DNA from: Caulobacteraceae bacterium
GTDB lineage: Bacteria; Pseudomonadota; Alphaproteobacteria; Caulobacterales; Caulobacteraceae
Direction: 5' to 3'
Assembly (NCBI GenBank): GCA_019695035.1
Contig: JAIBAU010000001.1
Span: forward strand, 124,001-188,000
Length of the DNA stretch: 64,000 nt
Shown here piece after piece: positions 1-64,000 of this stretch; the first letter of the stretch is position 1, and every line of letters starts with the position of its first letter. The notes beneath the pieces were generated by a model that had not been told where the DNA came from, searched no databases, and was given only the letters and a program-made list of their open reading frames with translations. Both the position numbers and the translations under genes were made by a program.

Positions 1-535
1 GCTGGATGTGGATGAAGACGTTCTTGAGCAGACCGTTCTGCTCGATGCGCTGGACGTAGACCGTGAGGTTGGAGCCCGCCTGAACGAACTGGCCCTCCTT
101 GACGAATACCGCCGCCGCCTGGGTGCGTGCGCGGTAGAGCTCCTCGTGCATGGCGCGGTAGAGCACCGGCTGGAGCCAGAGGTTCAGGAACAACGCGAGC
201 AGGGACAGCAGCGCCGCCAGCCGGATGGCGGGCGAGAAGAGGCGCCAGCGCGTCATTCCGCCCGCCTGGCAGACCACCAGTTCGTTGTCCTGCTGGAGAC
301 GGTTGAGGGCGATCAGCCCGCCGACGAACACCGCCACCGGCAGGATCATCGAGAGCAGGCGGGGCAGGGCGAACAGCGTCACCTTCACCAGCACCCAGGC
401 CGACTGTCCGCGCTCGACGATGACGTCGAGGGTCGAGAGGCTCTGGCTCAGCATGGCGACGGCCGTCAGCGCCGCGATCGCCCAGGCGATCGGCACGAGC
501 AGTTGGCGGAACAGGTAGCGCTCGACGAAGGTCAT
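1..535 (-). CDS. lptF: LPS export ABC transporter permease LptF, N-terminal part (runs off window)
   Basis: Reading the minus strand from the ATG at 535 gives an open frame that starts MTFVERYLFRQLL and continues off the window edge. Hydrophobic segments near residues 12-30 and 50-75 and the motif LNRLQQDNELVVCQAGG are typical of the LptF/LptG (YjgP/YjgQ) permease family, which moves lipopolysaccharide from the inner membrane to the LptA bridge. About 178 residues are present, roughly half of the usual length. The gene is divergent from pepA with a 136-base gap, an arrangement common in proteobacteria. LptG is the alternative, but divergence from pepA and the N-terminal motif favour LptF. Confidence 0.9.
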   Translation of the reverse strand, partial: MTFVERYLFRQLLVPIAWAIAALTAVAMLSQSLSTLDVIVERGQSAWVLVKVTLFALPRLLSMILPVAVFVGGLIALNRLQQDNELVVCQAGGMTRWRLFSPAIRLAALLSLLALFLNLWLQPVLYRAMHEELYRARTQAAAVFVKEGQFVQAGSNLTVYVQRIEQNGLLKNVFIHIQ

Positions 536-671
536 TAAATCTTGGAGAGGCTCGGCCCGCCTAGTTGGACCGGTGGGGGCGGGGATGTATTACACGCCCG
601 AATCCCGGGGCGAAAGCCGCTGCGGACCTTGATATTTCCCCGCCCCGGCGGCGGGTTTCTGGAGTTTTCTA

Positions 672-2147
672 ATGAACATCGAGTTCGTCGGCTCGCCGGC
701 TCCCCAGGCGGCCATCGCGGTTCTCGTCTTCGACGGCGAAAAGCCGGCCGGACCGGCCGGCCGCTGGGACCAGGCGGCAGGCGGCGCCCTCAGCCGCGCC
801 ATGGGCGCCGGGCGATTCACGGGCGGCAAGGGCCAGAGCCTGGTGCTAACCGCGCCGGCCGGCCTCGAGGCCACGCACCTAGTCGCGATCGGGGGCGGGA
901 AGCAGGACGGCTTCGACGACCTCGCGCTGGAGAACGCAGCCGGATCGGCCTACGCCGCGGTGAAGGGCTCGGGAAGCCGGACTCTGGCGATCGACGTATC
1001 GGACCTCTCCGCCGCCCAGGCCGCGCGCGCGGCCTTCGCCGTTCGCCTCGGCGCCTACCGCTTCGACAAGTACCGCACGACCGAGAAGCCGGAGGCCAAG
1101 CCGTCGGTGACGACGGTGCAGATCGTCGCCGCCGATCCCGCAGCGGCCCAGGCGGCCTTCTCTCCGCTGAACGCCATCGCCGATGCGGTCTATTTCGCCC
1201 GCGACCTGGTCAGCGAGCCCTCGAATGTTCTGTACCCGGAAGAATACGCGCGACGCGTGAAGGCGCTGGAGGCGCTGGGCCTCAAGGTCGAGATCCTCGG
1301 CGAGGCCGAGATGGCCAAGCTGGGCATGAACACCCTGCTGTGCGTCGGCCAGGGCTCGCGCCGCGAGAGCCAGACCGTGATCATGCGCTGGGAGGGCGAT
1401 CCGGCCTCCAAGGACGCGCCGGTGGCCTTCATCGGCAAGGGCGTCACCTTCGATACCGGCGGCATCTCCATCAAGCCGGCCGAGGGCATGGAGGACATGA
1501 AGTTCGACATGGGCGGTTCGGCCGCCGTGGTCGGGCTGATGCACGCGTTGGCCGGCCGCAAGGCCAAGGTCAATGCGGTGGGCCTGATCGGGCTGGTCGA
1601 GAACATGCCGGACGGCGCTGCCATCAAGCCCGGCGACGTGGTGACCTCGCTTTCGGGCCAGACCGTAGAGGTGATCAATACCGACGCGGAGGGCCGGCTC
1701 GTGTTGGCCGACGTGCTCTGGTACGCCCAGGACCGCTTCAAGCCGCGGCTGATGGTAGACCTCGCCACCCTGACCGGCGCGATGATCATCGCCCTGGGCC
1801 ACGACTACGCGGGGTGCTTCTCGAACGACGACACCCTGTCCGACCAGCTGATCGCCGCGTCCAAGGGCGTGGGCGAGCACCTCTGGCGCATGCCGCTGAC
1901 GCCGCTCTACGAAAAGCAGATCGAGAGCGAGATCGCCGACATGAAGAACACCGGCGGCCGACCGGGCGGATCGATCACCGCGGCGCTGTTCCTGCAGAAG
2001 TTCGTGAACGGCGTGCCCTGGGCTCACCTCGACATCGCCCCCACGGCCTGGCGCAAGAACACCACCAATCCGGTCGCGCCGCAGGGCGCCTCGGGCTACG
2101 GCGTGCGCCTGCTCGACCGCTTCGTGGCCGAGAACTTCGAGTCCTGA
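672..2147 (+). CDS. pepA: Leucyl aminopeptidase (cytosol aminopeptidase, M17)
   Basis: This 491-residue protein matches the M17 leucyl aminopeptidase family, a two-metal enzyme that removes N-terminal residues from peptides in the cytoplasm. The signature NTDAEGRL lies at about residues 336-343, and the metal-binding and catalytic segment GKGVTFDTGGIS at about 255-266. The N-terminal 170 residues form the variable macro-like domain of the family. Length agrees with E. coli PepA (503). The ATG at 672 begins the macro-like domain. A longer upstream open frame at 542 is in another frame and is not real. The stop overlaps the holC start as ATGA, so the two genes are translationally coupled. Confidence 0.95.
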   Translation: MNIEFVGSPAPQAAIAVLVFDGEKPAGPAGRWDQAAGGALSRAMGAGRFTGGKGQSLVLTAPAGLEATHLVAIGGGKQDGFDDLALENAAGSAYAAVKGSGSRTLAIDVSDLSAAQAARAAFAVRLGAYRFDKYRTTEKPEAKPSVTTVQIVAADPAAAQAAFSPLNAIADAVYFARDLVSEPSNVLYPEEYARRVKALEALGLKVEILGEAEMAKLGMNTLLCVGQGSRRESQTVIMRWEGDPASKDAPVAFIGKGVTFDTGGISIKPAEGMEDMKFDMGGSAAVVGLMHALAGRKAKVNAVGLIGLVENMPDGAAIKPGDVVTSLSGQTVEVINTDAEGRLVLADVLWYAQDRFKPRLMVDLATLTGAMIIALGHDYAGCFSNDDTLSDQLIAASKGVGEHLWRMPLTPLYEKQIESEIADMKNTGGRPGGSITAALFLQKFVNGVPWAHLDIAPTAWRKNTTNPVAPQGASGYGVRLLDRFVAENFES

Positions 2148-2608
2148 TGAGCGGCGGTCCCTGCGAGGTCTGGTTCTATCACCTGGAACAGGCCTCGCTG
2201 GACCGCGTCCTGCCTGAGCTGCTGGAAAAGACCATCGCGCGCGGCTGGCGGGCGATCGTCCGCGCCGCCTCCCCCGATCGCATCGAGCATCTGGACGGCT
2301 GGTTGTGGTCCTGGAAGGACGACAGCTTCCTGCCCCATGCGCCCGCCGGCGAGGGCGACGAGGCGCGCCAGCCCATTCTTTTGACGACGGAAATGGGAAA
2401 CCCGAACGGCGCTCAGGCGCTGTTTGTCGTGGACGGCGCCGAATGCGGTCCGCTTGACGGGTTTGAACGATGCATCCTGCTGTTCGACGGCCGGGACGAG
2501 GACGCGCTGAACGAGGCGCGGCGGCGCTGGAAGGCGTTCACCGCCCTTGGGTCGCCCGTCTCATACTGGCGGCAGACCGAGCGCGGAGGCTGGGAGAAAA
2601 AAGCCTGA
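2147..2608 (+). CDS. holC: DNA polymerase III chi subunit
   Basis: The product is 153 residues and starts MSGGPCEVWFYHLEQ, the usual opening of the chi subunit (PF04364). Chi links the clamp loader to single-stranded DNA-binding protein at the replication fork. The segment LDRVLPELLEKTIARGWRA and the C-terminal FDGRDEDALNEAR fit the family. The ATG overlaps the pepA stop by ATGA, and pepA-holC adjacency is widespread in proteobacteria, which supports both calls. Its own stop overlaps the probable CTG start of the next small gene. Confidence 0.9.
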   Translation: MSGGPCEVWFYHLEQASLDRVLPELLEKTIARGWRAIVRAASPDRIEHLDGWLWSWKDDSFLPHAPAGEGDEARQPILLTTEMGNPNGAQALFVVDGAECGPLDGFERCILLFDGRDEDALNEARRRWKAFTALGSPVSYWRQTERGGWEKKA

Positions 2609-2955
2609 GCGCCTGCCCGCGCTGCGTCATCGCCAGCGCGGTCCTGCTGGGCGCCTGCGCTTCGAACCAGGCGAGTCAAAGGGCGGCGACCGATACCTAC
2701 GTCGTGCCGGACGTTCCGGCCCGCGGCTACGTTTCCGCCGCGCCGGCGCCCCTGGCGGCTCCCGACGCCTGCGGCGCGAACTCCATGGCCTGGCTGGTGG
2801 GTCGTCCGCGCACGGAGATTCCCGTTGGGGCGGACCTGTCCAACCGATGGGTCCAGTCGACGGCCGCGCCCCGGCCGCCGGGACGGGCGCCCAATCGCCT
2901 GACGATCCTGTACGATCCCGCGAACGGCGTGGTGACCCACGTCCAGTGTGGCTGA
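2605..2955 (+). CDS. Small lipoprotein related to peptidase inhibitor family I78 (first of two)
   Basis: About 116 residues. A lipobox LLGAC lies near residues 15-19 after a short hydrophobic stretch, so this is probably an outer-membrane or periplasmic lipoprotein. The C-terminal half has a conserved-looking Cys, then WLVGR, then NRLTILYDPANGVV and a final CG. This is the pattern of the I78 inhibitor fold (PF11720), whose characterised fungal members inhibit serine proteases. No ATG suits the signal peptide. The likeliest start is CTG at 2605, 8 bases after GGGAG and overlapping the holC stop. The next gene is a paralogue 7 bases downstream. Assignment to I78 is by motif pattern only, and the target protease is unknown. 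Confidence 0.6.
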   Translation: MSACPRCVIASAVLLGACASNQASQRAATDTYVVPDVPARGYVSAAPAPLAAPDACGANSMAWLVGRPRTEIPVGADLSNRWVQSTAAPRPPGRAPNRLTILYDPANGVVTHVQCG

Positions 2956-2962
2956 GGAACTC

Positions 2963-3244
2963 ATGAAGCGTCTGCTGATCGCCGCCGGCCTGGCCCTGAC
3001 CGCCTGCAGCTCCATGTCGGCCGGAGCGCCGCAGGGTCCCTCCGCCGGCGCCGACCAGTGCGGCGCGTCGCGGTACCAGGCCTATGTGGGCCGAACGCTG
3101 GGCCAGCTTCCGCCGAAGCCCGCGGGCGCGATCTGGCGCACCGCCTGCACGCAGTGCGCGGTGACCATGGACTTCAATCCCGCCCGCATGAACGTGTTCT
3201 TCGACCAGCAGAGCGAAGTGATCCGAGAAGTCCGCTGCGGCTAG
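2963..3244 (+). CDS. Small lipoprotein, I78 peptidase-inhibitor-like (second of two)
   Basis: A 93-residue protein with a clear lipoprotein signal (MKRLLIAAGLALTACSS, lipobox LTAC). The mature part carries CGASRYQAYVGR, then VTMDFNPARMNVFFDQ and a terminal VRCG, the arrangement seen in the I78 inhibitor family (PF11720). The start at 2963 is preceded by GAGGA at suitable spacing. A start 15 bases upstream would only add MAEEL before the signal. It resembles the preceding gene in layout, with paired cysteines and a final CG, so the two look like a tandem duplication. The two probably share the pepA-holC transcript. Function as a periplasmic protease inhibitor is an inference. Confidence 0.75.
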   Translation: MKRLLIAAGLALTACSSMSAGAPQGPSAGADQCGASRYQAYVGRTLGQLPPKPAGAIWRTACTQCAVTMDFNPARMNVFFDQQSEVIREVRCG

Positions 3245-3317
3245 CAAGGGTCATCGCAGGGTGACGCGGGACGCCGGCCGTCGTAGGCCTTGAGGCCCGT
3301 TCAACGAGGCTCCTCCC

Positions 3318-3908
3318 ATGACCCCGCCCCGCATCCTGCTCCTCGCCGGTTCATTGCGCACCGGCTCCTTCAACCGCCGGCTCGCCGAGGCCGCCGAGCG
3401 CTGCATCGCCGCCGCGGGCGGGGACGTGGAGCACATCACGCTGCGCGATTATCCGCTGCCGATCTACGACGCAGACCTGGAGGAAGAGGAGGGTGTTCCG
3501 GAGACAGGGCGACGCCTGCACGCCCGTTTCGCCGAGGCCCAGGGCGTGTTCATCGCGAGCCCCGAGTACAACGCAGGCACGCCGCCGATCCTGAAGAACG
3601 CCATCGACTGGGTCAGCCGGGTGCGGGATCAGGGCGGCCAGGACGCCGCCTTCGTCCGACCGGTCTTCGCCATCGCCTCGGCCTCGCCGGGCGGACTCGG
3701 GGGGTACCGGGGGCTGATGGCCCTGCGCCAGAGCCTGACCCTGCAACTGGGGGCGACCGTGATCCCGCAGATGGTCAGCGTCAGCCGCGCCCATGAGGCT
3801 TTCGAGGAGGACGGCTCACTCAAGGACGAACGCTCGGCCGGCTTCCTCCGCACCCTTTCGGCCAGGCTGGTCAAGCTGGCCTCAGCCATCGAGCCCTGGC
3901 GGGACTGA
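3318..3908 (+). CDS. NADPH-dependent FMN reductase / quinone reductase
   Basis: The 196-residue protein has the flavodoxin-like fold of PF03358. The N-terminal phosphate-binding loop GSLRTGSFNRRLAEA at about residues 12-26 binds FMN, and the segment SPEYNAGTPPILKNAIDW near 85-102 is the family hallmark that contacts the flavin. Members such as ChrR, YieF and AzoR-like proteins reduce quinones, chromate or azo dyes with NAD(P)H in the cytosol; the substrate cannot be read from sequence. It stands alone on the plus strand and converges with the ABC-F gene, leaving only three bases between the stops. Confidence 0.85.
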   Translation: MTPPRILLLAGSLRTGSFNRRLAEAAERCIAAAGGDVEHITLRDYPLPIYDADLEEEEGVPETGRRLHARFAEAQGVFIASPEYNAGTPPILKNAIDWVSRVRDQGGQDAAFVRPVFAIASASPGGLGGYRGLMALRQSLTLQLGATVIPQMVSVSRAHEAFEEDGSLKDERSAGFLRTLSARLVKLASAIEPWRD

Positions 3909-3911
3909 CCC

Positions 3912-5801
3912 TCAGCCGGCCGTCGCGGCCTCGTATTCCTCCGCGGCGAGCATCCAGGCTTCCTCGGCCTGCCCCAGCTCCGCCTTGGCCTTGCCGTGGG
4001 CGGCGGACAGTTCGGCCATGTCGCGGGTCGAGAGGGCCGGATCAGCCAGCTTTTCCTCGATGCGTTTCATCTCCGCGCCGAGGGAAGCCATGCGCTTCTC
4101 CTGAGCCTCCACAGCCTTCTTCAGGTGCGCCACGGCGGCGCGGGCGTCCGCGGCGGCCTTTCGCGCGTCCTTGCCGCTGAGCGCGGGTCTGGCGGCTTCC
4201 GGCGGGGCGGAGGCGGCGCGGTCGGCCTTGCGGTCGGCCTTGGCGCGGTCCAGCACCAGCCTGGCGTAGTCGTCGAGGTCGCCGTCGAAGGGCCGGATGG
4301 TTCCGTCGGCCGTCAGCCAGAGCCGATCAGCCACGAGTTCCATGAGCGAGCGGTCGTGCGTGATGATCACCACGGCGCCTTCGTACTCGTTCAGCGCGTC
4401 CAGCAGGGCGCGCCGGCTGTCAATGTCCAGGTGGTTGGTGGGTTCGTCCAGGATCAGCAGGTGGGGCGCTTCCATCGCCACCATGTTGAGCAAGAGTCGG
4501 GCGCGTTCGCCGCCGGACAGGTCGATGGCCTTGGTCTCGGCCTTGGCGACCGTCATGCCGAAGTGACCGAGCCGGGCGCGCCGCTGGCTCTCGCTGGCGT
4601 CCGGCAGCGCGCGGCGCATCAGGTCGAGCGGCGTCTCCTGCGGGTCGAGCGCCTCGATCTGGTGCTGATGAAACCAGCCCACCTTCATCCGGCGATCCAT
4701 CCAGAACTCGCCGTCCTTGTGCCTGAGCGCGCCCGCCAGCAGCTTGGCGAAGGTCGACTTGCCCGCGCCGTTGACGCCCAGCAGGCCGATCCGGTCGTCC
4801 ACGTCCAGACGCAGGTTCATGTCGCGCAGGATGACCCGCTCGCCGTACCCGACGCTGGCCTGCTCCAGCCGCACCACGGGCGGAGCGAGCTGCTTCTCGG
4901 GCGAAGGCAGGACGATGGGCGCGACCCGCTCGTCCAGCACCTCGGGAATGGGCGGGAGCTTGGCCAGGCGCTTCAGTCGGGACTGCGCCTGGCGCGCCTT
5001 CGAGGCCTTGGCGCGGAAGCGATCGACAAAGGATTGCAGGTGCTCGCGTTCGGCTTCCTGCTTGGCCCGCCCGGCGGCCTGGAGCCGGAGCTTCTCGGCC
5101 CGCAGCCGTTCGAACTCGTCGTAACCCCCGGTGTAGAAGTCGAGCTTGCCGTTGTTCAGGTGGACGATCGAGTTGACCGAGTTGTTCAGAAGCTCTCGGT
5201 CGTGGCTGATCACCAGGGCGGCGTTGGGGTAGCGCTTGAGCCGGGCCTCCAGCCAGAGGGCGCCCTCCAGATCCAGGTAGTTGGTGGGTTCGTCGAGCAG
5301 CAGAAGGTCCGGTTCGGCCAGCAGCGCGCCGGCGAGGGTCGCCCGCATCCGCCAGCCGCCGGAGAAATCGCTCACCGGGCGGGTCAGGTCGGCGTTCGAG
5401 AACCCGAGACCCGATAGGATTTCGGCTGCGCGCGATGGAGCCCGCTCCGACCCGATGGCGTAGAGGTCGGCGTGGATCTCGGCCTGCCTCTCCGGAGGCG
5501 CGGTCTCAAGGGCGTCGAGCAACTTCTGGCGGCGCGTGTCGAGCCGCAGCACCGCGTCGATCAACAGGGTCGGAGAGGCGGCGACCTCCTGCTCGACCGT
5601 CGCCACCCGCCAGCCATTGGAGATAAGGATCTCACCGCCGTTGGGCTCGTGCTCGCCCAGGATCAGCTTGAAGAGCGTGGTCTTGCCCGCGCCATTGCGC
5701 CCCACCAGTCCCGCCTTCGTCCCGGCGGGCAGCACGACGCTGGCCCCGTCAAAGAAACGGCGCCCCCAGGCCGTGAAGGTGAGGTCGTTGATCTGAAGCA
5801 T
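3912..5801 (-). CDS. ABC-F family ATPase (ribosome-associated, YheS/Uup-like)
   Basis: A 629-residue protein with two ABC ATPase domains and no membrane segments, the ABC-F layout. The first Walker A is GRNGAGKTT (residues 34-42), followed by signature FSGGW and Walker B LLLLDEPTNYLD. The second half has GVNGAGKST, LSGGERARL and LLILDEPTNHLD. A charged linker between the domains (around residues 235-280) is the ABC-F P-site tRNA interaction motif, and a coiled C-terminal extension of about 100 residues resembles Uup and YheS. ABC-F factors act at the ribosomal E site to relieve stalling or assist assembly. Which subfamily applies is uncertain. Confidence 0.9.
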   Translation of the reverse strand: MLQINDLTFTAWGRRFFDGASVVLPAGTKAGLVGRNGAGKTTLFKLILGEHEPNGGEILISNGWRVATVEQEVAASPTLLIDAVLRLDTRRQKLLDALETAPPERQAEIHADLYAIGSERAPSRAAEILSGLGFSNADLTRPVSDFSGGWRMRATLAGALLAEPDLLLLDEPTNYLDLEGALWLEARLKRYPNAALVISHDRELLNNSVNSIVHLNNGKLDFYTGGYDEFERLRAEKLRLQAAGRAKQEAEREHLQSFVDRFRAKASKARQAQSRLKRLAKLPPIPEVLDERVAPIVLPSPEKQLAPPVVRLEQASVGYGERVILRDMNLRLDVDDRIGLLGVNGAGKSTFAKLLAGALRHKDGEFWMDRRMKVGWFHQHQIEALDPQETPLDLMRRALPDASESQRRARLGHFGMTVAKAETKAIDLSGGERARLLLNMVAMEAPHLLILDEPTNHLDIDSRRALLDALNEYEGAVVIITHDRSLMELVADRLWLTADGTIRPFDGDLDDYARLVLDRAKADRKADRAASAPPEAARPALSGKDARKAAADARAAVAHLKKAVEAQEKRMASLGAEMKRIEEKLADPALSTRDMAELSAAHGKAKAELGQAEEAWMLAAEEYEAATAG

Positions 5802-5852
5802 GAGGGCGGGGGACTTAGCCGCTAAATCGCCGGGGGAGAAGGGCCTGCCATG

Positions 5853-5987
5853 CCTCCTTCTCCCCTTGCGGAAGAAGGTGGTCGCGAGAGCGACCGGATG
5901 AGGGGTGCAGGCGTCACGTCTGCCACGGTCGCGCCGCCACCCCTCACCCGGCCCTTCGGGCCATCCTCTCCCACAAGGGGAGAGGGG
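5853..5987. repeat. Palindromic intergenic repeat (RIME/REP-like element)
   Basis: This stretch is nearly symmetrical. It begins with CCTTCTCCCCTTGCGG, contains GGTGGTCGCGAGAGCGACCGG and ATGAGGGGTG, then mirrors itself as CACCCCTCACCCGG, GGCCCTTCGGGCC and CCTCTCCCACAAGGGGAGAGG. It fills the gap between the divergent ABC-F and ndk genes. Such GAGAAGG/CCCTCACC elements are common between genes of alphaproteobacteria and fold into several stem-loops in RNA. Copy number in this genome cannot be judged from one window. Confidence 0.6.
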
Positions 5988-6075
5988 CTAGATGGCGCCT
6001 TCCCACCGTCATACCGCATCGCTATAAGCCCGCGACCCCGACAACCCGTCGACTTCCCAAGCGTCCGAGAGACCT

Positions 6076-6495
6076 ATGACCGAACGTACCTTCTCCATCA
6101 TCAAGCCCGACGCCACCGAGCGGAACCTGACCGGCGCCATCAACGCCGTGATCGAGGCCTCGGGCCTGCGCATCGTGGCCCAGCGCCGCATCCGCATGTC
6201 GCGCGCCCAGGCCGAGCAGTTCTACGGCGTCCACAAGGAGCGCCCCTTCTTCGGCGAGCTGGTCGACTTCATGACCTCGGGCCCGGTGGTGGTTCAGGTG
6301 CTGGAGGGCGACAACGCCGTGGCCGCCTACCGCGACGTCATGGGCGCCACCAACCCGGACAACGCCGCCGACGGCACCATCCGCAAGCTCTTCGCCCGCA
6401 ACGTCGGCGAGAACTCGGTGCACGGTTCGGACTCGGCCGAGAACGCCGCGATCGAGATCGCCCAGTTCTTCTCGGCGGACGATATCGTCGGCTAG
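6076..6495 (+). CDS. ndk: Nucleoside-diphosphate kinase
   Basis: A 139-residue protein with the full NDK pattern: start [13 protein letters not shown], the nucleotide-binding segment [14 protein letters not shown], and the active-site NSVHGSDS with His116, which carries the phosphate between NTP and NDP. The length equals that of most bacterial Ndk proteins. It balances nucleoside triphosphate pools in the cytoplasm. The ATG at 6076 has a purine-rich stretch (CCGAGAGACC) just upstream. A strong hairpin terminator follows at 6521-6549, so it appears to be a single-gene unit. Confidence 0.97.
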
Positions 6496-6520
6496 GCGCT
6501 CTTTCGCGACCAACGACCTG

Positions 6521-6549
6521 AAGGCCGGGGCGCAAGCCCCGGCCTTTTT
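6521..6549 (+). terminator. Rho-independent terminator after ndk
   Basis: An 11-base stem AAGGCCGGGGC, loop GCAA, and the complement GCCCCGGCCTT are followed by a run of T. It lies 25 bases after the ndk stop and ends that transcript. Confidence 0.9.
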
Positions 6550-6576
6550 GCTAACCTTGGCCGGGGAGGACCTCTG

Positions 6577-7392
6577 ATGCGACGACGCGAACTTCTGGCG
6601 CTGGGCGCCGCGACTCTAGCCGCAGGCGGCGCCTGGCGGGCCGCGCCCGAAACCGAGGGTGCTCCGATCGTGATCGGCCAGTCGCATCGCATCGACACCG
6701 GGGACGGCGCCCAGGTGGTCAATGTCTGGCTGCCGGCCAGCTACGCCGGGAGCGACCGCCGCTATCCGGTGCTCTACCTCCTGGACGGCGGCGTGGACGA
6801 GGATTTCCATCACATCAGCGGTCTGGCGAGGATCAGCGGCGAGTACGGCGTGACCCGCGAGTTCATGGTCGTGGGCATCGAGAGTGGTCCAAGGCGCCGC
6901 GCCCTCATGACCTTCCCGTCCGCCGATCCCGACGATCTGAAGGCCGTGCCGGTCAACGGCGGCGCGGCCGGCTTCCGGCGCCGGCTCATCGACGAGATCG
7001 CGCCGTGGGTGGAACACCGCTATCGCACAACGCCGGAACGCGCGCTGATGGGCGAAAGCCTGGCGGGCCTGTTCGTCGTGGAGACCCTGCTGCGCGAGCC
7101 GGGGGCCTTCCAGACCTACATCGCCATCGACCCCAGCTTGTGGTGGAACAAGGGCTCGCTGGTACGGGAGGCCGGGCTCCCGGGCTGGCGCCGGCAGGAT
7201 CCGCCGCGGCGCGTCTACATCGCCATGTCCACCCAGGGGCCCCGCGAGGAAGGCGAGCGGCTGCGCAAGGGGCTCGAGGCCGCGACGGTTCTGGACTATC
7301 GACTGTCGGAGACCGAAACCCACGCGTCGATCTATCATCCGGCCGCCACCAGCGCCTTCCGGGCGGTGTTCGCCAACCCTCCCGCACCCTGA
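6577..7392 (+). CDS. Exported alpha/beta-hydrolase, esterase D / Fes-like (PF00756)
   Basis: 271 residues. The start MRRRELLALGAATLAAGG is a signal peptide with an arginine cluster that could use the Tat route. The body shows the esterase-D fold: VLYLLDGG near residues 63-70, the nucleophile elbow GESLAG with Ser161, and a late histidine within ETETHASIYHPA. Relatives include siderophore-hydrolysing BesA/Fes-type esterases and other serine esterases; the natural substrate is not evident. No siderophore transporter lies directly beside it, though a TonB-dependent receptor is encoded 17 kb away. Function as a serine esterase is well supported, the iron link is not. Confidence 0.8.
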   Translation: MRRRELLALGAATLAAGGAWRAAPETEGAPIVIGQSHRIDTGDGAQVVNVWLPASYAGSDRRYPVLYLLDGGVDEDFHHISGLARISGEYGVTREFMVVGIESGPRRRALMTFPSADPDDLKAVPVNGGAAGFRRRLIDEIAPWVEHRYRTTPERALMGESLAGLFVVETLLREPGAFQTYIAIDPSLWWNKGSLVREAGLPGWRRQDPPRRVYIAMSTQGPREEGERLRKGLEAATVLDYRLSETETHASIYHPAATSAFRAVFANPPAP

Positions 7393-7452
7393 GAGCTTCG
7401 AACGATAGCGCCGTTCCGCCAAGCGCTGCTAAGCTGGCTCAGTTCGAGGGGA

Positions 7453-8046
7453 ATGGTGATGACTCGTTTCGCCGTGGGTTTGCTCTTGTCGGCCGGACTG
7501 GGTTTCGCCGGCTGTTCGCAGGCGACGCCCGCCAAGAGCGAGACCACCGCTCCCGCGCCCGCCGCCGTGAGCGTGGGCGCGGCCGCCGTGACCGCCGCCG
7601 CGGCGCCCTCCGCCGACGCCGCCCGGATCTGGGCGGTGCGGCTCTACGATCGCTACAAGGACGACGCCTTCAGTCCCTTCAAGGAGGGGGCCAGGGTCTT
7701 TGACGCCGACATTGAGCGCGAACTGGCGGAGGACCAGAGGCTGACCCCGGAAGGCGAGATGGGCGCGATCGACGCCGACCCCATCTGCTCCTGCCAGGAT
7801 CCGACGGACATGACCGCCCGGGTGACCGCTGTCTCCCTGACGGGCCCGAACAGCGCGCGGGTCGAGCTGAACCTGAATTGGCCCGTGCCCCCCGATCTCG
7901 CGCCCGAACAGGCGCCCGACTACACCCGCCGGACGGTGCTGCACCTGGTGATGACGCCCGACGGCTGGCGGGTGCACGACATCGGCGATGGCGACGACAG
8001 TTTTCTCAAGTACCTGAAGGACCAGAATGCGTCGCGACGCCGCTAG
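7453..8046 (+). CDS. Putative lipoprotein, first of a paralogous pair (DUF3828-like)
   Basis: 197 residues with a lipoprotein signal (lipobox FAGC, Cys about residue 18) followed by a long Ala/Pro/Val-rich linker. The globular part contains RLYDRYKDDAFSPFKEG, LTPEGEMGAIDADPICSCQD and a C-terminal WRVHDIGDGDDSF. The next gene shares nearly all of these landmarks, so the two arose by duplication. The pattern resembles the DUF3828 group of periplasmic proteins, but this is judged by eye. Start could be the ATG at 7453 or the one at 7459. Function unknown. Confidence 0.7.
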   Translation: MVMTRFAVGLLLSAGLGFAGCSQATPAKSETTAPAPAAVSVGAAAVTAAAAPSADAARIWAVRLYDRYKDDAFSPFKEGARVFDADIERELAEDQRLTPEGEMGAIDADPICSCQDPTDMTARVTAVSLTGPNSARVELNLNWPVPPDLAPEQAPDYTRRTVLHLVMTPDGWRVHDIGDGDDSFLKYLKDQNASRRR

Positions 8047-8076
8047 GCGTGGCCGCCGCTCGCCAGGAGACCCCAG

Positions 8077-8616
8077 ATGATGCGCCTTGCCCTCCCTGCC
8101 GCCGCCTTGCTGATGCTGTCGGCCTGCTCCCAGCCCGTCGCCAAGGGCGATGCGGCTCCGGCCCCGGCCGCGACGCCGGCGGCCGCCCCCGCCCAGGCCC
8201 CCAGGGCGTTCGTCGAGGACCTCTACAGTCAGTATCGGAAGGACGAGAACTTCAGTCCCTTCGCCAACCAGGCGCAGTGGTTCGATCCCGAGCTTATGGC
8301 GGCGATCAAGGAGGACGAGGACCTGACTCCCGAAGGAGAGGTGGGCTTTGTCGACGGCGACCCGATCTGCTCCTGTCAGGACTCCAGCGGCATGAGCGCC
8401 GCCGTCCAGGGCGTCGAGCAAACGTCGCCCACGACCGCTGTCGCCACGGTGAACCTGTGGGCGAACACGCCTGACGAACGGCCGCTGAAGCTGAACCTCG
8501 TAGCGGTGAACGGCCAGTGGCGCGTACACGACGTGACCGACTCCGAAGGCGCGAGCTTCCTTGAAGCCCTGCGCAAGGCGAACGCCGAGGCGCGGGCGCC
8601 GGCCAGCCGATCCTGA
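8077..8616 (+). CDS. Putative lipoprotein, second of a paralogous pair (DUF3828-like)
   Basis: 179 residues. A lipoprotein signal with lipobox LSAC (Cys about residue 17) is followed by an Ala/Pro-rich linker. It then shows DLYSQYRKDENFSPFAN, LTPEGEVGFVDGDPICSCQD and WRVHDVTDSEGASFLEAL, each aligning with the upstream neighbour. The paired cysteines in PICSCQ are kept in both and might bind a metal or form a disulfide. The gap between the two genes is 30 bases, so they are likely cotranscribed. No known function. Confidence 0.72.
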   Translation: MMRLALPAAALLMLSACSQPVAKGDAAPAPAATPAAAPAQAPRAFVEDLYSQYRKDENFSPFANQAQWFDPELMAAIKEDEDLTPEGEVGFVDGDPICSCQDSSGMSAAVQGVEQTSPTTAVATVNLWANTPDERPLKLNLVAVNGQWRVHDVTDSEGASFLEALRKANAEARAPASRS

Positions 8617-8694
8617 CGCTTCTGATAACAGCGTTCGAAAATATTGGCGCCTGTGTAACCCTGTCTTAGCAGGGTCCGTGTCATCAGCCCTGCG

Positions 8695-11225
8695 ATGACC
8701 GGGGCTGAACCACGACCCATGCGCGTTCACTCGCTGACCCGCCGCTTCCTCATAAGCGTTGGAGTCATGGCCGTGGCCGTCACCCTGCTGGCCACCATCG
8801 CCGCCTACCTCGCCTTCGAGCGGGAGCTCGAACGGCGCGAGATGGCGGCGCTGGGAGACTATGTCTTCGAACGCACCCTGCGCGAGGAGCGGCAGTTCTC
8901 CGACCTGGCCAACGTGCACCGCGCGGCCACCGAGGCGCTGGAGCGCCGGATGGCGGCCCTCTCGCCGTCCGAGGCCGAGCGGCTGTTTCGACAGGATTTC
9001 CCCGCCAAGGGCGACGGGACCCGCCGAACCGCGCCCGACCTGTTCGACGGACGCACCACCGCGACGGGCGATACGATTTACGGGGTGGGCGGCTACCTGC
9101 GTGATGCGGCCGCCATGGACGCCCTGCAGCGACGCACGTTCGCGGCCGCCCTGCCGGTGACCTCGCGGTTCGGGGAAGCGCTGAAGGGAGTCTACGACAA
9201 CTTCTATTTCTTCACGCCCGACGCCCGGATGGTGATGTTCGCGCCGAACCGGCCCGACCGGCTGATGTTCTATCGGCAGGACGCGCCGCCGACCCTCGAC
9301 GTTTCGCGAGAGCAGATGTCGACGATCATCCTGCCCGCCAACAATCCTGCCGGCCTGACCCGCTGCACGGATCTGCAGCGCAAGCTGACCGAAAAGGAGG
9401 GCGCGCGCTCGGGCGTCGCCTGCGTGACGCCGGTCTACGCCGAAGGCCGGCTGATCGGCGCCTGGGGCTCTTCGCTGGACCTGTCGGGATATTTCCGCCG
9501 CGCGGTCGGCCAGGGCTTGCCCGGGGCGACCAACATGATCGTGGACGGCAGCGGCCAGCTGATCGCCTTCCCGGACGCCCCCGGCCGCGGCGGCGACGAT
9601 GAAAGCGTCCAGGCGCACGAGGCGCGCTACCAGCTCAAGGCGCTGGTGGCCCGCATCCGCGCCCAGAACCACCATTCCGGCGTGATCAAGTCGCCGGACG
9701 GCTCGCAAATCGTGGCCTATGGCCTGTTGCGGGGACCGAACTGGTATTTCCTGGTGGCGACGCCGACGTCGCGCGTGTCGGAGACGGCGATCCGTTCGGC
9801 GCGCTGGATCCTGCTGATCGGGTTCGCGGCGTCTTTCGCCATCACCCTGGCGGTGGTGCTGTTGGCGCGTCGCGGGGTGGTGACGCCGCTGCGCCGCCTG
9901 CTGGCCTCCGCCGAGGCCGAGCACGCCAGGCGCGGTTCGGGACGCGGGATCGCGGACATCGAAGCCCGCAACGACGAGATCGGGGCGCTCGCCCAGGCGC
10001 TGAGGGCCGAACGGCAGTGCGCCGATGAGGTGCTGGCTTCGCTGGAGGAGCGCGTGGCGTCCCGTACGGTCGAGCTGGAGCACGCCCTGACCGAGAAGTC
10101 GCGCTTCCTGGCCAACATGAGCCACGAACTCCGCACGCCACTGAACGGCGTGGTCGCTGTCTCTGAAGTGCTGGGGAAGCGGCAGAAGACCAAGGCCGAC
10201 CGCGAGCTGGCCGAGCTGATCATCGCTTCCGGCCGGCTGCTGGAGCAGGTGCTGACCGACATCCTCGACGTCTCCAAGATCGAGGCCGGCCAGATGCGGC
10301 TGCAGCCCGCCGACTTCGACCTCGACGCGCTGGTGCGCCAGATCGCGTCGCTGCACCGGGCGGCCGCGGAGTCAAAGGGACTGGAACTGACCTGGTCCAT
10401 CGCGGACGGCGCCCACGGCAGCTGGCGCGCCGACCCGGTGCGCCTGACCCAGATTCTGTCGAACCTGCTTTCGAATGCGGTCAAGTTCACCGAGTCGGGG
10501 GAGGTCGACCTCACCGTGCAGCCGACCGAGGAGGGCCTCGTCTTTTGCGTCCGCGACACAGGGATCGGGATCGATCCGGCCGCCGCCGAGCGCCTGTTCG
10601 GACGCTTCGAGCAGGCGGACGACTCCATCACGCGCCGCTTCGGCGGGACCGGCCTGGGCCTGTCGATCTGCCGCGCGCTCGCAGACATGATGGGTGGCGG
10701 CATCGCCTATGAAAGCGAGCCGGGCAGAGGGTCGACCTTCCGCCTCTCCCTGCCGCTCGAGCGCGCGGCCGCCGTCAGCGCCCGGCCCCAGGCCGCCGCG
10801 CCCCGCGCGATCGACCGGGCCGTCAAGGTCCTGCTGGCTGAGGATCACCCCACCAACCAGCGCGTGGTTTCGCTGATCCTCGAGACCGCCGGGATCGCAC
10901 CGACGGTCGTTGAGGACGGCCGTCAGGCCCTGGCGGCGCTGGCGGCCGAGCGCTTCGACGCCGTGCTGATGGACATGCAGATGCCCGAGATGGACGGCCT
11001 CACCGCCACGGCGGCCCTGCGGGCTCTGGAGGCGGAGCAGGGCGCGCCGCGCACCCCCCGGTGATCATGCTGACCGCGAACGCCCTGGACGAGCACGCCG
11101 TCGCCAGCCGCGAGGCCGGCGCGGACCTGCACATCACCAAGCCCGTCCGTCCCGACGTCCTGCTGGCGGCCATCGCCCAGGTGGTGGAGTCCGCCGACGA
11201 GGTCGAGGCGCGGCTCGCGAGCTGA
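8695..11225 (+). CDS. Hybrid sensor histidine kinase, receiver domain interrupted by a frameshift
   Basis: The first frame codes 789 residues to a stop at 11062-11064. Order: membrane segment (about 18-38), a periplasmic sensor domain of roughly 320 residues, second membrane segment near 365-390, a HAMP-like linker, HisKA with the phosphorylated His477 in MSHELRTPLNG, the HATPase domain (NLLSNAVKF, GTGLGLSI) and a receiver with Asp760 in MDMQMPEMDG. The receiver breaks after residue 789 in a run of six C (11054-11059). Another frame from 11061 continues it perfectly (VIMLTANALDEH, then ITKPVRPD with the conserved Lys) to a stop at 11225. A true indel, a sequencing error or a -1 slip could explain this. 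The kinase core is intact. Start may also be the ATG at 8719. Confidence 0.85.
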
Positions 11226-11235
11226 CCCCCGGTCG

Positions 11236-11820
11236 TCAGCGGGGCAGGGACGCGCAGAAGCGACTCAAGGTCTCCGGATAAAGCCGGTGCTCCACTGAAA
11301 GGACCCGCTCGGCGAGGGTTTCGGGCGTGTCGCCCTCCAGCACCGGAACTTCGGCCTGGGCCAGAACAGGTCCCTCGTCCATGCCCTCGGTGACCAGGTG
11401 GACGCTGCATCCAGCGACGCTGTCGCCGGCCTCGAGCGCGCGGGCGTGGGTCTGCAGACCCGGATATTTCGGCAACAGCGAGGGGTGGATGTTCAGCATC
11501 CGCCCCGCCCAGGCGCCGACCAGCCATGCGGAGAGGATACGCATGTAGCCCGCCAGGGCGACGACCTCGACGCCATGGTCGCGAAGCACAGCGTCGACAG
11601 CGCGCTCGTGGGCTTCGCGGTCCTTGCCGTAGGGGGCCGAGTCCACGACCGCGGTCTCGATTCCCGCCAGCCGCGCCGCGTCGAGCCCTTCCGCGCCTGC
11701 CTTGTTGGAGAGGACCAGCGCGATCCGGTAGGGGCAGCCCGGGGCCCGGGCCGCCTCGATCAGGGCCGCCATGTTGGAGCCGCGCCCGGAAATCAGCACG
11801 GCGACTCGGACCGGGGTCAC
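11236..11820 (-). CDS. purN: Phosphoribosylglycinamide formyltransferase
   Basis: 194 residues from a GTG at 11820. The N-terminal [19 protein letters not shown] binds GAR, and the catalytic Asn-His-Asp set is visible in [18 protein letters not shown] and in [12 protein letters not shown]. It catalyses formyl transfer from 10-formyl-tetrahydrofolate to GAR in purine synthesis. The GTG overlaps the purM stop (GTGA), so translation is coupled. A longer frame upstream to 12213 merely reads through purM in another frame and is not real. Confidence 0.93.
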
Positions 11821-12842
11821 GCCTGGGCGAGCTCCCCGCAGACGAAGGCCTGTTCTCCCGCGTTCAGCAGGGCCGCCAGCACGGGCTCGGCGTCCTGCGG
11901 GCTGACGATCAGGATGAAGCCCACCCCGCAGTTGAAGGTGCGGCGCATCTCGTGCTCGGCGATGCCGCCCGTACCCGCCAGCCAGCCGAATACGCCCGGC
12001 ATGTCCCAGGCCTCCCAGTCGAAGCGCGCGACGAGGCCCGCGGCGATGCAGCGAGGCGGGTTTTCGATGAGGCCTCCGCCCGTGATGTGCGCGCCACCCT
12101 TGATCAGGCCGGCCTTCATCAGCGGCAGCACCGGCTTCACGTAGATGCGCGTCGGCGCCATCAGCGCCTGGGCAAGGCTCATGTCCTTGGCGAAAGGCGC
12201 GTCGGCGCCCCAACCCAGGCCGGACCGTTCGACCACCTTGCGGATCAACGAATAGCCGTTGGAGTGGGGCCCGGAGGAGGCCAGGCCGATGATCAGGTCG
12301 CCCGCCTTCTGGTCGCCCAGCCGCGGCAGCACCCCGTCACGGTTCACCGCGCCTACCGAGAAGCCGGCCAGGTCGTAATCGTCCTCGCCGTACATGCCAG
12401 GCATTTCAGCCGTCTCGCCGCCGACCAGGGCGCAGCCGGCCTGCCGGCAACCCTCGGCGATGCCCGCCACCACGCGCCGGGCCTCGTCCACCTTCAGCTT
12501 CGAGGTGGCGAAATAGTCGAGAAACATCAGCGGCTCGGCGCCCTGGGCCAGCAGGTCGTTGACGCACATGGCCACCAGGTCGATGCCGACGGTGTCGTGA
12601 CGTCCGGTCTCGATGGCGATCTTCAGCTTGGTGCCGACGCCGTCGGTGGTGGTGACGATCAGCGGATCGTCATAGCCAGCCGCCCTGAGGTCGAAGAGGG
12701 CGCCGAACCCCCCGAGCGCGGCCTCCGCGCCGGGCCGACGGGTCGACTTCGCCAGCGGCTTGATGGCCTCGACCAGAGCTTCGCCAGCATCGATATCGAC
12801 GCCCGCATCCATGTAGGTCAGGCCATTGGGTCGGTCGGTCAT
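11817..12842 (-). CDS. purM: Phosphoribosylformylglycinamidine cyclo-ligase (AIR synthetase)
   Basis: 341 residues starting [20 protein letters not shown]. The segments [33 protein letters not shown] and [11 protein letters not shown] are standard in PurM, which uses ATP to close the imidazole ring of the purine precursor. [12 protein letters not shown] near residue 250 is also typical. Length matches E. coli PurM (345). It is the first gene of a purMN pair and is divergent from rnd with a 70-base gap that should hold both promoters. Confidence 0.96.
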
Positions 12843-12912
12843 TGGGTCACAGCGAGCGAAAAAAGGGATTCGGGGTTGCGCGAACTGCGCGCGGCGGGGC
12901 TATAGCACGCTC

Positions 12913-14070
12913 ATGACGCCGATCACGAACAACGCGGACCTCGCCGCGTTTTGCGAACGCCTTTCCAAAGCGCCCTTCATCGCCGTGGACACCGAGTTCA
13001 TGCGCGAGACGACCTATTGGCCCAAGCTGTGCCTCATCCAGGCCGCGACTCCAGACGAGGCGCAGTGCATCGATCCGCTGGCCGATGGCCTGGACCTCGA
13101 GCCGTTCCTGCGGGTGCTCACCAATACCTCGGTGACCAAGGTGTTCCACGCCGCCCGCCAGGACATCGAAATCTTCAACAACCTCGGCGCCATTCCGACT
13201 CCGATGTTCGACACCCAGATCGCCGCCATGGCGGCGGGGTTCGGCGATCAGGTCAGCTACGACTCGCTGGTGCGTCAGCTGCTCAAGAAGGACATCGACA
13301 AGGGAAGCCGCTTCACTGATTGGTCGCGCCGGCCCCTCTCCGACAACCAGCTCACCTACGCCCTGGGCGACGTGATCTACCTCGCCCAGCTCTACCCGAA
13401 ACTGCATGACCGCCTGCAGAAGGACGGGCGCCTGGTGTGGGTGTCCGAGGAGATGGCCGCCCTGGCCAATCCGGCTCTCTACGACACCGATCCCGACAAG
13501 GCCTGGCGCCGGGTCAAGCCCCGGCGGTTCTCGGCGAGGTATCTGGCGGCCTTCAAAGCCGTCGCCGCCTGGCGCGAGCGGACCGCGCAGGATCGCGACC
13601 AGCCTCGCGGCCGCATCCTGAAGGACGACGCGATCGACGAGATCGCCACCCAGCTTCCGACCGACGCCGAGGGCTTCAACCGTCTGCGCTCGGCGCCGCG
13701 CGGCTTCGCCAACTCGAAGTATGGCGTCGATCTGATCGCCGCGCTGCGCGAGGCGCTCCAGGATCCCGAGGGCTACGCGCCCAAGATCGAGAAGCCCGCC
13801 CCCAGCCAGCAGGCGCCGGGCGCCATCGTCGAGTTGCTGAAGGTGTTGCTGAAGGCGCGAAGCGAGGACGCCAAGGTAGCGCCCAAGCTGATCGCGACCG
13901 TCGCCGACCTGGAGCAGATCGCCGTCAACGACCAGGCCGACGTGGAAGCCTTGCAGGGCTGGCGGCGAAAGGTGTTCGGGGAGGACGCGCTGAAACTCAA
14001 GCGCGGCGAACTGGCCCTGGTGCTGGAGGGCGCTCGCGTCCGGGTCGTCGAACTGGAGCCGGAAGAGTAG
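12913..14070 (+). CDS. rnd: Ribonuclease D
   Basis: 385 residues from the ATG at 12913, chosen because the family begins with MTPITNNADLAAFCERL. The DEDD 3'-5' exonuclease domain is clear: FIAVDTEFMRE (first Asp and Glu), VFHAARQDIEIF (second Asp) and LTYALGDVIYL (YxxxD). An HRDC-like region follows (about residues 210-290), then a C-terminal helical domain. RNase D trims 3' ends of tRNA precursors and other stable RNAs. It sits beside ppx, ppk and hdaA as in other Caulobacter relatives. Confidence 0.93.
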   Translation: MTPITNNADLAAFCERLSKAPFIAVDTEFMRETTYWPKLCLIQAATPDEAQCIDPLADGLDLEPFLRVLTNTSVTKVFHAARQDIEIFNNLGAIPTPMFDTQIAAMAAGFGDQVSYDSLVRQLLKKDIDKGSRFTDWSRRPLSDNQLTYALGDVIYLAQLYPKLHDRLQKDGRLVWVSEEMAALANPALYDTDPDKAWRRVKPRRFSARYLAAFKAVAAWRERTAQDRDQPRGRILKDDAIDEIATQLPTDAEGFNRLRSAPRGFANSKYGVDLIAALREALQDPEGYAPKIEKPAPSQQAPGAIVELLKVLLKARSEDAKVAPKLIATVADLEQIAVNDQADVEALQGWRRKVFGEDALKLKRGELALVLEGARVRVVELEPEE

Positions 14071-14076
14071 GGGCCC

Positions 14077-15579
14077 TCAGCCCACCTTGACCTCAAGTTC
14101 CAGCCCCATGGCCTGGGCCAGGGCGTTGGCGCGCTTGGCGGTCTGTTCGCCCATCAGGATGTCGGCCCGGGCCTTGTCGGCGGTCACGACGACCCTCGTC
14201 TTGTGGAACTCCAGCGACGAGTCCCTGAGCGGGGCCGGGGCGCGACCGGCCAGGTCGCATCCGAGGCGCATGGCGAGGCCCAGCACCTTGGCCCGCTGGA
14301 CGCTGGCTTCATCAAGCAGCCTGCGAATGGTCGGCGCCTCCGGATAGGGCGTCGAGGCGCCGCCGTAGCGGGCGTGAACGGCGGCGGCCAGGAAGGCGCG
14401 CTCGGCGTGGCCCTGACCGGCGATGGGCGCATGCAGCACCTGGATGAAGGCCAGTTCGGCTCGATGCTCCGGGTGCAGCCGCGCCCCGATGTCGGCCAGG
14501 CGGCAGGCGGCCTGCAGGAGGCGGGCGTCGCCCTCGCCCGCGAAGACGGGCGGCAGGGCCTTGAAGGCGGGCGCCAGCCACCCGGCGAGCGCGCCTCCCA
14601 GTTCGGGACTCACGCCCAGCCGGCGACCCAGGGCGGCGCAGCCCTCAATAAGCGGATCCTTGCTGCGCTCCTTCCTCGGCAGGGCCTGGTACAGCAGGCC
14701 CTCGCGCAGGCCGTAGGCCGAGAAGATTATCCGCTTCAGATCGAGCGACTCGATGAGGGTCTCCAGCACGACCGCCGCCCAGGGCAGCACGTCGGCACGC
14801 TTGCGCGACACCCCCTGGATGCGCTCGAGCGAGGTGCGGGACTGCCGGCCCACGAAGCGGGCGACATCCGCGACGTCCCGGGCAGACAGCTCGTACTGAT
14901 GCACGATCTTCAGGGGGTAGTCGGCCATCACCATGTGGATCAGCGCCAGGGTGCGCCAGGCGCCGCCCACGGCATGAAACTCGGGTGAGGCGAACCTCCG
15001 CGCTCCCTTGAGGAGCTCGCTCGTCCGGGCGCGGACGCCGGTCAGGTCGAAATCGTTGGGTGCGCCGAGGGCGAAGGGGCCAAGGGGCAGGGTCACGCCG
15101 TCGCCGGGCTCGCCGTCCCTTCCCAGCCGCACCAATTCGAGGCTGGAGCCGCCCAGGTCGCCGACCAGGCCTTGCGCCTCGGGGCAGCCGGCGACGACGC
15201 CATAGGCGGAGTAGTGAGCTTCCTCGCGGCCCGACAACACGCGGATATCCAGCCCGGCCTCGGCCTTGACCCGCTCCACGAAGGCCGCCCCGTCGCTGGC
15301 CTCGCGCACCGCCGCCGTGGCGGCTACCAGCACGTCGTGGGGTGCGGCCCCGTCGATCACCGCACGGAACCGGCGCAACGCGCTCACCGCCTGCTCCACG
15401 CCCTGTCGCGACAACCTGCCTGTCGCGGCCACCTCACGCCCTAGGCCCGCCAGCACCTTCTCATTGTAGACGGTCCAGATGGCGCGGCCTTCCATGCGGT
15501 AGGTCACGAGGCGGACGGAGTTCGAGCCCACGTCGACGACGGCCACATCGCGGATATTGTCAGCGAGACGAGCCGACAT
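14077..15579 (-). CDS. ppx: Exopolyphosphatase / guanosine pentaphosphatase (Ppx/GppA family)
   Basis: 500 residues. The N-terminal [16 protein letters not shown] holds the first ATP/phosphate loop of the actin-like fold, [15 protein letters not shown] the second conserved block, and [14 protein letters not shown] the second phosphate loop. The C-terminal half has the HD-like helical region of the family. It releases phosphate from polyphosphate and may also act on pppGpp. Its ATG lies inside the end of ppk (20-base overlap, different frame), so degradation and synthesis enzymes are translationally linked. Confidence 0.9.
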
Positions 15580-17800
15580 ATTCGATCGCGTGGGGCATGA
15601 CCTTCACATGGCTGCCGCGGCCCGAGAGGCTGGGGTTGGTCATGAAATAGTCGTGCGCGGAGAACGGCTCCCCGCCCGCGTCGACCTTGGCGCGGCGATA
15701 GGTTCCGTCGGCTTTCAGCTTCCAGCTCTGGGTGTTGTCCTTCAGGCTCGCCACCATGATCTGGTCCAGCACCTGCCGATGCACGGTAGGGTTTTCGACC
15801 GGCACCAGCGTCTCAACGCGGCGGTCGAGGTTGCGGTTCATCCAGTCGGCTGACGAGATGAACACCTGCGCCTTGTCCGAGGGCAGGGTGGCGCCGTTTG
15901 CGAAGCAGACGATGCGGCTGTGCTCCAGGAAGCGCCCGACGATCGACTTGACGCGGATGTTCTCGGACAGCCCCTTCACCCCGGGACGCAGGCAGCAGAC
16001 GCCGCGCACCACCAACTCGATGCGGACACCCGCCTGACTGGCGCGGTACAGGGCGTCGATGACGCCGGCATCCACGATGGAGTTCAGCTTGGCCCAGATG
16101 GCGGCTGGCTTGCCGGCCTTCGCGTTGCGGACCTCCTGCTCGATCAGGCCCATCAACCGCGTGCGCATGGTCAGCGGCGAGAAGCTGATCTTCTCCATGG
16201 TCTCGGGCCGTGCGTAGCCCGTGATGTAGTTGAAGATGCGGACCGAATCCCGGGTCAGCGCCGGGTCGGTCGAGAACAGGGCCAGATCGGTGTAAACCTT
16301 GGCCGTCACGGGGTGGTAGTTGCCGGTGCCGAAGTGGCAGTAGGTCCGCAGGCTCTCGCCTTCGCGCCGCACAACAACGCTGAGCTTGGCGTGCGTCTTG
16401 TACTCGACGAAGCCGAAGACGACGTGCACGCCGGCCCGCTCCATGGCCCGCGCCCATTTCAGATTCGCCTCCTCGTCGAAGCGCGCCTTGATCTCCACCA
16501 GGGCGGTGACGTTCTTGCCCAGCTCGGCCGCCTCGATCAGGGCGGCCACGATCGGGCTGTCGTTGGAGGTGCGATACAGCGTCTGCTTGATGGCGATGAC
16601 GTTGGGATCCCGCGCCGCCTGCCGGAGGAACTGGACCACCACGTCGAAACTCTCGAACGGGTGGTGGACCAGGATGTCCTTTTCCTTGATGGCCGCGAAG
16701 CAGTCGCCGCCATGGTCGCGAATACGTTCCGGAAACCGGGCTTCGAAAGGCTTGAACTTCAGGTCCGACCGATCGGGCGGGATCAGCTGGTTCATCTGGG
16801 CCAGCCCCAGCACGCCGTCGACCAGGACGATGTCCTGCGGCTCTGCGTTCAGCTGATCGACGATGAACTCGCGCAGGTCGGCCGGCATGTCGGCCTCGAT
16901 CTTCACCCGCACGACCGAGCCCAGCCGCCGCTGCTTCAGCAGGGCTTCGAACTCCCGCACCAGGTCCTCGGCCTCTTCCTCGATCTCGATGTCGGAGTCG
17001 CGGATCAGGCGGAACATGCCGTGCTGCTCGACGTCGCAGTCGGGGAACAGGTGGTCCACGAAGGTGAAGACGAGGCTCTCCAGGGGCAGGTAGCGTCGCT
17101 TCTTGCGTCCGCCGGCTGATCCGGGCGTGGCCGGCAGCTCCCAGAACCGCTTCACCTGGCTGGGGATGGGAACCAGGGCGTACAGCTCGCGCCCGTCCAT
17201 GCGGCGCTTCAGCTTGAGGGCCAGGGTGAAGCCCAGATTGGGAATGAAGGGGAAGGGGTGGGCCGGGTCGACCGCCAGCGGGGTCAACACCGGGAAAAGC
17301 TGGGAGAGGAACTCAGGTTCGAGCTTGGCGCGTTCGGGCCGTGTCACGCCCCGGGAATCGATGACTTCGATGCCTTCCCCGGCCAGCGCCTTGCGCAGGG
17401 CGCGCCAGGTCTTCTGCTGCTCCTGCATGAGGACGTTCGCGGCCGCGGACACCTGGGCCAGCCCTTCGCGGGGCGTGAGTCCATCCTGGCTCTCGGTGCG
17501 GATGCCCTCACGGACCTGACCCTTCAGCCCGGCCACCCGCACCATGAAGAATTCATCCAGGTTCGAGGCCGAGATGGACAGGAAACGGAGGCGTTCGAGC
17601 AGGGGGTGCTTCTCGTTCTCCGCCTCCTCGAGCACCCGACGATTGAAGGCCAGCCAGGAGAGTTCGCGATTGAAGAAGCGCTCGGGAGAGGTCAGCGCTG
17701 TTTCGTCGAGCTTGAGGCGTGGCGCGTGGCTGGGCGGCACGCCCTTTGGATCGGGCACCGCGGCGTGCTGGCCGGAGGGCTCTGGGGCGGCGTCGGTCAT
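15560..17800 (-). CDS. ppk: Polyphosphate kinase 1, full-length copy
   Basis: 746 residues from the ATG at 17800. A start at 17857 is in frame but would overrun the hdaA gap. Domains follow PPK1 order: N domain with [19 protein letters not shown], head domain with PHPF-like [11 protein letters not shown], then C1 and C2. The autophosphorylated histidine is in [11 protein letters not shown] and the second catalytic histidine in [14 protein letters not shown]1 makes polyphosphate from ATP reversibly. It forms an operon with hdaA (61 bases upstream) and ppx (overlapping). A truncated, diverged paralogue lies at 19451-20842. The 217 bases 16459-16675 are identical between the two. Confidence 0.96.
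16459..16675. repeat. 217-base exact repeat, partner of 19510-19726
   Basis: This is the matching segment within the complete ppk. Surrounding ppk sequence differs between the copies at many third positions and several residues, so this block stands out as recently homogenised. Confidence 0.9.
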
Positions 17801-17861
17801 GGCCTGTCGAACGTCATCCACGGCAGGGCTTGTGACCCGCGCAGAGGCGCACGGCAAGCCT

Positions 17862-18653
17862 TCAGAATGGAAGATCGCCCGACTTGGTTTCGGTTTCGAG
17901 AACGGTCCGGGCCAGGGCCCTGGTCACCGGCCGATGGGTGGGTGCGGCCACTTCGATCAGTCTACGGACAGTTTCCCGCGCCTCGGGCACTGACCTTTCG
18001 ATCCTGCGCACCAGGTATTCGAGCAGGTCCGTTGACGGCTTGACCGCGACCTCGGCGAAGAAGCGCTGCAGCATGCCGCGCAGCACCGCGTCGTCGGGCT
18101 CGCTGATCAGGGCCACGCGCACGGCGTTCAGCCGCGAACGCAGATCGGGCAGTTCGACCTCCCAGACCGCCGGAGGCTGGCGCGCCGCCAGCACCAGCCC
18201 CGCGCCCGCCTCGCCGGCCATGTTGAACAGGTGAAACAGGGTCTCGTCGTCGGCCTTGGCCGCATCGTCCAGCGCCACCAGACGCCCCTGCAGCGCGCCG
18301 AGGTCCGCCGTCGCCGCCGCCTCGCCGGCCAGCAGAACCGCGCCTGTCCGCTCGGCCCACGAGGTCAACAGGTGCGTCTTGCCCGAGCCCCGCGGCCCCA
18401 CGAGCGCTAGGACGCCCCCGACGACGTCAGGAAACCCGTCCAGGGCCCTGACGGCGGCCGCGTTGGACGCCGACACCACAAACGCCTCGCGCGTCAGCAC
18501 GGGCGCGGCTTCCAGGCCAAGACTCAACTGTGACGGTGACTCCAGCGCCGCGCCGTGGGCCTCGACGGCCTCCCGGTAGAGACCGTCGCGCCGGGCGTCT
18601 GTCTGGCCATCGCTCCCCACCGCGTGATCGATCCTCGCCGCCCGCATGGACAA
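17862..18653 (-). CDS. hdaA: HdaA, DnaA-related regulator of replication initiation (copy adjacent to complete ppk)
   Basis: Up to 263 residues. It has the beta-clamp-binding motif QLSLGL, a P-loop GPRGSGKTH, a Walker-B-like LVALDDA, sensor/arginine-finger region [13 protein letters not shown] and a C-terminal helical domain lacking a DNA-binding part. This is the Hda/HdaA pattern. HdaA works with the sliding clamp to stimulate ATP hydrolysis by DnaA and so blocks re-initiation. The start is unsure: ATG at 18653 or 18647 gives a tail of about 40 residues before QLSLGL, whereas the paralogue begins only four residues before that motif. A GTG near 18620 is another option. Roughly three quarters identical to the second copy by eye. 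Confidence 0.88.
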
Positions 18654-18764
18654 GGTAGTCGACGGGCGGACGAGGTTCTTACGAAAAGAAGTCGAAGAAT
18701 CCTTCTGGGGGACGCGCCGGACTCGGGCGCCTTCCCTAGGAAAATGGAATCCGGAGCGGACGAG

Positions 18765-19451
18765 TCAGAAGGTCGTGTACTCAAGCACCCAGGGTCGCTC
18801 GGCCAATTCCGCTTGTCGATCGAGACGGAACTTCCGATCGGCCGACGTGCCCCGGTTCGTGGGGAGTGCCGCCGCAAAGGCGTCGGCGGTCATGTAATGG
18901 GTGAGCACTAAGCTCGGTACCGCCCCTTCCTCCGAAGAGAGCGCCCAGACAATCCGTCGATCCGCCTCCTCGGTCCGCCCAACGATCAGAGGCGCGCCGG
19001 CAGGAAGGTCGGGAATGGATAGTTGGCTGCGCGCCTGTTCGAGGGCCGGTCCCAGTTGCTCAGACACTGCGATGCGGCAGTTCAACTTACCTGCAGGTGG
19101 ACCGCCGCCGTCCACGGTCCCCACGCGCCCGACCCAGCTCATGGTCACGACAGCATCGCTGTGATCTGGAAGCTTCACTCGATAGCTGGCAAGCCCATCT
19201 ACGCTATCCTCACAATCCCCGTTGTCCAACGGGCCGCACGCCCGCCGAATGCGTGCCGACTCTCTATCGACGAGCGCGCGATTTCTTTGCTCAACACACT
19301 CAGCCGCGAAGATATTCGCGAGATCGGCGGGAGTTACGCTGCGGACCTCCTCAGCCGGTCTTGTCGCCGTTGGTCTTGAACACCCGACCCAGCCCGACGC
19401 GGCGATCACTGCGCCAACGCACAAGAGCCGGCGCACCGATTTCATCCCCAT
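18765..19451 (-). CDS. Putative lipoprotein of unknown function, coupled to truncated ppk
   Basis: 228 residues from the ATG at 19451 (or 19445). The start MGMKSVRRLLCVGAVIAASGWVGC ends in a possible lipobox (Cys about residue 24), although Trp at -3 is unusual. The mature part contains SVTPADLANIFAAECVEQRN, four or more cysteines and a C-terminal LSSEEGAVPSLVLTHYMTADAF. I recognise no family. Its ATG overlaps the stop of the truncated ppk (ATGA). Base composition looks clearly less GC-rich than both neighbours, and it sits between the two halves of an hdaA-ppk duplication, so it may have come with the rearrangement that broke ppk. Confidence 0.6.
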   Translation of the reverse strand: MGMKSVRRLLCVGAVIAASGWVGCSRPTATRPAEEVRSVTPADLANIFAAECVEQRNRALVDRESARIRRACGPLDNGDCEDSVDGLASYRVKLPDHSDAVVTMSWVGRVGTVDGGGPPAGKLNCRIAVSEQLGPALEQARSQLSIPDLPAGAPLIVGRTEEADRRIVWALSSEEGAVPSLVLTHYMTADAFAAALPTNRGTSADRKFRLDRQAELAERPWVLEYTTF

Positions 19452-20842
19452 CAGTCCCGCAACTCCAGCACCCGCTTGTGGTTGTCGATCGACCAGCTCT
19501 TGAACCGCCTCAGATTCGCCTCCTCGTCGAAGCGCGCCTTGATCTCCACCAGGGCGGTGACGTTCTTGCCCAGCTCGGCCGCCTCGATCAGGGCGGCCAC
19601 GATCGGGCTGTCGTTGGAGGTGCGATACAGCGTCTGCTTGATGGCGATGACGTTGGGATCCCGCGCCGCCTGCCGGAGGAACTGGACCACCACGTCGAAA
19701 CTCTCGAACGGGTGGTGGACCAGGATATCCTTTTCCTTGATGGCCGCGAAGCAGTCGCCGCCGTGGTCGCGGATTCGCTCGGGGAAGCGCGCCTCGAACT
19801 TGGGGAACTTGAGGTCGGCGCGGTCGGCGGGGATCAGCTGGCTCATCTGGGCCAGGCCCAGCACGCCGTCGACCAGCACGATTTCCTGCGGTTCGGCCTT
19901 CAACTGCTCGACGATGAATTCGCGCAGGTCGGCGGGCATGGCCGCCTCCATCTTGACCCGCACCACCTCGCCCAGCCGCCGCTGCTTCAGCAGCGCCTCG
20001 AACTCGCGGACCAGGTCCTCGGCCTCTTCCTCGATCTCGATGTCGCTGTCGCGGATCAGCCGGAACACGCCGTGGGCCAGCAGGTCGCAGCCGGGGAAAA
20101 GGTAATCGACGAACAGCAGCAGGAAGGCTTCCAGCGTCAGGAAGCGGCGGCGTGGCGGCCCCTTGCGGCCGGTCGGCGCCTCGGCGGGCAGCTCCCAGAA
20201 CCGCTTCACCTGGCTGGGCACCGGGATCAGGGCGTACAGCTGGTGCCCGTCCACACGCTGCTTCAGCTTGAGCGCCAGCGAGAACCCCAGGTTCGGAATG
20301 AAGGGGAACGGATGCGCCGGATCGATCGCCAGCGGCGTGAGAACCGGGAACAGCTGGGAAAGGAACTCGGCCTCCATCTTCGCCCGCTCGGCGCGGCCGA
20401 CGTCCGAAGAATCGACCACTTCGACCCCCGCGGCGGCCAGCAGCTTGCGCAGCACCCGCCACTGCTTCTGCTGTTCCTGCATGAGGGTGTTGGCGTTGGC
20501 CGAGACCTTGGCCAGCACCTCCCGGGGGGTCAGGCCGTCCTGGCTGACCGTGCGCACCCCTTCGCGCACCTGGCCCTTGAGACCTGCGACCCGCACCATG
20601 AAGAACTCGTCCAGGTTGGAGGCCGAGATGGACAGGAAACGCAGGCGCTCCAGCAGGGGATGGTTGGTGTTTTCGGCCTCCTCGAGCACCCTCCGGTTGA
20701 AGGCCAGCCACGACATTTCGCGATTGAAGAAGCGGTCCGGCGAGGCCAGGGCCGCCTCGTCCAGCTTCAGCCGCGGCGCCCGCGACGAAGGCACGCCCTG
20801 AGGGTCAGGTACGCCTGGTTCCTTGGAGGCCGCGTCGGTCAT
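19451..20842 (-). pseudogene. Truncated polyphosphate kinase 1 paralogue
   Basis: 463 residues from the ATG at 20842, 61 bases after hdaA copy two, exactly as in the complete pair. It aligns with the full ppk up to EEANL (about residue 443). It then runs into 20 unrelated residues ending KRVLELRD. The C1 and C2 domains with both catalytic histidines are therefore absent, so it cannot be an active PPK1. The N and head domains remain open with many differences from copy one, showing past or present constraint. The last 217 homologous bases (19510-19726) are identical to 16459-16675. It could be a dead remnant or a regulatory N-domain protein. Confidence 0.85.
19510..19726. repeat. 217-base exact repeat of 16459-16675 inside the two ppk copies
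   Basis: Base-by-base comparison at an offset of 3051 shows no difference from TCAGATTCGCC (16459/19510) to the position before G16676/A19727. Only a few mismatches occur over the next 35 bases and then the genes diverge strongly. The left edge of the repeat is the precise breakpoint of the truncated ppk. Confidence 0.9.
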
Positions 20843-20903
20843 GGTCCTGCGAACGTCATCCACAGCCCGGCTTGTGGCCCGCCAATCGGGTCACGGCAAG
20901 CAC

Positions 20904-21584
20904 TCAGAAAGGAAGATCGCCCGACTTGGTTTCCGCTTCGAGAACCTCGCGCGCCAGGGCGCGGGTGACGGGGCGCTGCATCGGTGCGGCGGCTTCGATC
21001 AGTCTACGGACGACTAGCCTGGCCTCGGGCGCCGAGCGCTCTATCCGGCGCAGCAGGTATTCCAACAGATCCGGAGAGGGCTTTACGCTGGCCTCCGCGA
21101 AAAAGCGGACGAGCACGCCGCGCAGCACCCGCTCATCGGGTTCGCCCATCACGGCCACGCGGGCGGCGTTGAGGCGCGAGCGCAGGTCGGGCAGGCCGGT
21201 CTCCCACGCGACCGGCGGCAACCGCGAAGCCATCACCAGGCCGCCCCCGGCTTCGCCCGCCATGTTGATGAGGTGAAACAGCGTCTCGTCGTCGGCGCGT
21301 TCCGCATCGTCCAGTGCGACCAGGCGGCCCCGCAGGTCGTCCAGGCTCGCCACCGCGGCGAGTTCGCCGGCCAGCAGGATCGCGCCGGTGCGGCTGCTCC
21401 AGGCCGTGAGAAGATGGGTCTTGCCCGATCCCTGGGGTCCCGCGAGGGCCAGGACTCCGCCGACCGCGTCCGGAAAGCGATCGAGCGCATGGGCGGCGTC
21501 CGCGTTGGACGCGGAGACCACGAAGGCCTCGCGCGTCACCGGCGGGTCTGCCTGCAGGCCAAGGCTCAGCTGCGAGGGGCTCAT
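20904..21584 (-). CDS. HdaA paralogue (copy adjacent to truncated ppk)
   Basis: 226 residues from the ATG at 21584, beginning [11 protein letters not shown], so the clamp-binding motif is right at the N-terminus as in known Hda proteins. It retains the P-loop GPQGSGKTH, LVALDDA, the [13 protein letters not shown] arginine-finger region and the ending [10 protein letters not shown] shared with copy one. About a quarter of residues differ from copy one. All recognisable ATPase motifs are intact, so it may be functional. The gap to the downstream ppk fragment is 61 bases and is itself similar to the gap in copy one, proving that the unit duplicated was hdaA plus ppk. Confidence 0.88.
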   Translation of the reverse strand: MSPSQLSLGLQADPPVTREAFVVSASNADAAHALDRFPDAVGGVLALAGPQGSGKTHLLTAWSSRTGAILLAGELAAVASLDDLRGRLVALDDAERADDETLFHLINMAGEAGGGLVMASRLPPVAWETGLPDLRSRLNAARVAVMGEPDERVLRGVLVRFFAEASVKPSPDLLEYLLRRIERSAPEARLVVRRLIEAAAPMQRPVTRALAREVLEAETKSGDLPF

Positions 21585-21743
21585 TGCAGCGTGGACCTAG
21601 CAAACCGGAACAGGCCGGTCGATTCAGGCGCCCTGTGGGAACCGGGGAAATGCGGCTCCGTCGGGGTTGTCCGGGGGCGCACGGCGGCCCGCACGCCGGG
21701 CCAGGCGATCCACGCGGTCCCCGCCCCGCGCCCCCGAACATCT

Positions 21744-22130
21744 CTAGAGCCGCATGTCGTCTCCGCGCCAGGCGGGCTTGGCGACCGGGATCGCCTCGGC
21801 GATCAGCGCGCCCACCGCGTCGCGGGCCTCACGCCCCTTGCCGGTCAGAAAGAGCTGTCGAGCCCGGGCGTCGTCGTCGCCTTCGTAGATCTGCACCAGC
21901 CCCAGGGAGGGCGGCCGGGGCGAGGGCGTGTCCGGCCCGGCGAGGGCGCGGGCCCGGCGGGAGGCGGTGGCGCCGGTAAAGCGGCCCAGCTGGGCCAGTT
22001 CCGTGATGTTCAGTCCCTCGTTCTCGCAAATGTAGAGAAAGGCGATCAGGTCGGCGACCACGAGGCCGGGGTGAAGGTCGCGGAAGAACTCGAGTGACTG
22101 AAGGAGGCTGTTGCGGCGGCGGCGGGCCAT
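21744..22130 (-). CDS. MarR-like winged-helix transcriptional regulator
   Basis: 128 residues. The pattern DLIAFLYICENEGLNITELAQLGRFTGATASRRARALAG is a winged helix-turn-helix with the recognition helix around GATASRRARAL. A wing follows (LGLVQIYEGDDDARARQLFLTGKGREA), as in MarR proteins. These usually dimerise and repress nearby genes in response to small molecules. It is cotranscribed with the small gene just upstream (22132-22362, one base between stop and start) and faces the LytS-type kinase gene across a 170-base gap. Ligand and targets unknown. Confidence 0.75.
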   Translation of the reverse strand: MARRRRNSLLQSLEFFRDLHPGLVVADLIAFLYICENEGLNITELAQLGRFTGATASRRARALAGPDTPSPRPPSLGLVQIYEGDDDARARQLFLTGKGREARDAVGALIAEAIPVAKPAWRGDDMRL

Positions 22131-22131
22131 C

Positions 22132-22362
22132 TCAGCGCTCCGCGTAGTCGATGACCGCGCCGGTGTAGTGGCGCATCGGCGCCTTCACGGGCAAGGCCCG
22201 CGGCGGCCGCGGCCGGCGCTCGCGAAATTCCAGCGAGGCCTCGGGATAGCGCTCCCGGATGACGGACATCAGGTCCTCGATGCGGCGCTGATGGTCCGCC
22301 GCGGTGGCGAAATCGGCTGCATTCAGGTCGATGGTGACCTGCGCCCTGAGTGTGATCGACAT
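22132..22362 (-). CDS. Small hypothetical protein cotranscribed with the MarR-like gene
   Basis: 76 residues starting MSITLRAQVTIDLNAADF. It shows an N-terminal strand, a helix (AADHQRRIEDLMSVIRERYPEA) and a basic, proline-rich stretch RERRPRPPRALP. No signal peptide, no cysteines. The stop lies one base before the regulator start, so the pair is probably an operon. I do not recognise a family. Confidence 0.6.
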   Translation of the reverse strand: MSITLRAQVTIDLNAADFATAADHQRRIEDLMSVIRERYPEASLEFRERRPRPPRALPVKAPMRHYTGAVIDYAER

Positions 22363-22391
22363 CCTCGGCCCCTACGAGCGTGCATGAATCA

Positions 22392-22436
22392 GGTGCATTC
22401 ACGTTCGCAAACGATGCCTGCCGGTGCATTCTCGTT
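22392..22436. promoter_or_regulatory. Direct repeat GGTGCATTCnCGTT upstream of the LytS/LytTR pair
   Basis: GGTGCATTCACGTT at 22392-22405 and GGTGCATTCTCGTT at 22423-22436 are spaced 31 bases start to start, about three helical turns. A further GTGCAT lies at 22380-22385 and its complement ATGCAC at 22499-22504. The block sits in the divergent promoter region between the MarR-like operon and the kinase. It is a candidate operator for the LytTR regulator or the MarR-like protein. Confidence 0.5.
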
Positions 22437-22531
22437 TCGACCGGCCGTCGAGTTTTGGCAACGAGCGTCGAGCGCCGCGACGAACGGCCCGGTAAGGTAT
22501 GCACTTGAAGACGCGACCCGGGGGAGGGGCG

Positions 22532-23584
22532 GTGGCACAGACGATTGCTCGACCCAGACCCGCGCCCATTGTGACGATGACGGTGTCCCTGTGGATCGCC
22601 GTCTTCATCATCTTCACGCTACGGTCGTTCCTGAACCCGCTCAATTTCTGGGGCCAGTTCTGTCCGCGTCTGCTGTCCAGCATCGTTGGCGCGACGGAGT
22701 GCCTCCTCCTCTCGCTGGCCTATCGCGGGGTTAGCCATCTCAGTCTGAAGTGGCAGCTTGCTATCGGCGTACTGGCCTCCCTGCCGGCGTCGATCGCCTA
22801 TTCGGCGGTCGTGGACTGGGTATTCGGAACGCTAACGCCTTCGCCGGAAGACGCGGCGCCGTACCTGATCAAGATCTTCAATCGCAGCCAGTTCAACATC
22901 TTCGTCTTCATGAGTTGGTGCTTCGCTTTCCTTGCGACGAAGTACGCCGAGCAGTCGCAGCGCAACGCCTTCGAACTGGTGGAGGCCCAGGCGCTGGCCG
23001 CGGACGCGCAGAACCGCATGTTGCGCTACCAGATCAACCCGCACTTCCTGTTCAACACCCTCAATGCGCTGCAGGCGCTGCTGCTCGAGCGGCGCGTAGG
23101 CCAGGCGCGGGGCGTCGTCGAACGGCTGGCGGAGTTCCTGCGCTACTCGCTCGCCCGAAAGCCGGAGGACATGGTCACAGTGCGTGAAGAGGTGGATGCA
23201 CAACAGGCCTACCTCGCCATCGAGGAAGTCCGCTTCTCCGACCGGCTCACCTTCGAGCGACGGATCGAGCCTGAGGTTGAGTCCGTGCTGGTGCCGTCCC
23301 TGATCCTGCAGCCCCTTATCGAGAACGCCGTCAAATACGCGGTCAGCCCCGCCTCGACGCCTGTTCGGATTGAACTGTCCGCCTACCCGGAGGGTGCGGA
23401 TCTGGTCATGGAAGTGCGCGACGATGGCCGCAACCCTCCCAAGGCTTCGGGTCTTGGCGTCGGCCTGGAGAACATCTCCCGCCGCCTCAAGCTGATCTAC
23501 GGGGGTCGCGCGCGCTTCGAGCATGGCCCGGCCGCCCCCCATGGCTATGTGGCGCGCATCATCGTTCCGATGGCGGCGCCATGA
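22532..23584 (+). CDS. LytS-type sensor histidine kinase (His_kinase PF06580)
   Basis: 350 residues from the GTG at 22532, chosen because GGGGAGGGGC ends one base before it. An ATG at 22499 adds 11 residues without a good ribosome site. Four hydrophobic segments make up the N-terminal membrane domain (residues 15-135). A short coiled part follows, then RYQINPHFLFNTLNALQALL with the phosphorylated His171, and a GHKL ATPase domain (ILQPLIENAVKYAV, GLGVGLENISRRL). The gene overlaps the response regulator by ATGA. The sensed signal is not apparent; no extracellular domain of size is present. Confidence 0.9.
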   Translation: MAQTIARPRPAPIVTMTVSLWIAVFIIFTLRSFLNPLNFWGQFCPRLLSSIVGATECLLLSLAYRGVSHLSLKWQLAIGVLASLPASIAYSAVVDWVFGTLTPSPEDAAPYLIKIFNRSQFNIFVFMSWCFAFLATKYAEQSQRNAFELVEAQALAADAQNRMLRYQINPHFLFNTLNALQALLLERRVGQARGVVERLAEFLRYSLARKPEDMVTVREEVDAQQAYLAIEEVRFSDRLTFERRIEPEVESVLVPSLILQPLIENAVKYAVSPASTPVRIELSAYPEGADLVMEVRDDGRNPPKASGLGVGLENISRRLKLIYGGRARFEHGPAAPHGYVARIIVPMAAP

Positions 23585-24408
23585 GCGCCCGCGAAGCCCT
23601 GACCCGCATCGTGGTCGTCGACGACGAGCCGCTGGCCATCCGCGGGCTCCGCGTGTCCCTGGGCCGCGTCCCCGGCGTCGAACTGGTGGGGACGGCGCGC
23701 GACGGGGTCGAGGGGCTGGAAGTCATACGGCGAGAGAAGCCGGACATCGTGCTTCTCGACATCCTCATGCCCAGGCTCGACGGACTGGCCCTGGCCGAGG
23801 CGTTGGCCGAGGCGGAAGGGCCGGCCGTGATCTTCGTCACCGCCTACGGGCAGTTCGCGGTCAACGCCTTCGAAGTGGCGGCGGTCGATTACCTGATGAA
23901 GCCGGTGACCCTCCCGCGGCTGCGCGCCGCGATCCAGCGCGCCCAGGACCGTCTCGCCGCCGACAGCGCCCAGCAGAGGGCCGAGGAGATGCAGCGGGTG
24001 ATCGACGGCATCCGTGGCGCCGAAAGCCGTGAACTGGAGAGCGCGGGGGCCGGCCGTTCGCTGTGGATCTCGGATGCGCGCGGACGCACGCGGGTGCCGC
24101 TGACCCAGATCGACTGGTTCGAGGCGCAGCGCGACTACGTACGCATCCACGCGGGCTCCGACACCTTCATCCAGCGCGGCACCCTGGCCGACCTGGAGGG
24201 CAAGCTGGACTCCAGCATGTTCCAGCGCATCCACCGCTCCGCGATCGTCAACCTGCAGGCCGTGCGCGCGCTGCGCCGGCGCGCCTGGAGCCTGTGCGCG
24301 GTCACCTTGCGGTCGGGAGAGGAAGCCCCGATCGGCCGATCCTACCTGGCCGAACTGAAGGCCAAGCTGAAGCAGTACGACATCACCTCCATCCGCGCCG
24401 CCGACTGA
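23581..24408 (+). CDS. LytTR-family response regulator
   Basis: 275 residues. The receiver starts RIVVVDDEPLAIRGLRV with the acidic pair, Asp60 in IVLLDILMPRLDG as phosphorylation site, and FVTAYGQFAV with the conserved Thr and later KPVTLPRLR with Lys. The C-terminal LytTR DNA-binding domain (about 160-270) shows TQIDWFEAQRDYVRIHA and FQRIHRSAIVNLQAV. It is the cognate partner of the kinase just upstream (ATGA overlap). LytTR proteins bind pairs of short direct repeats, and one candidate pair lies upstream of this operon. Confidence 0.93.
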   Translation: MSAREALTRIVVVDDEPLAIRGLRVSLGRVPGVELVGTARDGVEGLEVIRREKPDIVLLDILMPRLDGLALAEALAEAEGPAVIFVTAYGQFAVNAFEVAAVDYLMKPVTLPRLRAAIQRAQDRLAADSAQQRAEEMQRVIDGIRGAESRELESAGAGRSLWISDARGRTRVPLTQIDWFEAQRDYVRIHAGSDTFIQRGTLADLEGKLDSSMFQRIHRSAIVNLQAVRALRRRAWSLCAVTLRSGEEAPIGRSYLAELKAKLKQYDITSIRAAD

Positions 24409-24451
24409 TCCCCAGGTCCGGAAGCGGCGGCGGTCGCCGCGATGCAGGCAA

Positions 24452-24484
24452 GAAAAAAGGCGGCGGGATGGCTCCCGCCGCCTT
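24452..24484 (-). terminator. Terminator for the TonB-dependent receptor gene, shared with the LytTR operon
   Basis: A 12-base stem AAGGCGGCGGGA / TCCCGCCGCCTT with a four-base loop ends in six T when read on the minus strand. It lies between the convergent receptor and response regulator genes and probably stops transcription from both sides, best from the receptor side. Confidence 0.88.
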
Positions 24485-24508
24485 CTCTGTTTCGCCTCGG
24501 CTGGGGGT

Positions 24509-27500
24509 CTAGAAGCGGACCCGCGCGGAGATCGAGAACGTCCGACCCAGGACGCGGTAGACCGCGGGGTCGGTGTTCGCCTGACCGCCGCCGGCCACGC
24601 CGCCGATGGTCTGCGGCGGAGCCTCGTCGAACAGGTTGCCGATGAAGCCGGTGACCTGGAAGTTGTCCGTGACGTTCCAGCGCGCCGAGATGTCGACGTA
24701 GCTCGCGGCGGGATCGTAGACGCCGAGGTCGTGGACCCCGAAGCCGCCCTTACAGGCGCCTTCGGTGGGGCTGGTCGAGAACAGCGTGTCGCAGAGTTCC
24801 GGCACGTACGACCAACGGGCCATGGCGGTCCAGTTGCCCAGGCTGTAGTTCACCGTCAGGGTGGACTTCCAGTCGAAGGCGGCCGAACCGATCGAACCCC
24901 CGGTGGTGCCGGCGAAGTCTGAGGCGTTGAGCGCGATCTCGTCGAGGACGGACAGCAGTTCGTTGACACGAAGGCGCCCCGGAATGGGGAGGAAGGTGTC
25001 CTCGAGGTTGACGGTCCACTCGAACTGGAAATCGAAGCCGTCGGTCTTGTACGCCGACTGGTTCGCGATCGAAGTGTTGACCCGCAGGATGTCGCCGGTG
25101 ACAGGATCGCGATCGATCCGGGTGCAGGCCCCCGGGTTGGTCATCGTGTAGCAGGCGTTGATCCAGAACTGGGCGCTGTTGGTCTGAATGACGTCTTCGA
25201 TCTGGATGTTGTAGTAGTCCACCGTCATCCGGAAATCGCCGACGGGGAACCAGGTGGGCTGGAACACCGCACCGATGGTGTAGGTGCTGGCGGTCTCGGG
25301 CCTCAGGTTCGGGTTGCCGAAAGCGAACGCCTGAACCTGGCTGTTGTTGGCCTGGAAGGTCGCGATCAGGCCCGCCGGAACGCCCTGACCGACACAGAAG
25401 GCCTGCAGCACAGGGTTCTGTCCCGGCGCATTGAAGCGGCAGGGATCGGTGTAGGGCGGGAAGCCCTGGTCGCCGTTCTGGAACAGTTCGATGACTGACG
25501 GCGCGCGGGTCGCCTCGTTGTACACGCCCCGGAAGCGCAGCCACTCAACCGGCGCCCACTCGCCGCCGATCTTGAAGGTGGTGACGCTGCCGACCGTCGA
25601 GTAGTCGGAATAGCGGTAGCCGCCTTCGAGGCCGACGTAGTAGGCTAGAGGCTGGTCCTTGATCAGCGGCACGCTGACTTCGGTATACAGCTCGGTGACC
25701 TGGACGCTGCCGGCGGTGGAGCCGACCGCGTTGAAGCCGAAGATGTTGCCGCTCTCCAGGTTCTTGTCGACGTCGAACGCGATCGACTGATCACGGTACT
25801 CGATGCCGAAAACCGTGGCCACGGGACCCGCCGGCAGCTCCAGAAGGTCGCCGCGGGCGAAGGCCGCCACACGGGTCTCCTCGATGTCGGTCGTGGTGAA
25901 GGTTGTCGTCCGAAGGAAGGCCACCATGGCCGGGGTCATGGTGTTTGCCCCGAACACGTCCAGCGGCACACAGCCCGGCAAGGCCGCGTTGCCGAGCGGA
26001 GCGCCCGCCGCCGTCTGACAGCCGGCCAGACCCTGAAGCCAGCCAGTCTTGTTGGCGTTGTTCGAGGTGCGGTTGTCGAAGCGGTTCGACCCGTAGGTGG
26101 CCGTCACCGACCAGCTCCAGTTGTCGTTAAACTCGCCGTCCACGGTGGTGGAGGCGTAGAAGGAGTTGTTCTCGCTGTACTGGTTGCGAGTCCCGAGTTC
26201 GTTGGTGCGGCGGTCGATAAGGAACGGCGCCAGCGGGTTGGGACGCGACTGGAGGGCGATCCACAGGTCCGGATGGTTGGTCTTGATCAGCGCCTGCATC
26301 GCCGGGGTCAGGGTGACCTGGGACGAGGGGATCGAGGGGTTGGCCACCGGCGTCGGCGCCAGCTGAACTTCCTGGGTGCTGTTGACGAAATTCAGCAGGA
26401 CCTTGGCACGGATCGTATCGGTGATGTCGTAGTTCACCGTGCTGGTCATGTTGAACCGCTCGCCCGGCGTGATGATGTAGTTGTCCGGAGCGAAGTTGTA
26501 GCGCGACGAACCCGCCGTACGATCCGGCACCGCGCAGGCTCCGCCGGTGTTGCGGGGGGTCAGTTGACCGGCGTCGTTAAACGACAGGTTGCCACCGTTG
26601 ACCGCGCCGCCCGGAATGCCGTCGCAGTTCGTGTCGGTATTCCCCGCACCAAAGTGGGCCGGAAGCAATACCGAGAGGTTCTGGAACGGGTTGGCGCCGT
26701 TGTTGGCGATCCAGCCCCAGGCCGGCGTGCCCGAGCCGCCCGGCGCCAGGGCGGCGCCCAGACCGATGCCCTCGGACGCATTGTCGGCGATGGTGTAGCC
26801 GGTGCCCGCGGCGTTGAAGTAGATGGCTGCGGACCGGCGCGACCAGTCGAACTCGGACTGGAAGACGCTTTCGCGGTTGTAATAGGCGGCGTAGGCGGTG
26901 GCGTTGCCGCGGCCATTGGCGAAGTTGCCGCCGATGATGCCGTTGACCTCGACTTCCGGAGCCTTGCCCTCGAAGGACGAGGTGTAGGTCGCCGTTAGCT
27001 CGGCGCCTTCGAAATCGTCCTTCAGGATGAAGTTCACCACGCCCGAGATGGCGTCCGAGCCGTACACGGCAGAGGCGCCGCCGGTGACCACCTCGATGCG
27101 GTCAATCAGCGAGGCGGGGATCGTGTTCAGGTCGACCACGCCGGTCGTCGAGGATGGCGGGACGCGCTCGCCGTTCACCAGCACCAGGGTGCGTTGCGTG
27201 CCGAGGCCGCGAAGGTCGATGGTCGCGAAGTCCTCGCCCCCGGCGTTGTTCGAGGTGCGGGTGTTTCCGGGAACGATCTGGGGCAGCTCATTGAGCAGGC
27301 TGTCGACGGTCAGGGTCGCCGTCATCTCGAGTTGCTCGGAACCGACGGTCGTGACCGGCGAGATCGCTTCGAAGTCCTGGCGGACGATACGAGAACCGGT
27401 GACGACGACGCCTTCGACTTCCGTGGCGTCGTCCTGTGCATAGGCCGGCGCCGCCTGCAGGGCCAGCAAGGCAGCCCCGCCGATAATGGTCGACGCCAAC

Positions 27501-27529
27501 AGGCGCTGACGTGCGGATTGAATTTTCAA
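24509..27529 (-). CDS. TonB-dependent outer-membrane receptor
   Basis: 1006 residues from a TTG at 27529, which sits six bases after a perfect AGGAGGG (27536-27542). The ATG 57 bases upstream precedes that site and adds an unlikely tail. A signal peptide ends at APAYA-QDD (about residue 31), followed by the TonB box EGVVVTG, a plug domain (VDSLLNELPQI, VLVNGERVPPSS, DRIEVVTGGASAVYGSDAISGVVNFIL) and a 22-strand barrel rich in alternating aromatic residues, ending with RTFSISARVRF. This is the SusC-free Caulobacterales type with long inserts and several cysteine pairs in extracellular loops. Substrate may be a carbohydrate, peptide or metal complex and cannot be told here. Confidence 0.93.
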   Translation of the reverse strand: MKIQSARQRLLASTIIGGAALLALQAAPAYAQDDATEVEGVVVTGSRIVRQDFEAISPVTTVGSEQLEMTATLTVDSLLNELPQIVPGNTRTSNNAGGEDFATIDLRGLGTQRTLVLVNGERVPPSSTTGVVDLNTIPASLIDRIEVVTGGASAVYGSDAISGVVNFILKDDFEGAELTATYTSSFEGKAPEVEVNGIIGGNFANGRGNATAYAAYYNRESVFQSEFDWSRRSAAIYFNAAGTGYTIADNASEGIGLGAALAPGGSGTPAWGWIANNGANPFQNLSVLLPAHFGAGNTDTNCDGIPGGAVNGGNLSFNDAGQLTPRNTGGACAVPDRTAGSSRYNFAPDNYIITPGERFNMTSTVNYDITDTIRAKVLLNFVNSTQEVQLAPTPVANPSIPSSQVTLTPAMQALIKTNHPDLWIALQSRPNPLAPFLIDRRTNELGTRNQYSENNSFYASTTVDGEFNDNWSWSVTATYGSNRFDNRTSNNANKTGWLQGLAGCQTAAGAPLGNAALPGCVPLDVFGANTMTPAMVAFLRTTTFTTTDIEETRVAAFARGDLLELPAGPVATVFGIEYRDQSIAFDVDKNLESGNIFGFNAVGSTAGSVQVTELYTEVSVPLIKDQPLAYYVGLEGGYRYSDYSTVGSVTTFKIGGEWAPVEWLRFRGVYNEATRAPSVIELFQNGDQGFPPYTDPCRFNAPGQNPVLQAFCVGQGVPAGLIATFQANNSQVQAFAFGNPNLRPETASTYTIGAVFQPTWFPVGDFRMTVDYYNIQIEDVIQTNSAQFWINACYTMTNPGACTRIDRDPVTGDILRVNTSIANQSAYKTDGFDFQFEWTVNLEDTFLPIPGRLRVNELLSVLDEIALNASDFAGTTGGSIGSAAFDWKSTLTVNYSLGNWTAMARWSYVPELCDTLFSTSPTEGACKGGFGVHDLGVYDPAASYVDISARWNVTDNFQVTGFIGNLFDEAPPQTIGGVAGGGQANTDPAVYRVLGRTFSISARVRF

Positions 27530-27535
27530 GGTAGT

Positions 27536-27542
27536 CCCTCCT
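27536..27542 (-). promoter_or_regulatory. Shine-Dalgarno site that decides the TTG start of the TonB receptor
   Basis: On the minus strand AGGAGGG precedes the TTG at 27529 by six bases. No ATG with a comparable site precedes the signal peptide. Confidence 0.8.
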
Positions 27543-27605
27543 GAAGACAGACGCGGGCCCCGGCCGAAAGCCGGCCACCCCCGCATTCGTCGACGGTAGG
27601 GCTTA

Positions 27606-27625
27606 GTATTGAGTCACTACAATAC
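27606..27625. promoter_or_regulatory. Dyad GTATTG-N8-CAATAC upstream of the TonB receptor gene
   Basis: Six-base arms GTATTG (27606-27611) and CAATAC (27620-27625) flank AGTCACTA. Bases 27611-27615 read GAGTC, a GANTC site that the Caulobacter-type CcrM methylase would modify. It lies 77 bases upstream of the TTG start. It is a candidate operator for the receptor gene. Confidence 0.4.
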
Positions 27626-27877
27626 AATGCAGCTCAACCAATTCATAAAATACAGGTGGGTATCACGAACGTCACATATTTCGGCATTACATAGGCGACG
27701 CAAAGAATAGGCAGATGTGAACACAATCGAACAGACGTTTGCATGTGTGTTTATTGTTCCCGGTCGAGCGGCTGCCGGGCGCGCCCGAACTCCCGATTCC
27801 GAGCGGCGTTCAAAATCGGCCGAGTGGTCCCCGCGCGCCTGGCGCCTTAGGCTGAACCCAGGACGGGGGACTCGGAC

Positions 27878-30376
27878 ATGGCGAAGGCCTGGGCTTTCTG
27901 GCTGGTGGTTCTGGGTGCGCTCGCGCTGGCCGTCCTGACCGTTTCCCCGCCGCGGCCGCGCGCCGCCGCAACGCCGGTCGGCGATTTTTCCGCGGAGCGG
28001 GCGATGACGGTGGTGCACGACATCGCGCGTGCTCCGCATCCGATCGGCAGCGCCGAGCATGATCGCGTCCGCGACGCCCTGACCGCCCGGCTGGAAGCCT
28101 TGGGCTTCGACGCCATGCAAATCCCGGGGTCGGCGGTGCGGAAGACGGATGATGGCTACGTGGGCGCCGACGTCACCAACATCCTGGGAGTCCTGAAGGG
28201 AAGGGACAGAGCGAAGCCCGGTGTCCTGCTGATGGCGCACTACGACAGCGTGCCCGGATCGCCGGCGGCAGCGGACGACAGCGCCGGCGTCGCGTCGGTG
28301 CTGGAGGCCGCGCGGGCGCTGAAGGCGAGAGGGCCCCAGGCGCGGGACCTCGTGGTCCTGCTCACCGACGGGGAGGAGACGGGCCTGTTTGGCGCCCAGG
28401 CGGCGTTCGCGGATCCGGCCCGGGGCGCGTACGACCTGCGCCGGATCGGAGCGGTCATCAACCTCGAGACCCGCGGCAGCTCCGGTCCCGCCTTCATGTT
28501 CGAGACGGGCCGCGACAATGCGGGCGTCATCGGCGCCTACGCCCGCGCCGTGGACCGTCCCGCCGCCAATTCCCTGACCGGCTGGGTCTACGACCGCATG
28601 CCCAACGGCTCCGACTTCACCGTGCCCAAGACGCTGGGCCTCCCCGGGGTCAACATCGCCTTCATCGGTCGCCCCTTCGACTACCATTCGCCCAGCGCCA
28701 CGCCCGCCAACCTCGACCGCCGCAGCCTGCAGCACATGGGCGATCAAACACTGGAGATGGCCCAGGCCTTCCTGACCCACGGGCCCGGCGCGCGCGGGCC
28801 CGACCTCGTCTACGCCGACGTCTTCGGCCGCTGGCTGCTCGCCTATCCGGCATGGGGCGGGTGGTTGCTGCTGATGGTCTGCGGCGGCCTGATCGGCTTC
28901 GCGGCGCAGCGTGAGGGCCTGCCCGAGCAGCGCCTCGACGCCCTGCGCGGGGTCGGCCTGCTGATGCTGCTGCTGGTCTGGCCGGCGCTCGTGCTGCACC
29001 TGGCCTGGCGGCTCGCGCCGACGGGGCCGGACTTCTACCAGAGCGCTACCGGAGCGCGGTTCGATGTTTATTTCGCCGGCATGGCGCTGCTCGCCGCCGG
29101 CATGGCCTTGGGCACGGTCAGCCTCGCCGCGCGGGGCAAGGCCCGCTGGATCGCCGCCGGCGCCGCCCTGGTCGCCGGCCTGCTGTGTTCGGCGCGCGGC
29201 GGCTTCGACGTCGAGGGCGCGGTTCTGGGCGTGGCCGCGTCCGTCCTCTTCGCCGCCGTCCTCGGCCGCCCGCTCGATCCCAGGGGCGCGACCCAGGGCC
29301 TGTTGATCGGCGGCCTGCTGCTTGGCCTGTTGTTGCAAGCGCTGGCCCCCGGCATCGCCTTCCTGATCGTCTGGCCGCTGCTCGGCGCCGCCGTCACGGC
29401 CGCCATCCTCGCCGCCATGGCGCCCAGCCTGGTCCGCGACCTGATCGCCGCCGCCATGGCTGCGGTCTTTCTCGGCTGGGTGCTGCGCATGGCCGCACCG
29501 CTGTTCGACGGGCTTGGCCTCAGCAATCCGGAGCTGCTCGGCCTGTTCACCCTGATCGGGGCGATGCTGGTCACGCCGTTCCTGTTGGGCTGGGTCGCCT
29601 GGGGCAAGGGCGGCCACTGGACCGCCTTCGCCTGCAGTATCGGCGGCGTCGCCCTGATCGCCTTCGTCGCGCTCAGCCCGCCCTGGACCGCCCGCACGCC
29701 CCGCCCCAGCCACGTCCTCTACGTCGCCGACCAGACGACCGGGAAGGCGAGGGTGGTGAGCGTGGGGGGTGAGCTCGACCCTTGGGGTCGCGGGGTGCTC
29801 GCGTCACATGGACCGGTTCAGGAAGGATCACTGCCTTTGCTGTTCGCTGATCATGTTTGGTGGGCGCCAGCGGGACCCAGTGTTCCTATCGAGGCGAGAG
29901 ACGTTTCATGGAGCTATCCGGTGGCTGCCTCGGCGCGTCCGCGCCCGACCGGAACGGACCTGCCTGGCGATCCGAGCTTGGTCTGGTCGCCATCGCTGGC
30001 GCGCAATGCCCCGCTGACGATCGCTATGCCCTATTGGGCGGGCGCCCGGGACCTCAAGGTCACGCTGACGTTCTCCAGCGATGTCACCGCAACCGACGAG
30101 GCTATGGGCTTCTCGACCACGCCAATCGGGTTCAGCGATCCCGTGCAGGCCGGCAGGCCGTATCGAGTCCGTTGGTACGCGCCTGCTTCCGGGCCTGGGT
30201 TTTACTTCAGCTTCCGATCCAGGGTCCCCCACGGCTCCGTCCGAGTCCAGTGGGCTGCGCTTCGCGACGGTTGGCCCGCCGGCGCCCGACCGCTGCCGTC
30301 CCGGCCCGCGAACGTGATGGCCATGAATTCCTCAGACGCCACCGTCATCACCGGCGAGCAGACCCTGCGCTGGTGA
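27878..30376 (+). CDS. M28-family zinc peptidase with multiple membrane segments
   Basis: 832 residues. An N-terminal anchor (residues 5-23) leads to an M28 aminopeptidase domain with metal ligands His121 (AHYDSVPG), Asp133 (ADDSAG), Glu166/167 (DGEETGLFG) and a late His in FDYHSPSATP. Residues 315-610 hold about nine hydrophobic segments, and a soluble C-terminal domain of about 200 residues follows. This resembles the ER metallopeptidase 1 / YfbL-type membrane peptidases. The catalytic domain should face the periplasm. Codon use becomes less GC-rich after about 29750, in the C-terminal domain. The substrate is unknown. It is divergent from the TonB receptor. Confidence 0.88.
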   Translation: MAKAWAFWLVVLGALALAVLTVSPPRPRAAATPVGDFSAERAMTVVHDIARAPHPIGSAEHDRVRDALTARLEALGFDAMQIPGSAVRKTDDGYVGADVTNILGVLKGRDRAKPGVLLMAHYDSVPGSPAAADDSAGVASVLEAARALKARGPQARDLVVLLTDGEETGLFGAQAAFADPARGAYDLRRIGAVINLETRGSSGPAFMFETGRDNAGVIGAYARAVDRPAANSLTGWVYDRMPNGSDFTVPKTLGLPGVNIAFIGRPFDYHSPSATPANLDRRSLQHMGDQTLEMAQAFLTHGPGARGPDLVYADVFGRWLLAYPAWGGWLLLMVCGGLIGFAAQREGLPEQRLDALRGVGLLMLLLVWPALVLHLAWRLAPTGPDFYQSATGARFDVYFAGMALLAAGMALGTVSLAARGKARWIAAGAALVAGLLCSARGGFDVEGAVLGVAASVLFAAVLGRPLDPRGATQGLLIGGLLLGLLLQALAPGIAFLIVWPLLGAAVTAAILAAMAPSLVRDLIAAAMAAVFLGWVLRMAAPLFDGLGLSNPELLGLFTLIGAMLVTPFLLGWVAWGKGGHWTAFACSIGGVALIAFVALSPPWTARTPRPSHVLYVADQTTGKARVVSVGGELDPWGRGVLASHGPVQEGSLPLLFADHVWWAPAGPSVPIEARDVSWSYPVAASARPRPTGTDLPGDPSLVWSPSLARNAPLTIAMPYWAGARDLKVTLTFSSDVTATDEAMGFSTTPIGFSDPVQAGRPYRVRWYAPASGPGFYFSFRSRVPHGSVRVQWAALRDGWPAGARPLPSRPANVMAMNSSDATVITGEQTLRW

Positions 30377-30400
30377 GGCGAGCGCGGTAAAGCTGTCATT

Positions 30401-31027
30401 GTGACCGACTCACCGAACGATCCCGCCATCGACCTGCGTTTCGTCGTCGACGACTGGTCAACCATGGCCTGGCCACCATTCCTGAGGTCGTTCGGCTTCA
30501 GCCATCGCTTTGAGGTGATCCAGGACACGTTCGTCGAGGGCGCCGCGGACATGCACGTCGATCGGCCGTTGTGGCTTCGCCTCGCCGACTACGTGGCTCT
30601 GGAAGGAAAGCACCACCGGGTCGTTGTCGTAGCCGACCTGTCGAAGGCCGGGCTCCTTCAACAGCGGGTTCCCGCATTCCTGCAAAAGCTCTTTCCGGGG
30701 GCCGCCGATCGGGCCTTGGCTCGAATCGAGCGCCATGGCGTTCCGCTTGACGCTTTCCTGGTGAAGGACACGCCGCGCGGGGATGGAGATTGGGACGCTC
30801 CCGACGCCGTCTTCGTACTCGACGGCCGCACGGTGCGTCTGGCCATGACGACCGAGCGCTATTATGCGGTCGGCGGCGAGAGCGCCGTCCACCACGACAG
30901 CGCCACCTACGCCTTCCACGCCCGGCGCGACATGTCGGGGGCCTGTATCGCCTTCCTGCAGCTCTCGCCGGAGGCGGCCCGCTGGAATTTCGAGATGCTG
31001 GTCAGCCTGGCCGATCCGCCGGGTTAG
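30401..31027 (+). CDS. Hypothetical protein
   Basis: 208 residues from a GTG at 30401, 24 bases after the peptidase stop. It starts MTDSPNDPAIDLRFVVDDWSTMAW. No signal peptide or membrane segment is seen. It has alternating strands and helices (HRVVVVADLSKAG, DAVFVLDGRTVRLAMTTERYYAVGG) and two cysteine-poor domains. It is likely cotranscribed with the M28 peptidase. I do not recognise a family. GTG as start is the only option near the open frame's beginning. Confidence 0.6.
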   Translation: MTDSPNDPAIDLRFVVDDWSTMAWPPFLRSFGFSHRFEVIQDTFVEGAADMHVDRPLWLRLADYVALEGKHHRVVVVADLSKAGLLQQRVPAFLQKLFPGAADRALARIERHGVPLDAFLVKDTPRGDGDWDAPDAVFVLDGRTVRLAMTTERYYAVGGESAVHHDSATYAFHARRDMSGACIAFLQLSPEAARWNFEMLVSLADPPG

Positions 31028-31049
31028 GCTCCGGCGAGGGCGCCCCCGA

Positions 31050-31406
31050 TCAGCGGTTGCACACGCCGTCCCGGATAATCGAGCCCATCGAACCCGGTGC
31101 GGAGGCCGACCAATCCCCCGCCGGGACGGGCTCGCCGTTGGCGTTGAACTCTCCGATCACCTGCACCGCGGCGCTGCTGCAGTCGACCCTTACCCAGATG
31201 TCGGACGGCCGTCCGGCGTTGGCCGGATTGTCGAACCGCATGCGGATGGTGCGCCAGGATCCCTGAATGTGGATTGTACCCACGTCGTACGAGCCGTTCT
31301 GGCCCTGCTGGTTCACCGGTAAGGTGACCCAGCTCTCGTACGGGCCCGCCAAGGCCGGCGTGGCCGCGACAATCGCGATGCAACTCAGAATGCCCAGGAC
31401 CCGCAT
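31050..31406 (-). CDS. Secreted hypothetical protein
   Basis: 118 residues. MRVLGILSCIAIVAATPALA is a normal signal peptide, so the mature protein of about 98 residues is periplasmic or secreted. It contains YDVGTIHIQGSWRTIRMRFDN, IWVRVDCSSAAV and ends GVCNR. Two cysteines far apart could form one disulfide. The strand-rich pattern suggests a small beta-sandwich. Converges with the preceding gene and is divergent from aspS. No family recognised. Confidence 0.65.
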   Translation of the reverse strand: MRVLGILSCIAIVAATPALAGPYESWVTLPVNQQGQNGSYDVGTIHIQGSWRTIRMRFDNPANAGRPSDIWVRVDCSSAAVQVIGEFNANGEPVPAGDWSASAPGSMGSIIRDGVCNR

Positions 31407-31557
31407 GTTCGGCCTCCCCTCCGATTGCTGCAGCCAAGCTACACCATTCCAGGTCCGTTCGTCGCCTTGACTTTCCGGCCTTCACATGCGCCCTTCCGCG
31501 CTCCAATTTTCCTCCCTTTTCGCGCCTGCGAAGACGGCCCAACGAAGACCTGCGACC

Positions 31558-33342
31558 ATGCACGCCTATCGCTCCCACACCTGCGGCGCCCTGCGCACCT
31601 CCGACGCCGGCTCGGCCGTGCGCCTCTCGGGCTGGATCCACCGCAAGCGCGATCATGGCGGCCTGCTTTTCGTCGATCTGCGCGACCACTACGGCCTGAC
31701 CCAGCTGGTGCTGCACCCGGGAACGCCGGGCTTCGAACTGGTGGAGCGCCTGCGCGCCGAGACCGTCATCCGCATCGACGGCGAGGTGGTCGCCCGAGAG
31801 GCCGGCACCGTGAACGCCAACCTGCCGACGGGCGAGATCGAGGTGCGCGTCAAGGACGTCGAGGTGCTGGGCGCGGCGGAGGAACTGCCGGTGCCGGTGT
31901 TCGGCGAGCCGGACTATCCGGAAGAGCTCCGCCTCAAATACCGTTTCCTGGACCTGCGTCGCGAGACGCTGCACCGGAACATCATGCTGCGCTCGAACGT
32001 GATCGCCTCGATCCGCAGGCGCATGAACGAGCAGGGCTTCTTCGAATTCCAGACGCCGATCCTGACGGCGTCGTCGCCGGAAGGGGCGCGCGACTTCCTG
32101 GTACCTTCGCGCCTGCATCCGTCCAAGTTCTACGCGCTGCCGCAGGCGCCGCAGCAGTTCAAGCAGCTGCTGATGGTCTCGGGCTTCGACCGCTACTTCC
32201 AGATCGCGCCCTGCTTCCGTGACGAGGACGCCCGCGCCGACCGTTCGCCCGGCGAGTTCTACCAGCTCGACGTCGAGATGAGCTTCGTCACCCAAGAAGA
32301 TGTTTTCGCGGCCATTGAGCCTGTGATGCATGGCGTCTTTGAAGAGTTCGCCGACGGCCGCCCGGTGACGCCCTATCCCTTCCCGCGCATCGCCTATGCC
32401 GACGCCATGCAGCAGTTCGGCTCGGACAAGCCCGACCTGCGCAACCCGATCCGGATGTCGGACGTCAGCGATCACTTCCGCGGCGGCGGCTTCGGCCTGT
32501 TCGCCCGCATCCTGGAAGGCGACGCCAAGAACCGCGTTTGGGCGATTCCGGCGCCCACCGGCGGCAGCCGCGCCTTCTGCGACCGCATGAACAGCTGGGC
32601 CCAGGGCGAGGGGCAGCCGGGACTCGGCTACGTCTTCTGGTCCGAGGACCAGGGGGGCTGGGGCGGGCCCATCGCCAAGAACCTGGGCGGCGACCAGACC
32701 CAGGCGCTGATGGATAGTCTCGGCCTGAAGACCGGCGACGCCGCCTTCTTCGCCGCGGGCGATCCCGCCAGCTTCGCCAAGTTCGCCGGCGCCGCGCGCA
32801 ACAAGGTGGGGGAGGATCTCAAGCTGACCAAGCAGGGCTCGTTCGAGTTCTGCTGGGTGGTCGACTACCCGATGTTTGAGTGGAACGACGAGGAGAAGCG
32901 CGTCGACTTCTCTCACAACCCGTTCTCGATGCCGCAGGGCGAGTTGGAGGCCTTGAACAGCAAGGATCCTCTCGAGATCCTCGCCTACCAGTACGACATC
33001 GTCTGCAACGGCATCGAGTTGTGTTCCGGAGCTATCCGGAACCACCGCCCGGAGATCATGATCAAGGCCTTCGGCATCGCCGGTTATGGCCCCGAGGTGG
33101 TCGAGGAGAAATTCGGCGGCATGCTGAACGCCTTCCGCTATGGCGCGCCGCCCCACGGCGGTCTGGCTCCCGGCATCGACCGCATCGTCATGCTGCTGGC
33201 CGGCGCCGAGAACATCCGCGAGGTCATCGCCTTCCCGCTGAACCAGCAGGGCATGGACCTGATGATGAACGCGCCCTCCGACGTCACCGAAAAGCAGCTC
33301 AAGGAGCTGCACATCCGGCTGGCGCCACCGATCAAGGTCTAG
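31558..33342 (+). CDS. aspS: Aspartyl-tRNA synthetase
   Basis: 594 residues from the ATG at 31558 ([13 protein letters not shown]). The OB-fold anticodon domain has [26 protein letters not shown]. Class II motif 2 is in [25 protein letters not shown], the bacterial GAD insertion spans about residues 290-420, and motif 3 is [13 protein letters not shown]. It charges tRNA-Asp, and in genomes with GatCAB also tRNA-Asn. Many alphaproteobacterial AspRS are non-discriminating; this cannot be decided here. An in-frame ATG at 31486 adds 24 residues not typical of the family. Confidence 0.97.
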
Positions 33343-33369
33343 GGCGCGCGCTTCATGGGCGAACGATTG

Positions 33370-33399
33370 AGAGGCCGCGGAGCGATCCGCGGCCTCTTT
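33370..33399 (+). terminator. Rho-independent terminator after aspS
   Basis: Stem GAGGCCGCGGA, loop GCGA, complement TCCGCGGCCTC, then TTT. It lies 28 bases after the aspS stop and before the convergent pentapeptide gene. Confidence 0.85.
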
Positions 33400-33422
33400 C
33401 CTCGTTTGGCCCGGCCGGAGAC

Positions 33423-34319
33423 CTAGGGAACCTGATGAGTGTCCGACGCCACGATGTACTTGGGCGTGGGCGGGCTAGGCGGCGCAGGCGGCATCGGCGG
33501 CATGGGCCGCCGGACCACGAACGCGGTCGCCGGGCAGACCCGGGGCTTGAGGCCCGAGGGCAGGCGGGTCGTCCCGTCGGAGCAGGCTGCATTGACCTGC
33601 GCCTGGGTGAGATGCCGGGCCGTCGAAAGATCGGCGCTGCGGAGGTCGGCGCGGTGCAGCGAGGCCCCGGCGAAGTCGGCGCCGCGGAAGGTGGCCCCCT
33701 TCAGGGTCGCCTGCCCGAGACCGGCCTCACGAAACGAGGCGTTGTCGAAGTTGCCGCCCGCCAGGGTCGCCATCTGCAGCTGGGCGTCGTTGAAGTTCGC
33801 GCGCTGGGCCGACACGCGCGAAAGGTTCGCGTGCTGCAACTCCGCCTCGGCGAAATTGGCGCGGGTGAGGATCGCCCCGCCGAACTGCGCCGTCTGCATG
33901 GCGACGCCGGAGAGATTGGCGGAGGTCAGATTGGCCCGCATGAAGACCGAGCCGGGGGCCTCGGCGCCGTCGAGCCGCGCCGCGACAAAAATCGCGCCCG
34001 AGAAGTTCGAACCCACCATCTCGGCCTGACGCAGGTCGGCGCGAGTGAAGTCGCTCCCCGAGAAGTTGGAGCCGATCAGCTCCGCGCCGCGTAGATCCGC
34101 CCCAATCAGGGTCGCGCCCTGGAAGTTGGCGGAAGCGAACGACGCCCCGATCAACTTGCGGCCCGACAGTTCGCACCCCTGGCAGTGGCCGCCGAAGGTG
34201 ACGGTGCGGGCGACGTCCTGATCGCCCATTCCGGCCTGGGCCGCGCCGGCAGCCAGGCCCAGTGAAAGGGCCGCGCCAGCCGCGAAGGCGAATTTCGCGA
34301 GAGGGGAGGATCGCTTCAT
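33423..34319 (-). CDS. Exported pentapeptide-repeat protein (first of two)
   Basis: 298 residues from the ATG at 34319 (MKRSSPLAKFAF...). An ATG nine residues upstream would spoil the signal. A signal peptide ends near AAQA-GMG. The mature part starts with HCQGCELSGRKL and continues as about 25 A(D/N)Lxx-type pentapeptides, forming a right-handed quadrilateral beta-helix. It is closed by a cap with LTQAQVNAACSDGTTRLPSGL and a Cys. A Pro-rich tail of about 35 residues follows. Pentapeptide solenoids are protein-binding scaffolds; a DNA-gyrase mimic is unlikely because this one is exported. The neighbouring gene is a relative with the same ends. Confidence 0.85.
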   Translation of the reverse strand: MKRSSPLAKFAFAAGAALSLGLAAGAAQAGMGDQDVARTVTFGGHCQGCELSGRKLIGASFASANFQGATLIGADLRGAELIGSNFSGSDFTRADLRQAEMVGSNFSGAIFVAARLDGAEAPGSVFMRANLTSANLSGVAMQTAQFGGAILTRANFAEAELQHANLSRVSAQRANFNDAQLQMATLAGGNFDNASFREAGLGQATLKGATFRGADFAGASLHRADLRSADLSTARHLTQAQVNAACSDGTTRLPSGLKPRVCPATAFVVRRPMPPMPPAPPSPPTPKYIVASDTHQVP

Positions 34320-34356
34320 GGACCGAGAGATGAGGCCTCGCGCCAACGGAAGCCAC

Positions 34357-34384
34357 TTAAATCGCGGTAATGCCGATTAAATCG
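34357..34384. repeat. Direct repeat TTAAATCG, 20-base spacing, between pentapeptide genes
   Basis: TTAAATCG occurs at 34357-34364 and 34377-34384, two helical turns apart and 38-65 bases upstream of the first pentapeptide gene start. It may be a regulator site or part of the promoter. Confidence 0.35.
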
Positions 34385-34394
34385 AGGTGAGACG

Positions 34395-34886
34395 CTAGCG
34401 GCAGCGGGGGATGCGGAGCCCGGCGGGCAGCCGGGTGGCCTCGTCGCCGCACGCCTGGTCGAGCCGGGCCTGCGTCAGGCCTCGCGCCCGATCCATCTCG
34501 GCGCCGGAGAAATTCGCGCCGGTCAGGGTGGCGCCCGAGAAGTTGGCCCCCTGCAGATAGGTTCCGACGAAAGTCGCGTTGGTCAGGTTCGCTCCTGCGA
34601 AGCTGGCCGACGAGAACAGCGCGCCGTAGGCGTTCACGTCGCGCATGTCTGTCGCGGAAAAGTTCGAGCCGTTGAAGATGCCCAGGCTCAGGTCGGCCTG
34701 TCGCAGGCGCGCATGAGAAAAGTTCCGGGACTTCAACGTCTTGCCCTGCAGGTCCGCCTGGAAAAGGTTGCAGCCCGCGCAATTGGCGCCGCGCTGGGCG
34801 GACGCGATCTGCGAAGCGTTCTGGGCCAAAGCCGGGAAGGCCAGGGCCACAGCGAAAACCGCCGCCATCGACAGGATTTGCTTCAT
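34395..34886 (-). CDS. Exported pentapeptide-repeat protein (second of two)
   Basis: 163 residues from the ATG at 34886 (MKQILSMAAVFAVALAFPALA-QNA). After the signal peptide it has ANCAGCNLFQADLQGK and then about 15 pentapeptide repeats (for example ANFSGATLTGANFSGA). It ends in a cap LTQARLDQACGDEATRLPAGL and a final Cys. The Cys-x-x-Cys start and the cap match the neighbour, so both belong to one periplasmic subfamily. The gap to the next gene is 75 bases, so separate promoters are possible. Function unknown. Confidence 0.85.
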   Translation of the reverse strand: MKQILSMAAVFAVALAFPALAQNASQIASAQRGANCAGCNLFQADLQGKTLKSRNFSHARLRQADLSLGIFNGSNFSATDMRDVNAYGALFSSASFAGANLTNATFVGTYLQGANFSGATLTGANFSGAEMDRARGLTQARLDQACGDEATRLPAGLRIPRCR

Positions 34887-34954
34887 TGTCCGCCTCGCAC
34901 GCAATCGGTGGCGAGGCCCTGCAGGAAATGGGCCAGTGAACCGACGTCGAGGGA

Positions 34955-37801
34955 CTACCCCGTCATCTCCGGCGCCGCGCCGCAGTGTTCGCAGGTGAAC
35001 CCCGCTCCGCTCGGCTTCAGCGCCAGTTCTCCGCACGTCGGGCACATGGCGTTGTGGCGGGTTTCGGTGCGGTCTTCGCGGGGTTTCCGGGCGCCGAAGT
35101 TTGCGACCACCAGGTTGTCGGGGGCCGTGCCGCGGGCGAAGCCCTTCGAGATGAACAGGGATGCCGGGACGGCCTCGGGCTCTTCCTGAGCGTCCTCGGC
35201 GCCTTCCCCTTCCTTCGCGCCGCGCCCCAGTCCGTCTGCATGGAGGGCGTCGGGGTCAGCGTTGGCGAGGTCGGTACGGTCGAGGTAGCTGACGGCCAGT
35301 TCGCGGAAGATGTAGTCTAGGATTGAAGTCGCCGACCTGATGGAGTCGTTGCCGGTGACCCGGCCGGCGGGCTCGAAGCGGGTGAACACGAAGGCGTCGA
35401 CGAATTCCTCGAGCGGCACGCCGTACTGGAGGCCGATCGAGATCGCGATGGCGAAGTTGTTCATGAGACTGCGGAAGGCGGCGCCTTCCTTGTGCATGTC
35501 CAGGAACACTTCGCCGAGTTCTCCGTCCTCATACTCGCCGGTGTGCAGATAGACCTTGTGGCCGCCCACGGCGGCCTTCTGGATGTACCCCTTGCGCCGG
35601 TCGGGCAGCTTGCGCCGGGCGCGCTCGCGTTCCACCACGCGCTCGACGACGCGTTCGACCGTGCGCGGCTCGGGAGCGGGCGGGGGCGCTTCGTTCCGCA
35701 ACGGATCGACACGCGGGAGATCCAGGGTGTGCAGGGCCGGCGGGTTGGCGCGGGCCAGGCGCACGGCGCGCAGGCCCGCAGCCGCGGCCGCCGACTGGAC
35801 GCGAACTGCGTCGGCGCCGGTGCTTCGCCAGTCCAGCGGAATTGCGATCTGGGACGGGGTGGAGGCAAACGTCTCGAGGGCGGCGGCCATGGCGAGTCGA
35901 TCCTCACGGGTGGGGCCGGAGAACAGGCCTTTCAGGTCACCGGGGAGGTCCGGCCAGTCGGCCAGGCTTCCGGCCCCCTCGACCCAGGCGGCGGCCTGCT
36001 GGATCTCGCGGGAGCCAAATCCCAGACGTTCGAGGGGGTCGAATCCCGGCTCAGCCAGGACCTCGGCGGGGACACCCAGAACGTCGCGCAGGAAGCCCTC
36101 GCCCAATACATGGGCTGAGAAGGCCGCGCGAAGGCTGGCTCCCCGGGTAAGCGCGTCCTCGACAGCGCCCAGTTCGAAGTCGGTAAGGCCCTTGGCGCGC
36201 AGGGATTCGTGGCCGAGGGCGGGGGCGCCGAGCAGGGTCCGCCGGCCCAGGGCGTGGGCGGCCGCCTGATCGACGTCCGCACCTGCGCCGGCGAGCGATA
36301 GGAAGGCCTGGTCCGAGAGGGTCGGAACGACCTCTCCATCGGCCGTCTCGACCACCGTCAGGGGGCCACTCCAGGGGGCCGGGCCCAGGCCGCCCGCTGA
36401 AAGTCGGAGCTCAAGATCCGCATCCTCAAAGAGGGCGGTGACCTCGGCGTGGCGGAGGCCGGTGCGTACGGCCGTGGCCAGCGCCTCCCGGTAAAGATTG
36501 GCTGCCAGCGGCGCCAGGCTGGCGTCCACGCCGGCGGTCGCCTCGGCCGAAGTCGAGACCGCCGTCAGACGGGCCTCGCGATCCTGGGCGTATTCCGGAT
36601 AGGCTCCGATCCGGGCGGCGATCTCGGCCGAGGTGGCGACTGCCGCCGCATCGAACAGGGCGAATAGTCCGCCGGCGCGAATGCGGCCGCTGTCGGCGCC
36701 GAAGTCGAGGCCTTCGCGTGCAAGGATGTCCCCGAGTCCCGCCAGGGTAAGAGCAAGCGGCCGAAACTCGGCCCGCAACCGGGCCTGATCAAAGTCGGCG
36801 GCGTAACCGGTGGCCGCCTCGATCTCGAGGGCGACGGTCCAGAGGCGGACAGCGGCCTCCATGGCCGCGGGTTCGAGAAGCCGGGCGGCGTCGAGGGCGG
36901 CCCTGGGCGCCAAGGGCGCGCGCGCAAGGGCTTCTGCGTCCCGTGCGTCGAAGGCAAGGGTCAACCGGCCGGTCTCCGCCCCTGCGCGGGCGGCCTCGGC
37001 AGCCTCCGGACCCCCGGCCTCAACAAGGTCTCGGGAGGCCAGCGCCAGCAGCGGGAAGGGCAGCGGAACGGGCGACGGATTAGAGTCCCATCCGCAGCCG
37101 ATGCTCTGCGCCGACGCGATAGCCGCCAGGATCAGCCCGTCCGATGCGCCGGCCTCTCGTGCGGCCAGGGCGGCCCGGGCAAGCGCGGTGTTCTGGGTCG
37201 GGTCACCGCAGACCCGAGCGTCGCCGTCGCAGCGTTCAACGGCGTCGGCGACCGCCGCCAGGCGTGCGGCCAGCAGGTCGGCGGCCTCGACCGCCAGCCT
37301 GGCCCCTCGCGCGTCAGCCACGTGCCGCCGGACGGCCGCGGTGAACTCGAGGTCCGAGAGCGACAGGAGCGGGGTCTCGTGACGCGCTGGCAAGCGGTCT
37401 TCGGCGATCGGATGCACCCGCGCCCCGCCGGGCCGCTGCGAGCCCGGGGCGGCGATGCCGAGAGCTATGGTGGCGAAGAGCTCGTGGGCGAACACCTCGG
37501 CATCTTCCGCACGGTCAAACAGGCCAATGGCGAACCCCCAGGCGGCGAGGCGCCGCGCATAGCGAGCGGGACCCCCGCCAAGCAGCGGGTCGACCGGCTT
37601 GTCCGGACTCAGTGCGCCGGGCTCGAGGTTGGGGTGGTCGGCCGGCAATTGCTCAGCCCAGTCGAGCCAGGCCTCGACGCGGGTCGACGACCAGCTCCGC
37701 GGGGTCTCCACCTCAACGACACGGCCGGCGCGCTCGATCTGGCGCCGTTCGCGCTCGATGGCCGGGGCGTCCTTGCCGGCGAAGATCCGTTCGAAACGCA
37801 C
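34955..37801 (-). CDS. Degenerate homologue of vitamin B12-dependent ribonucleotide reductase (TSCPD domain protein)
   Basis: 948 residues from a GTG at 37801 with GGGGGAGG upstream. The C-terminal 220 residues (from about 729) match the end of class II reductase NrdJ closely: [61 protein letters not shown] and a zinc ribbon CPTC...CEHC. The N-terminal 700 residues align only loosely. [26 protein letters not shown] and [24 protein letters not shown] correspond to reductase landmarks. The active-site block (NxCxE with radical-site cysteine and glutamate) is missing where it should precede AVRLWTV. It is thus probably not a reductase but a pseudoenzyme or regulator. A normal nrdJ is not in this window. 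Confidence 0.8.
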
Positions 37802-38050
37802 GCGCGCCTCCCCCGAAGGTGGTCACGCGAAGGCTAACCCCCTCGCGCGCGAGTTCCAATAAATCTGGTAGGTTCTGGCCGGTTACCCACAAGATGTTGC
37901 AGGTCTGGCTCTTTTGGCGAGCTCCGGCCTCACCTTGGGCGGGGCTTCGACGCCGAGGCCGAAATTGGCGGCCGCACCGAAGTCGCTGTGGACGCTAACC
38001 CCCGCTCCGGCCTATACGGACCCATCGGTTTCCAACGGACTCGCGCTCTC

Positions 38051-38449
38051 GTGCTTTCCAAGATCTTCACCTGGTGGAACGGCGCCACCCTTGGCACGCT
38101 GTGGACCATCGGCGTCAACGGCAGAAAGGTCGGCCAGGACGAGTTCGGCAACCGCTATTTCGAGGCGCGCACCAACAAGAATTCCTACGACGGCCGCAAG
38201 CGCCGCTGGGTGATCTTCAATGGCTATGCCGACGCCTCGAAGGTCCCGCCGGATTGGCACGGTTGGCTGCACCACACCTTCGATGAGCCGCCCACCAAGG
38301 CTCCTCTGCCTCGCCGCCGGTTCGAGCTGGATCATCTGCCCAACCTGACCGGCACCCCCTATGCGTGGCGCCCCAAGGGCTCCATCGCCCGCGGCGGCGA
38401 GCGCCAGGCGGCGACCGGCGACTACGAGGCCTGGAAGCCGGCGGAATGA
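38051..38449 (+). CDS. NADH:ubiquinone oxidoreductase accessory subunit, NDUFA12 family
   Basis: 132 residues from the GTG at 38051 (LSKIFTWWNGATLGTLWTI), the usual opening of the family. A GTG at 37988 adds 21 residues of unlikely sequence. The signature NRYFEARTNKNSYDGRKRRWVIFNG near residues 33-57 and PPDWHGWLHHTFDEPPT near 66-82 define PF05071. In alphaproteobacteria and mitochondria this small subunit sits on the complex I peripheral arm. The stop overlaps the next ATG (ATGA), so it is coupled to the DUF2155 gene. Confidence 0.9.
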   Translation: MLSKIFTWWNGATLGTLWTIGVNGRKVGQDEFGNRYFEARTNKNSYDGRKRRWVIFNGYADASKVPPDWHGWLHHTFDEPPTKAPLPRRRFELDHLPNLTGTPYAWRPKGSIARGGERQAATGDYEAWKPAE

Positions 38450-39087
38450 AGCGCGGTGCGGTCATCACCCTTGCGGCCTTGGCGGCGATCGTGACGATCG
38501 GCGGCCTGGCAGTCGCACAGGATGACCAGAGCCCTCCGCCGCTTGTTTTCGACGAACCGCCGCCCCCCCAGGAGCCGCCTCCGCCAGCGGTGGAAGCCCC
38601 GCCGGCCGCGCCCGGCGAGGTCGCTCCCCCGGCTCCAGACGCGGCCGCTCCGGCGCCGGACGCCACGGCCCCCGTGGATGTCACCGAGGCCGAGAAGACC
38701 GACGAGACCGAGGAGACGGCAGAGTCGCTTCCAGCCGCACCGCTCGAGGTCCAGGCCCCGACCGGCAAGCGGGTGCGCCATGCCTCGGCGATCATCCAGG
38801 CGCTGGACAAGATTACCGCCGAGACCATTCGCTTCGAGGTCCGCGTCGGCACGCCGGTGAAATACCGTGGTCTGGTCTTCACCCTGCGAGCCTGCGAGAC
38901 CTCTTCTGACGAGGAGGCGATCACCGACTCCTTCGCCTACCTGCAGATTCGCGCCGAGCCGCGCACCGTCTCTGAAAAGCAGCCGTCCCGCGAGGTTTTC
39001 CGGGGCTGGATGTTCGCGTCGTCTCCCGGACTGAACCCGCTGCAGCACCCGGTTTACGACGCCTGGGTCATCGCCTGTAAGGCCTGA
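38446..39087 (+). CDS. Exported DUF2155 protein
   Basis: 213 residues from the ATG at 38446. A signal peptide ([24 protein letters not shown]) is followed by an acidic Pro/Ala-rich linker of about 75 residues. The DUF2155 domain then shows [64 protein letters not shown]. This family is confined mainly to alphaproteobacteria and is often next to NDUFA12 and aat, as here. Probably periplasmic, with two or more cysteines. No biochemical role known to me. The 3' end overlaps the convergent aat by 34 bases. Confidence 0.88.
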
Positions 39088-39704
39088 GACCCGCTCGCCC
39101 GCGGCCCGAGCGCAAAGAAATCTCCCTCCACCGCCAGGGCCGCCTCGAGAAGGCGGTGATAGTCGCGTCGCGGAACCTCGACCGCGCCGAACTGGACCAG
39201 GTGGGCCGTTAGGAACTGTGCGTCGAGCAATCGGTAGCCGCCGGCTCTCAGCCGGCCCACCAGGTGAACGAGCGCCACCTTCGAAGCGTCCCGGGCGTTG
39301 GGAAACATGCTCTCGCCGAAAAACGCGCCGCCGAGTGCGACCCCATAGAGCCCGCCCTCGAGGGTTCCGTCCCGCCAGCATTCGACCGAGTGGGCGAGGC
39401 CCCGGGCGAAGAGCCCCTGGTACATCCCCCGGATAGCCGGATTGATCCAGGTGTCCTCGCGCCTCGGCCGTTCGGCGGCGCACTCGTCCAGCACCTGCTC
39501 GAAGGCGGTGTCGATACGCACCTCGAAGCGGTCCGACCGCACGGTCCGGCAGAGCCTCTGTGAAGCGTGGAAGCGGTCCAGCGGCAGCACGCCGCGCAGT
39601 TCCGGATCGACGAGGAAAACGCGCTCGTCGTCACGCGTCTCCGCCATCGGAAACACGCCCCGTGCATAGCATTCGATCAGGTCCTCGAGACTGAAGGCGG
39701 TCAC
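39054..39704 (-). CDS. aat: Leucyl/phenylalanyl-tRNA--protein transferase
   Basis: 216 residues from the GTG at 39704 ([21 protein letters not shown]), the usual opening. The in-frame start at 39767 would overlap accC. The motifs [42 protein letters not shown] and [16 protein letters not shown] are those of Aat. The enzyme adds Leu or Phe to proteins with N-terminal Lys or Arg, marking them for ClpAP. It begins four bases after the accC stop and is likely in the acc operon. The C-terminal 11 codons overlap the convergent DUF2155 gene. Confidence 0.93.
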
Positions 39705-39708
39705 GGCC

Positions 39709-41055
39709 TCAGGAGGCGTTCTTCGCCGCCCACTTCTCAAGCCAGTGGATGTCGTAGGCGCCGGCAATGATGTCGGGCTCCTGCAACAGCTCCTGGAACA
39801 GCGGGGTGGTGGTGTCGATGCCGGCGACCACCATCTCGTTCAGGCAACGCTTGGTCCGGGCGATGCACTCGGCGCGATCCCGGCCGTGCACGATCAGCTT
39901 GCCGATCAGACTGTCGTAGTACGGCGGGATCGCGTAGCCGGCGTAGACGTGGCTGTCGAGGCGCACGCCCAGGCCGCCCGGCGCATGGAAGTCCGTGACC
40001 GTCCCCGGCGAGGGGGTGAAGGTCTTCGGATTCTCGGCGTTGATCCGGCACTCGATGGCATGGCCTTCGAAGATGATGTCCTTCTGACTGAAGGACAGGG
40101 GCAGGCCAGCGGCGATGCGGATCTGCTCGCGCACCAGATCGATGCCGGTGATCGCTTCGGTGACGGGATGTTCGACCTGCAGGCGAGTGTTCATTTCGAT
40201 GAAGAAGAACTCGCCGTCCTCCCAGAGGAACTCGATCGTGCCGACGCCGAGGTAACCGATGGCCTTGATGGCGTCGACGACCACCTTGCCGATCTTTTCC
40301 CGGCCGGCCGCGTCCAGAGCCGGGGAGGGGGCCTCCTCCAGCACCTTCTGGTGGCGACGCTGCAAGGAGCAGTCGCGCTCACCCAGATGGCAGACGTTGC
40401 CGTGGCTGTCGGCAATGACCTGCAGTTCGATGTGGCGCGGCTTCTGGAGGTAGCGCTCCATGTAGACTGTCCCATCGCCGAAGGCGGCCTGCGCCTCCTG
40501 CTGGGCGGCCATGACCGCCTCCGCCAGGCCGTCGCGATCCTTCGCCACCTTCATGCCCCGGCCGCCGCCGCCGGCGGCCGCCTTGATCAGGACGGGGAAC
40601 CCGATCGCCTCAGCGGCGGCCATGGCTTCTTCGACGGTCGCGACGCCGCCTTCAGAGCCCGGGACCACCGGGATGCCGGCGTCCTTTACGGTCTGCTTGG
40701 CGCTGATCTTGTCGCCCATGACCCGGATGTGCTCCGGCGTCGGGCCGATGAAGGTGAGGCCGTGGGCCTTCACGATCTCGGCGAAGCGCGCGTTCTCGGA
40801 GAGGAAGCCGTAGCCGGGGTGAATCGCCTGGGCGCCGGTGATCTCGCAGGCAGCGATGATCGACGGGATATTGAGGTAGCTTTTCGCCGCCGGGGCGGGC
40901 CCGATGCAGACGCTTTCGTCGGCCAGGCGCACATGCATCGACGAGGCGTCGGCGGTCGAGTGCACCGCCACCGTCGAGATGCCCATCTCCTTGCACGCCC
41001 GGATGACCCGGAGCGCGATCTCGCCGCGGTTGGCGATCAGAACCTTGTCGAACAT
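39709..41055 (-). CDS. accC: Acetyl-CoA carboxylase, biotin carboxylase subunit
   Basis: 448 residues. It starts [23 protein letters not shown] and shows the ATP-grasp glycine loop [13 protein letters not shown] (about residues 162-174), the EAPSPAL block and [14 protein letters not shown] near 288-301. The length equals that of E. coli AccC (449). It carboxylates biotin on AccB in the first step of fatty acid synthesis. It follows accB by eight bases, the standard accBC pair. Confidence 0.97.
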
Positions 41056-41063
41056 GGGTCGTC

Positions 41064-41555
41064 CTACTCGATGACGACGAGCGGCTCGCCGAACTCCACC
41101 GGCTGGGCGTCGCCAACCAGGATCTCCACCACCGTGCCCGCTCTCGGGGCCGGAATCGGGTTCATGGTCTTCATCGCCTCGATGATGAGAAGGGTCTGGC
41201 CTTCCTTGACCTTGTCGCCGGGCTTGACGAAGGAGGGCGATCCCGGCTGGGGCTGAAGGTAGACCGTGCCCACCATCGGGGATTTCACTGCGTCGCCGCG
41301 CATGGGCGCGGCCTCGGCAGGCGCTGGGGCGGAGGCCGTCGCCGGAGCCGCCGCCGGAGCAGGCGCGGCGATCGGGGCCGGTGCGGCGTAGGAAACGCTG
41401 GTGGCGGCTGCCTGGCGAGAGACCTTGATCTTCAGGTCGCCGCTCTCGACCTCGATCTCGGACAGCCCGGTGTCCCCGAGGATTTCGGCCAGGGTGCGCA
41501 CCAGCTTGGTGTCGATGGCGGCGCCCGAGGGCGCAGGGGACTTGCGATCAGCCAT
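41064..41555 (-). CDS. accB: Acetyl-CoA carboxylase biotin carboxyl carrier protein
   Basis: 163 residues. The N-terminal helical part ([30 protein letters not shown]) is followed by an Ala/Pro-rich hinge (about 60-85). The biotinyl domain has the lysine in [12 protein letters not shown]. It carries carboxybiotin between AccC and the carboxyltransferase. It lies between aroQ upstream (15 bases) and accC downstream, so aroQ-accB-accC-aat probably form one operon, an order seen in many proteobacteria. Confidence 0.96.
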
Positions 41556-41570
41556 TAGCCTGCCTTGGTC

Positions 41571-42026
41571 TTATTGGGCCGCGCGGACCGCGCCGGTCAG
41601 GCGCAGCGCCGCATCGACGGCCAGTTCGTAACTCATCGGGCCGAAACCGTTGACGGAGCCGATCGAGGCCAGGGCCACGAAGGACTGCCTGCGAAACGGC
41701 TCACGGGCGTGGGGGTTCGAAAGGTGGCACTCGACCACCGGAATTTTCAGCGTTTTCAGCGCGTCAAGGAGCGCCACCGAGGTATGGGTGTAGCCGCCTG
41801 CATTGAGGACAAGGCCCGAGGCCTGTTCGCCGGCCTCCTGTACCCAGTCGATCAGCTCGCCCTCGTGGTTGGTCTGGCGGAAGACGGCCTTGCGGCCATA
41901 CTCGGCCGCGCGCGCCTCGCACAGGCCGCGGATCTGCTCGAGCGTCGTCTTGCCATAGATGTGCGGTTCGCGGGTCCCCAAGAGGTTCAGGTTGGGGCCG
42001 TTGAGAACATAAATCGGTTTGGCCAT
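41571..42026 (-). CDS. aroQ: 3-dehydroquinate dehydratase, type II
   Basis: 151 residues starting [25 protein letters not shown]. The catalytic Tyr and Arg are in GTREPHIYG, the His in [13 protein letters not shown], and a further His in [16 protein letters not shown]. The enzyme dehydrates 3-dehydroquinate in the shikimate pathway as a dodecamer. It starts the acc operon and is divergent from thiS with an 86-base gap. Confidence 0.96.
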
Positions 42027-42112
42027 TCGCCCGCCGTTCGAATCCGCGGCCCTTGTATAGCCGCCCCGCCAGCGTCACAACCCGCCGCAACCGCCGGAGT
42101 ATGCGAGGGTCC

Positions 42113-42310
42113 ATGAGGATTTCGGTGAACGGAACCGAGCGGGAGGTGGCGGCGCGCGACGTCGCCAGCCTGATCGCCGAGCTCGACCTCGACCCCCGCA
42201 AGGTCGCGGTGGAGCATAACCTGTCGATTGTGCCGCGCTCGCTTCACGCGGGAACGCCCTTGAGGGAAGGGGACCGCGTGGAGATCGTCCAGTTCGTCGG
42301 GGGCGGTTGA
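42113..42310 (+). CDS. thiS: Sulfur carrier protein ThiS
   Basis: 65 residues from the ATG at 42113 (MRISVNGTEREV). It has the ubiquitin-like fold pattern and the essential C-terminal GG (VQFVGGG). The end is adenylated and thiocarboxylated, then donates sulfur to thiazole formation by ThiG. thiG is encoded in the same direction 3.3 kb downstream, separated by five other genes, rather than next to thiS as usual. Confidence 0.92.
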   Translation: MRISVNGTEREVAARDVASLIAELDLDPRKVAVEHNLSIVPRSLHAGTPLREGDRVEIVQFVGGG

Positions 42311-42393
42311 GAGCCGCCGCAATCTTTGCGTTCCGGCGCCAAGGCTTGGCCATATTGCGACCTTAGCCACGGCCCGTCAGTGGGAGTTCAGAC

Positions 42394-42771
42394 ATGCGCC
42401 TCATCGCCGTCGCCGCAGCTTTCCTTGCTCTCATCGCCCAGCCGGTGCTGGCGCAGGAGTTGAGCAAGACCGCGCCCGTGTTGCAGAAGACCGCTCCGGC
42501 GACCGAGTCAGATCCCGACCGCGTCGCCGAGGCCCGCCGGTTGACCGCCGAGGCCCTTGCGGCCGACCAGGCGACCGTTCAGCGCAATGCCGCGGCCCAG
42601 GCCGACTACAACGCCCGCCTGGCGGCCAACAAGGCCGCGCAGGACCGCTACCAGGCCGACCTCGCCGCTCAGCGAGCCGCCGCCGCCCAGTACGAACGCG
42701 ACCGCGCCGCCTGGGAAGCTCGGGTCAAGGCCTGCCAGGCTGGCGATACCAGCCAGTGCGGACCGCGCTGA
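42394..42771 (+). CDS. Secreted hypothetical protein with helical Ala/Gln-rich region
   Basis: 125 residues. MRLIAVAAAFLALIAQPVLAQ is a signal peptide. The rest is a long charged helix, with repeated patterns such as ADQATVQRNAAAQADYNARL and AAQYERDRAAWEARV, likely a coiled coil, ending in a short Cys-containing tail (ACQAGDTSQCGPR). No family recognised. It lies between thiS and the hemerythrin-like gene in the same direction. Confidence 0.65.
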   Translation: MRLIAVAAAFLALIAQPVLAQELSKTAPVLQKTAPATESDPDRVAEARRLTAEALAADQATVQRNAAAQADYNARLAANKAAQDRYQADLAAQRAAAAQYERDRAAWEARVKACQAGDTSQCGPR

Positions 42772-42789
42772 TCGCGACTATCTAGGCGC

Positions 42790-43383
42790 ATGCCCGACGC
42801 GCCCCTCCACGCCGACCACCTGTTCGCCCGCACCCGCCTGCCGGATGAGTTCCGGTGGCTGGAGTCCGGCTGCCCGCGGCAGGCCTGGAGCGAGCCGGAC
42901 CGCATCCACGCTATGGGCGCCCACTGGCTGGAGATTCACGGCTGGTTCCGCCAGATGCTGGGCGGCCTCACGGCCCTGACGGGGCAATGGCGGGAAGGTG
43001 GGCTCGCCGCTCCGCAGTATCAGGCCCTGCTGATGCCGCGTCTTCAGCAGTTCCTGCAGAATCTCGACGGTCATCATCAGCGGGAAAGTCGGCTCTATTT
43101 CCCCGCATTTTCGCGCCAGGAGCCCCGCATCGCCGCGGGCATAGCCCTGCTGGATCGCGATCACGAGGTGGTCCACGGGCTGCTGGAGCGCATGTTCCAG
43201 ACCGGCAACGACTTCAATCGCGCGCTTGCCGGGGGGGCGGACACGGCCGGGCCAGGCGCGGCGCTCGCCGACGCCATCGAGGCCGCCTCAATGCCCCTCG
43301 CCCGCCATCTGCACGATGAAGAGGATATTGTCGTGCCGTTGCTGACCCTGCACGGCGACCCCTTCGAGAATCGTCACGAGTAA
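42790..43383 (+). CDS. Hemerythrin-like domain protein
   Basis: 197 residues, all helical, without signal peptide. The four-helix bundle pattern has HWLEIHGWFRQML, QNLDGHHQRESRLYFPAF, DRDHEVVHGLLERM and ARHLHDEEDIVVPLL. The His and Glu residues in these helices fit the HHE di-iron site of PF01814. Such proteins bind oxygen or nitric oxide or sense iron and redox state. It converges with selU, leaving two bases between the stops. Confidence 0.8.
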   Translation: MPDAPLHADHLFARTRLPDEFRWLESGCPRQAWSEPDRIHAMGAHWLEIHGWFRQMLGGLTALTGQWREGGLAAPQYQALLMPRLQQFLQNLDGHHQRESRLYFPAFSRQEPRIAAGIALLDRDHEVVHGLLERMFQTGNDFNRALAGGADTAGPGAALADAIEAASMPLARHLHDEEDIVVPLLTLHGDPFENRHE

Positions 43384-43385
43384 GG

Positions 43386-44468
43386 TCAGGGGAGCACGCC
43401 GTCCACCAGCCTCTCGATTTCCGAAGCCGCGGCCTCCAGGCTTTCCTGCCGACCCGGCTCGAGCGACACGCTTCCGAGCTGCGCGCGGGTCTCCCGGCGC
43501 GCCGAACGGGCGTAGGCGGGATCGTAATGCAGAGCCATCAGCGCCAGCGCCAGGCCGCGGAAATCACCCACCGATATCATCTCCCGCCAGTGCTCGAGCC
43601 GCTTCTGGCTGGGATGGGTCGGCAGCCGGGCCACAAGCCTCTCCAGCCCGTCGAGGTCTGAGACCAGATCGCTGTAGGCCGAGACGAGGAAGTCAGCGCG
43701 GGCTTCCGGCGTAGCTTCGAGTTCGATCCGCGGCGCGGCCTGCATGGCGCGCCACAAGAGCGGCGGCACCATCAGTTCGCCGATGCGGCTGGATTCGGCT
43801 TCTGCGATGACGGGTCGTGCCGGGTCGAAGCCCTCCAGGGCCTCCAGCAACAGGCTCTCGAACCGCTTCTGACTCGGCTGGGGGCGATCCGCGTAGCCGC
43901 CGAGCAGGGAGCCCCGGTGGACGGCCAATCCCTCGAGATCAAGCACCTGGAGACCTCGGGCTTGCAGCAGTCGCAGGACGGCGGTCTTGCCCGCGCCGGT
44001 GTTGCCGTCGATCAGCAGGAGCCTTGGCCCGGCCCCGTCGCCGTAGAGCTGGTCCTGAACCCTTCTGCGATAGGTTCGATAACCGCCTTGCAGCAGCGAT
44101 GTCCGCCAACCGACCTGGCTCAGCACTGTCGCGAAGGCGTGCGAGCGTTGGCCGCCGCGCCAGCAATAAACCAGCGGCCTAAAGTTCTCGGGGCGGTCGG
44201 CCAGGGCGGTCTCCAGGTGCCTCGCGATGTTGCGGGCGACAAGCCCCGCCCCCAGCCTGCGGGCTTCGAAGCGCGACGCGACGTAGAGCGTGCCCACCTC
44301 TGCTCGCTCAGAGTCTGAAAGCACCGGCAGATTGATCGCCCCCGGAATGTGATCCTCGGCGTACTCCGAAGGACTGCGGGCGTCGATGAGCAGGTCCGCG
44401 CCAGCAAGACTGGCGCGATCTGCGTCGGGCAGGAGTCTGATCGCGGGGGCATCCGGCGAAGTGGTCAT
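43386..44468 (-). CDS. selU: tRNA 2-selenouridine synthase
   Basis: 360 residues. A rhodanese domain (about 15-130) has the active Cys102 in LVYCWRGGQRSHA, followed by a P-loop domain with DGNTGAGKTAVL (about 154-165). This two-domain layout is specific to SelU/MnmH, which swaps sulfur in 2-thiouridine for selenium at the wobble base of tRNA-Lys, Glu and Gln. It needs selenophosphate from SelD, whose gene lies divergently 42 bases away. No selA or selB is in this window. Confidence 0.94.
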   Translation of the reverse strand: MTTSPDAPAIRLLPDADRASLAGADLLIDARSPSEYAEDHIPGAINLPVLSDSERAEVGTLYVASRFEARRLGAGLVARNIARHLETALADRPENFRPLVYCWRGGQRSHAFATVLSQVGWRTSLLQGGYRTYRRRVQDQLYGDGAGPRLLLIDGNTGAGKTAVLRLLQARGLQVLDLEGLAVHRGSLLGGYADRPQPSQKRFESLLLEALEGFDPARPVIAEAESSRIGELMVPPLLWRAMQAAPRIELEATPEARADFLVSAYSDLVSDLDGLERLVARLPTHPSQKRLEHWREMISVGDFRGLALALMALHYDPAYARSARRETRAQLGSVSLEPGRQESLEAAASEIERLVDGVLP

Positions 44469-44510
44469 CAGCGTTGATATAGCCTGCGTGCGGGCCTAGA
44501 GCCGAGCCCC

Positions 44511-45575
44511 ATGACCGATGCCCAGACATCCCTGCGTCTCACGTCGCTCGCCCATGGAGGCGGTTGCGGCTGCAAGCTGGCCCCCGGCGTGCTGAAGGAC
44601 ATTCTGAAGCAGATTCCGGCCTCCGGAGTGTTCCCCGACCTGCTGGTGGGCAATGAAAGCTCGGACGACGCGGCGGTCTGGCGACTGAACGACGAGCAGG
44701 CGCTTGTCGCCACCACGGACTTCTTCATGCCGGTGGTGGATGATCCCTTCGATTTCGGTCGGATAGCCGCCACGAACGCTCTGTCCGATATCTACGCCAT
44801 GGGGGGGAGGCCGATCCTGGCGCTTGCCATCGTCGGCATGCCGGTCAACCGGTTGCCGGTGGAGACCATCGGCCGGATCCTCGCCGGCGGCGCCAGCGTC
44901 TGCGCCGACGCCGGGGTTCCCATCGCCGGCGGCCACTCCATCGATAGCGTCGAGCCGATCTACGGGCTTGTCGCGTTGGGGCTGGTTCATCCGGATCGGG
45001 TTCGCCGCAACGACCGGGCCCGTCCCGGCGATCTGCTGATCCTGACCAAGGGTCTGGGCGTCGGCGTGTTCTCCGCCGCATTCAAGCAAGAGCGGCTGGA
45101 ACGAAGCGGCTACGACGCCCTGATCGCCTCCACCACTCAATTGAACGCTGTGGGCGCGCGCCTCGCGGAAGATCCTGCAGTCCACGCGCTGACCGATGTG
45201 ACAGGGTTTGGACTGCTGGGGCATGCGTTGGAGGTCTCCCGCGGTTCCGGCGTGGCGGTTGAGCTCACGGGCCGCCCACCGTTGTTGGCCGGGGTGGAGC
45301 CCCTGGCGCGCGAGGGCGTGCGGACCGGGGCCTCCGGCCGCAACTGGGCCAGCTATGGCCAGGCGGTAGAACTGCCCGATGGGTTCGAGGACTGGCGCCG
45401 CGATCTGCTGACCGATCCCCAGACTTCGGGGGGCCTGCTGGTCGCCGTCGACCCGGACCGCGCCGCGGCCGTGCTGGAGCACGTGCAGGATGCGGGATTT
45501 GCTGCCGCAGCGATTGTGGGGCGGTGTGTCGCCGGTTCGCCGGGAATTCGGGTGGTCGAGCCGCCCCAGGCCTGA
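44511..45575 (+). CDS. selD: Selenide, water dikinase (selenophosphate synthase)
   Basis: 354 residues. The glycine-rich N-terminus [10 protein letters not shown] carries the catalytic Cys19 and Lys22 (equivalent to Cys17 and Lys20 of E. coli). No in-frame TGA replaces the cysteine. Further motifs are [29 protein letters not shown] (metal-binding Asp) and the segment [10 protein letters not shown]. It makes selenophosphate from selenide and ATP. It shares a short divergent promoter with selU and is probably dedicated to tRNA selenation here. thiG follows after 67 bases. Confidence 0.96.
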
Positions 45576-45642
45576 CGTGCGACATGCTGACTTGCGCTCG
45601 GCGGCGCTTCACGCGGGCGCGCCTTCGGCGTATCTGACCGCC

Positions 45643-46437
45643 ATGAACGCGCCCGTCTCTTCCCCTGCCGCCGACACCTGGACCGTCGCAGGCCGGACCT
45701 TCACATCGCGGCTGATCGTCGGCACGGGCAAGTACAAGGATTACGCGGTCAACGCCGCCGCCGCCGAAGCCGCCGGGGCCGAAATCGTCACCGTGGCCGT
45801 GCGCCGGGTGAACCTGACCGACAAGAACCAGCCGATGCTGGTCGACTTTCTGTCCCCGGATCGGTTCACCTACCTGCCCAATACTGCAGGCTGCTTCACC
45901 GGCGAAGACGCGGTGCGCACGCTCCGACTGGCCCGGGAAGCGGGCGGCTGGACACTCGTTAAGCTGGAGGTCCTGTCTGACCCCAAGACCCTTTATCCGG
46001 ACATGGAGGAGACGCTGCGGGCCCTCAAGCTGCTCGTCTCGGAGGGCTTTGAGGTTATGGTCTACTGCTCGGACGACCCGGTCTATGCGCGGAAGCTCGA
46101 GGACGCCGGCGCGGCCGCGATCATGCCTCTGGGCGCGCCGATCGGATCGGGTCTCGGGATCCAGAACCGTGTGAATATCCGGCTGATTGTCGAGCAGGCC
46201 AGAGTGCCCGTTCTCGTCGACGCCGGTGTCGGCACGGCGTCGGACGCCGCCATCGGCATGGAGCTGGGTTGCGACGGCATCCTGATGAACACGGCGATCG
46301 CCGAGGCGCGGGATCCGATCCGCATGGCGACCGCCATGAAGCACGCCGTCATCGCCGGCCGCGAGGCCTACTTGGCGGGTCGCATGCAGCGGAAACTCTA
46401 CGCCGACCCGTCCAGCCCGCTCGCCGGGCTGATCTGA
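45643..46437 (+). CDS. thiG: Thiazole synthase
   Basis: 264 residues from the ATG at 45643. A longer open frame from 45490 overlaps selD and is not real. The TIM-barrel ThiG has the Schiff-base Lys107 in [18 protein letters not shown], the phosphate loop [18 protein letters not shown], and [12 protein letters not shown]. It builds the thiazole phosphate of thiamine with ThiS-thiocarboxylate as sulfur donor. The gene starts 67 bases after selD and ends next to the convergent DsbA-like gene. Confidence 0.95.
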
Positions 46438-46441
46438 AACG

Positions 46442-47182
46442 TCAGCGGGCGCGGGCGCGGGCCTGATCGATCGCCGCTCGTATGCCCGGGAGGTCCTCTC
46501 CCGGCACCAATACGTCGCCGATCACGAAGCCCGGGGTGCCGTCGATGTGCAGTTTCGCCGCCAGGGCCTGGATGTCCTGCAGCTGCCGGTCGATCTGGGC
46601 CATGGCCATCGGGTTGTCGAGCGGCGAGGGGTCCACGCCATTGGCGCGCAGAATGGCGTCGACCTTGGCGTTCTCGATCGGCGCTCGTTCAGCCATCAGC
46701 TGCTCATAGACAGCAAGGTACCGGCCGCTCTTGCGCGCCAGCAGGGCCGCGCGAGCGCCCCTGAGGGACGAAGGCACGTCGAAGATGTGGAATTCCTTGA
46801 AGACGAAGCGGATGTCCGGGTTCTCGCGGATCAGCTTCAATACCTCCGGCGCGATGTTCTTACAGTGGCCGCAGTTGTAGTCGTAGAACTCGGTCACCGT
46901 GATGCGGCCGCCGGGGTTGGCCACGAAGTCCCTGGGATCCTGCTCGATCGCGGCGCGGTTCTGCTTGATCGCCTCCGACGCCAGGCGCAGCGATTCCTGC
47001 GCCTGCTTGTCCTGCAGGCGCTGCATCGCCTCCTGAATGACCTCAGGGTGCTCCAGCAGGTAGTTGCGCACCTTGGCTTCGAACTGCACGTCCTGCGGCG
47101 ACTTGGAGCAGCCGGCGGCAGTGGCGAGCGCCAGGGCGAGGGCGGCGCCCAGCGCCGTCTTGGAGGTCTTCACGCGGTCCAT
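46442..47182 (-). CDS. DsbA-family thiol-disulfide protein, lipoprotein
   Basis: 246 residues. A signal with lipobox TAAGC (Cys25) suggests a periplasm-facing lipoprotein. A helical segment (about 32-85, EAKVRNYLLEHPEVIQEAMQ) resembles the trimerising N-terminal part of ScsC and BdbD-like proteins. The thioredoxin domain has Cys104-GH-Cys107 in YDYNCGHCKN and the cis-Pro loop DGTPGFVIG. It probably oxidises or isomerises disulfides. It follows the M48 protease gene by nine bases, so the two may act together in envelope quality control. Confidence 0.88.
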   Translation of the reverse strand: MDRVKTSKTALGAALALALATAAGCSKSPQDVQFEAKVRNYLLEHPEVIQEAMQRLQDKQAQESLRLASEAIKQNRAAIEQDPRDFVANPGGRITVTEFYDYNCGHCKNIAPEVLKLIRENPDIRFVFKEFHIFDVPSSLRGARAALLARKSGRYLAVYEQLMAERAPIENAKVDAILRANGVDPSPLDNPMAMAQIDRQLQDIQALAAKLHIDGTPGFVIGDVLVPGEDLPGIRAAIDQARARAR

Positions 47183-47191
47183 CCGTAAGGC

Positions 47192-48577
47192 TTAGCCGCC
47201 ACGCGTCTCGCGCGCCAGCGATCTCAGGTCTTCCGGGGTCGGCTCCGAGACCAGAACGATGTCTGTCGCCCGGCGCCAGTCCGGCGTGTCCTTGGTCAGG
47301 TATTCGCGGGCCCGCATCGCGAACGCGCGGGCGCCCGTCAGGTCTCCGAGGGCGAAGCGGGCCTCCGCAGTCGCGAGGCGGGCTTGTCCGGGCATCTGCT
47401 TGGACTCGTATGCCTGGGCCATGAGGGTCCAGGCGAAGGAATTATCATTCTCTTCGGTGAGGGCGCGCTTGAGTTGAGCGATCGCCTCATCCATGCGCTG
47501 GGGATCGTTGAGCGCAATCAGGCTCTGGGCGTAGTTCACGCGAAGCAGCGGCGCTTCGGGTTTCAGCTCCACCGAGCGGGCGTGAGCGACCGCCGCCTCG
47601 GCGGTGCGGGCATTTTCGAACAGGACCTGCCCCTTCAACTCCCAGAGGTAGGGGTTGTCGGGATGCTCGGCGATCAGCTTGTCGATCGCGGCCAGCGCCT
47701 TGTCCGCTTCGCCGGACTGATAGTAGGCGATAGCCCGGGCATAGCGGGCGACGTAACGGGTATCCCGGTCCTGATACTTGATGAAGGTCTGCTGGGGCGG
47801 GTTCATGAACGCGTCCAGCTTGGCCTTGATGATCTCGTGCTCTTCGATGGCCGCCGCCGTGTCGACCACGCCGTAGTGGGATTGCTCTTCGGCGCGGCGG
47901 CGCAGCGCCTCGATGCGTTCGCTCGAGAGAGGGTGACTCCGGAAGAACTGGTATTTCTTCTGTTCGGAGAAGATCTCCTGGTAGCGGAAGGCATCAAAGA
48001 ACTCGACGAGACCGCGGGAGGACAGGCCCGCCTGCTCCATGGCGGAGACGGCGGCCTGGTCGGCGGCTGCCTCCTGGACCCGGGAATAGCTCAGGACGCT
48101 GAGGGTGCCGAAGTAGGACGAACTGGACATCAGCGCCGCGCCCAGCTGCCCCTGTCCCGCGATGGCCGCCGCCAGCCCCATGCCCATCGTCAGGATGAAG
48201 GGCACCATGCCGGCTCGCTGCATGTCTCCCTGGCGCACGGAGTGTCCGCCCGAGATGTGCCCTGCTTCGTGAGCGATGACACCGAGAAGCTGGTTGGGGT
48301 TCTCAGTTTCCTGAATCAGACCGGTGTGCAGGAAGATGTTCTGGCCGGCTGCGACGAAGGCGTTCAGATCCTTGTCCGCCACGAGGTAGAAGTGGACCGC
48401 GTCCGGATTGAGACCGGACGCGCGCAGCACCGGCGCGCTTTCTTCCCGGATGGTCTCCTCGATCTCTGTGTCCCGGATCAGGCGCAGGCCCTGGGCCTGG
48501 GCGGCGCTCGAAACGAGCACCGCCGCAAGTCCGGTAAGGGCCGCCAGGGTCCGTGCGACGCGGTTGCGAGAAACCAT
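47192..48577 (-). CDS. Periplasmic M48-family metalloprotease with TPR repeats (BepA-like)
   Basis: 461 residues. The signal peptide ends at SSAAQA-QG (about residue 28). The zinc motif HEAGH is at 103-107, with the third ligand region DQAAVSAMEQAG (E in AAADQ). C-terminal residues 255-440 form TPR helices (YLWELKGQVLFENARTAEAAV and others). This is the layout of BepA/YfgC, which supports and clears stalled outer-membrane proteins such as LptD. The DsbA-like gene downstream fits a role in disulfide-linked outer-membrane assembly. Confidence 0.92.
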   Translation of the reverse strand: MVSRNRVARTLAALTGLAAVLVSSAAQAQGLRLIRDTEIEETIREESAPVLRASGLNPDAVHFYLVADKDLNAFVAAGQNIFLHTGLIQETENPNQLLGVIAHEAGHISGGHSVRQGDMQRAGMVPFILTMGMGLAAAIAGQGQLGAALMSSSSYFGTLSVLSYSRVQEAAADQAAVSAMEQAGLSSRGLVEFFDAFRYQEIFSEQKKYQFFRSHPLSSERIEALRRRAEEQSHYGVVDTAAAIEEHEIIKAKLDAFMNPPQQTFIKYQDRDTRYVARYARAIAYYQSGEADKALAAIDKLIAEHPDNPYLWELKGQVLFENARTAEAAVAHARSVELKPEAPLLRVNYAQSLIALNDPQRMDEAIAQLKRALTEENDNSFAWTLMAQAYESKQMPGQARLATAEARFALGDLTGARAFAMRAREYLTKDTPDWRRATDIVLVSEPTPEDLRSLARETRGG

Positions 48578-48646
48578 ACTCGTTACGCTCCTCGATTACG
48601 CTCAGGTCGCAGAGAGCACATCGAACCCGTGGCTTAATTTAGCCCG

Positions 48647-51292
48647 TCAGCCCTTCCGGCGCCACCAGCCCGCCTTCGGCCGTTCAGGGGGGGCCGCGAT
48701 CTGGTGCGGATCCTCCTCGAGGGCCGGCGTCGGAGCCTTGCGAGCGCGGGCGGCTTTGGCCGGCGACGCCTCGGCGACCAGGGGCGCCTCCTCGACCACG
48801 GCGGAGGACCCCGGCGTCTTATCCGTCGCGGGCTTTTTCGCGCGACTGCGGCGCGGCTTTGGGGCCGGCTCTTCGCTCTGCGGCGCCTCGGGGACTGGGG
48901 CCGCCTCCACGGCTGGTTCGGCGGCCGGAGCCTCCACGGCGTCCGCCTTGCGGGCGCGCACGCGCCGCCTTTTCACGGGTTCCGCAGGGATCGAGTGCTC
49001 GCCTTCGGTGGGGCCGTCATCGGTCACCGCCTCGGCCGCCATCGGCGTGACGGGCGTCTCCGGGACGGCCGTCAGGGTCGGCTCGAAGCCCTCGTCGCGA
49101 TCTCGGTTCCGGTCGCGCCCGCGCCCGCGCCCGCGACGGCGTCGGCCGCCTCGTTCGCCGCGTTCACGATCGCGTTCGCCGCGGAGCTCGTCGCCCCCCT
49201 CGCGGGCCGCAGGACGGGTCTCGTCCGCCCGGGACGGGCGTTCATCCCGGTCAAGGCGCGGCGTCGAGGCCTGCTCTATGGGGTCGAACCAGACGTAGGG
49301 CTCGTCGAGGTTGGGCGTCCGTGCGCGCGTCCAGGCGTAGGCGTCGCGCTCGCCGGCGCCCTCGCGGCCGCGGCGGCCGCCTCTCCGGCCCCGCCTGCGA
49401 CGCCTCCCGCCTTCGCCATCCTCGTCGCCCTGATCGTCCCGGGGGGGCAGCGCCCCGGCGTCCGCTTCGCTGCGGTCGGCGTCCTCGAATTCGTCGCGGC
49501 GTCCGCCCCGGCGGCGGCCGCGACCGCGCCGGCCCCGTCGGCCGCCATCGCGATCATCATCCCGCCCCTCATGTCCGCCCTCGGACAGTTCGGCTTCTTC
49601 TTCGTCCTCGAGGTCGGCGTCGTCCTCGAAATCCTCCTCGACCGCCTCATCGGCGTCGTCGAGCGGCGTGGTGTAGCGGACCGCACCCCCGGGCGCGGGC
49701 ACGTGTTCACGGGTTTCTGTCCGCTCCACGGCATGTTCGGCGTGCGCCAGGCTGTCATCGACCTGCACGGTGACGAACAGCCCGTTCATCTCCTGCAAGC
49801 GGGCGAGGAAGGCGCGCTTTTCGTTGAGAATGTAGAGCGCAACGGCGGTGGGCGCGCGGAGGGTCACGGCCCCGCCGCCGCGCACGGCTTCCATTTCAAC
49901 GGCCCGCAGGGCGCCCAGCGCGCTCGATTCGACGGAACGGACGCGGCCGGACCCCTGGCAGTGTTCGCAGACATGGGTCGTGCCCTCCAGCACGCCGGAC
50001 CGCCGGCGCTGGCGCGACAGCTCCATCAGGCCGAAGGAGGAGATCTTACCCATCTGGATGCGGGCTCGGTCCTGGTCCAGTGCGTCCTTGAGGCGCTTCT
50101 CAACCGCCCGGTTATTCTTCGACTCATCCATATCGATGAAGTCGATGACGATGAGCCCCGCCAGGTCGCGCAGACGCAACTGGCGAGCGGCTTCATCGGC
50201 GGCCTCGAGGTTGGTCTTCAGGGCCGTGGCCTCGATGTTCCGTTCCTTGGTGGAGCGGCCCGAGTTCACGTCGATGGCCACCAGCGCCTCGGTCTGGTTG
50301 ATCACCAGGTATCCGCCCGACTTCAACGGCACGACAGGCGAGTGGATCGCCGCCAATGCGTCCTCGACCCGGTGCTTCACGAACAGAGGCGTCGGCTCCT
50401 GGTAGAGCTGAACCTTCTTGGCGTGCGCCGGCATGATCATCCGCATGAAGTCACGGGCTTCGCGCCAGCCGGCCTCGCCATCAACGAGGATGGCGTCGAT
50501 GTCCTTGTCGTACATGTCGCGGACAGCGCGCTTCACGAGGTCTTCCTCCTCGTAGATCAGCGCCGGCGCGATGGACTTCAGGGTCGTCTCGCGGATGCTT
50601 TCCCAGAGGCGCAGCAGATAGGCGTAGTCACGCGTGATCTCCTGCTTTGTGCGCTTGGCGCCGGCGGTGCGGATGATCACGCCCATGCCGTGCGGAACGT
50701 CGAGGCTCTGGGCGATTGTCTTGAGCCGCTTGCGATCCGTGGCCTGGGTGATCTTGCGGCTGATCCCGCCGCCCCGCGCGGTGTTGGGCATGAGCACGCA
50801 GTAACGGCCTGCCAGCGACAGATAGGTCGTCAGCGCCGCGCCCTTAGAGCCGCGCTCTTCCTTGACCACCTGGACCAGCAGGATCTGCCGGCGCTTCACC
50901 ACTTCCTGAATCTTGTAACGCCGCATCAGGCGACGGCGCAGCTTGGCTTCCTCAGCCGGGACCTCGTCGTCGTCAGCCTCTTCCTCGGCCGCACGGCGAT
51001 CTTCCTCGTCGTCCGGCTCCGCCATGAGGGCTTCGCGGTCGGCGACGGGAACCTGGTAGTAGTCCGGGTGAATCTGGTCGAAGGCGAGGAAGCCGTGGCG
51101 GTTGCCGCCATACTCGATGAAGGCGGCCTGCAGGCTGGGCTCTACGCGGGTGACCCGCGCCAGATAGATGTTGCCGCGAAGCTGCTTCTTGGCGCGGCTT
51201 TCGAAGTCGAATTCCTCAACCCGGTGGCCGTCCACCACGGCGACGCGGGTTTCTTCCGCGTGCGCCGCATCGATAAGCATATGTTTGGACAT
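48647..51292 (-). CDS. rne: Ribonuclease E
   Basis: 881 residues from the ATG at 51292, preceded by GGAG at seven bases. The ATG at 51340 is out of pattern. The start MSKHMLIDAAHAEETRVAVVDGHRVEEFDFE is RNase E-like, and the S1 domain has an acidic insertion of about 40 residues (EPDDEEDRRAAEEEADDDE). Catalytic aspartates are in IVIDFIDMDESKN and RLKDALDQDRARIQ, and the Zn-link is CEHCQGSGR. The C-terminal 330 residues are disordered, with acidic and Arg/Gly-rich tracts that bind RNA and degradosome partners. It is an essential endonuclease for mRNA turnover and rRNA processing. Confidence 0.95.
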   Translation of the reverse strand: MSKHMLIDAAHAEETRVAVVDGHRVEEFDFESRAKKQLRGNIYLARVTRVEPSLQAAFIEYGGNRHGFLAFDQIHPDYYQVPVADREALMAEPDDEEDRRAAEEEADDDEVPAEEAKLRRRLMRRYKIQEVVKRRQILLVQVVKEERGSKGAALTTYLSLAGRYCVLMPNTARGGGISRKITQATDRKRLKTIAQSLDVPHGMGVIIRTAGAKRTKQEITRDYAYLLRLWESIRETTLKSIAPALIYEEEDLVKRAVRDMYDKDIDAILVDGEAGWREARDFMRMIMPAHAKKVQLYQEPTPLFVKHRVEDALAAIHSPVVPLKSGGYLVINQTEALVAIDVNSGRSTKERNIEATALKTNLEAADEAARQLRLRDLAGLIVIDFIDMDESKNNRAVEKRLKDALDQDRARIQMGKISSFGLMELSRQRRRSGVLEGTTHVCEHCQGSGRVRSVESSALGALRAVEMEAVRGGGAVTLRAPTAVALYILNEKRAFLARLQEMNGLFVTVQVDDSLAHAEHAVERTETREHVPAPGGAVRYTTPLDDADEAVEEDFEDDADLEDEEEAELSEGGHEGRDDDRDGGRRGRRGRGRRRGGRRDEFEDADRSEADAGALPPRDDQGDEDGEGGRRRRRGRRGGRRGREGAGERDAYAWTRARTPNLDEPYVWFDPIEQASTPRLDRDERPSRADETRPAAREGGDELRGERDRERGERGGRRRRGRGRGRDRNRDRDEGFEPTLTAVPETPVTPMAAEAVTDDGPTEGEHSIPAEPVKRRRVRARKADAVEAPAAEPAVEAAPVPEAPQSEEPAPKPRRSRAKKPATDKTPGSSAVVEEAPLVAEASPAKAARARKAPTPALEEDPHQIAAPPERPKAGWWRRKG

Positions 51293-51747
51293 AAAAGTCT
51301 CCGAGGCGCTCAGCGGCTTGTTCAACCGGTCGCCGTTCATTCGTGTTCAGTTGCGAGAGGCGCGCGCGCATCGTCCCGCCGCGCTTGGCGGCGTTGGCGG
51401 CCAAGGGGCCGGAAAGGACGGGGGCGGCGCAGCCCATGAGCTTCGTTTCCGTTCCACGCTTGTGCGTGTGAGGGAGTGGGGCGCCCGGCTTTTGAGAAGC
51501 CCGGCGGTTGGCGAATGGGCGCAGGCCTGTGCAGCCGCTGCCGTTCGCGCCGCCGGAACATGCGCCGTGGCGCCTCCGATTGCAAGGCGGCTCGACCTTT
51601 GATGGCTGCCGTGCGCGCAAGTGCGGGGCTGGGGAGCATGAGGGTCTGGATCGCGAAGGGCGGTTTGTGCGAGGCCGCGCTTAACGCGATTTTCATGGCG
51701 TCCAGTGCAGATTAGCCGCTCAAAACAGGCTCTGAAGAATTCGGCCG
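51293..51747. other. Intergenic region between divergent rne and amiC
   Basis: 455 bases without a convincing gene. The half nearest rne should be its untranslated leader, which in other bacteria is long and mediates RNase E autoregulation. Possible RNA stems include GCGCCGTGGCGC (51562-51573), an imperfect hairpin CCGGCTT-loop-AAGCCCGG around 51485-51505 and CGCG-CTTAA-CGCG (51676-51688). No terminator or repeat was seen. Confidence 0.5.
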
Positions 51748-52920
51748 ATGGTGAGTGGTCTCAAGGCTCTGGCGGGGAGTGCGCGCGTGCGCGGGGCGGC
51801 GTTGGCTGTCGCCGTGTTCGGGTTGATGCTGGCTGGACAGACCTTCGCCTGGGGCGCCGGCGGCGTGGTCAAGGTCCGGATCGGAGGCGACCAGCGCACC
51901 ACGCGCGTCGTCGTCGAACTCGATCGCTCGGCCACCGGCAAGGTGCTGGGCGACGATCCTGGCAAGGTGGTCCTGGCGCTCAACGGCGTGGGCTCGGAGT
52001 CCATGCGGGGTCGCGGCCAGGGTCTGGTTCGCGAGTGGAGCGCCGAAGGCGCCGGCCAGGCCCGCGTCAAGCTCGCGGTCAGCCGGCCTGTCACCGTGAA
52101 GCGCCGTTTTCTACTGCCCCCCGGTGATGGGGTGAGCGTCTATCGATACGTCATGGACCTGGAGGCGACCGGCGAGGCCGTCCCGGCGAGCACCGCGCCC
52201 GCGCGGACCACCCGCGCCGCGGACCGCCACGGGCGCCGGATCATCGTGGTCGACGCCGGCCACGGCGGCCACGATCCGGGCGCCCAGGGTGCGAACAACC
52301 ACGAGAAGGCCCTCACGCTGGCGGCCGCCAGGGCGCTCAAGGCCCGGCTGGAGCGGACCGGTCGCTATACAGTTGTCCTGACGCGTTCGGATGACACCTA
52401 TGTCGGCCTAGAGCGACGGGTGGCCATCGCGCGGCAGGCTGACGCGGACCTCTTCATCTCTCTTCACGCCGACTCCGTCGGAGATTCCAGTCTGCGGGGC
52501 GCGAGCGTCTACACCCTGTCGGAACGGGGCGCCGAGCGGGCGGCGCGGCGTTTCGCGGGCGAGAACTGGGTGCACGACGGATCGCTGGGCCGGGACCCGG
52601 TAGTCACGCGCATCCTGCTGGACCTGACCCAGCGCGCCACGACCAATCGTTCGGCCGTCTTCGCCCGGGTTCTGCTGGACCAGATCGCCGACGACACTCT
52701 GCTGTTGAACCGCAGCCACCGCGACGCCGGATTCGCGGTGTTGCTGGCGCCGGACGTCCCGGCCGTCCTGCTGGAGATGGGCTTCATCACTAATCCCCAG
52801 GATGAACGCGCCCTGGCCGACCCGCGCCGCCGGGAGCGGCTGGTGGGAGGCATTGCGGACGCCGTTGACGCCTACTTCGCCGAGGGCGGCCAGTATGCAG
52901 GGCTGACGGGCGGCCTCTGA
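51748..52920 (+). CDS. amiC: N-acetylmuramoyl-L-alanine amidase with AMIN domain
   Basis: 390 residues. A signal segment (about 10-35, VRGAALAVAVFGLMLAGQTFAWGA) is followed by an AMIN domain (about 40-135) and the zinc amidase_3 domain. The latter has ligands in IIVVDAGHGGHDPGAQG, the Glu in NNHEKALTLAAA, His in LFISLHADS and the catalytic Glu in VLLEMGFITNPQDE. It cleaves peptide stems from glycan in the periplasm during cell separation. The penicillin-binding protein gene follows 117 bases later in the same direction, a frequent pairing in alphaproteobacteria. Called AmiC because only one such amidase is typical in Caulobacterales. Confidence 0.92.
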   Translation: MVSGLKALAGSARVRGAALAVAVFGLMLAGQTFAWGAGGVVKVRIGGDQRTTRVVVELDRSATGKVLGDDPGKVVLALNGVGSESMRGRGQGLVREWSAEGAGQARVKLAVSRPVTVKRRFLLPPGDGVSVYRYVMDLEATGEAVPASTAPARTTRAADRHGRRIIVVDAGHGGHDPGAQGANNHEKALTLAAARALKARLERTGRYTVVLTRSDDTYVGLERRVAIARQADADLFISLHADSVGDSSLRGASVYTLSERGAERAARRFAGENWVHDGSLGRDPVVTRILLDLTQRATTNRSAVFARVLLDQIADDTLLLNRSHRDAGFAVLLAPDVPAVLLEMGFITNPQDERALADPRRRERLVGGIADAVDAYFAEGGQYAGLTGGL

Positions 52921-53037
52921 CCGCCGCAAACGGCGCTTTCGCCCACTTCTCGCCTTTGCCAAGCGCGGGCCGACTCGGTAAGACGACTCCGGGATTTTGA
53001 CGGGGCCGGGCCCGCCGGTCCGGTCGGAGGAGTACGG

Positions 53038-55407
53038 GTGAAGGCTGCCGAACGCTGGTTCGCCATGGCGGGCGTCGTCATCCTCTCGATGGTGGCGGTG
53101 GCTGGCTTCGCCGTGGCGATCTACGCCGCCTGGCTCTTCCACGACCTTCCCGACGCCGGCGAACTGGCCGAATACCGCCCGCCCGTGGCGACCCGGGTGT
53201 TTGGCTGGGACGGCACCCTGATCGGCGAGTTCTCGACCGAGCGGCGCATTTTCGTCCCCTATGACGAGATTCCCCCGGTGGTCGCCCAGGCGTTCCTGGC
53301 CGCCGAAGACCGGAATTTCTTCCACCACGGAGGCATCGACGTGGGCGGCCTGGGGCGGGCCATGGCCAAGAACGTGCTGAACTTCGTGCGTGGTCGTCGC
53401 CTCGAGGGCGGCTCGACGATCACCCAGCAGGTCGCCAAGAACATCATGCTGACCAACCAGGCGACGGTCGGCCGCAAGCTCAAGGAAGCGATCCTGGCCC
53501 GGCGCCTGGAGGCGACACTCGATAAGCGCCAGATCCTCGAGTTGTACCTGAACGAGATTTTCCTCGGCTATCGTTCCTACGGCGTGGCCTCGGCGGCGTT
53601 CAACTACTTCGGCAAACCGCTCGACCGCCTCACCCTGGCCGAAGCCGCCTACCTGGCGGCCCTGCCGAAGGGCCCGTCCAACTACCATCCCATCAAGAAC
53701 AAGCAGCGCGCCCTTGAGCGCCGCAACTGGATCCTGGGTCAGATGGCCGAGGCCGGCTCCATCACCCGCGCACAGGCCGAAGCCGCCATGCGCGAGGATC
53801 TGGTAGTCCAGCTTGCGCCCCAGCGGGCCCGGTATCGCGACGCCGACTTCTTCGTCGAAGAGGTGCGTCGCCGCGCCATCGGCCTCTTCGGCCACCGGCG
53901 GGTGACCGAGGGCGGCTACTACCTCCGCACCACGCTGGATTCGCGCATGCAGACCGCGGCGCGTATCGCGCTGATGGACGGCCTTGAGGCCTATGACCGC
54001 CGCCACGGCTGGCGCGGGGCCTGGGGCAACGTCGTCATCCAACCGGGCTGGGAGAAGGAAGCCGCCAAGAAGGCGAAGCCCGCCGAACGGCGCACCTGGG
54101 TCGCAGCCGCCGTGTTGACCCCCGGAGGCGCCATTCAGCTGGCGCAGGGGGGGGCAGGCCAACTGGTCGGTGAAGATGTCAGCTGGGCCAATGCAGGCAA
54201 GGGGCTGAAGCGCGGCGACCTGATTTTCGTCGAGCCGGCGGCGAACGGCGGCGGCTACCGTCTGCGGCAGATCCCGGCGGTGAACGGGGCCCTTGTCGCC
54301 CTCGATCCCAATACCGGCCGGGTCATGGCCATGGTGGGAGGCTATTCGTTCTCGCTGTCGAACTTCAACCGCGCGACCCAGGCGAACCGGCAGCCAGGCT
54401 CCACCTTCAAGCCGTTCGTCTACGCCACCGCGCTGGAGGACAAGTTCACTCCGGCCTCCATCATCCTCGACGCGCCCATCCGGTTCGGAAACTGGTCGCC
54501 TGAGAACTACAGCCACCGCTACTACGGTCCCTCTCGCATCCGCACGGGTCTCGAGTTGTCGCGCAACGTCATGACCGTGCGCCTCGCCCAGCAGGTCGGG
54601 ATGAACCGGATCGCCGAGAACGCGATCCGCTATGGCATCGTCAAGCACATGGAGCCTCAGCTGGCGATGGCGCTGGGCGCCGGCGAAACCACGCCGTTCA
54701 AGCTCACCGCCGCCTACTCGATCTTCCCCAACGGCGGTCGGCGCGTGACTCCGCACCTGATCGAACTGGTCGAGGACCGCACGGGCGACGTCATCTATCG
54801 CGCTGACAGCCGGCGCTGCCTCACCTGCGGCCGCGGCTTCGCGGGCGCGGAATCACCCCGCCTGCGTCCCGACGGAGAGCAGGTGCTCGATCCGGTCGTG
54901 GCTTACGAGATCACCTCCATGCTGGAGGGGGTCGTCCAGCGCGGCACCGGCACGGCCGCGCGAGTCCTGAACCGGCCCGTCGCGGGCAAGACCGGCACCA
55001 CCAACGAGTACCGGTCCGCCTGGTTCGTGGGGTTCACGCCGGACCTGGTCGTGGGCGTCTTCGTCGGCTTCGATGACAACCGCTCGCTGGGCTCCGGCGA
55101 AGCCGGCGCCGTGACCGCTGTGCCGATCTTCGTCAACTTCATGCAGCAGGCCGTGGGTCGCCAGGCGCCCAAACCGTTCCGCAAGCCCAAGCAGGCGAAA
55201 TACGTCATGGTCGGCGGCATCGAGGAAGCGTTCCGCCCGGGCACCGAGCCGCGAGGCCCGATCGGTCCGGCGCGTCCGTCCTCGTCAAGCGCGGGCGCCG
55301 CGGTGCAGGGGCCGCGTCCCTACAACGAGGTCTGGCGAGATGGCCGCGTCTCGGGGGCGGCCAACGCCGCGGACGCTTCGCGCGGCCCGCCGCCGCCGGC
55401 CAACTGA
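53038..55407 (+). CDS. mrcA: Class A penicillin-binding protein 1A (bifunctional)
   Basis: 789 residues from a GTG at 53038 with GGAGGAG just before. A membrane anchor (residues 9-32) leads to the GT51 glycosyltransferase with the catalytic Glu in AAEDRNFFHHGGID, plus GGSTITQQVAKN and RRLEATLDKRQILELYLNEIFLG. An OB-like linker of about 120 residues separates it from the transpeptidase with Ser455 in QPGSTFKPF, SRN and GKTGTTNEY. It polymerises and crosslinks peptidoglycan. The C-terminal 60 residues are Pro/Ala-rich. Its neighbour amiC cuts the same polymer. Confidence 0.95.
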   Translation: MKAAERWFAMAGVVILSMVAVAGFAVAIYAAWLFHDLPDAGELAEYRPPVATRVFGWDGTLIGEFSTERRIFVPYDEIPPVVAQAFLAAEDRNFFHHGGIDVGGLGRAMAKNVLNFVRGRRLEGGSTITQQVAKNIMLTNQATVGRKLKEAILARRLEATLDKRQILELYLNEIFLGYRSYGVASAAFNYFGKPLDRLTLAEAAYLAALPKGPSNYHPIKNKQRALERRNWILGQMAEAGSITRAQAEAAMREDLVVQLAPQRARYRDADFFVEEVRRRAIGLFGHRRVTEGGYYLRTTLDSRMQTAARIALMDGLEAYDRRHGWRGAWGNVVIQPGWEKEAAKKAKPAERRTWVAAAVLTPGGAIQLAQGGAGQLVGEDVSWANAGKGLKRGDLIFVEPAANGGGYRLRQIPAVNGALVALDPNTGRVMAMVGGYSFSLSNFNRATQANRQPGSTFKPFVYATALEDKFTPASIILDAPIRFGNWSPENYSHRYYGPSRIRTGLELSRNVMTVRLAQQVGMNRIAENAIRYGIVKHMEPQLAMALGAGETTPFKLTAAYSIFPNGGRRVTPHLIELVEDRTGDVIYRADSRRCLTCGRGFAGAESPRLRPDGEQVLDPVVAYEITSMLEGVVQRGTGTAARVLNRPVAGKTGTTNEYRSAWFVGFTPDLVVGVFVGFDDNRSLGSGEAGAVTAVPIFVNFMQQAVGRQAPKPFRKPKQAKYVMVGGIEEAFRPGTEPRGPIGPARPSSSSAGAAVQGPRPYNEVWRDGRVSGAANAADASRGPPPPAN

Positions 55408-55479
55408 CCGTCTGAAATCGAGCGTTGCGCAAGGCGCGCTTGCGCCCTATCTCGCCGCGTTCCGAACTGGAGAGTTGAT

Positions 55480-56605
55480 ATGAGACCGGATGTCGAGGCC
55501 CTGGCGGCCGACATCGAGCAGTCCGTAGGACTGCTCAGGAGGCGTCTTTGACTGGGAGCCTGCGCTCCGCAAGCTGGACGAGCTGAACGCGCGAGTCGAG
55601 GATCCGACGCTCTGGGATGACGCGGAGCAGGCCCAGTCCGTCATGCGCGAGCGCACCAAACTGGCGGATCAGGTCGCCGTTGTGCGCTCCATCGAGAAGG
55701 AGGCCGCTGACGCGGTCGAGTTCTCCGAGCTGGCGGACATGGAAGGGGACGAGGCGTCGCTGGAAGAGGCGCGCGCCACCCTGCGCGGGCTCAAGGAGCG
55801 CGCCGCCCGGGCTGAACTCGAGGCCCTGCTTTCGGGCGAAGCGGACGGAAACGACGCCTATCTGGAGGTCAACTCGGGCGCCGGCGGCACCGAATCGAAC
55901 GACTGGGCCGCGATGTTGCTGCGGATGTACACCCGCTGGGCCAACGCGCATGGCTACCAGGTGGAATTCGCGGAAGAGACGCCGGGAGAACAGGCCGGGA
56001 TCAAGTCTGCCACCATCGTCATCAAGGGGCCCAACGCCTACGGCTGGCTGAAGAGCGAGAGCGGCGTCCACCGCCTGGTTCGTATCAGCCCCTACGACTC
56101 CTCGGCGCGCCGTCACACCTCCTTCGCTTCGATCGGGGTTTCGCCTGTGGTCGACGACGCCATCGTCATCGATATCAACCCGGCCGACGTGCGCACCGAC
56201 ACCTACCGGGCCTCCGGGGCGGGCGGCCAGCACGTGAACAAGACCGACTCCGCCGTTCGCCTGACGCACATCCCGACCAACACGGTGGTGGCCTGCCAGG
56301 CGGGCCGTTCGCAGCACGCCAACCGCGACGAGGCCTGGAAGATGCTGCGCGCCCGTCTGTACGAGTTGGAGCTGCAGAAGCGCGAGGCGGCCGCCCAGGC
56401 GCTTGCCGACGCAAAGACCGACATCGGGTGGGGCCACCAGATTCGCAGCTACGTGCTGCAGCCGTACCAGATGGTGAAGGATCTGCGGACCGAGGTGGAG
56501 ACTTCGGATACGCAGGGCGTGCTGGACGGCGATCTGGATCAGTTCATGGGCGCCGCGCTGGCGGCGCGGGTGGGCGCGACGCGGGGCGAGGGGGCCGAGG
56601 ATTAG
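55480..56605 (+). CDS. prfB: Peptide chain release factor 2, expressed by programmed +1 frameshift
   Basis: The gene is read as 55480-55548 joined to 55550-56605, giving 374 residues. The first 23 codons ([14 protein letters not shown]...) end at CTT-TGA. An AGGAGG at 55538-55543 lies three bases upstream of the CTT, exactly as in the known autoregulatory frameshift of RF2. The main part has the stop-recognition loop [13 protein letters not shown] (Tyr where E. coli has Phe of SPF) and the GGQ motif at 248-250 ([15 protein letters not shown]). RF2 releases peptides at UGA and UAA. Low RF2 favours the frameshift and so more RF2. It follows mrcA by 72 bases. Confidence 0.95.
55538..55552 (+). 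promoter_or_regulatory. Programmed +1 frameshift site of prfB
   Basis: AGGAGG, then CGT, the slippery CTT and an in-frame TGA followed by C. The internal Shine-Dalgarno sequence pairs with 16S rRNA and, together with slow UGA reading, pushes the ribosome one base forward to continue at GAC (55550-55552). Confidence 0.93.
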
Positions 56606-56672
56606 GTCCGTTCGCTGGACCTGCGCCGTGGCCGCCCCTAGGCTCGCACTGCGAACACGAGGCGCTGAATCG

Positions 56673-57095
56673 ATGCGGACAAGCCTGCCCATGGGCCTCA
56701 TGGCGGCCCTTACTTTCGGAAGCGCCACGTTCGCCGCCGCGCCGATACAGAGTACGCCGCTGGCGACCGCCACCACCACCTGGTCGGGCCAGCCATTGAA
56801 CCTGCCGCAGGGACCTATCGAGTTGAAGGCGGCGCGTGTGGTGATGCCCGTGGGAACGGCGCTGGCCCCGCACAAGCATCCCTATCCGCGTTACGTGCAC
56901 ATCGAGAGCGGCCGACTCAGCGTGTCCAACGAGGTGACCGGCGTGACCCGTGAGTTCGGGCCAGGCGAATTCATCGTGGAAGCGATCGACCAGTGGCACT
57001 CGGGACGCGTCGTCGGCGATGAGCCGGTGATCCTGATGGTCATCGATCAGGCACCCCCGGGCGTTGCGAACGTGGTCCAGAAGCCTCAGCCCTGA
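56673..57095 (+). CDS. Exported cupin-domain protein
   Basis: 140 residues from the ATG at 56673 (MRTSLPMGLMAALTFGSATFAAAP), a good signal peptide. An ATG at 56628 would place Arg-rich residues ahead of the signal. The single cupin has ALAPHKHPYPRYVHIESGRLSV (metal-binding His pair and later His/Tyr) and FGPGEFIVEAIDQWHSGRV. It could bind a small ligand or act as a dioxygenase or isomerase in the periplasm; nothing narrows this down. A hairpin terminator follows. Confidence 0.82.
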   Translation: MRTSLPMGLMAALTFGSATFAAAPIQSTPLATATTTWSGQPLNLPQGPIELKAARVVMPVGTALAPHKHPYPRYVHIESGRLSVSNEVTGVTREFGPGEFIVEAIDQWHSGRVVGDEPVILMVIDQAPPGVANVVQKPQP

Positions 57096-57102
57096 CGACA
57101 CG

Positions 57103-57132
57103 AAAAAGGGGACCGCGAACGGGTCCCCCTTA
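57103..57132. terminator. Bidirectional terminator between cupin and bactofilin genes
   Basis: AAGGGGACC with loop GCGAACG and GGTCCCCCTT form a 9-base stem with one bulged C. On the minus strand it ends in a run of five T. It lies between the convergent cupin gene and bactofilin gene. Confidence 0.8.
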
Positions 57133-57157
57133 GACGTCTGCACGCTGGCCGGAGCGC

Positions 57158-57739
57158 TTAGGCGCCGGGCTTGAGCGAGATCAGCTGCGCGCTGTCCGCC
57201 GCCGAAGCCGCAGTGGCCTGCGGCGCGGGCGCCGGAGCGGAAGCCGGCATCGGGGCCGGTTGCTGGAAGCCGACCGGCGCGGCCGGCGTTTCCTGCTTGC
57301 GACCCTGCAGGCAGCGACCCTGGAAGTAGGCGCCGACGTCAATCGACAGTTGCTCGTGAGTGATGTCGCCGTCGACGTAGGCAGTGCCCATCAGCTTGAC
57401 CTGCTTACCGCCGACCGCGCCGACGACGCGGCCGCGGATCTCGACGTAGTCGGCCAGGACCGAGCCCTCGACGTTGCCGGTCTCGCCGACGGTCAGCCGG
57501 CCGACGCGGATGTCGCCGCGAACGGCGCCGTCGATATGAAGGTCGCCGGCGCCGGAGATGTTGCCTTCGAACGTCAAGTCCGAGGACAGCAGCGATGCGG
57601 TCTTCTGGGGTGCGGGCCGCGGAGCCGGAGCGGCCGCCTGCGGCGCGGAAGCCGTGCCGGGACGGGTCAGGTCGGGCAGGTCGTCCGGAATTGGGACAGT
57701 GTTCTGCTGGGGCGGGGTGGGCTTAGTTTTGTTGAACAT
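57158..57739 (-). CDS. Bactofilin (polymer-forming cytoskeletal protein)
   Basis: 193 residues. A Pro-rich N-terminus (about 1-47) precedes the bactofilin core of PF04519 (about 50-145) with LTFEGNISGAGDLHIDGAVRGDI, LTVGETGNVEGSVLADYVEIRG and GDITHEQLSIDVGAYFQGRC. A Pro/Ala-rich tail follows. The core forms a beta-helix that polymerises without nucleotide. In Caulobacter BacA/BacB are membrane-bound at the stalk and recruit a penicillin-binding protein. Its start lies 17 bases inside the end of the M23 gene, an arrangement found widely, so cytoskeleton and cell-wall hydrolase are made together. Confidence 0.93.
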   Translation of the reverse strand: MFNKTKPTPPQQNTVPIPDDLPDLTRPGTASAPQAAAPAPRPAPQKTASLLSSDLTFEGNISGAGDLHIDGAVRGDIRVGRLTVGETGNVEGSVLADYVEIRGRVVGAVGGKQVKLMGTAYVDGDITHEQLSIDVGAYFQGRCLQGRKQETPAAPVGFQQPAPMPASAPAPAPQATAASAADSAQLISLKPGA

Positions 57740-58880
57740 AATCTCCGGCCTTTACAAAGCGTGCGGGGTTTTGAGGGCGGCCGTTCATCCACACTTCGTA
57801 GTGCAGGTGAACGCCCGTGGAGCGTCCAGTTGATCCCATGGCTGCAATGCGCGTGCCCACCGCAACCCGATCGCCGGGCTTCACCGAGAAGCTCTGCAAG
57901 TGGGCGTAGCGGGTCTTGAATCCGCCGCCATGGTCGATCTCGACCACATTGCCATAGCCGCTACGCACGCCGGTGAAGGACACGATGCCCGGTGCGGTGG
58001 CGTAGATCGGTGTCATGAAGGGGCCGGCGAAGTCGAGGCCGGCATGGACCGCGGGCGTGTGCTTGAACGGATCGAAGCGAATCCCGAAGCCGGAGGTCTG
58101 CCGGACATCCCGGGCTGGTCGCGAGAACGGCAGGTTGTCCGCGGCGTCCGCCAAGGCGCGCATCTCCGACAGGTTGTCGGCGGCGTTCTTGATGCGAGCC
58201 GCGAACGCTTCGTCGACGTCCAGCACGGCCGCCAGCGCATGGGTGTCCTTCGCATCGACCAGAGGGCCGCCCAGGCCGGACCCGATCGAGCCGGACATGT
58301 AGGAGGACGGGTTCAGCCCGGCGAGTCGGAAGGCCAGGCGCAGGCGCTCGGCGCGGGTGCGGGCGAACGTCTGGGCGCGGGCGATGAGGCGCTCCTGGTC
58401 CAGCTTGACTGCGAGCACCCGTTCGACGGGCGCCATGTGGGTATTGGCCGGCGGGACCTGGGGCGTGAGCGCGCGGGCTGCGCCCGGGATGTTGCGGAAG
58501 TTGTCGAGGACGAGCCCGAGGGCGGCATGGCGGCGCTCTACGGTGCGGGCCAGCTCGTCCACCGATCCGGCCGTCGTCTCCAGCTGCACCACGGCCGTGT
58601 CGAGGCGAGCCTGACGGTCGGCCATCAGTCGCTCGTACTTGGCCCGGGTCTGGGCCACGGCCCGGTCGACGGTGGTGAAGTTTATCGCGGCGAATACCGT
58701 GGACGCCGTCGAGAGAATCAGCCAGCTTGCCAAGCCTACACCGCCCGCGGCCATCAGCATCTGCTTGCGCGCGGTCAGGATGTATCCCCGCGTCTCGCCG
58801 TTGGCGCGCAGGTAGATGTGTCTTTCTGGGAACAATCGGTCCAGTAAATGGCGCACGCGCGCCACACGGCCAGTGTTCAT
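57723..58880 (-). CDS. M23-family peptidoglycan endopeptidase, membrane-anchored (LmdC-like)
   Basis: 385 residues. A cytosolic N-terminus with LRANGETRGYILTARKQ is followed by a membrane segment (about 43-66) and a coiled-coil domain (about 70-180). The C-terminal LytM/M23 domain (about 270-385) has HAGLDFAGPFMTPIYA, with His and Asp zinc ligands, and GVHLHYEVWMNG with the HxH. All three ligands are present, so it should be active. M23 proteins next to a bactofilin gene shape the cell wall locally. The gene overlaps the bactofilin by 17 bases. Confidence 0.93.
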   Translation of the reverse strand: MNTGRVARVRHLLDRLFPERHIYLRANGETRGYILTARKQMLMAAGGVGLASWLILSTASTVFAAINFTTVDRAVAQTRAKYERLMADRQARLDTAVVQLETTAGSVDELARTVERRHAALGLVLDNFRNIPGAARALTPQVPPANTHMAPVERVLAVKLDQERLIARAQTFARTRAERLRLAFRLAGLNPSSYMSGSIGSGLGGPLVDAKDTHALAAVLDVDEAFAARIKNAADNLSEMRALADAADNLPFSRPARDVRQTSGFGIRFDPFKHTPAVHAGLDFAGPFMTPIYATAPGIVSFTGVRSGYGNVVEIDHGGGFKTRYAHLQSFSVKPGDRVAVGTRIAAMGSTGRSTGVHLHYEVWMNGRPQNPARFVKAGDYVQQN

Positions 58881-58994
58881 CGCCCCACACCCGTTTTAGT
58901 TTCCGGAAGTTATGCTTGACGCGCATTCACCGCGCAAGGGCCGCGCAGCCCGTTAAGCATGTCTCCGGACCTAGATTCACCTGCAGCGATGCTA

Positions 58995-59040
58995 AACGGC
59001 GAAGGGTTCCCCTCTTGAGGGTATTGAACCATGCGCCGTT
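58995..59040. promoter_or_regulatory. Nested three-stem hairpin upstream of the M23-bactofilin operon
   Basis: Outer arms AACGGCG (58995-59001) and CGCCGTT (59034-59040) enclose middle arms GGTTC (59005-59009) and GAACC (59026-59030). Inside are CCCT (59010-59013) and AGGG (59018-59021) with loop CTTG. All three stems are perfect. It lies 115-160 bases before the M23 start and could form in the leader RNA or in a small RNA. Confidence 0.5.
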
Positions 59041-59146
59041 GGGCCCACCATTTATTCTTTGAAGTTTGAGTACACCAAATTGGTTTTAAAGTTACTAAGA
59101 GGAGCTCTGCCCGCCCATCTAGCCAATTTGGGGCATTGATTCGCGC

Positions 59147-59155
59147 TGTGGATAA
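59147..59155 (-). promoter_or_regulatory. Perfect DnaA box (TTATCCACA) in intergenic region
   Basis: The plus strand reads TGTGGATAA, so the minus strand is the consensus DnaA box TTATCCACA. It lies 267 bases upstream of the M23 start, in a low-GC intergenic stretch. Confidence 0.6.
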
Positions 59156-59207
59156 GGCCTGGGGGATCGAAGACCTGTTGACCGTGTCTCCGGCGTTACG
59201 GCTGACC

Positions 59208-59223
59208 TTAAAGATTTGGTAAC
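59208..59223 (+). promoter_or_regulatory. CtrA-like site TTAA-N7-GTAAC
   Basis: TTAA, seven bases AGATTTG, then GTAAC differs by one base from the CtrA consensus TTAA-N7-TTAAC used in Caulobacter-type cell-cycle control. It is near the DnaA box; chance occurrence is possible. Confidence 0.25.
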
Positions 59224-59365
59224 CTATTGAACTTGGGCAATCGTTTGTCTCCCCCGGAAGGCCTGAGGCTTGGCGGAGGCGTGCGGCGAGCGGCCGCAGC
59301 TTCACAATACAGCGACTGGCACGCGTGCGGATTGTTTCCTGCGGTTTCTGCGACTATGCCGGGTT

Positions 59366-59761
59366 TCAATCGCCCTGAGGCGCCTGCGGCGGGCCCCTGA
59401 GGAGGGTCGGGGGCGGGCTCCCCGCGTATGGCGGGAGCTCGCCGGCGCGGCCCCGGTCGCAAAGGCTCCTGCGATAGCTCTCGTCCTGGCCGACCAACTG
59501 GAACGGCCCGCTCCAGGTCGCCGTGCCGGGGTCGATCAGGCGCCAGCGTTGCTCGCGTCCGCACAGCACCAGCCAGTCGGAGTCGACCGCGCCGTCGTCC
59601 CCGGTCCAACGCTTGGTCAGGAAAACGGCGTCAATCGAGGCTAGGTAGCGCGGCGACTGGGAGTCGTAGGCGAACCCACCGTTGAGGTTGACCCAGGTGG
59701 GTTCGGCCGATGCGGGCGCCCCGGCGGCGAGGAGGACAACGGCTGCGATCCAGCGAGTCAT
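59366..59761 (-). CDS. Secreted hypothetical protein
   Basis: 131 residues from the ATG at 59761 (MTRWIAAVVLLAAGAPASA-EPTW), a good signal peptide. An ATG 31 codons upstream would hide it. The mature part of about 110 residues has FAYDSQSPRYLASIDAVFL, SDWLVLCGREQRWRLIDPGT and a Pro-rich end. Pairs of Cys and Trp residues suggest a small compact domain. I recognise no family. It lies 55 bases after bcp on the same strand. Confidence 0.62.
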   Translation of the reverse strand: MTRWIAAVVLLAAGAPASAEPTWVNLNGGFAYDSQSPRYLASIDAVFLTKRWTGDDGAVDSDWLVLCGREQRWRLIDPGTATWSGPFQLVGQDESYRRSLCDRGRAGELPPYAGSPPPTLLRGPPQAPQGD

Positions 59762-59816
59762 GGGGTTCCTTTCGGTCTCGCAAGGGCTGGCCTGCAGGGA
59801 GAACTGGAGACCCGCC

Positions 59817-60284
59817 CTATATACCCCCGGCCGCCTCCAGCACCGCTTCCACATGGCCCGGCACCTTCACGTGTCGCCAGACGCGCCGGATCACCCCGTC
59901 GCCGTCAATGAGGAAGGTGGAACGGTCGATGCCCATGTATTTGCGGCCATAGAGGGACTTTTCCTGCCAAGCTCCGTACCGTTCGATCACGTCGCTGTCG
60001 GCGTCCGAGCCCAGCTCGACGGTCAGGCCGTGCTTGGCGCGGAACTTCCCGTGCTTGGCGGCGGTGTCCTTCGACACCCCGATCACGACGGCGCCGGCCT
60101 TCTCGAACGCGTCTTTGGCCTGGGAGAAACCGATGCTCTCGGTGGTGCAGCCGGGCGTGTCGTCCTTCGGGTAGAAGAACAGAACCACTTTGCGCCCCTT
60201 CAGGCCGGCCAGTGAGACGCGCCCCGTATCGGTGGGCAGGTCGAAATCGGGGGCCTTTTCGCCGGCTTCCAGTTCCTTGGGCAT
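59817..60284 (-). CDS. bcp: Thioredoxin-dependent peroxiredoxin (BCP type)
   Basis: 155 residues. The thioredoxin-fold peroxiredoxin has Cys46 in FYPKDDTPGCTTES as the peroxidatic residue. The second Cys five residues on, present in E. coli Bcp, is replaced (CTTESIG), so it behaves as a one-Cys or atypical type. It reduces hydrogen peroxide and lipid peroxides in the cytoplasm. It is 16 bases after tyrS and probably cotranscribed with it. Confidence 0.93.
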   Translation of the reverse strand: MPKELEAGEKAPDFDLPTDTGRVSLAGLKGRKVVLFFYPKDDTPGCTTESIGFSQAKDAFEKAGAVVIGVSKDTAAKHGKFRAKHGLTVELGSDADSDVIERYGAWQEKSLYGRKYMGIDRSTFLIDGDGVIRRVWRHVKVPGHVEAVLEAAGGI

Positions 60285-60300
60285 CTTGGTCTCCGCTGCG

Positions 60301-61560
60301 TTACACGGGCTTGATCAGCACGATCTTCTTTTTTCCAGCAGCCAGTTTGATCACGCCGTCCTTCACGTCCGCGACACTGACCGGCCGCATGCCGTCCATA
60401 ATCTGCTCGTCGTTGAGACGAAGGCCGCCGCCCTGGGCGAGGCGACGGGCTTCGCCGTTGGATTGGGCGAGGCCCGCGCGAACGGCGATTGCTGCGATGC
60501 TCGGCCCGGCCTCCAGATCGGCCGCCCGGATCTCGACCGTCGGCAGGTCGGCGGACAGTCCCCCCTGTTCGAACGCCTTCTCGGCCGTGGCGCGCGCTGT
60601 CGTGGCGGCCTCCTTGCCGTGCAGCATCGCGGTCGCCTCGTCAGCGAGGACCTTCTTCGCGTCGTTTATGCCGGCGCCGGGCAAATTCTCGAGGCGCCGC
60701 ACCTCATCGAGCGGCACATCGGTGAAAAGGCGCAAGAAGCGGCCCACGTCCGCGTCCTCGGTGTTGCGCCAGTACTGCCAGTAGTCATAGGGCGAGAGCT
60801 GGTCCGCGTTCAGCCAAACCGCGCCGGCGGCGGTCTTGCCCATCTTGGCGCCCGAGGCGGTGGCGAGCAGCGGGGTCGTCAGGCCGTATGCCGGCTTCTG
60901 CTCGACGCGGCGGATCAGCTCGACCCCGTTGACGATGTTGCCCCACTGGTCGGACCCGCCCATTTGCAACAGGCAGCCGTAACGGCGCTCCAGTTCCAGG
61001 AAGTCCACCGACTGCATCAGCATGTAGTTGAATTCGAGGAAGGTCAGCGGCTGCTCGCGGTCCAGCCGGTTCTTCACGCTGTCGAACGCCAGCATGCGAT
61101 TGATGGTGAAGTGCGGCCCGTACTCTCGCAGGAACTGGATGTAGCCGAAGGCCGACAGCCACTCGTCATTGTCCACCATGATGGCGTCGGTGGGGCCGTC
61201 GCCGAAGCGCAGGAACTTCTCGAAGACGGTCTTGATCGAGGCGATGTTGGCCTTGATGCCGTCCTCGGTCAGCATCTGACGCGACGTGTCCTTGCCGGAC
61301 GGGTCGCCGACCTTGGTGGTGCCGCCCCCCATGACCACGATCGGCTTGTGCCCGGCCTGCTGGAGGCGGCGCAGCATCATGATCTGGATCAGGCTGCCGA
61401 CGTGCAGCGATGGCGCGGTGGCGTCGAAGCCGATGTAGCCAGTGACCACGCCCCCCACGGCCGCCGCATCCAGCTCCTCCGGATGGGTGATCTGGTGGAT
61501 GTAGCCGCGATCCCTGAGGGTTTTCAGGAAATCGGACTTGAAGGCTTGCAGGTCGGTCAT
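60301..61560 (-). CDS. tyrS: Tyrosyl-tRNA synthetase
   Basis: 419 residues from the ATG at 61560 ([20 protein letters not shown]). The class I HIGH-type motif is HVGSLI (residues 53-58), followed by [17 protein letters not shown]. The tyrosine pocket is in [18 protein letters not shown] and [12 protein letters not shown], and the KMSKS-type loop is KMGKT. A C-terminal S4 RNA-binding domain ends the protein ([12 protein letters not shown]). It is an essential enzyme. An in-frame ATG at 61602 adds 14 poorly conserved residues. Confidence 0.97.
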
Positions 61561-61773
61561 CGTCGGCGGTCTCTGTCGGTTGCGCCGGTGACCGTCTCCC
61601 ATGACTGCCGCCGGCCATTGTCGATTGGCGGGCGGAAGGTTCGGGTATGATCGAACGGCCGCTCGCTAAAGGGGCGAGCGGTAATAGCTTTCGGCACGGG
61701 TCCGAGGCGCGTTCATGGATTGTGGGTAGCTTGCAGCGTTGACGGCGGTCAAGGGCTCGCTATCGAAGGCGTC

Positions 61774-62307
61774 ATGCGCGTTGTGCTGAAGCCGCACCCT
61801 GAGACGCCGTGCTCGGCGATCACCGCCTTCGACTGCGAAGTCGAACGGGAGGGCGGTCGCCTGTCGCTCTGCTGGCACCTGGAGGGCGCAGCCACGCGCA
61901 TTGTCCTGCCTGAGCCGCGTGCTGCCGGTCGCGCCGAGGGACTGTGGAGGGCGACGTGCTTCGAGGCGTTCGTGAAGCCTTTCGGAGGGGACGCCTACAC
62001 CGAACTGAACGCCTCGCCATCGGGCCGGTGGGCGAGCTACGACTTTGACGACTATCGAGCCGGGATGATCGACGCTGAAGCAGTGACGGCCGGCCCAATC
62101 GATCTGGGTGGCAGCGACCGGCGACTGATCCTCAAGACGACCTTCGACGGTCTCGCGTCGGAAGCCGCGTGGTCGGTCGCGATCAGCGCTGTCATCGAAC
62201 TCGACGACGGCGACAAATCCTATTGGGCTTTGGCTCACGCGCCGGGTAAGCCGGATTTCCATCACCCGGACGGTTTCGTCCTCGACCTGCCAGCGGACCG
62301 CTCATGA
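61774..62307 (+). CDS. DOMON-like domain protein
   Basis: 177 residues from the ATG at 61774 (MRVVLKPHPETPC). An ATG 18 codons upstream is possible. The pattern GLWRATCFEAFVKPFGGDAYTELNASPSGRWASYDFDDYR and SVAISAVIELDDGDKSYWAL matches the DOMON-like beta-sandwich family found in proteobacteria. There is no signal peptide. Ligand and role unknown. The stop overlaps the namZ start (ATGA), linking it to muropeptide metabolism. Confidence 0.85.
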   Translation: MRVVLKPHPETPCSAITAFDCEVEREGGRLSLCWHLEGAATRIVLPEPRAAGRAEGLWRATCFEAFVKPFGGDAYTELNASPSGRWASYDFDDYRAGMIDAEAVTAGPIDLGGSDRRLILKTTFDGLASEAAWSVAISAVIELDDGDKSYWALAHAPGKPDFHHPDGFVLDLPADRS

Positions 62308-63503
62308 AATTCGGCATCGATCGCCTGCTCGCCGACCCGGCCCTGCGGAAACCGCTGGAGGGCAAGCGTGTAGCGCTGGTCGCTCACCCTGCTTCGGTCA
62401 TGCCCGACCTGACTCACTCGCTGGACGCCCTCTCGGCGGCCGGCTTGAAGCTGACCGCAGCCTTCGGACCCCAACACGGCCTGCGGGGCGACAAACAGGA
62501 CAACATGATGGAGAGCCCGGACTTCAACGATCCGCGGCTCGGCATCCCGGTCTTCAGCCTCTACGGCGAGGTGCGCCGGCCCACCGGCCAATCGATGTCG
62601 ACCTTCGACGTCGTGCTGGTTGATCTGCAGGACCTGGGCTGCCGCATCTACACCTTCATCACCACGCTCCTCTATGTGCTTGAGGCCGCCGCCGAGCACG
62701 GCAAGGAGGTCTGGGTGCTGGATCGCCCCAATCCGGCCGGACGGCCGATCGAGGGCATGACCCTGCTGCAAGGCTGGGAGAGCTTCGTCGGCGCCGGCCC
62801 CATGCCGATGCGCCACGGCATGACCCTGGGCGAACTTGGCCGCTGGTTCATCGACCACTTCAAGCTCGATGTCGCCTATCGCGTCATCGAGATGGAGGGC
62901 TACCGGCCCGACGAGGGGCCCGGGTTTGGCTGGCCGCTCGGCGAGCGAGCCTGGGTGAACCCCAGCCCCAATGCGCCCAATCTGTGGATGGCGCGGGCCT
63001 ACGCAGGTACCGTCATGCTGGAAGGCTGCACCCTGTCGGAGGGGCGGGGCACCACGCGCCCCCTGGAGCTGTTCGGCGCTCCCGACATCGACGCCCGCGC
63101 AGTCATGGGGGAGATGGAGCGCTTGGCGCCGCACTGGCTGAAGGGTTGCCGCCTGCGGGACATCTGGTTCGAGCCGACCTTCCACAAGCACGTCCACCAG
63201 CTCTGCAGCGGTGTGCAGATCCACACCGAGGACCCCAGCTACGACCACCACGCCTTCAAGCCGTGGCGGCTGCAGGCGCTGGCGTTCAAGGCGATCCGGC
63301 TGCTCTATCCCGACTACGACCTGTGGCGCGACTTCCCCTATGAGTACGTCTTCGACAAGCTGGCCATCGACGTGATCAACGGGGGCCCCGGGCTGCGCGC
63401 ATGGGTCGACGACCCGGCCTCGCAGCCGGGCGACCTCGACGCTGCCACGACGCCCGACGAACTGGCCTGGGAAGAGGTGCGCCGGCCGCACCTGATCTAC
63501 TGA
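62304..63503 (+). CDS. namZ: Exo-beta-N-acetylmuramidase NamZ family (DUF1343)
   Basis: 399 residues. The PF07075 pattern is clear: VALVAHPASVMPDLTHSLDAL, AFGPQHGLRGDKQDNM, VVLVDLQDLGCRIYTFITTL, VLDRPNPAGRPIEG and EGCTLSEGRGTTRPLELFGAP. NamZ enzymes release terminal N-acetylmuramic acid from glycan chains. No signal peptide is seen, so it would act in the cytosol on recycled muropeptides. ATGA overlaps tie it to the DOMON-like gene and to the next small gene, so the three are one operon. Confidence 0.9.
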   Translation: MKFGIDRLLADPALRKPLEGKRVALVAHPASVMPDLTHSLDALSAAGLKLTAAFGPQHGLRGDKQDNMMESPDFNDPRLGIPVFSLYGEVRRPTGQSMSTFDVVLVDLQDLGCRIYTFITTLLYVLEAAAEHGKEVWVLDRPNPAGRPIEGMTLLQGWESFVGAGPMPMRHGMTLGELGRWFIDHFKLDVAYRVIEMEGYRPDEGPGFGWPLGERAWVNPSPNAPNLWMARAYAGTVMLEGCTLSEGRGTTRPLELFGAPDIDARAVMGEMERLAPHWLKGCRLRDIWFEPTFHKHVHQLCSGVQIHTEDPSYDHHAFKPWRLQALAFKAIRLLYPDYDLWRDFPYEYVFDKLAIDVINGGPGLRAWVDDPASQPGDLDAATTPDELAWEEVRRPHLIY

Positions 63504-63838
63504 TGTTCCTCGGCAAGAAGCACTGGGCGGAACGGATCGTCCGCGAATCCGGCATTCCCGATGACGGGCGTGTCTTCGGCGAGGTTCGTGACATGCTGAT
63601 CACCGGCGCCGAGCAGTGCGAACGGGCGGTCCGCACAGATCCCGCCGGCAGGGGCGCGGATGACCTCGACTTCCTGCTGATGAGCGCCCGCGCGATGCCG
63701 GACAACCGTTCTGCGGTGGAGCGACTGGTCGGACGATTCGACCTCAGCGAGGAACGCGCCCAGCGCCTGATGGACCTGGTCCGTCAGGCCGCCTACGCCC
63801 TCTATGAGCGGGAAGGTCGCTCGATCCCCCTGGCCTAG
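63503..63838 (+). CDS. Hypothetical helical protein coupled to namZ
   Basis: 111 residues from the ATG at 63503, which overlaps the namZ stop (ATGA). It starts [19 protein letters not shown] and is mostly helical and charged ([44 protein letters not shown]). No signal peptide, no cysteine-rich motif. I do not recognise a family. The stop overlaps the convergent ppa stop by a few bases. Confidence 0.65.
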
Positions 63839-64000
63839 GCGGCAGGGTGTGCCCGGGCGATGCCCTCGATCACCAGTCGGCGCGCTTCGGCCGCGTCGCC
63901 CCAACGAGCCACCTTGCTCCACTTGCCGGGCTCGAGATCCTTGTAGTGTACGAAGAAGTGCTCGATCTGCTTGATCAGGATTTCGGGCAGGTCGGTGTAG
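63835..64000 (-). CDS. ppa: Inorganic pyrophosphatase, C-terminal part (runs off window)
   Basis: The minus strand from the window edge reads [19 protein letters not shown], then [18 protein letters not shown] and ends IARAHPAA before TAG at 63835-63837. The [16 protein letters not shown] motif is the C-terminal hallmark of family I pyrophosphatases, which hydrolyse pyrophosphate from biosynthesis. Only the last 54 residues are visible. It converges with the small gene above. Confidence 0.9.

Follow-up and report, generated by a model that had tools for sequence, protein, structure and literature searches.

What is left for a ribonucleotide reductase (RNR) gene to do once the residues that carry out the reduction are gone? 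This question is raised by an open reading frame in a 64 kb stretch of DNA from a Caulobacteraceae bacterium (64,000 nucleotides, the whole of which is referred to here as the window). Its product, called pseudo-NrdJ below, resembles the class II, B12-dependent reductase NrdJ and is encoded once in a 2.9 Mb genome that is 99.98% complete. The N-terminus, VRFERIF, lines up with the MRxxRRF start of its relatives. Pfam recognizes a fragment of the RNR barrel (residues 312–457) and a TSCPD domain (residues 745–836, 8e-10), and the NCBIfam NrdJ model NF005736 gives 416 bits, below the cut-off of 1737; canonical NrdJ proteins of sister families score 1838–1998 bits with the same model. An initial annotation of this DNA had remarked that the NxCxE active-site block is absent ahead of AVRLWTV and that cysteines are very few, and both remarks are borne out. 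AVRLWTV occupies residues 317–323, with a second, 16-residue landmark at 353–368, and 14 other residues stand where the block is expected (Table 1). The 948 residues include seven cysteines, and the zinc ribbon accounts for four.

Table 1. Features of the pseudo-NrdJ locus, in coordinates of the window
Feature	Position	Strand	Basis or remark
Pseudo-NrdJ coding sequence	34955..37801	(-)	948 aa, GTG start, frame open end to end
N-terminal remnant, residues 1–310	36872..37801	(-)	Alignment, residue counts
Finger-loop replacement, residues 291–304 (14 residues where NxCxE is expected)	36890-36931	(-)	Alignment
Barrel remnant, residues 311–690, predicted RNR fold kept, sequence eroded	35732..36871	(-)	AF2 model
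TSCPD/IscU-like domain, residues 732–850, near-invariant	35252..35608	(-)	Pfam (TSCPD, 9e-11), shared positions, dN/dS
Zinc ribbon, residues 915–945, Cys 920/923/937/940, shuttle Cys pair lost	34967..35059	(-)	Alignment
NrdR-like box, + strand CAATAAATCTGGTA	37857..37870	(-)	Consensus match
NrdR-like box, + strand CACAAGATGTTGCA	37888..37901	(-)	Consensus match
Divergent NDUFA12-type neighbour gene, marks the conserved nrdJ slot	37988..38449	(+)	Pfam, synteny

To judge the extent of the loss, 38 non-catalytic proteins were aligned by sequence with 20 canonical ones; the relatives came from genome contigs and from complete sets of genes of genomes in the family and the order. The radical cysteine with the asparagine and glutamate of NxCxE, both redox cysteines of the active site, and both shuttle cysteines of the C-terminus are each present in 20/20 canonical proteins and in 0/38 of the others. 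The initial annotation had allowed that the radical cysteine, the redox pair and the glutamate might still be located in the N-terminal part; at residue level, none of them was found in this alignment. The loss in pseudo-NrdJ goes beyond point changes, as the blocks with the first redox cysteine, GSGTGxNFS and SGGG are deleted outright, and the substrate and effector blocks of NrdJ are gone. All four zinc cysteines are retained in 35 of the 38 non-catalytic proteins, and the zinc ribbon is lost in three. Judged from the proteins aligned, the pattern is no chance effect, since all of the non-catalytic Caulobacterales relatives in the comparison show it.

Two smaller features of these proteins may be recorded here. 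A cysteine pair in the motif RCxG...CxDP, residues 191 and 198 (window 37199-37240), is conserved in nearly all non-catalytic members from Caulobacteraceae and is absent from an Asticcacaulis-like group and from all but one of the members from other families. The same Asticcacaulis-like group (L008, L087, L097 and relatives) has kept the C-terminal domain and has lost the whole zinc ribbon.

The locus itself indicates where the gene came from. The order aroQ-accB-accC-aat-DUF2155-NDUFA12 on one side and two pentapeptide genes followed by aspS on the other is the same around the pseudo gene and around canonical nrdJ, which occupies this slot in families f5 and f4; the NDUFA12 side is found in more distant Alphaproteobacteria as well. 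Since the slot is identical, the pseudo gene is taken to be nrdJ itself, altered in place, and comparison of gene order and sequence establishes that the 948-residue frame descends vertically from class II nrdJ and has stayed in its place. The non-catalytic form is present in 113 of 119 Caulobacteraceae genomes, covering 20 of 21 genera, and in three further families of Caulobacterales (f2, f3 and much of f4), and canonical NrdJ of 1200–1350 residues is retained in f5 and part of f4. All non-catalytic sequences form one clade inside Caulobacterales NrdJ in a maximum likelihood tree, with a bootstrap of 59% at the node that leaves out a canonical f4 sequence (L120) and 100% for the clade that includes it. 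A single origin of the non-catalytic form across the families is thus most likely on the evidence of the tree. Clean deletions, with NDUFA12 abutting the pentapeptide genes and no remnant in between, were observed in two genera, g16 and g30, and in some genomes of g3 (L127–L134); they arose in several lineages, so the gene is dispensable there. A link to B12 use was considered and rejected. The PduO-type adenosyltransferase (PF01923) is found in 31 of 31 genomes, with or without pseudo-NrdJ, and the distribution of the BtuR type (PF02572) does not match that of the gene; losing the gene is therefore no consequence of losing B12 use.

How strongly has the remaining protein been constrained? The C-terminal TSCPD/IscU-like domain (C-domain) has a mean identity of 86% within the non-catalytic group, 81% within the canonical group and 79% between them, compared with 29%, 63% and 24%, respectively, for the barrel. 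Canonical and pseudo proteins have 62 positions of the C-domain in common, and only two class-specific changes were found in it, both conservative (residues 822 and 837). The end of the protein had been described as matching the canonical enzyme almost word for word, and this holds for residues 732–850 but not for the zinc ribbon, which kept its four metal cysteines and lost the two shuttle cysteines. In close pairs dN/dS is 0–0.13 for the C-domain, 0.06–0.35 for the barrel remnant and 0.08–0.39 for the N-terminal part; a lone value of 0.6 came from a 50-codon fragment, and all regions of usable length lie below 0.4. A dN/dS comparison of the two parts, as the initial annotation had suggested, thus indicates purifying selection throughout, strongest in the C-domain. 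Neither a broken frame nor neutral evolution, the marks of a pseudogene, was found, as the frame is intact and dN/dS is 0–0.39 in relatives. All four families have intact frames, and among the Caulobacteraceae matches listed a single one contains internal stops. At the level of sequence, these data establish pseudo-NrdJ as an intact coding gene kept under purifying selection. Because the C-domain is conserved alike in both groups, its job seems to be unchanged although reduction is gone.

The promoter region provides a second line of evidence. The gene is preceded by two NrdR-like boxes, 31 bp apart, the sole pair scoring at least 18 of 24 in the window; the pattern was written by us from general knowledge of NrdR sites, and the sites are consensus matches on a scale with a maximum of 24. 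A pair at 31 or 32 bp lies upstream of the gene in 48 of 48 Caulobacteraceae loci (mean 19.4/24, minimum 17). Order-1 shuffles gave a mean of 12.8 and a maximum of 17, and random segments of the same loci gave at most 16. Box-like pairs were also found at nrdA and nrdB of the same genome, which encodes NrdR, and upstream of canonical nrdJ in outgroups. The pair is absent at loci with a clean deletion of the gene, and for this reason the boxes appear to serve pseudo-NrdJ; a role as promoter of the divergent NDUFA12 gene is ruled out. Some lineages have lost the pair despite retention of the gene, namely the non-catalytic f4 members and part of f2 and f3. At the level of consensus matches, pseudo-NrdJ of Caulobacteraceae carries a predicted NrdR-regulon promoter. 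An involvement in dNTP control, one of the roles first suggested for the protein, gains indirect support from these box-like pairs at pseudo-NrdJ, canonical nrdJ, nrdA and nrdB.

The main rival explanation is that the gene is a slowly decaying relic, redundant beside the class I enzyme NrdAB, with a drifting barrel, and survives solely because its loss is slow. The fall of barrel identity to 29% among pseudo members, the clean deletions described above, the missing zinc ribbon in 3/38 proteins and the loss of the boxes in several lineages would all suit such a history. It is opposed by the constraint and by the boxes. Frames are intact in four families, with the single interrupted match noted above; dN/dS is 0.06–0.39 even in the eroded part; the C-domain is as conserved as in active enzymes; and all 48 Caulobacteraceae loci retain the box pair. 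We therefore consider a relic unlikely.

Which reductases accompany pseudo-NrdJ? The genome encodes the class I protein NrdA with NrdB, plus an NrdZ-type class II enzyme, which has its NPCGE block intact, ends in a cysteine-bearing C-terminal tail of its own and scores above its family cut-off. A genome-wide search found no full-length NrdJ and no NrdJa partner; the barrel-family matches in the genome are only NrdA, NrdZ and pseudo-NrdJ. Across the order, NrdB is present in 149 of 150 genomes, with and without canonical NrdJ, so ribonucleotide reduction is covered. As this genome has no true NrdJ, the suggestion in the initial annotation that the protein regulates the true NrdJ is excluded here, and the pseudo gene in fact occupies the slot of NrdJ itself. 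Another possibility is that pseudo-NrdJ serves a two-chain reductase as the accessory half, as NrdJb does in the split class II RNR, and that NrdZ or NrdA borrows its C-terminal domain in trans. Both domains described for NrdJb, the IscU-like domain and the zinc finger (PMC9669993), are kept in pseudo-NrdJ, and NrdA is always, and NrdZ sometimes, present as a potential recipient. However, unlike NrdJb, pseudo-NrdJ has no NrdJa partner in its genome, keeps most of the barrel, and has lost the shuttle cysteines needed for re-reduction, as have all of the 38 non-catalytic proteins. NrdZ of this genome, with its own cysteine-bearing tail, passes its family cut-off, and most genomes with pseudo-NrdJ have no NrdZ-like match. 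A two-chain arrangement is consequently improbable.

One may also ask whether selection on the conserved stretch acts on a DNA or RNA element within the gene rather than on the protein. In Caulobacteraceae, synonymous divergence over the C-domain drops as low as 0.5 (window about 35363-35653), and a GsrN small-RNA pull-down in C. crescentus lists, at 11.3-fold, a segment internal and antisense to CCNA_01966 (PMC5869019). However, the conserved parts of aspS and accC from the same loci dip equally low, so codon bias is the likely cause of the low synonymous divergence, and different phyla use different codons for a conserved protein sequence. The folding z-score is just −2.1. A nucleotide element is very unlikely. 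A hairpin at KEGAAF was also considered as such an element and rejected, being mostly dictated by the protein sequence.

The AF2 model, built from a 41-sequence alignment, has a mean pLDDT of 79 and is confident over residues 1–690, with values mostly above 90 in the barrel remnant. Over residues 1–689 it matches NrdJ of R. sphaeroides (7b9q) with Z 38.7 and an rmsd of 8.2 for 634 aligned residues, and NrdJ of T. maritima with Z 30. In the model, the RNR barrel fold is retained over residues 1–689. The structural comparison proposed earlier thus bears out the fold, whereas the active-site residues were compared by sequence alignment only. The still predicted barrel would suit a protein that remains an active reductase via other residues, but with the radical cysteine, glutamate, asparagine and both cysteine pairs gone from all 38 proteins and the substrate and effector blocks deleted, this is scarcely credible. 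Modeled alone, the C-domain reached a pLDDT of 64 and consists of three strands followed by helices. IscU/SufE proteins top a weak list of matches to this model (best Z 5.0, rmsd 7.3, 108 aligned residues, at that pLDDT); the C-domain has no cysteine ligands. A Foldseek search of the C-domain against the PDB gave no significant match, and a sequence search of solved structures returned no relative of it, only zinc ribbons. The weak IscU/SufE matches are compatible with, but do not prove, the IscU-like domain described in PMC9669993, for which no role in canonical class II RNRs was reported.

Of the known systems, the large form of class II NrdJ (NF005736/PRK07562; R. sphaeroides, PDB 7b9p/7b9q) shares with pseudo-NrdJ the slot, the predicted barrel fold, the TSCPD/IscU-like domain, the zinc-ribbon cysteines and the NrdR-like boxes, and differs in the catalytic residues, the blocks and the profile score described above. 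Searches of open-access literature turned up no account of an NrdJ pseudoenzyme in bacteria. RNR pseudoenzymes are known in herpesviruses, where M45 of cytomegalovirus, derived from the RNR large subunit, puts the fold without catalysis to another use. M45 differs from pseudo-NrdJ in its class I R1 origin and unrelated descent, and it acts on host signalling for a eukaryotic virus.

A pseudoenzyme kept for binding or regulation, as the initial annotation had proposed, fits the loss of catalytic residues, the purifying selection, the order-wide retention and the conserved NrdR-like boxes. We think it moderately probable that pseudo-NrdJ, a vertical nrdJ descendant that lost catalysis, was kept as a predicted NrdR-regulated pseudoenzyme, acting in dNTP metabolism through binding by its C-domain. 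The radical-chemistry machinery was lost within Caulobacterales, most likely once, while class I NrdAB supplied reduction. Purifying selection has since kept the coding sequence intact and the C-domain almost as it was, and in Caulobacteraceae the gene retains a pair of NrdR-like boxes typical of an RNR promoter. The folded barrel remnant may present the C-domain, which would bind what it binds in canonical NrdJ, be it a partner, a nucleic acid or a ligand, and the role of the protein in dNTP metabolism would be exerted by this binding. Where the boxes are kept, the protein would be made alongside other RNR genes when NrdR is off. Its most likely use would be to tune or position the supply of dNTPs; that it does so through class I NrdAB is a guess. 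We put forward more tentatively, as a real possibility, that a bacterial RNR was turned, order-wide, into a protein without catalysis that regulates dNTP supply under the control of NrdR. If true, the TSCPD/IscU-like C-domain of large class II RNRs would be shown to have a function separate from reduction. In pseudo-NrdJ catalysis is gone and the C-domain stands at full conservation, so that what the domain does can be examined independently of ribonucleotide reduction.

These considerations extend to Caulobacter crescentus, in which CCNA_01966 is annotated as NrdJ and treated as a B12-dependent reductase (PMC6538847, PMC5869019). Contigs of Caulobacter sp. (L012, L013 and L017) carry the non-catalytic form, and CCNA_01966 is probably the ortholog of pseudo-NrdJ, judging from these relatives and from synteny (CCNA_01968 fits the slot) rather than from its own sequence. 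The protein annotated as NrdJ in Caulobacter would then be no reductase, and the reading of B12-dependent dNTP synthesis and of NrdR effects in this genus would change accordingly. A C. crescentus nrdR deletion mutant spreads in soft agar about 10% more than the wild type, and the nrdR fssC double mutant is synergistic (PMC12186491). Study of the C-domain is probably feasible in this tractable organism. The two secreted pentapeptide-repeat proteins next to pseudo-NrdJ (window 33423-34346 and 34395-34889, both on the (-) strand) are by position counterparts of CCNA_01968, the secreted pentapeptide protein PerA/YjbI of C. crescentus (PMC12864828, PMC7690452), a surface protein tied to the Cdz toxin and to antibiotic sensitivity.
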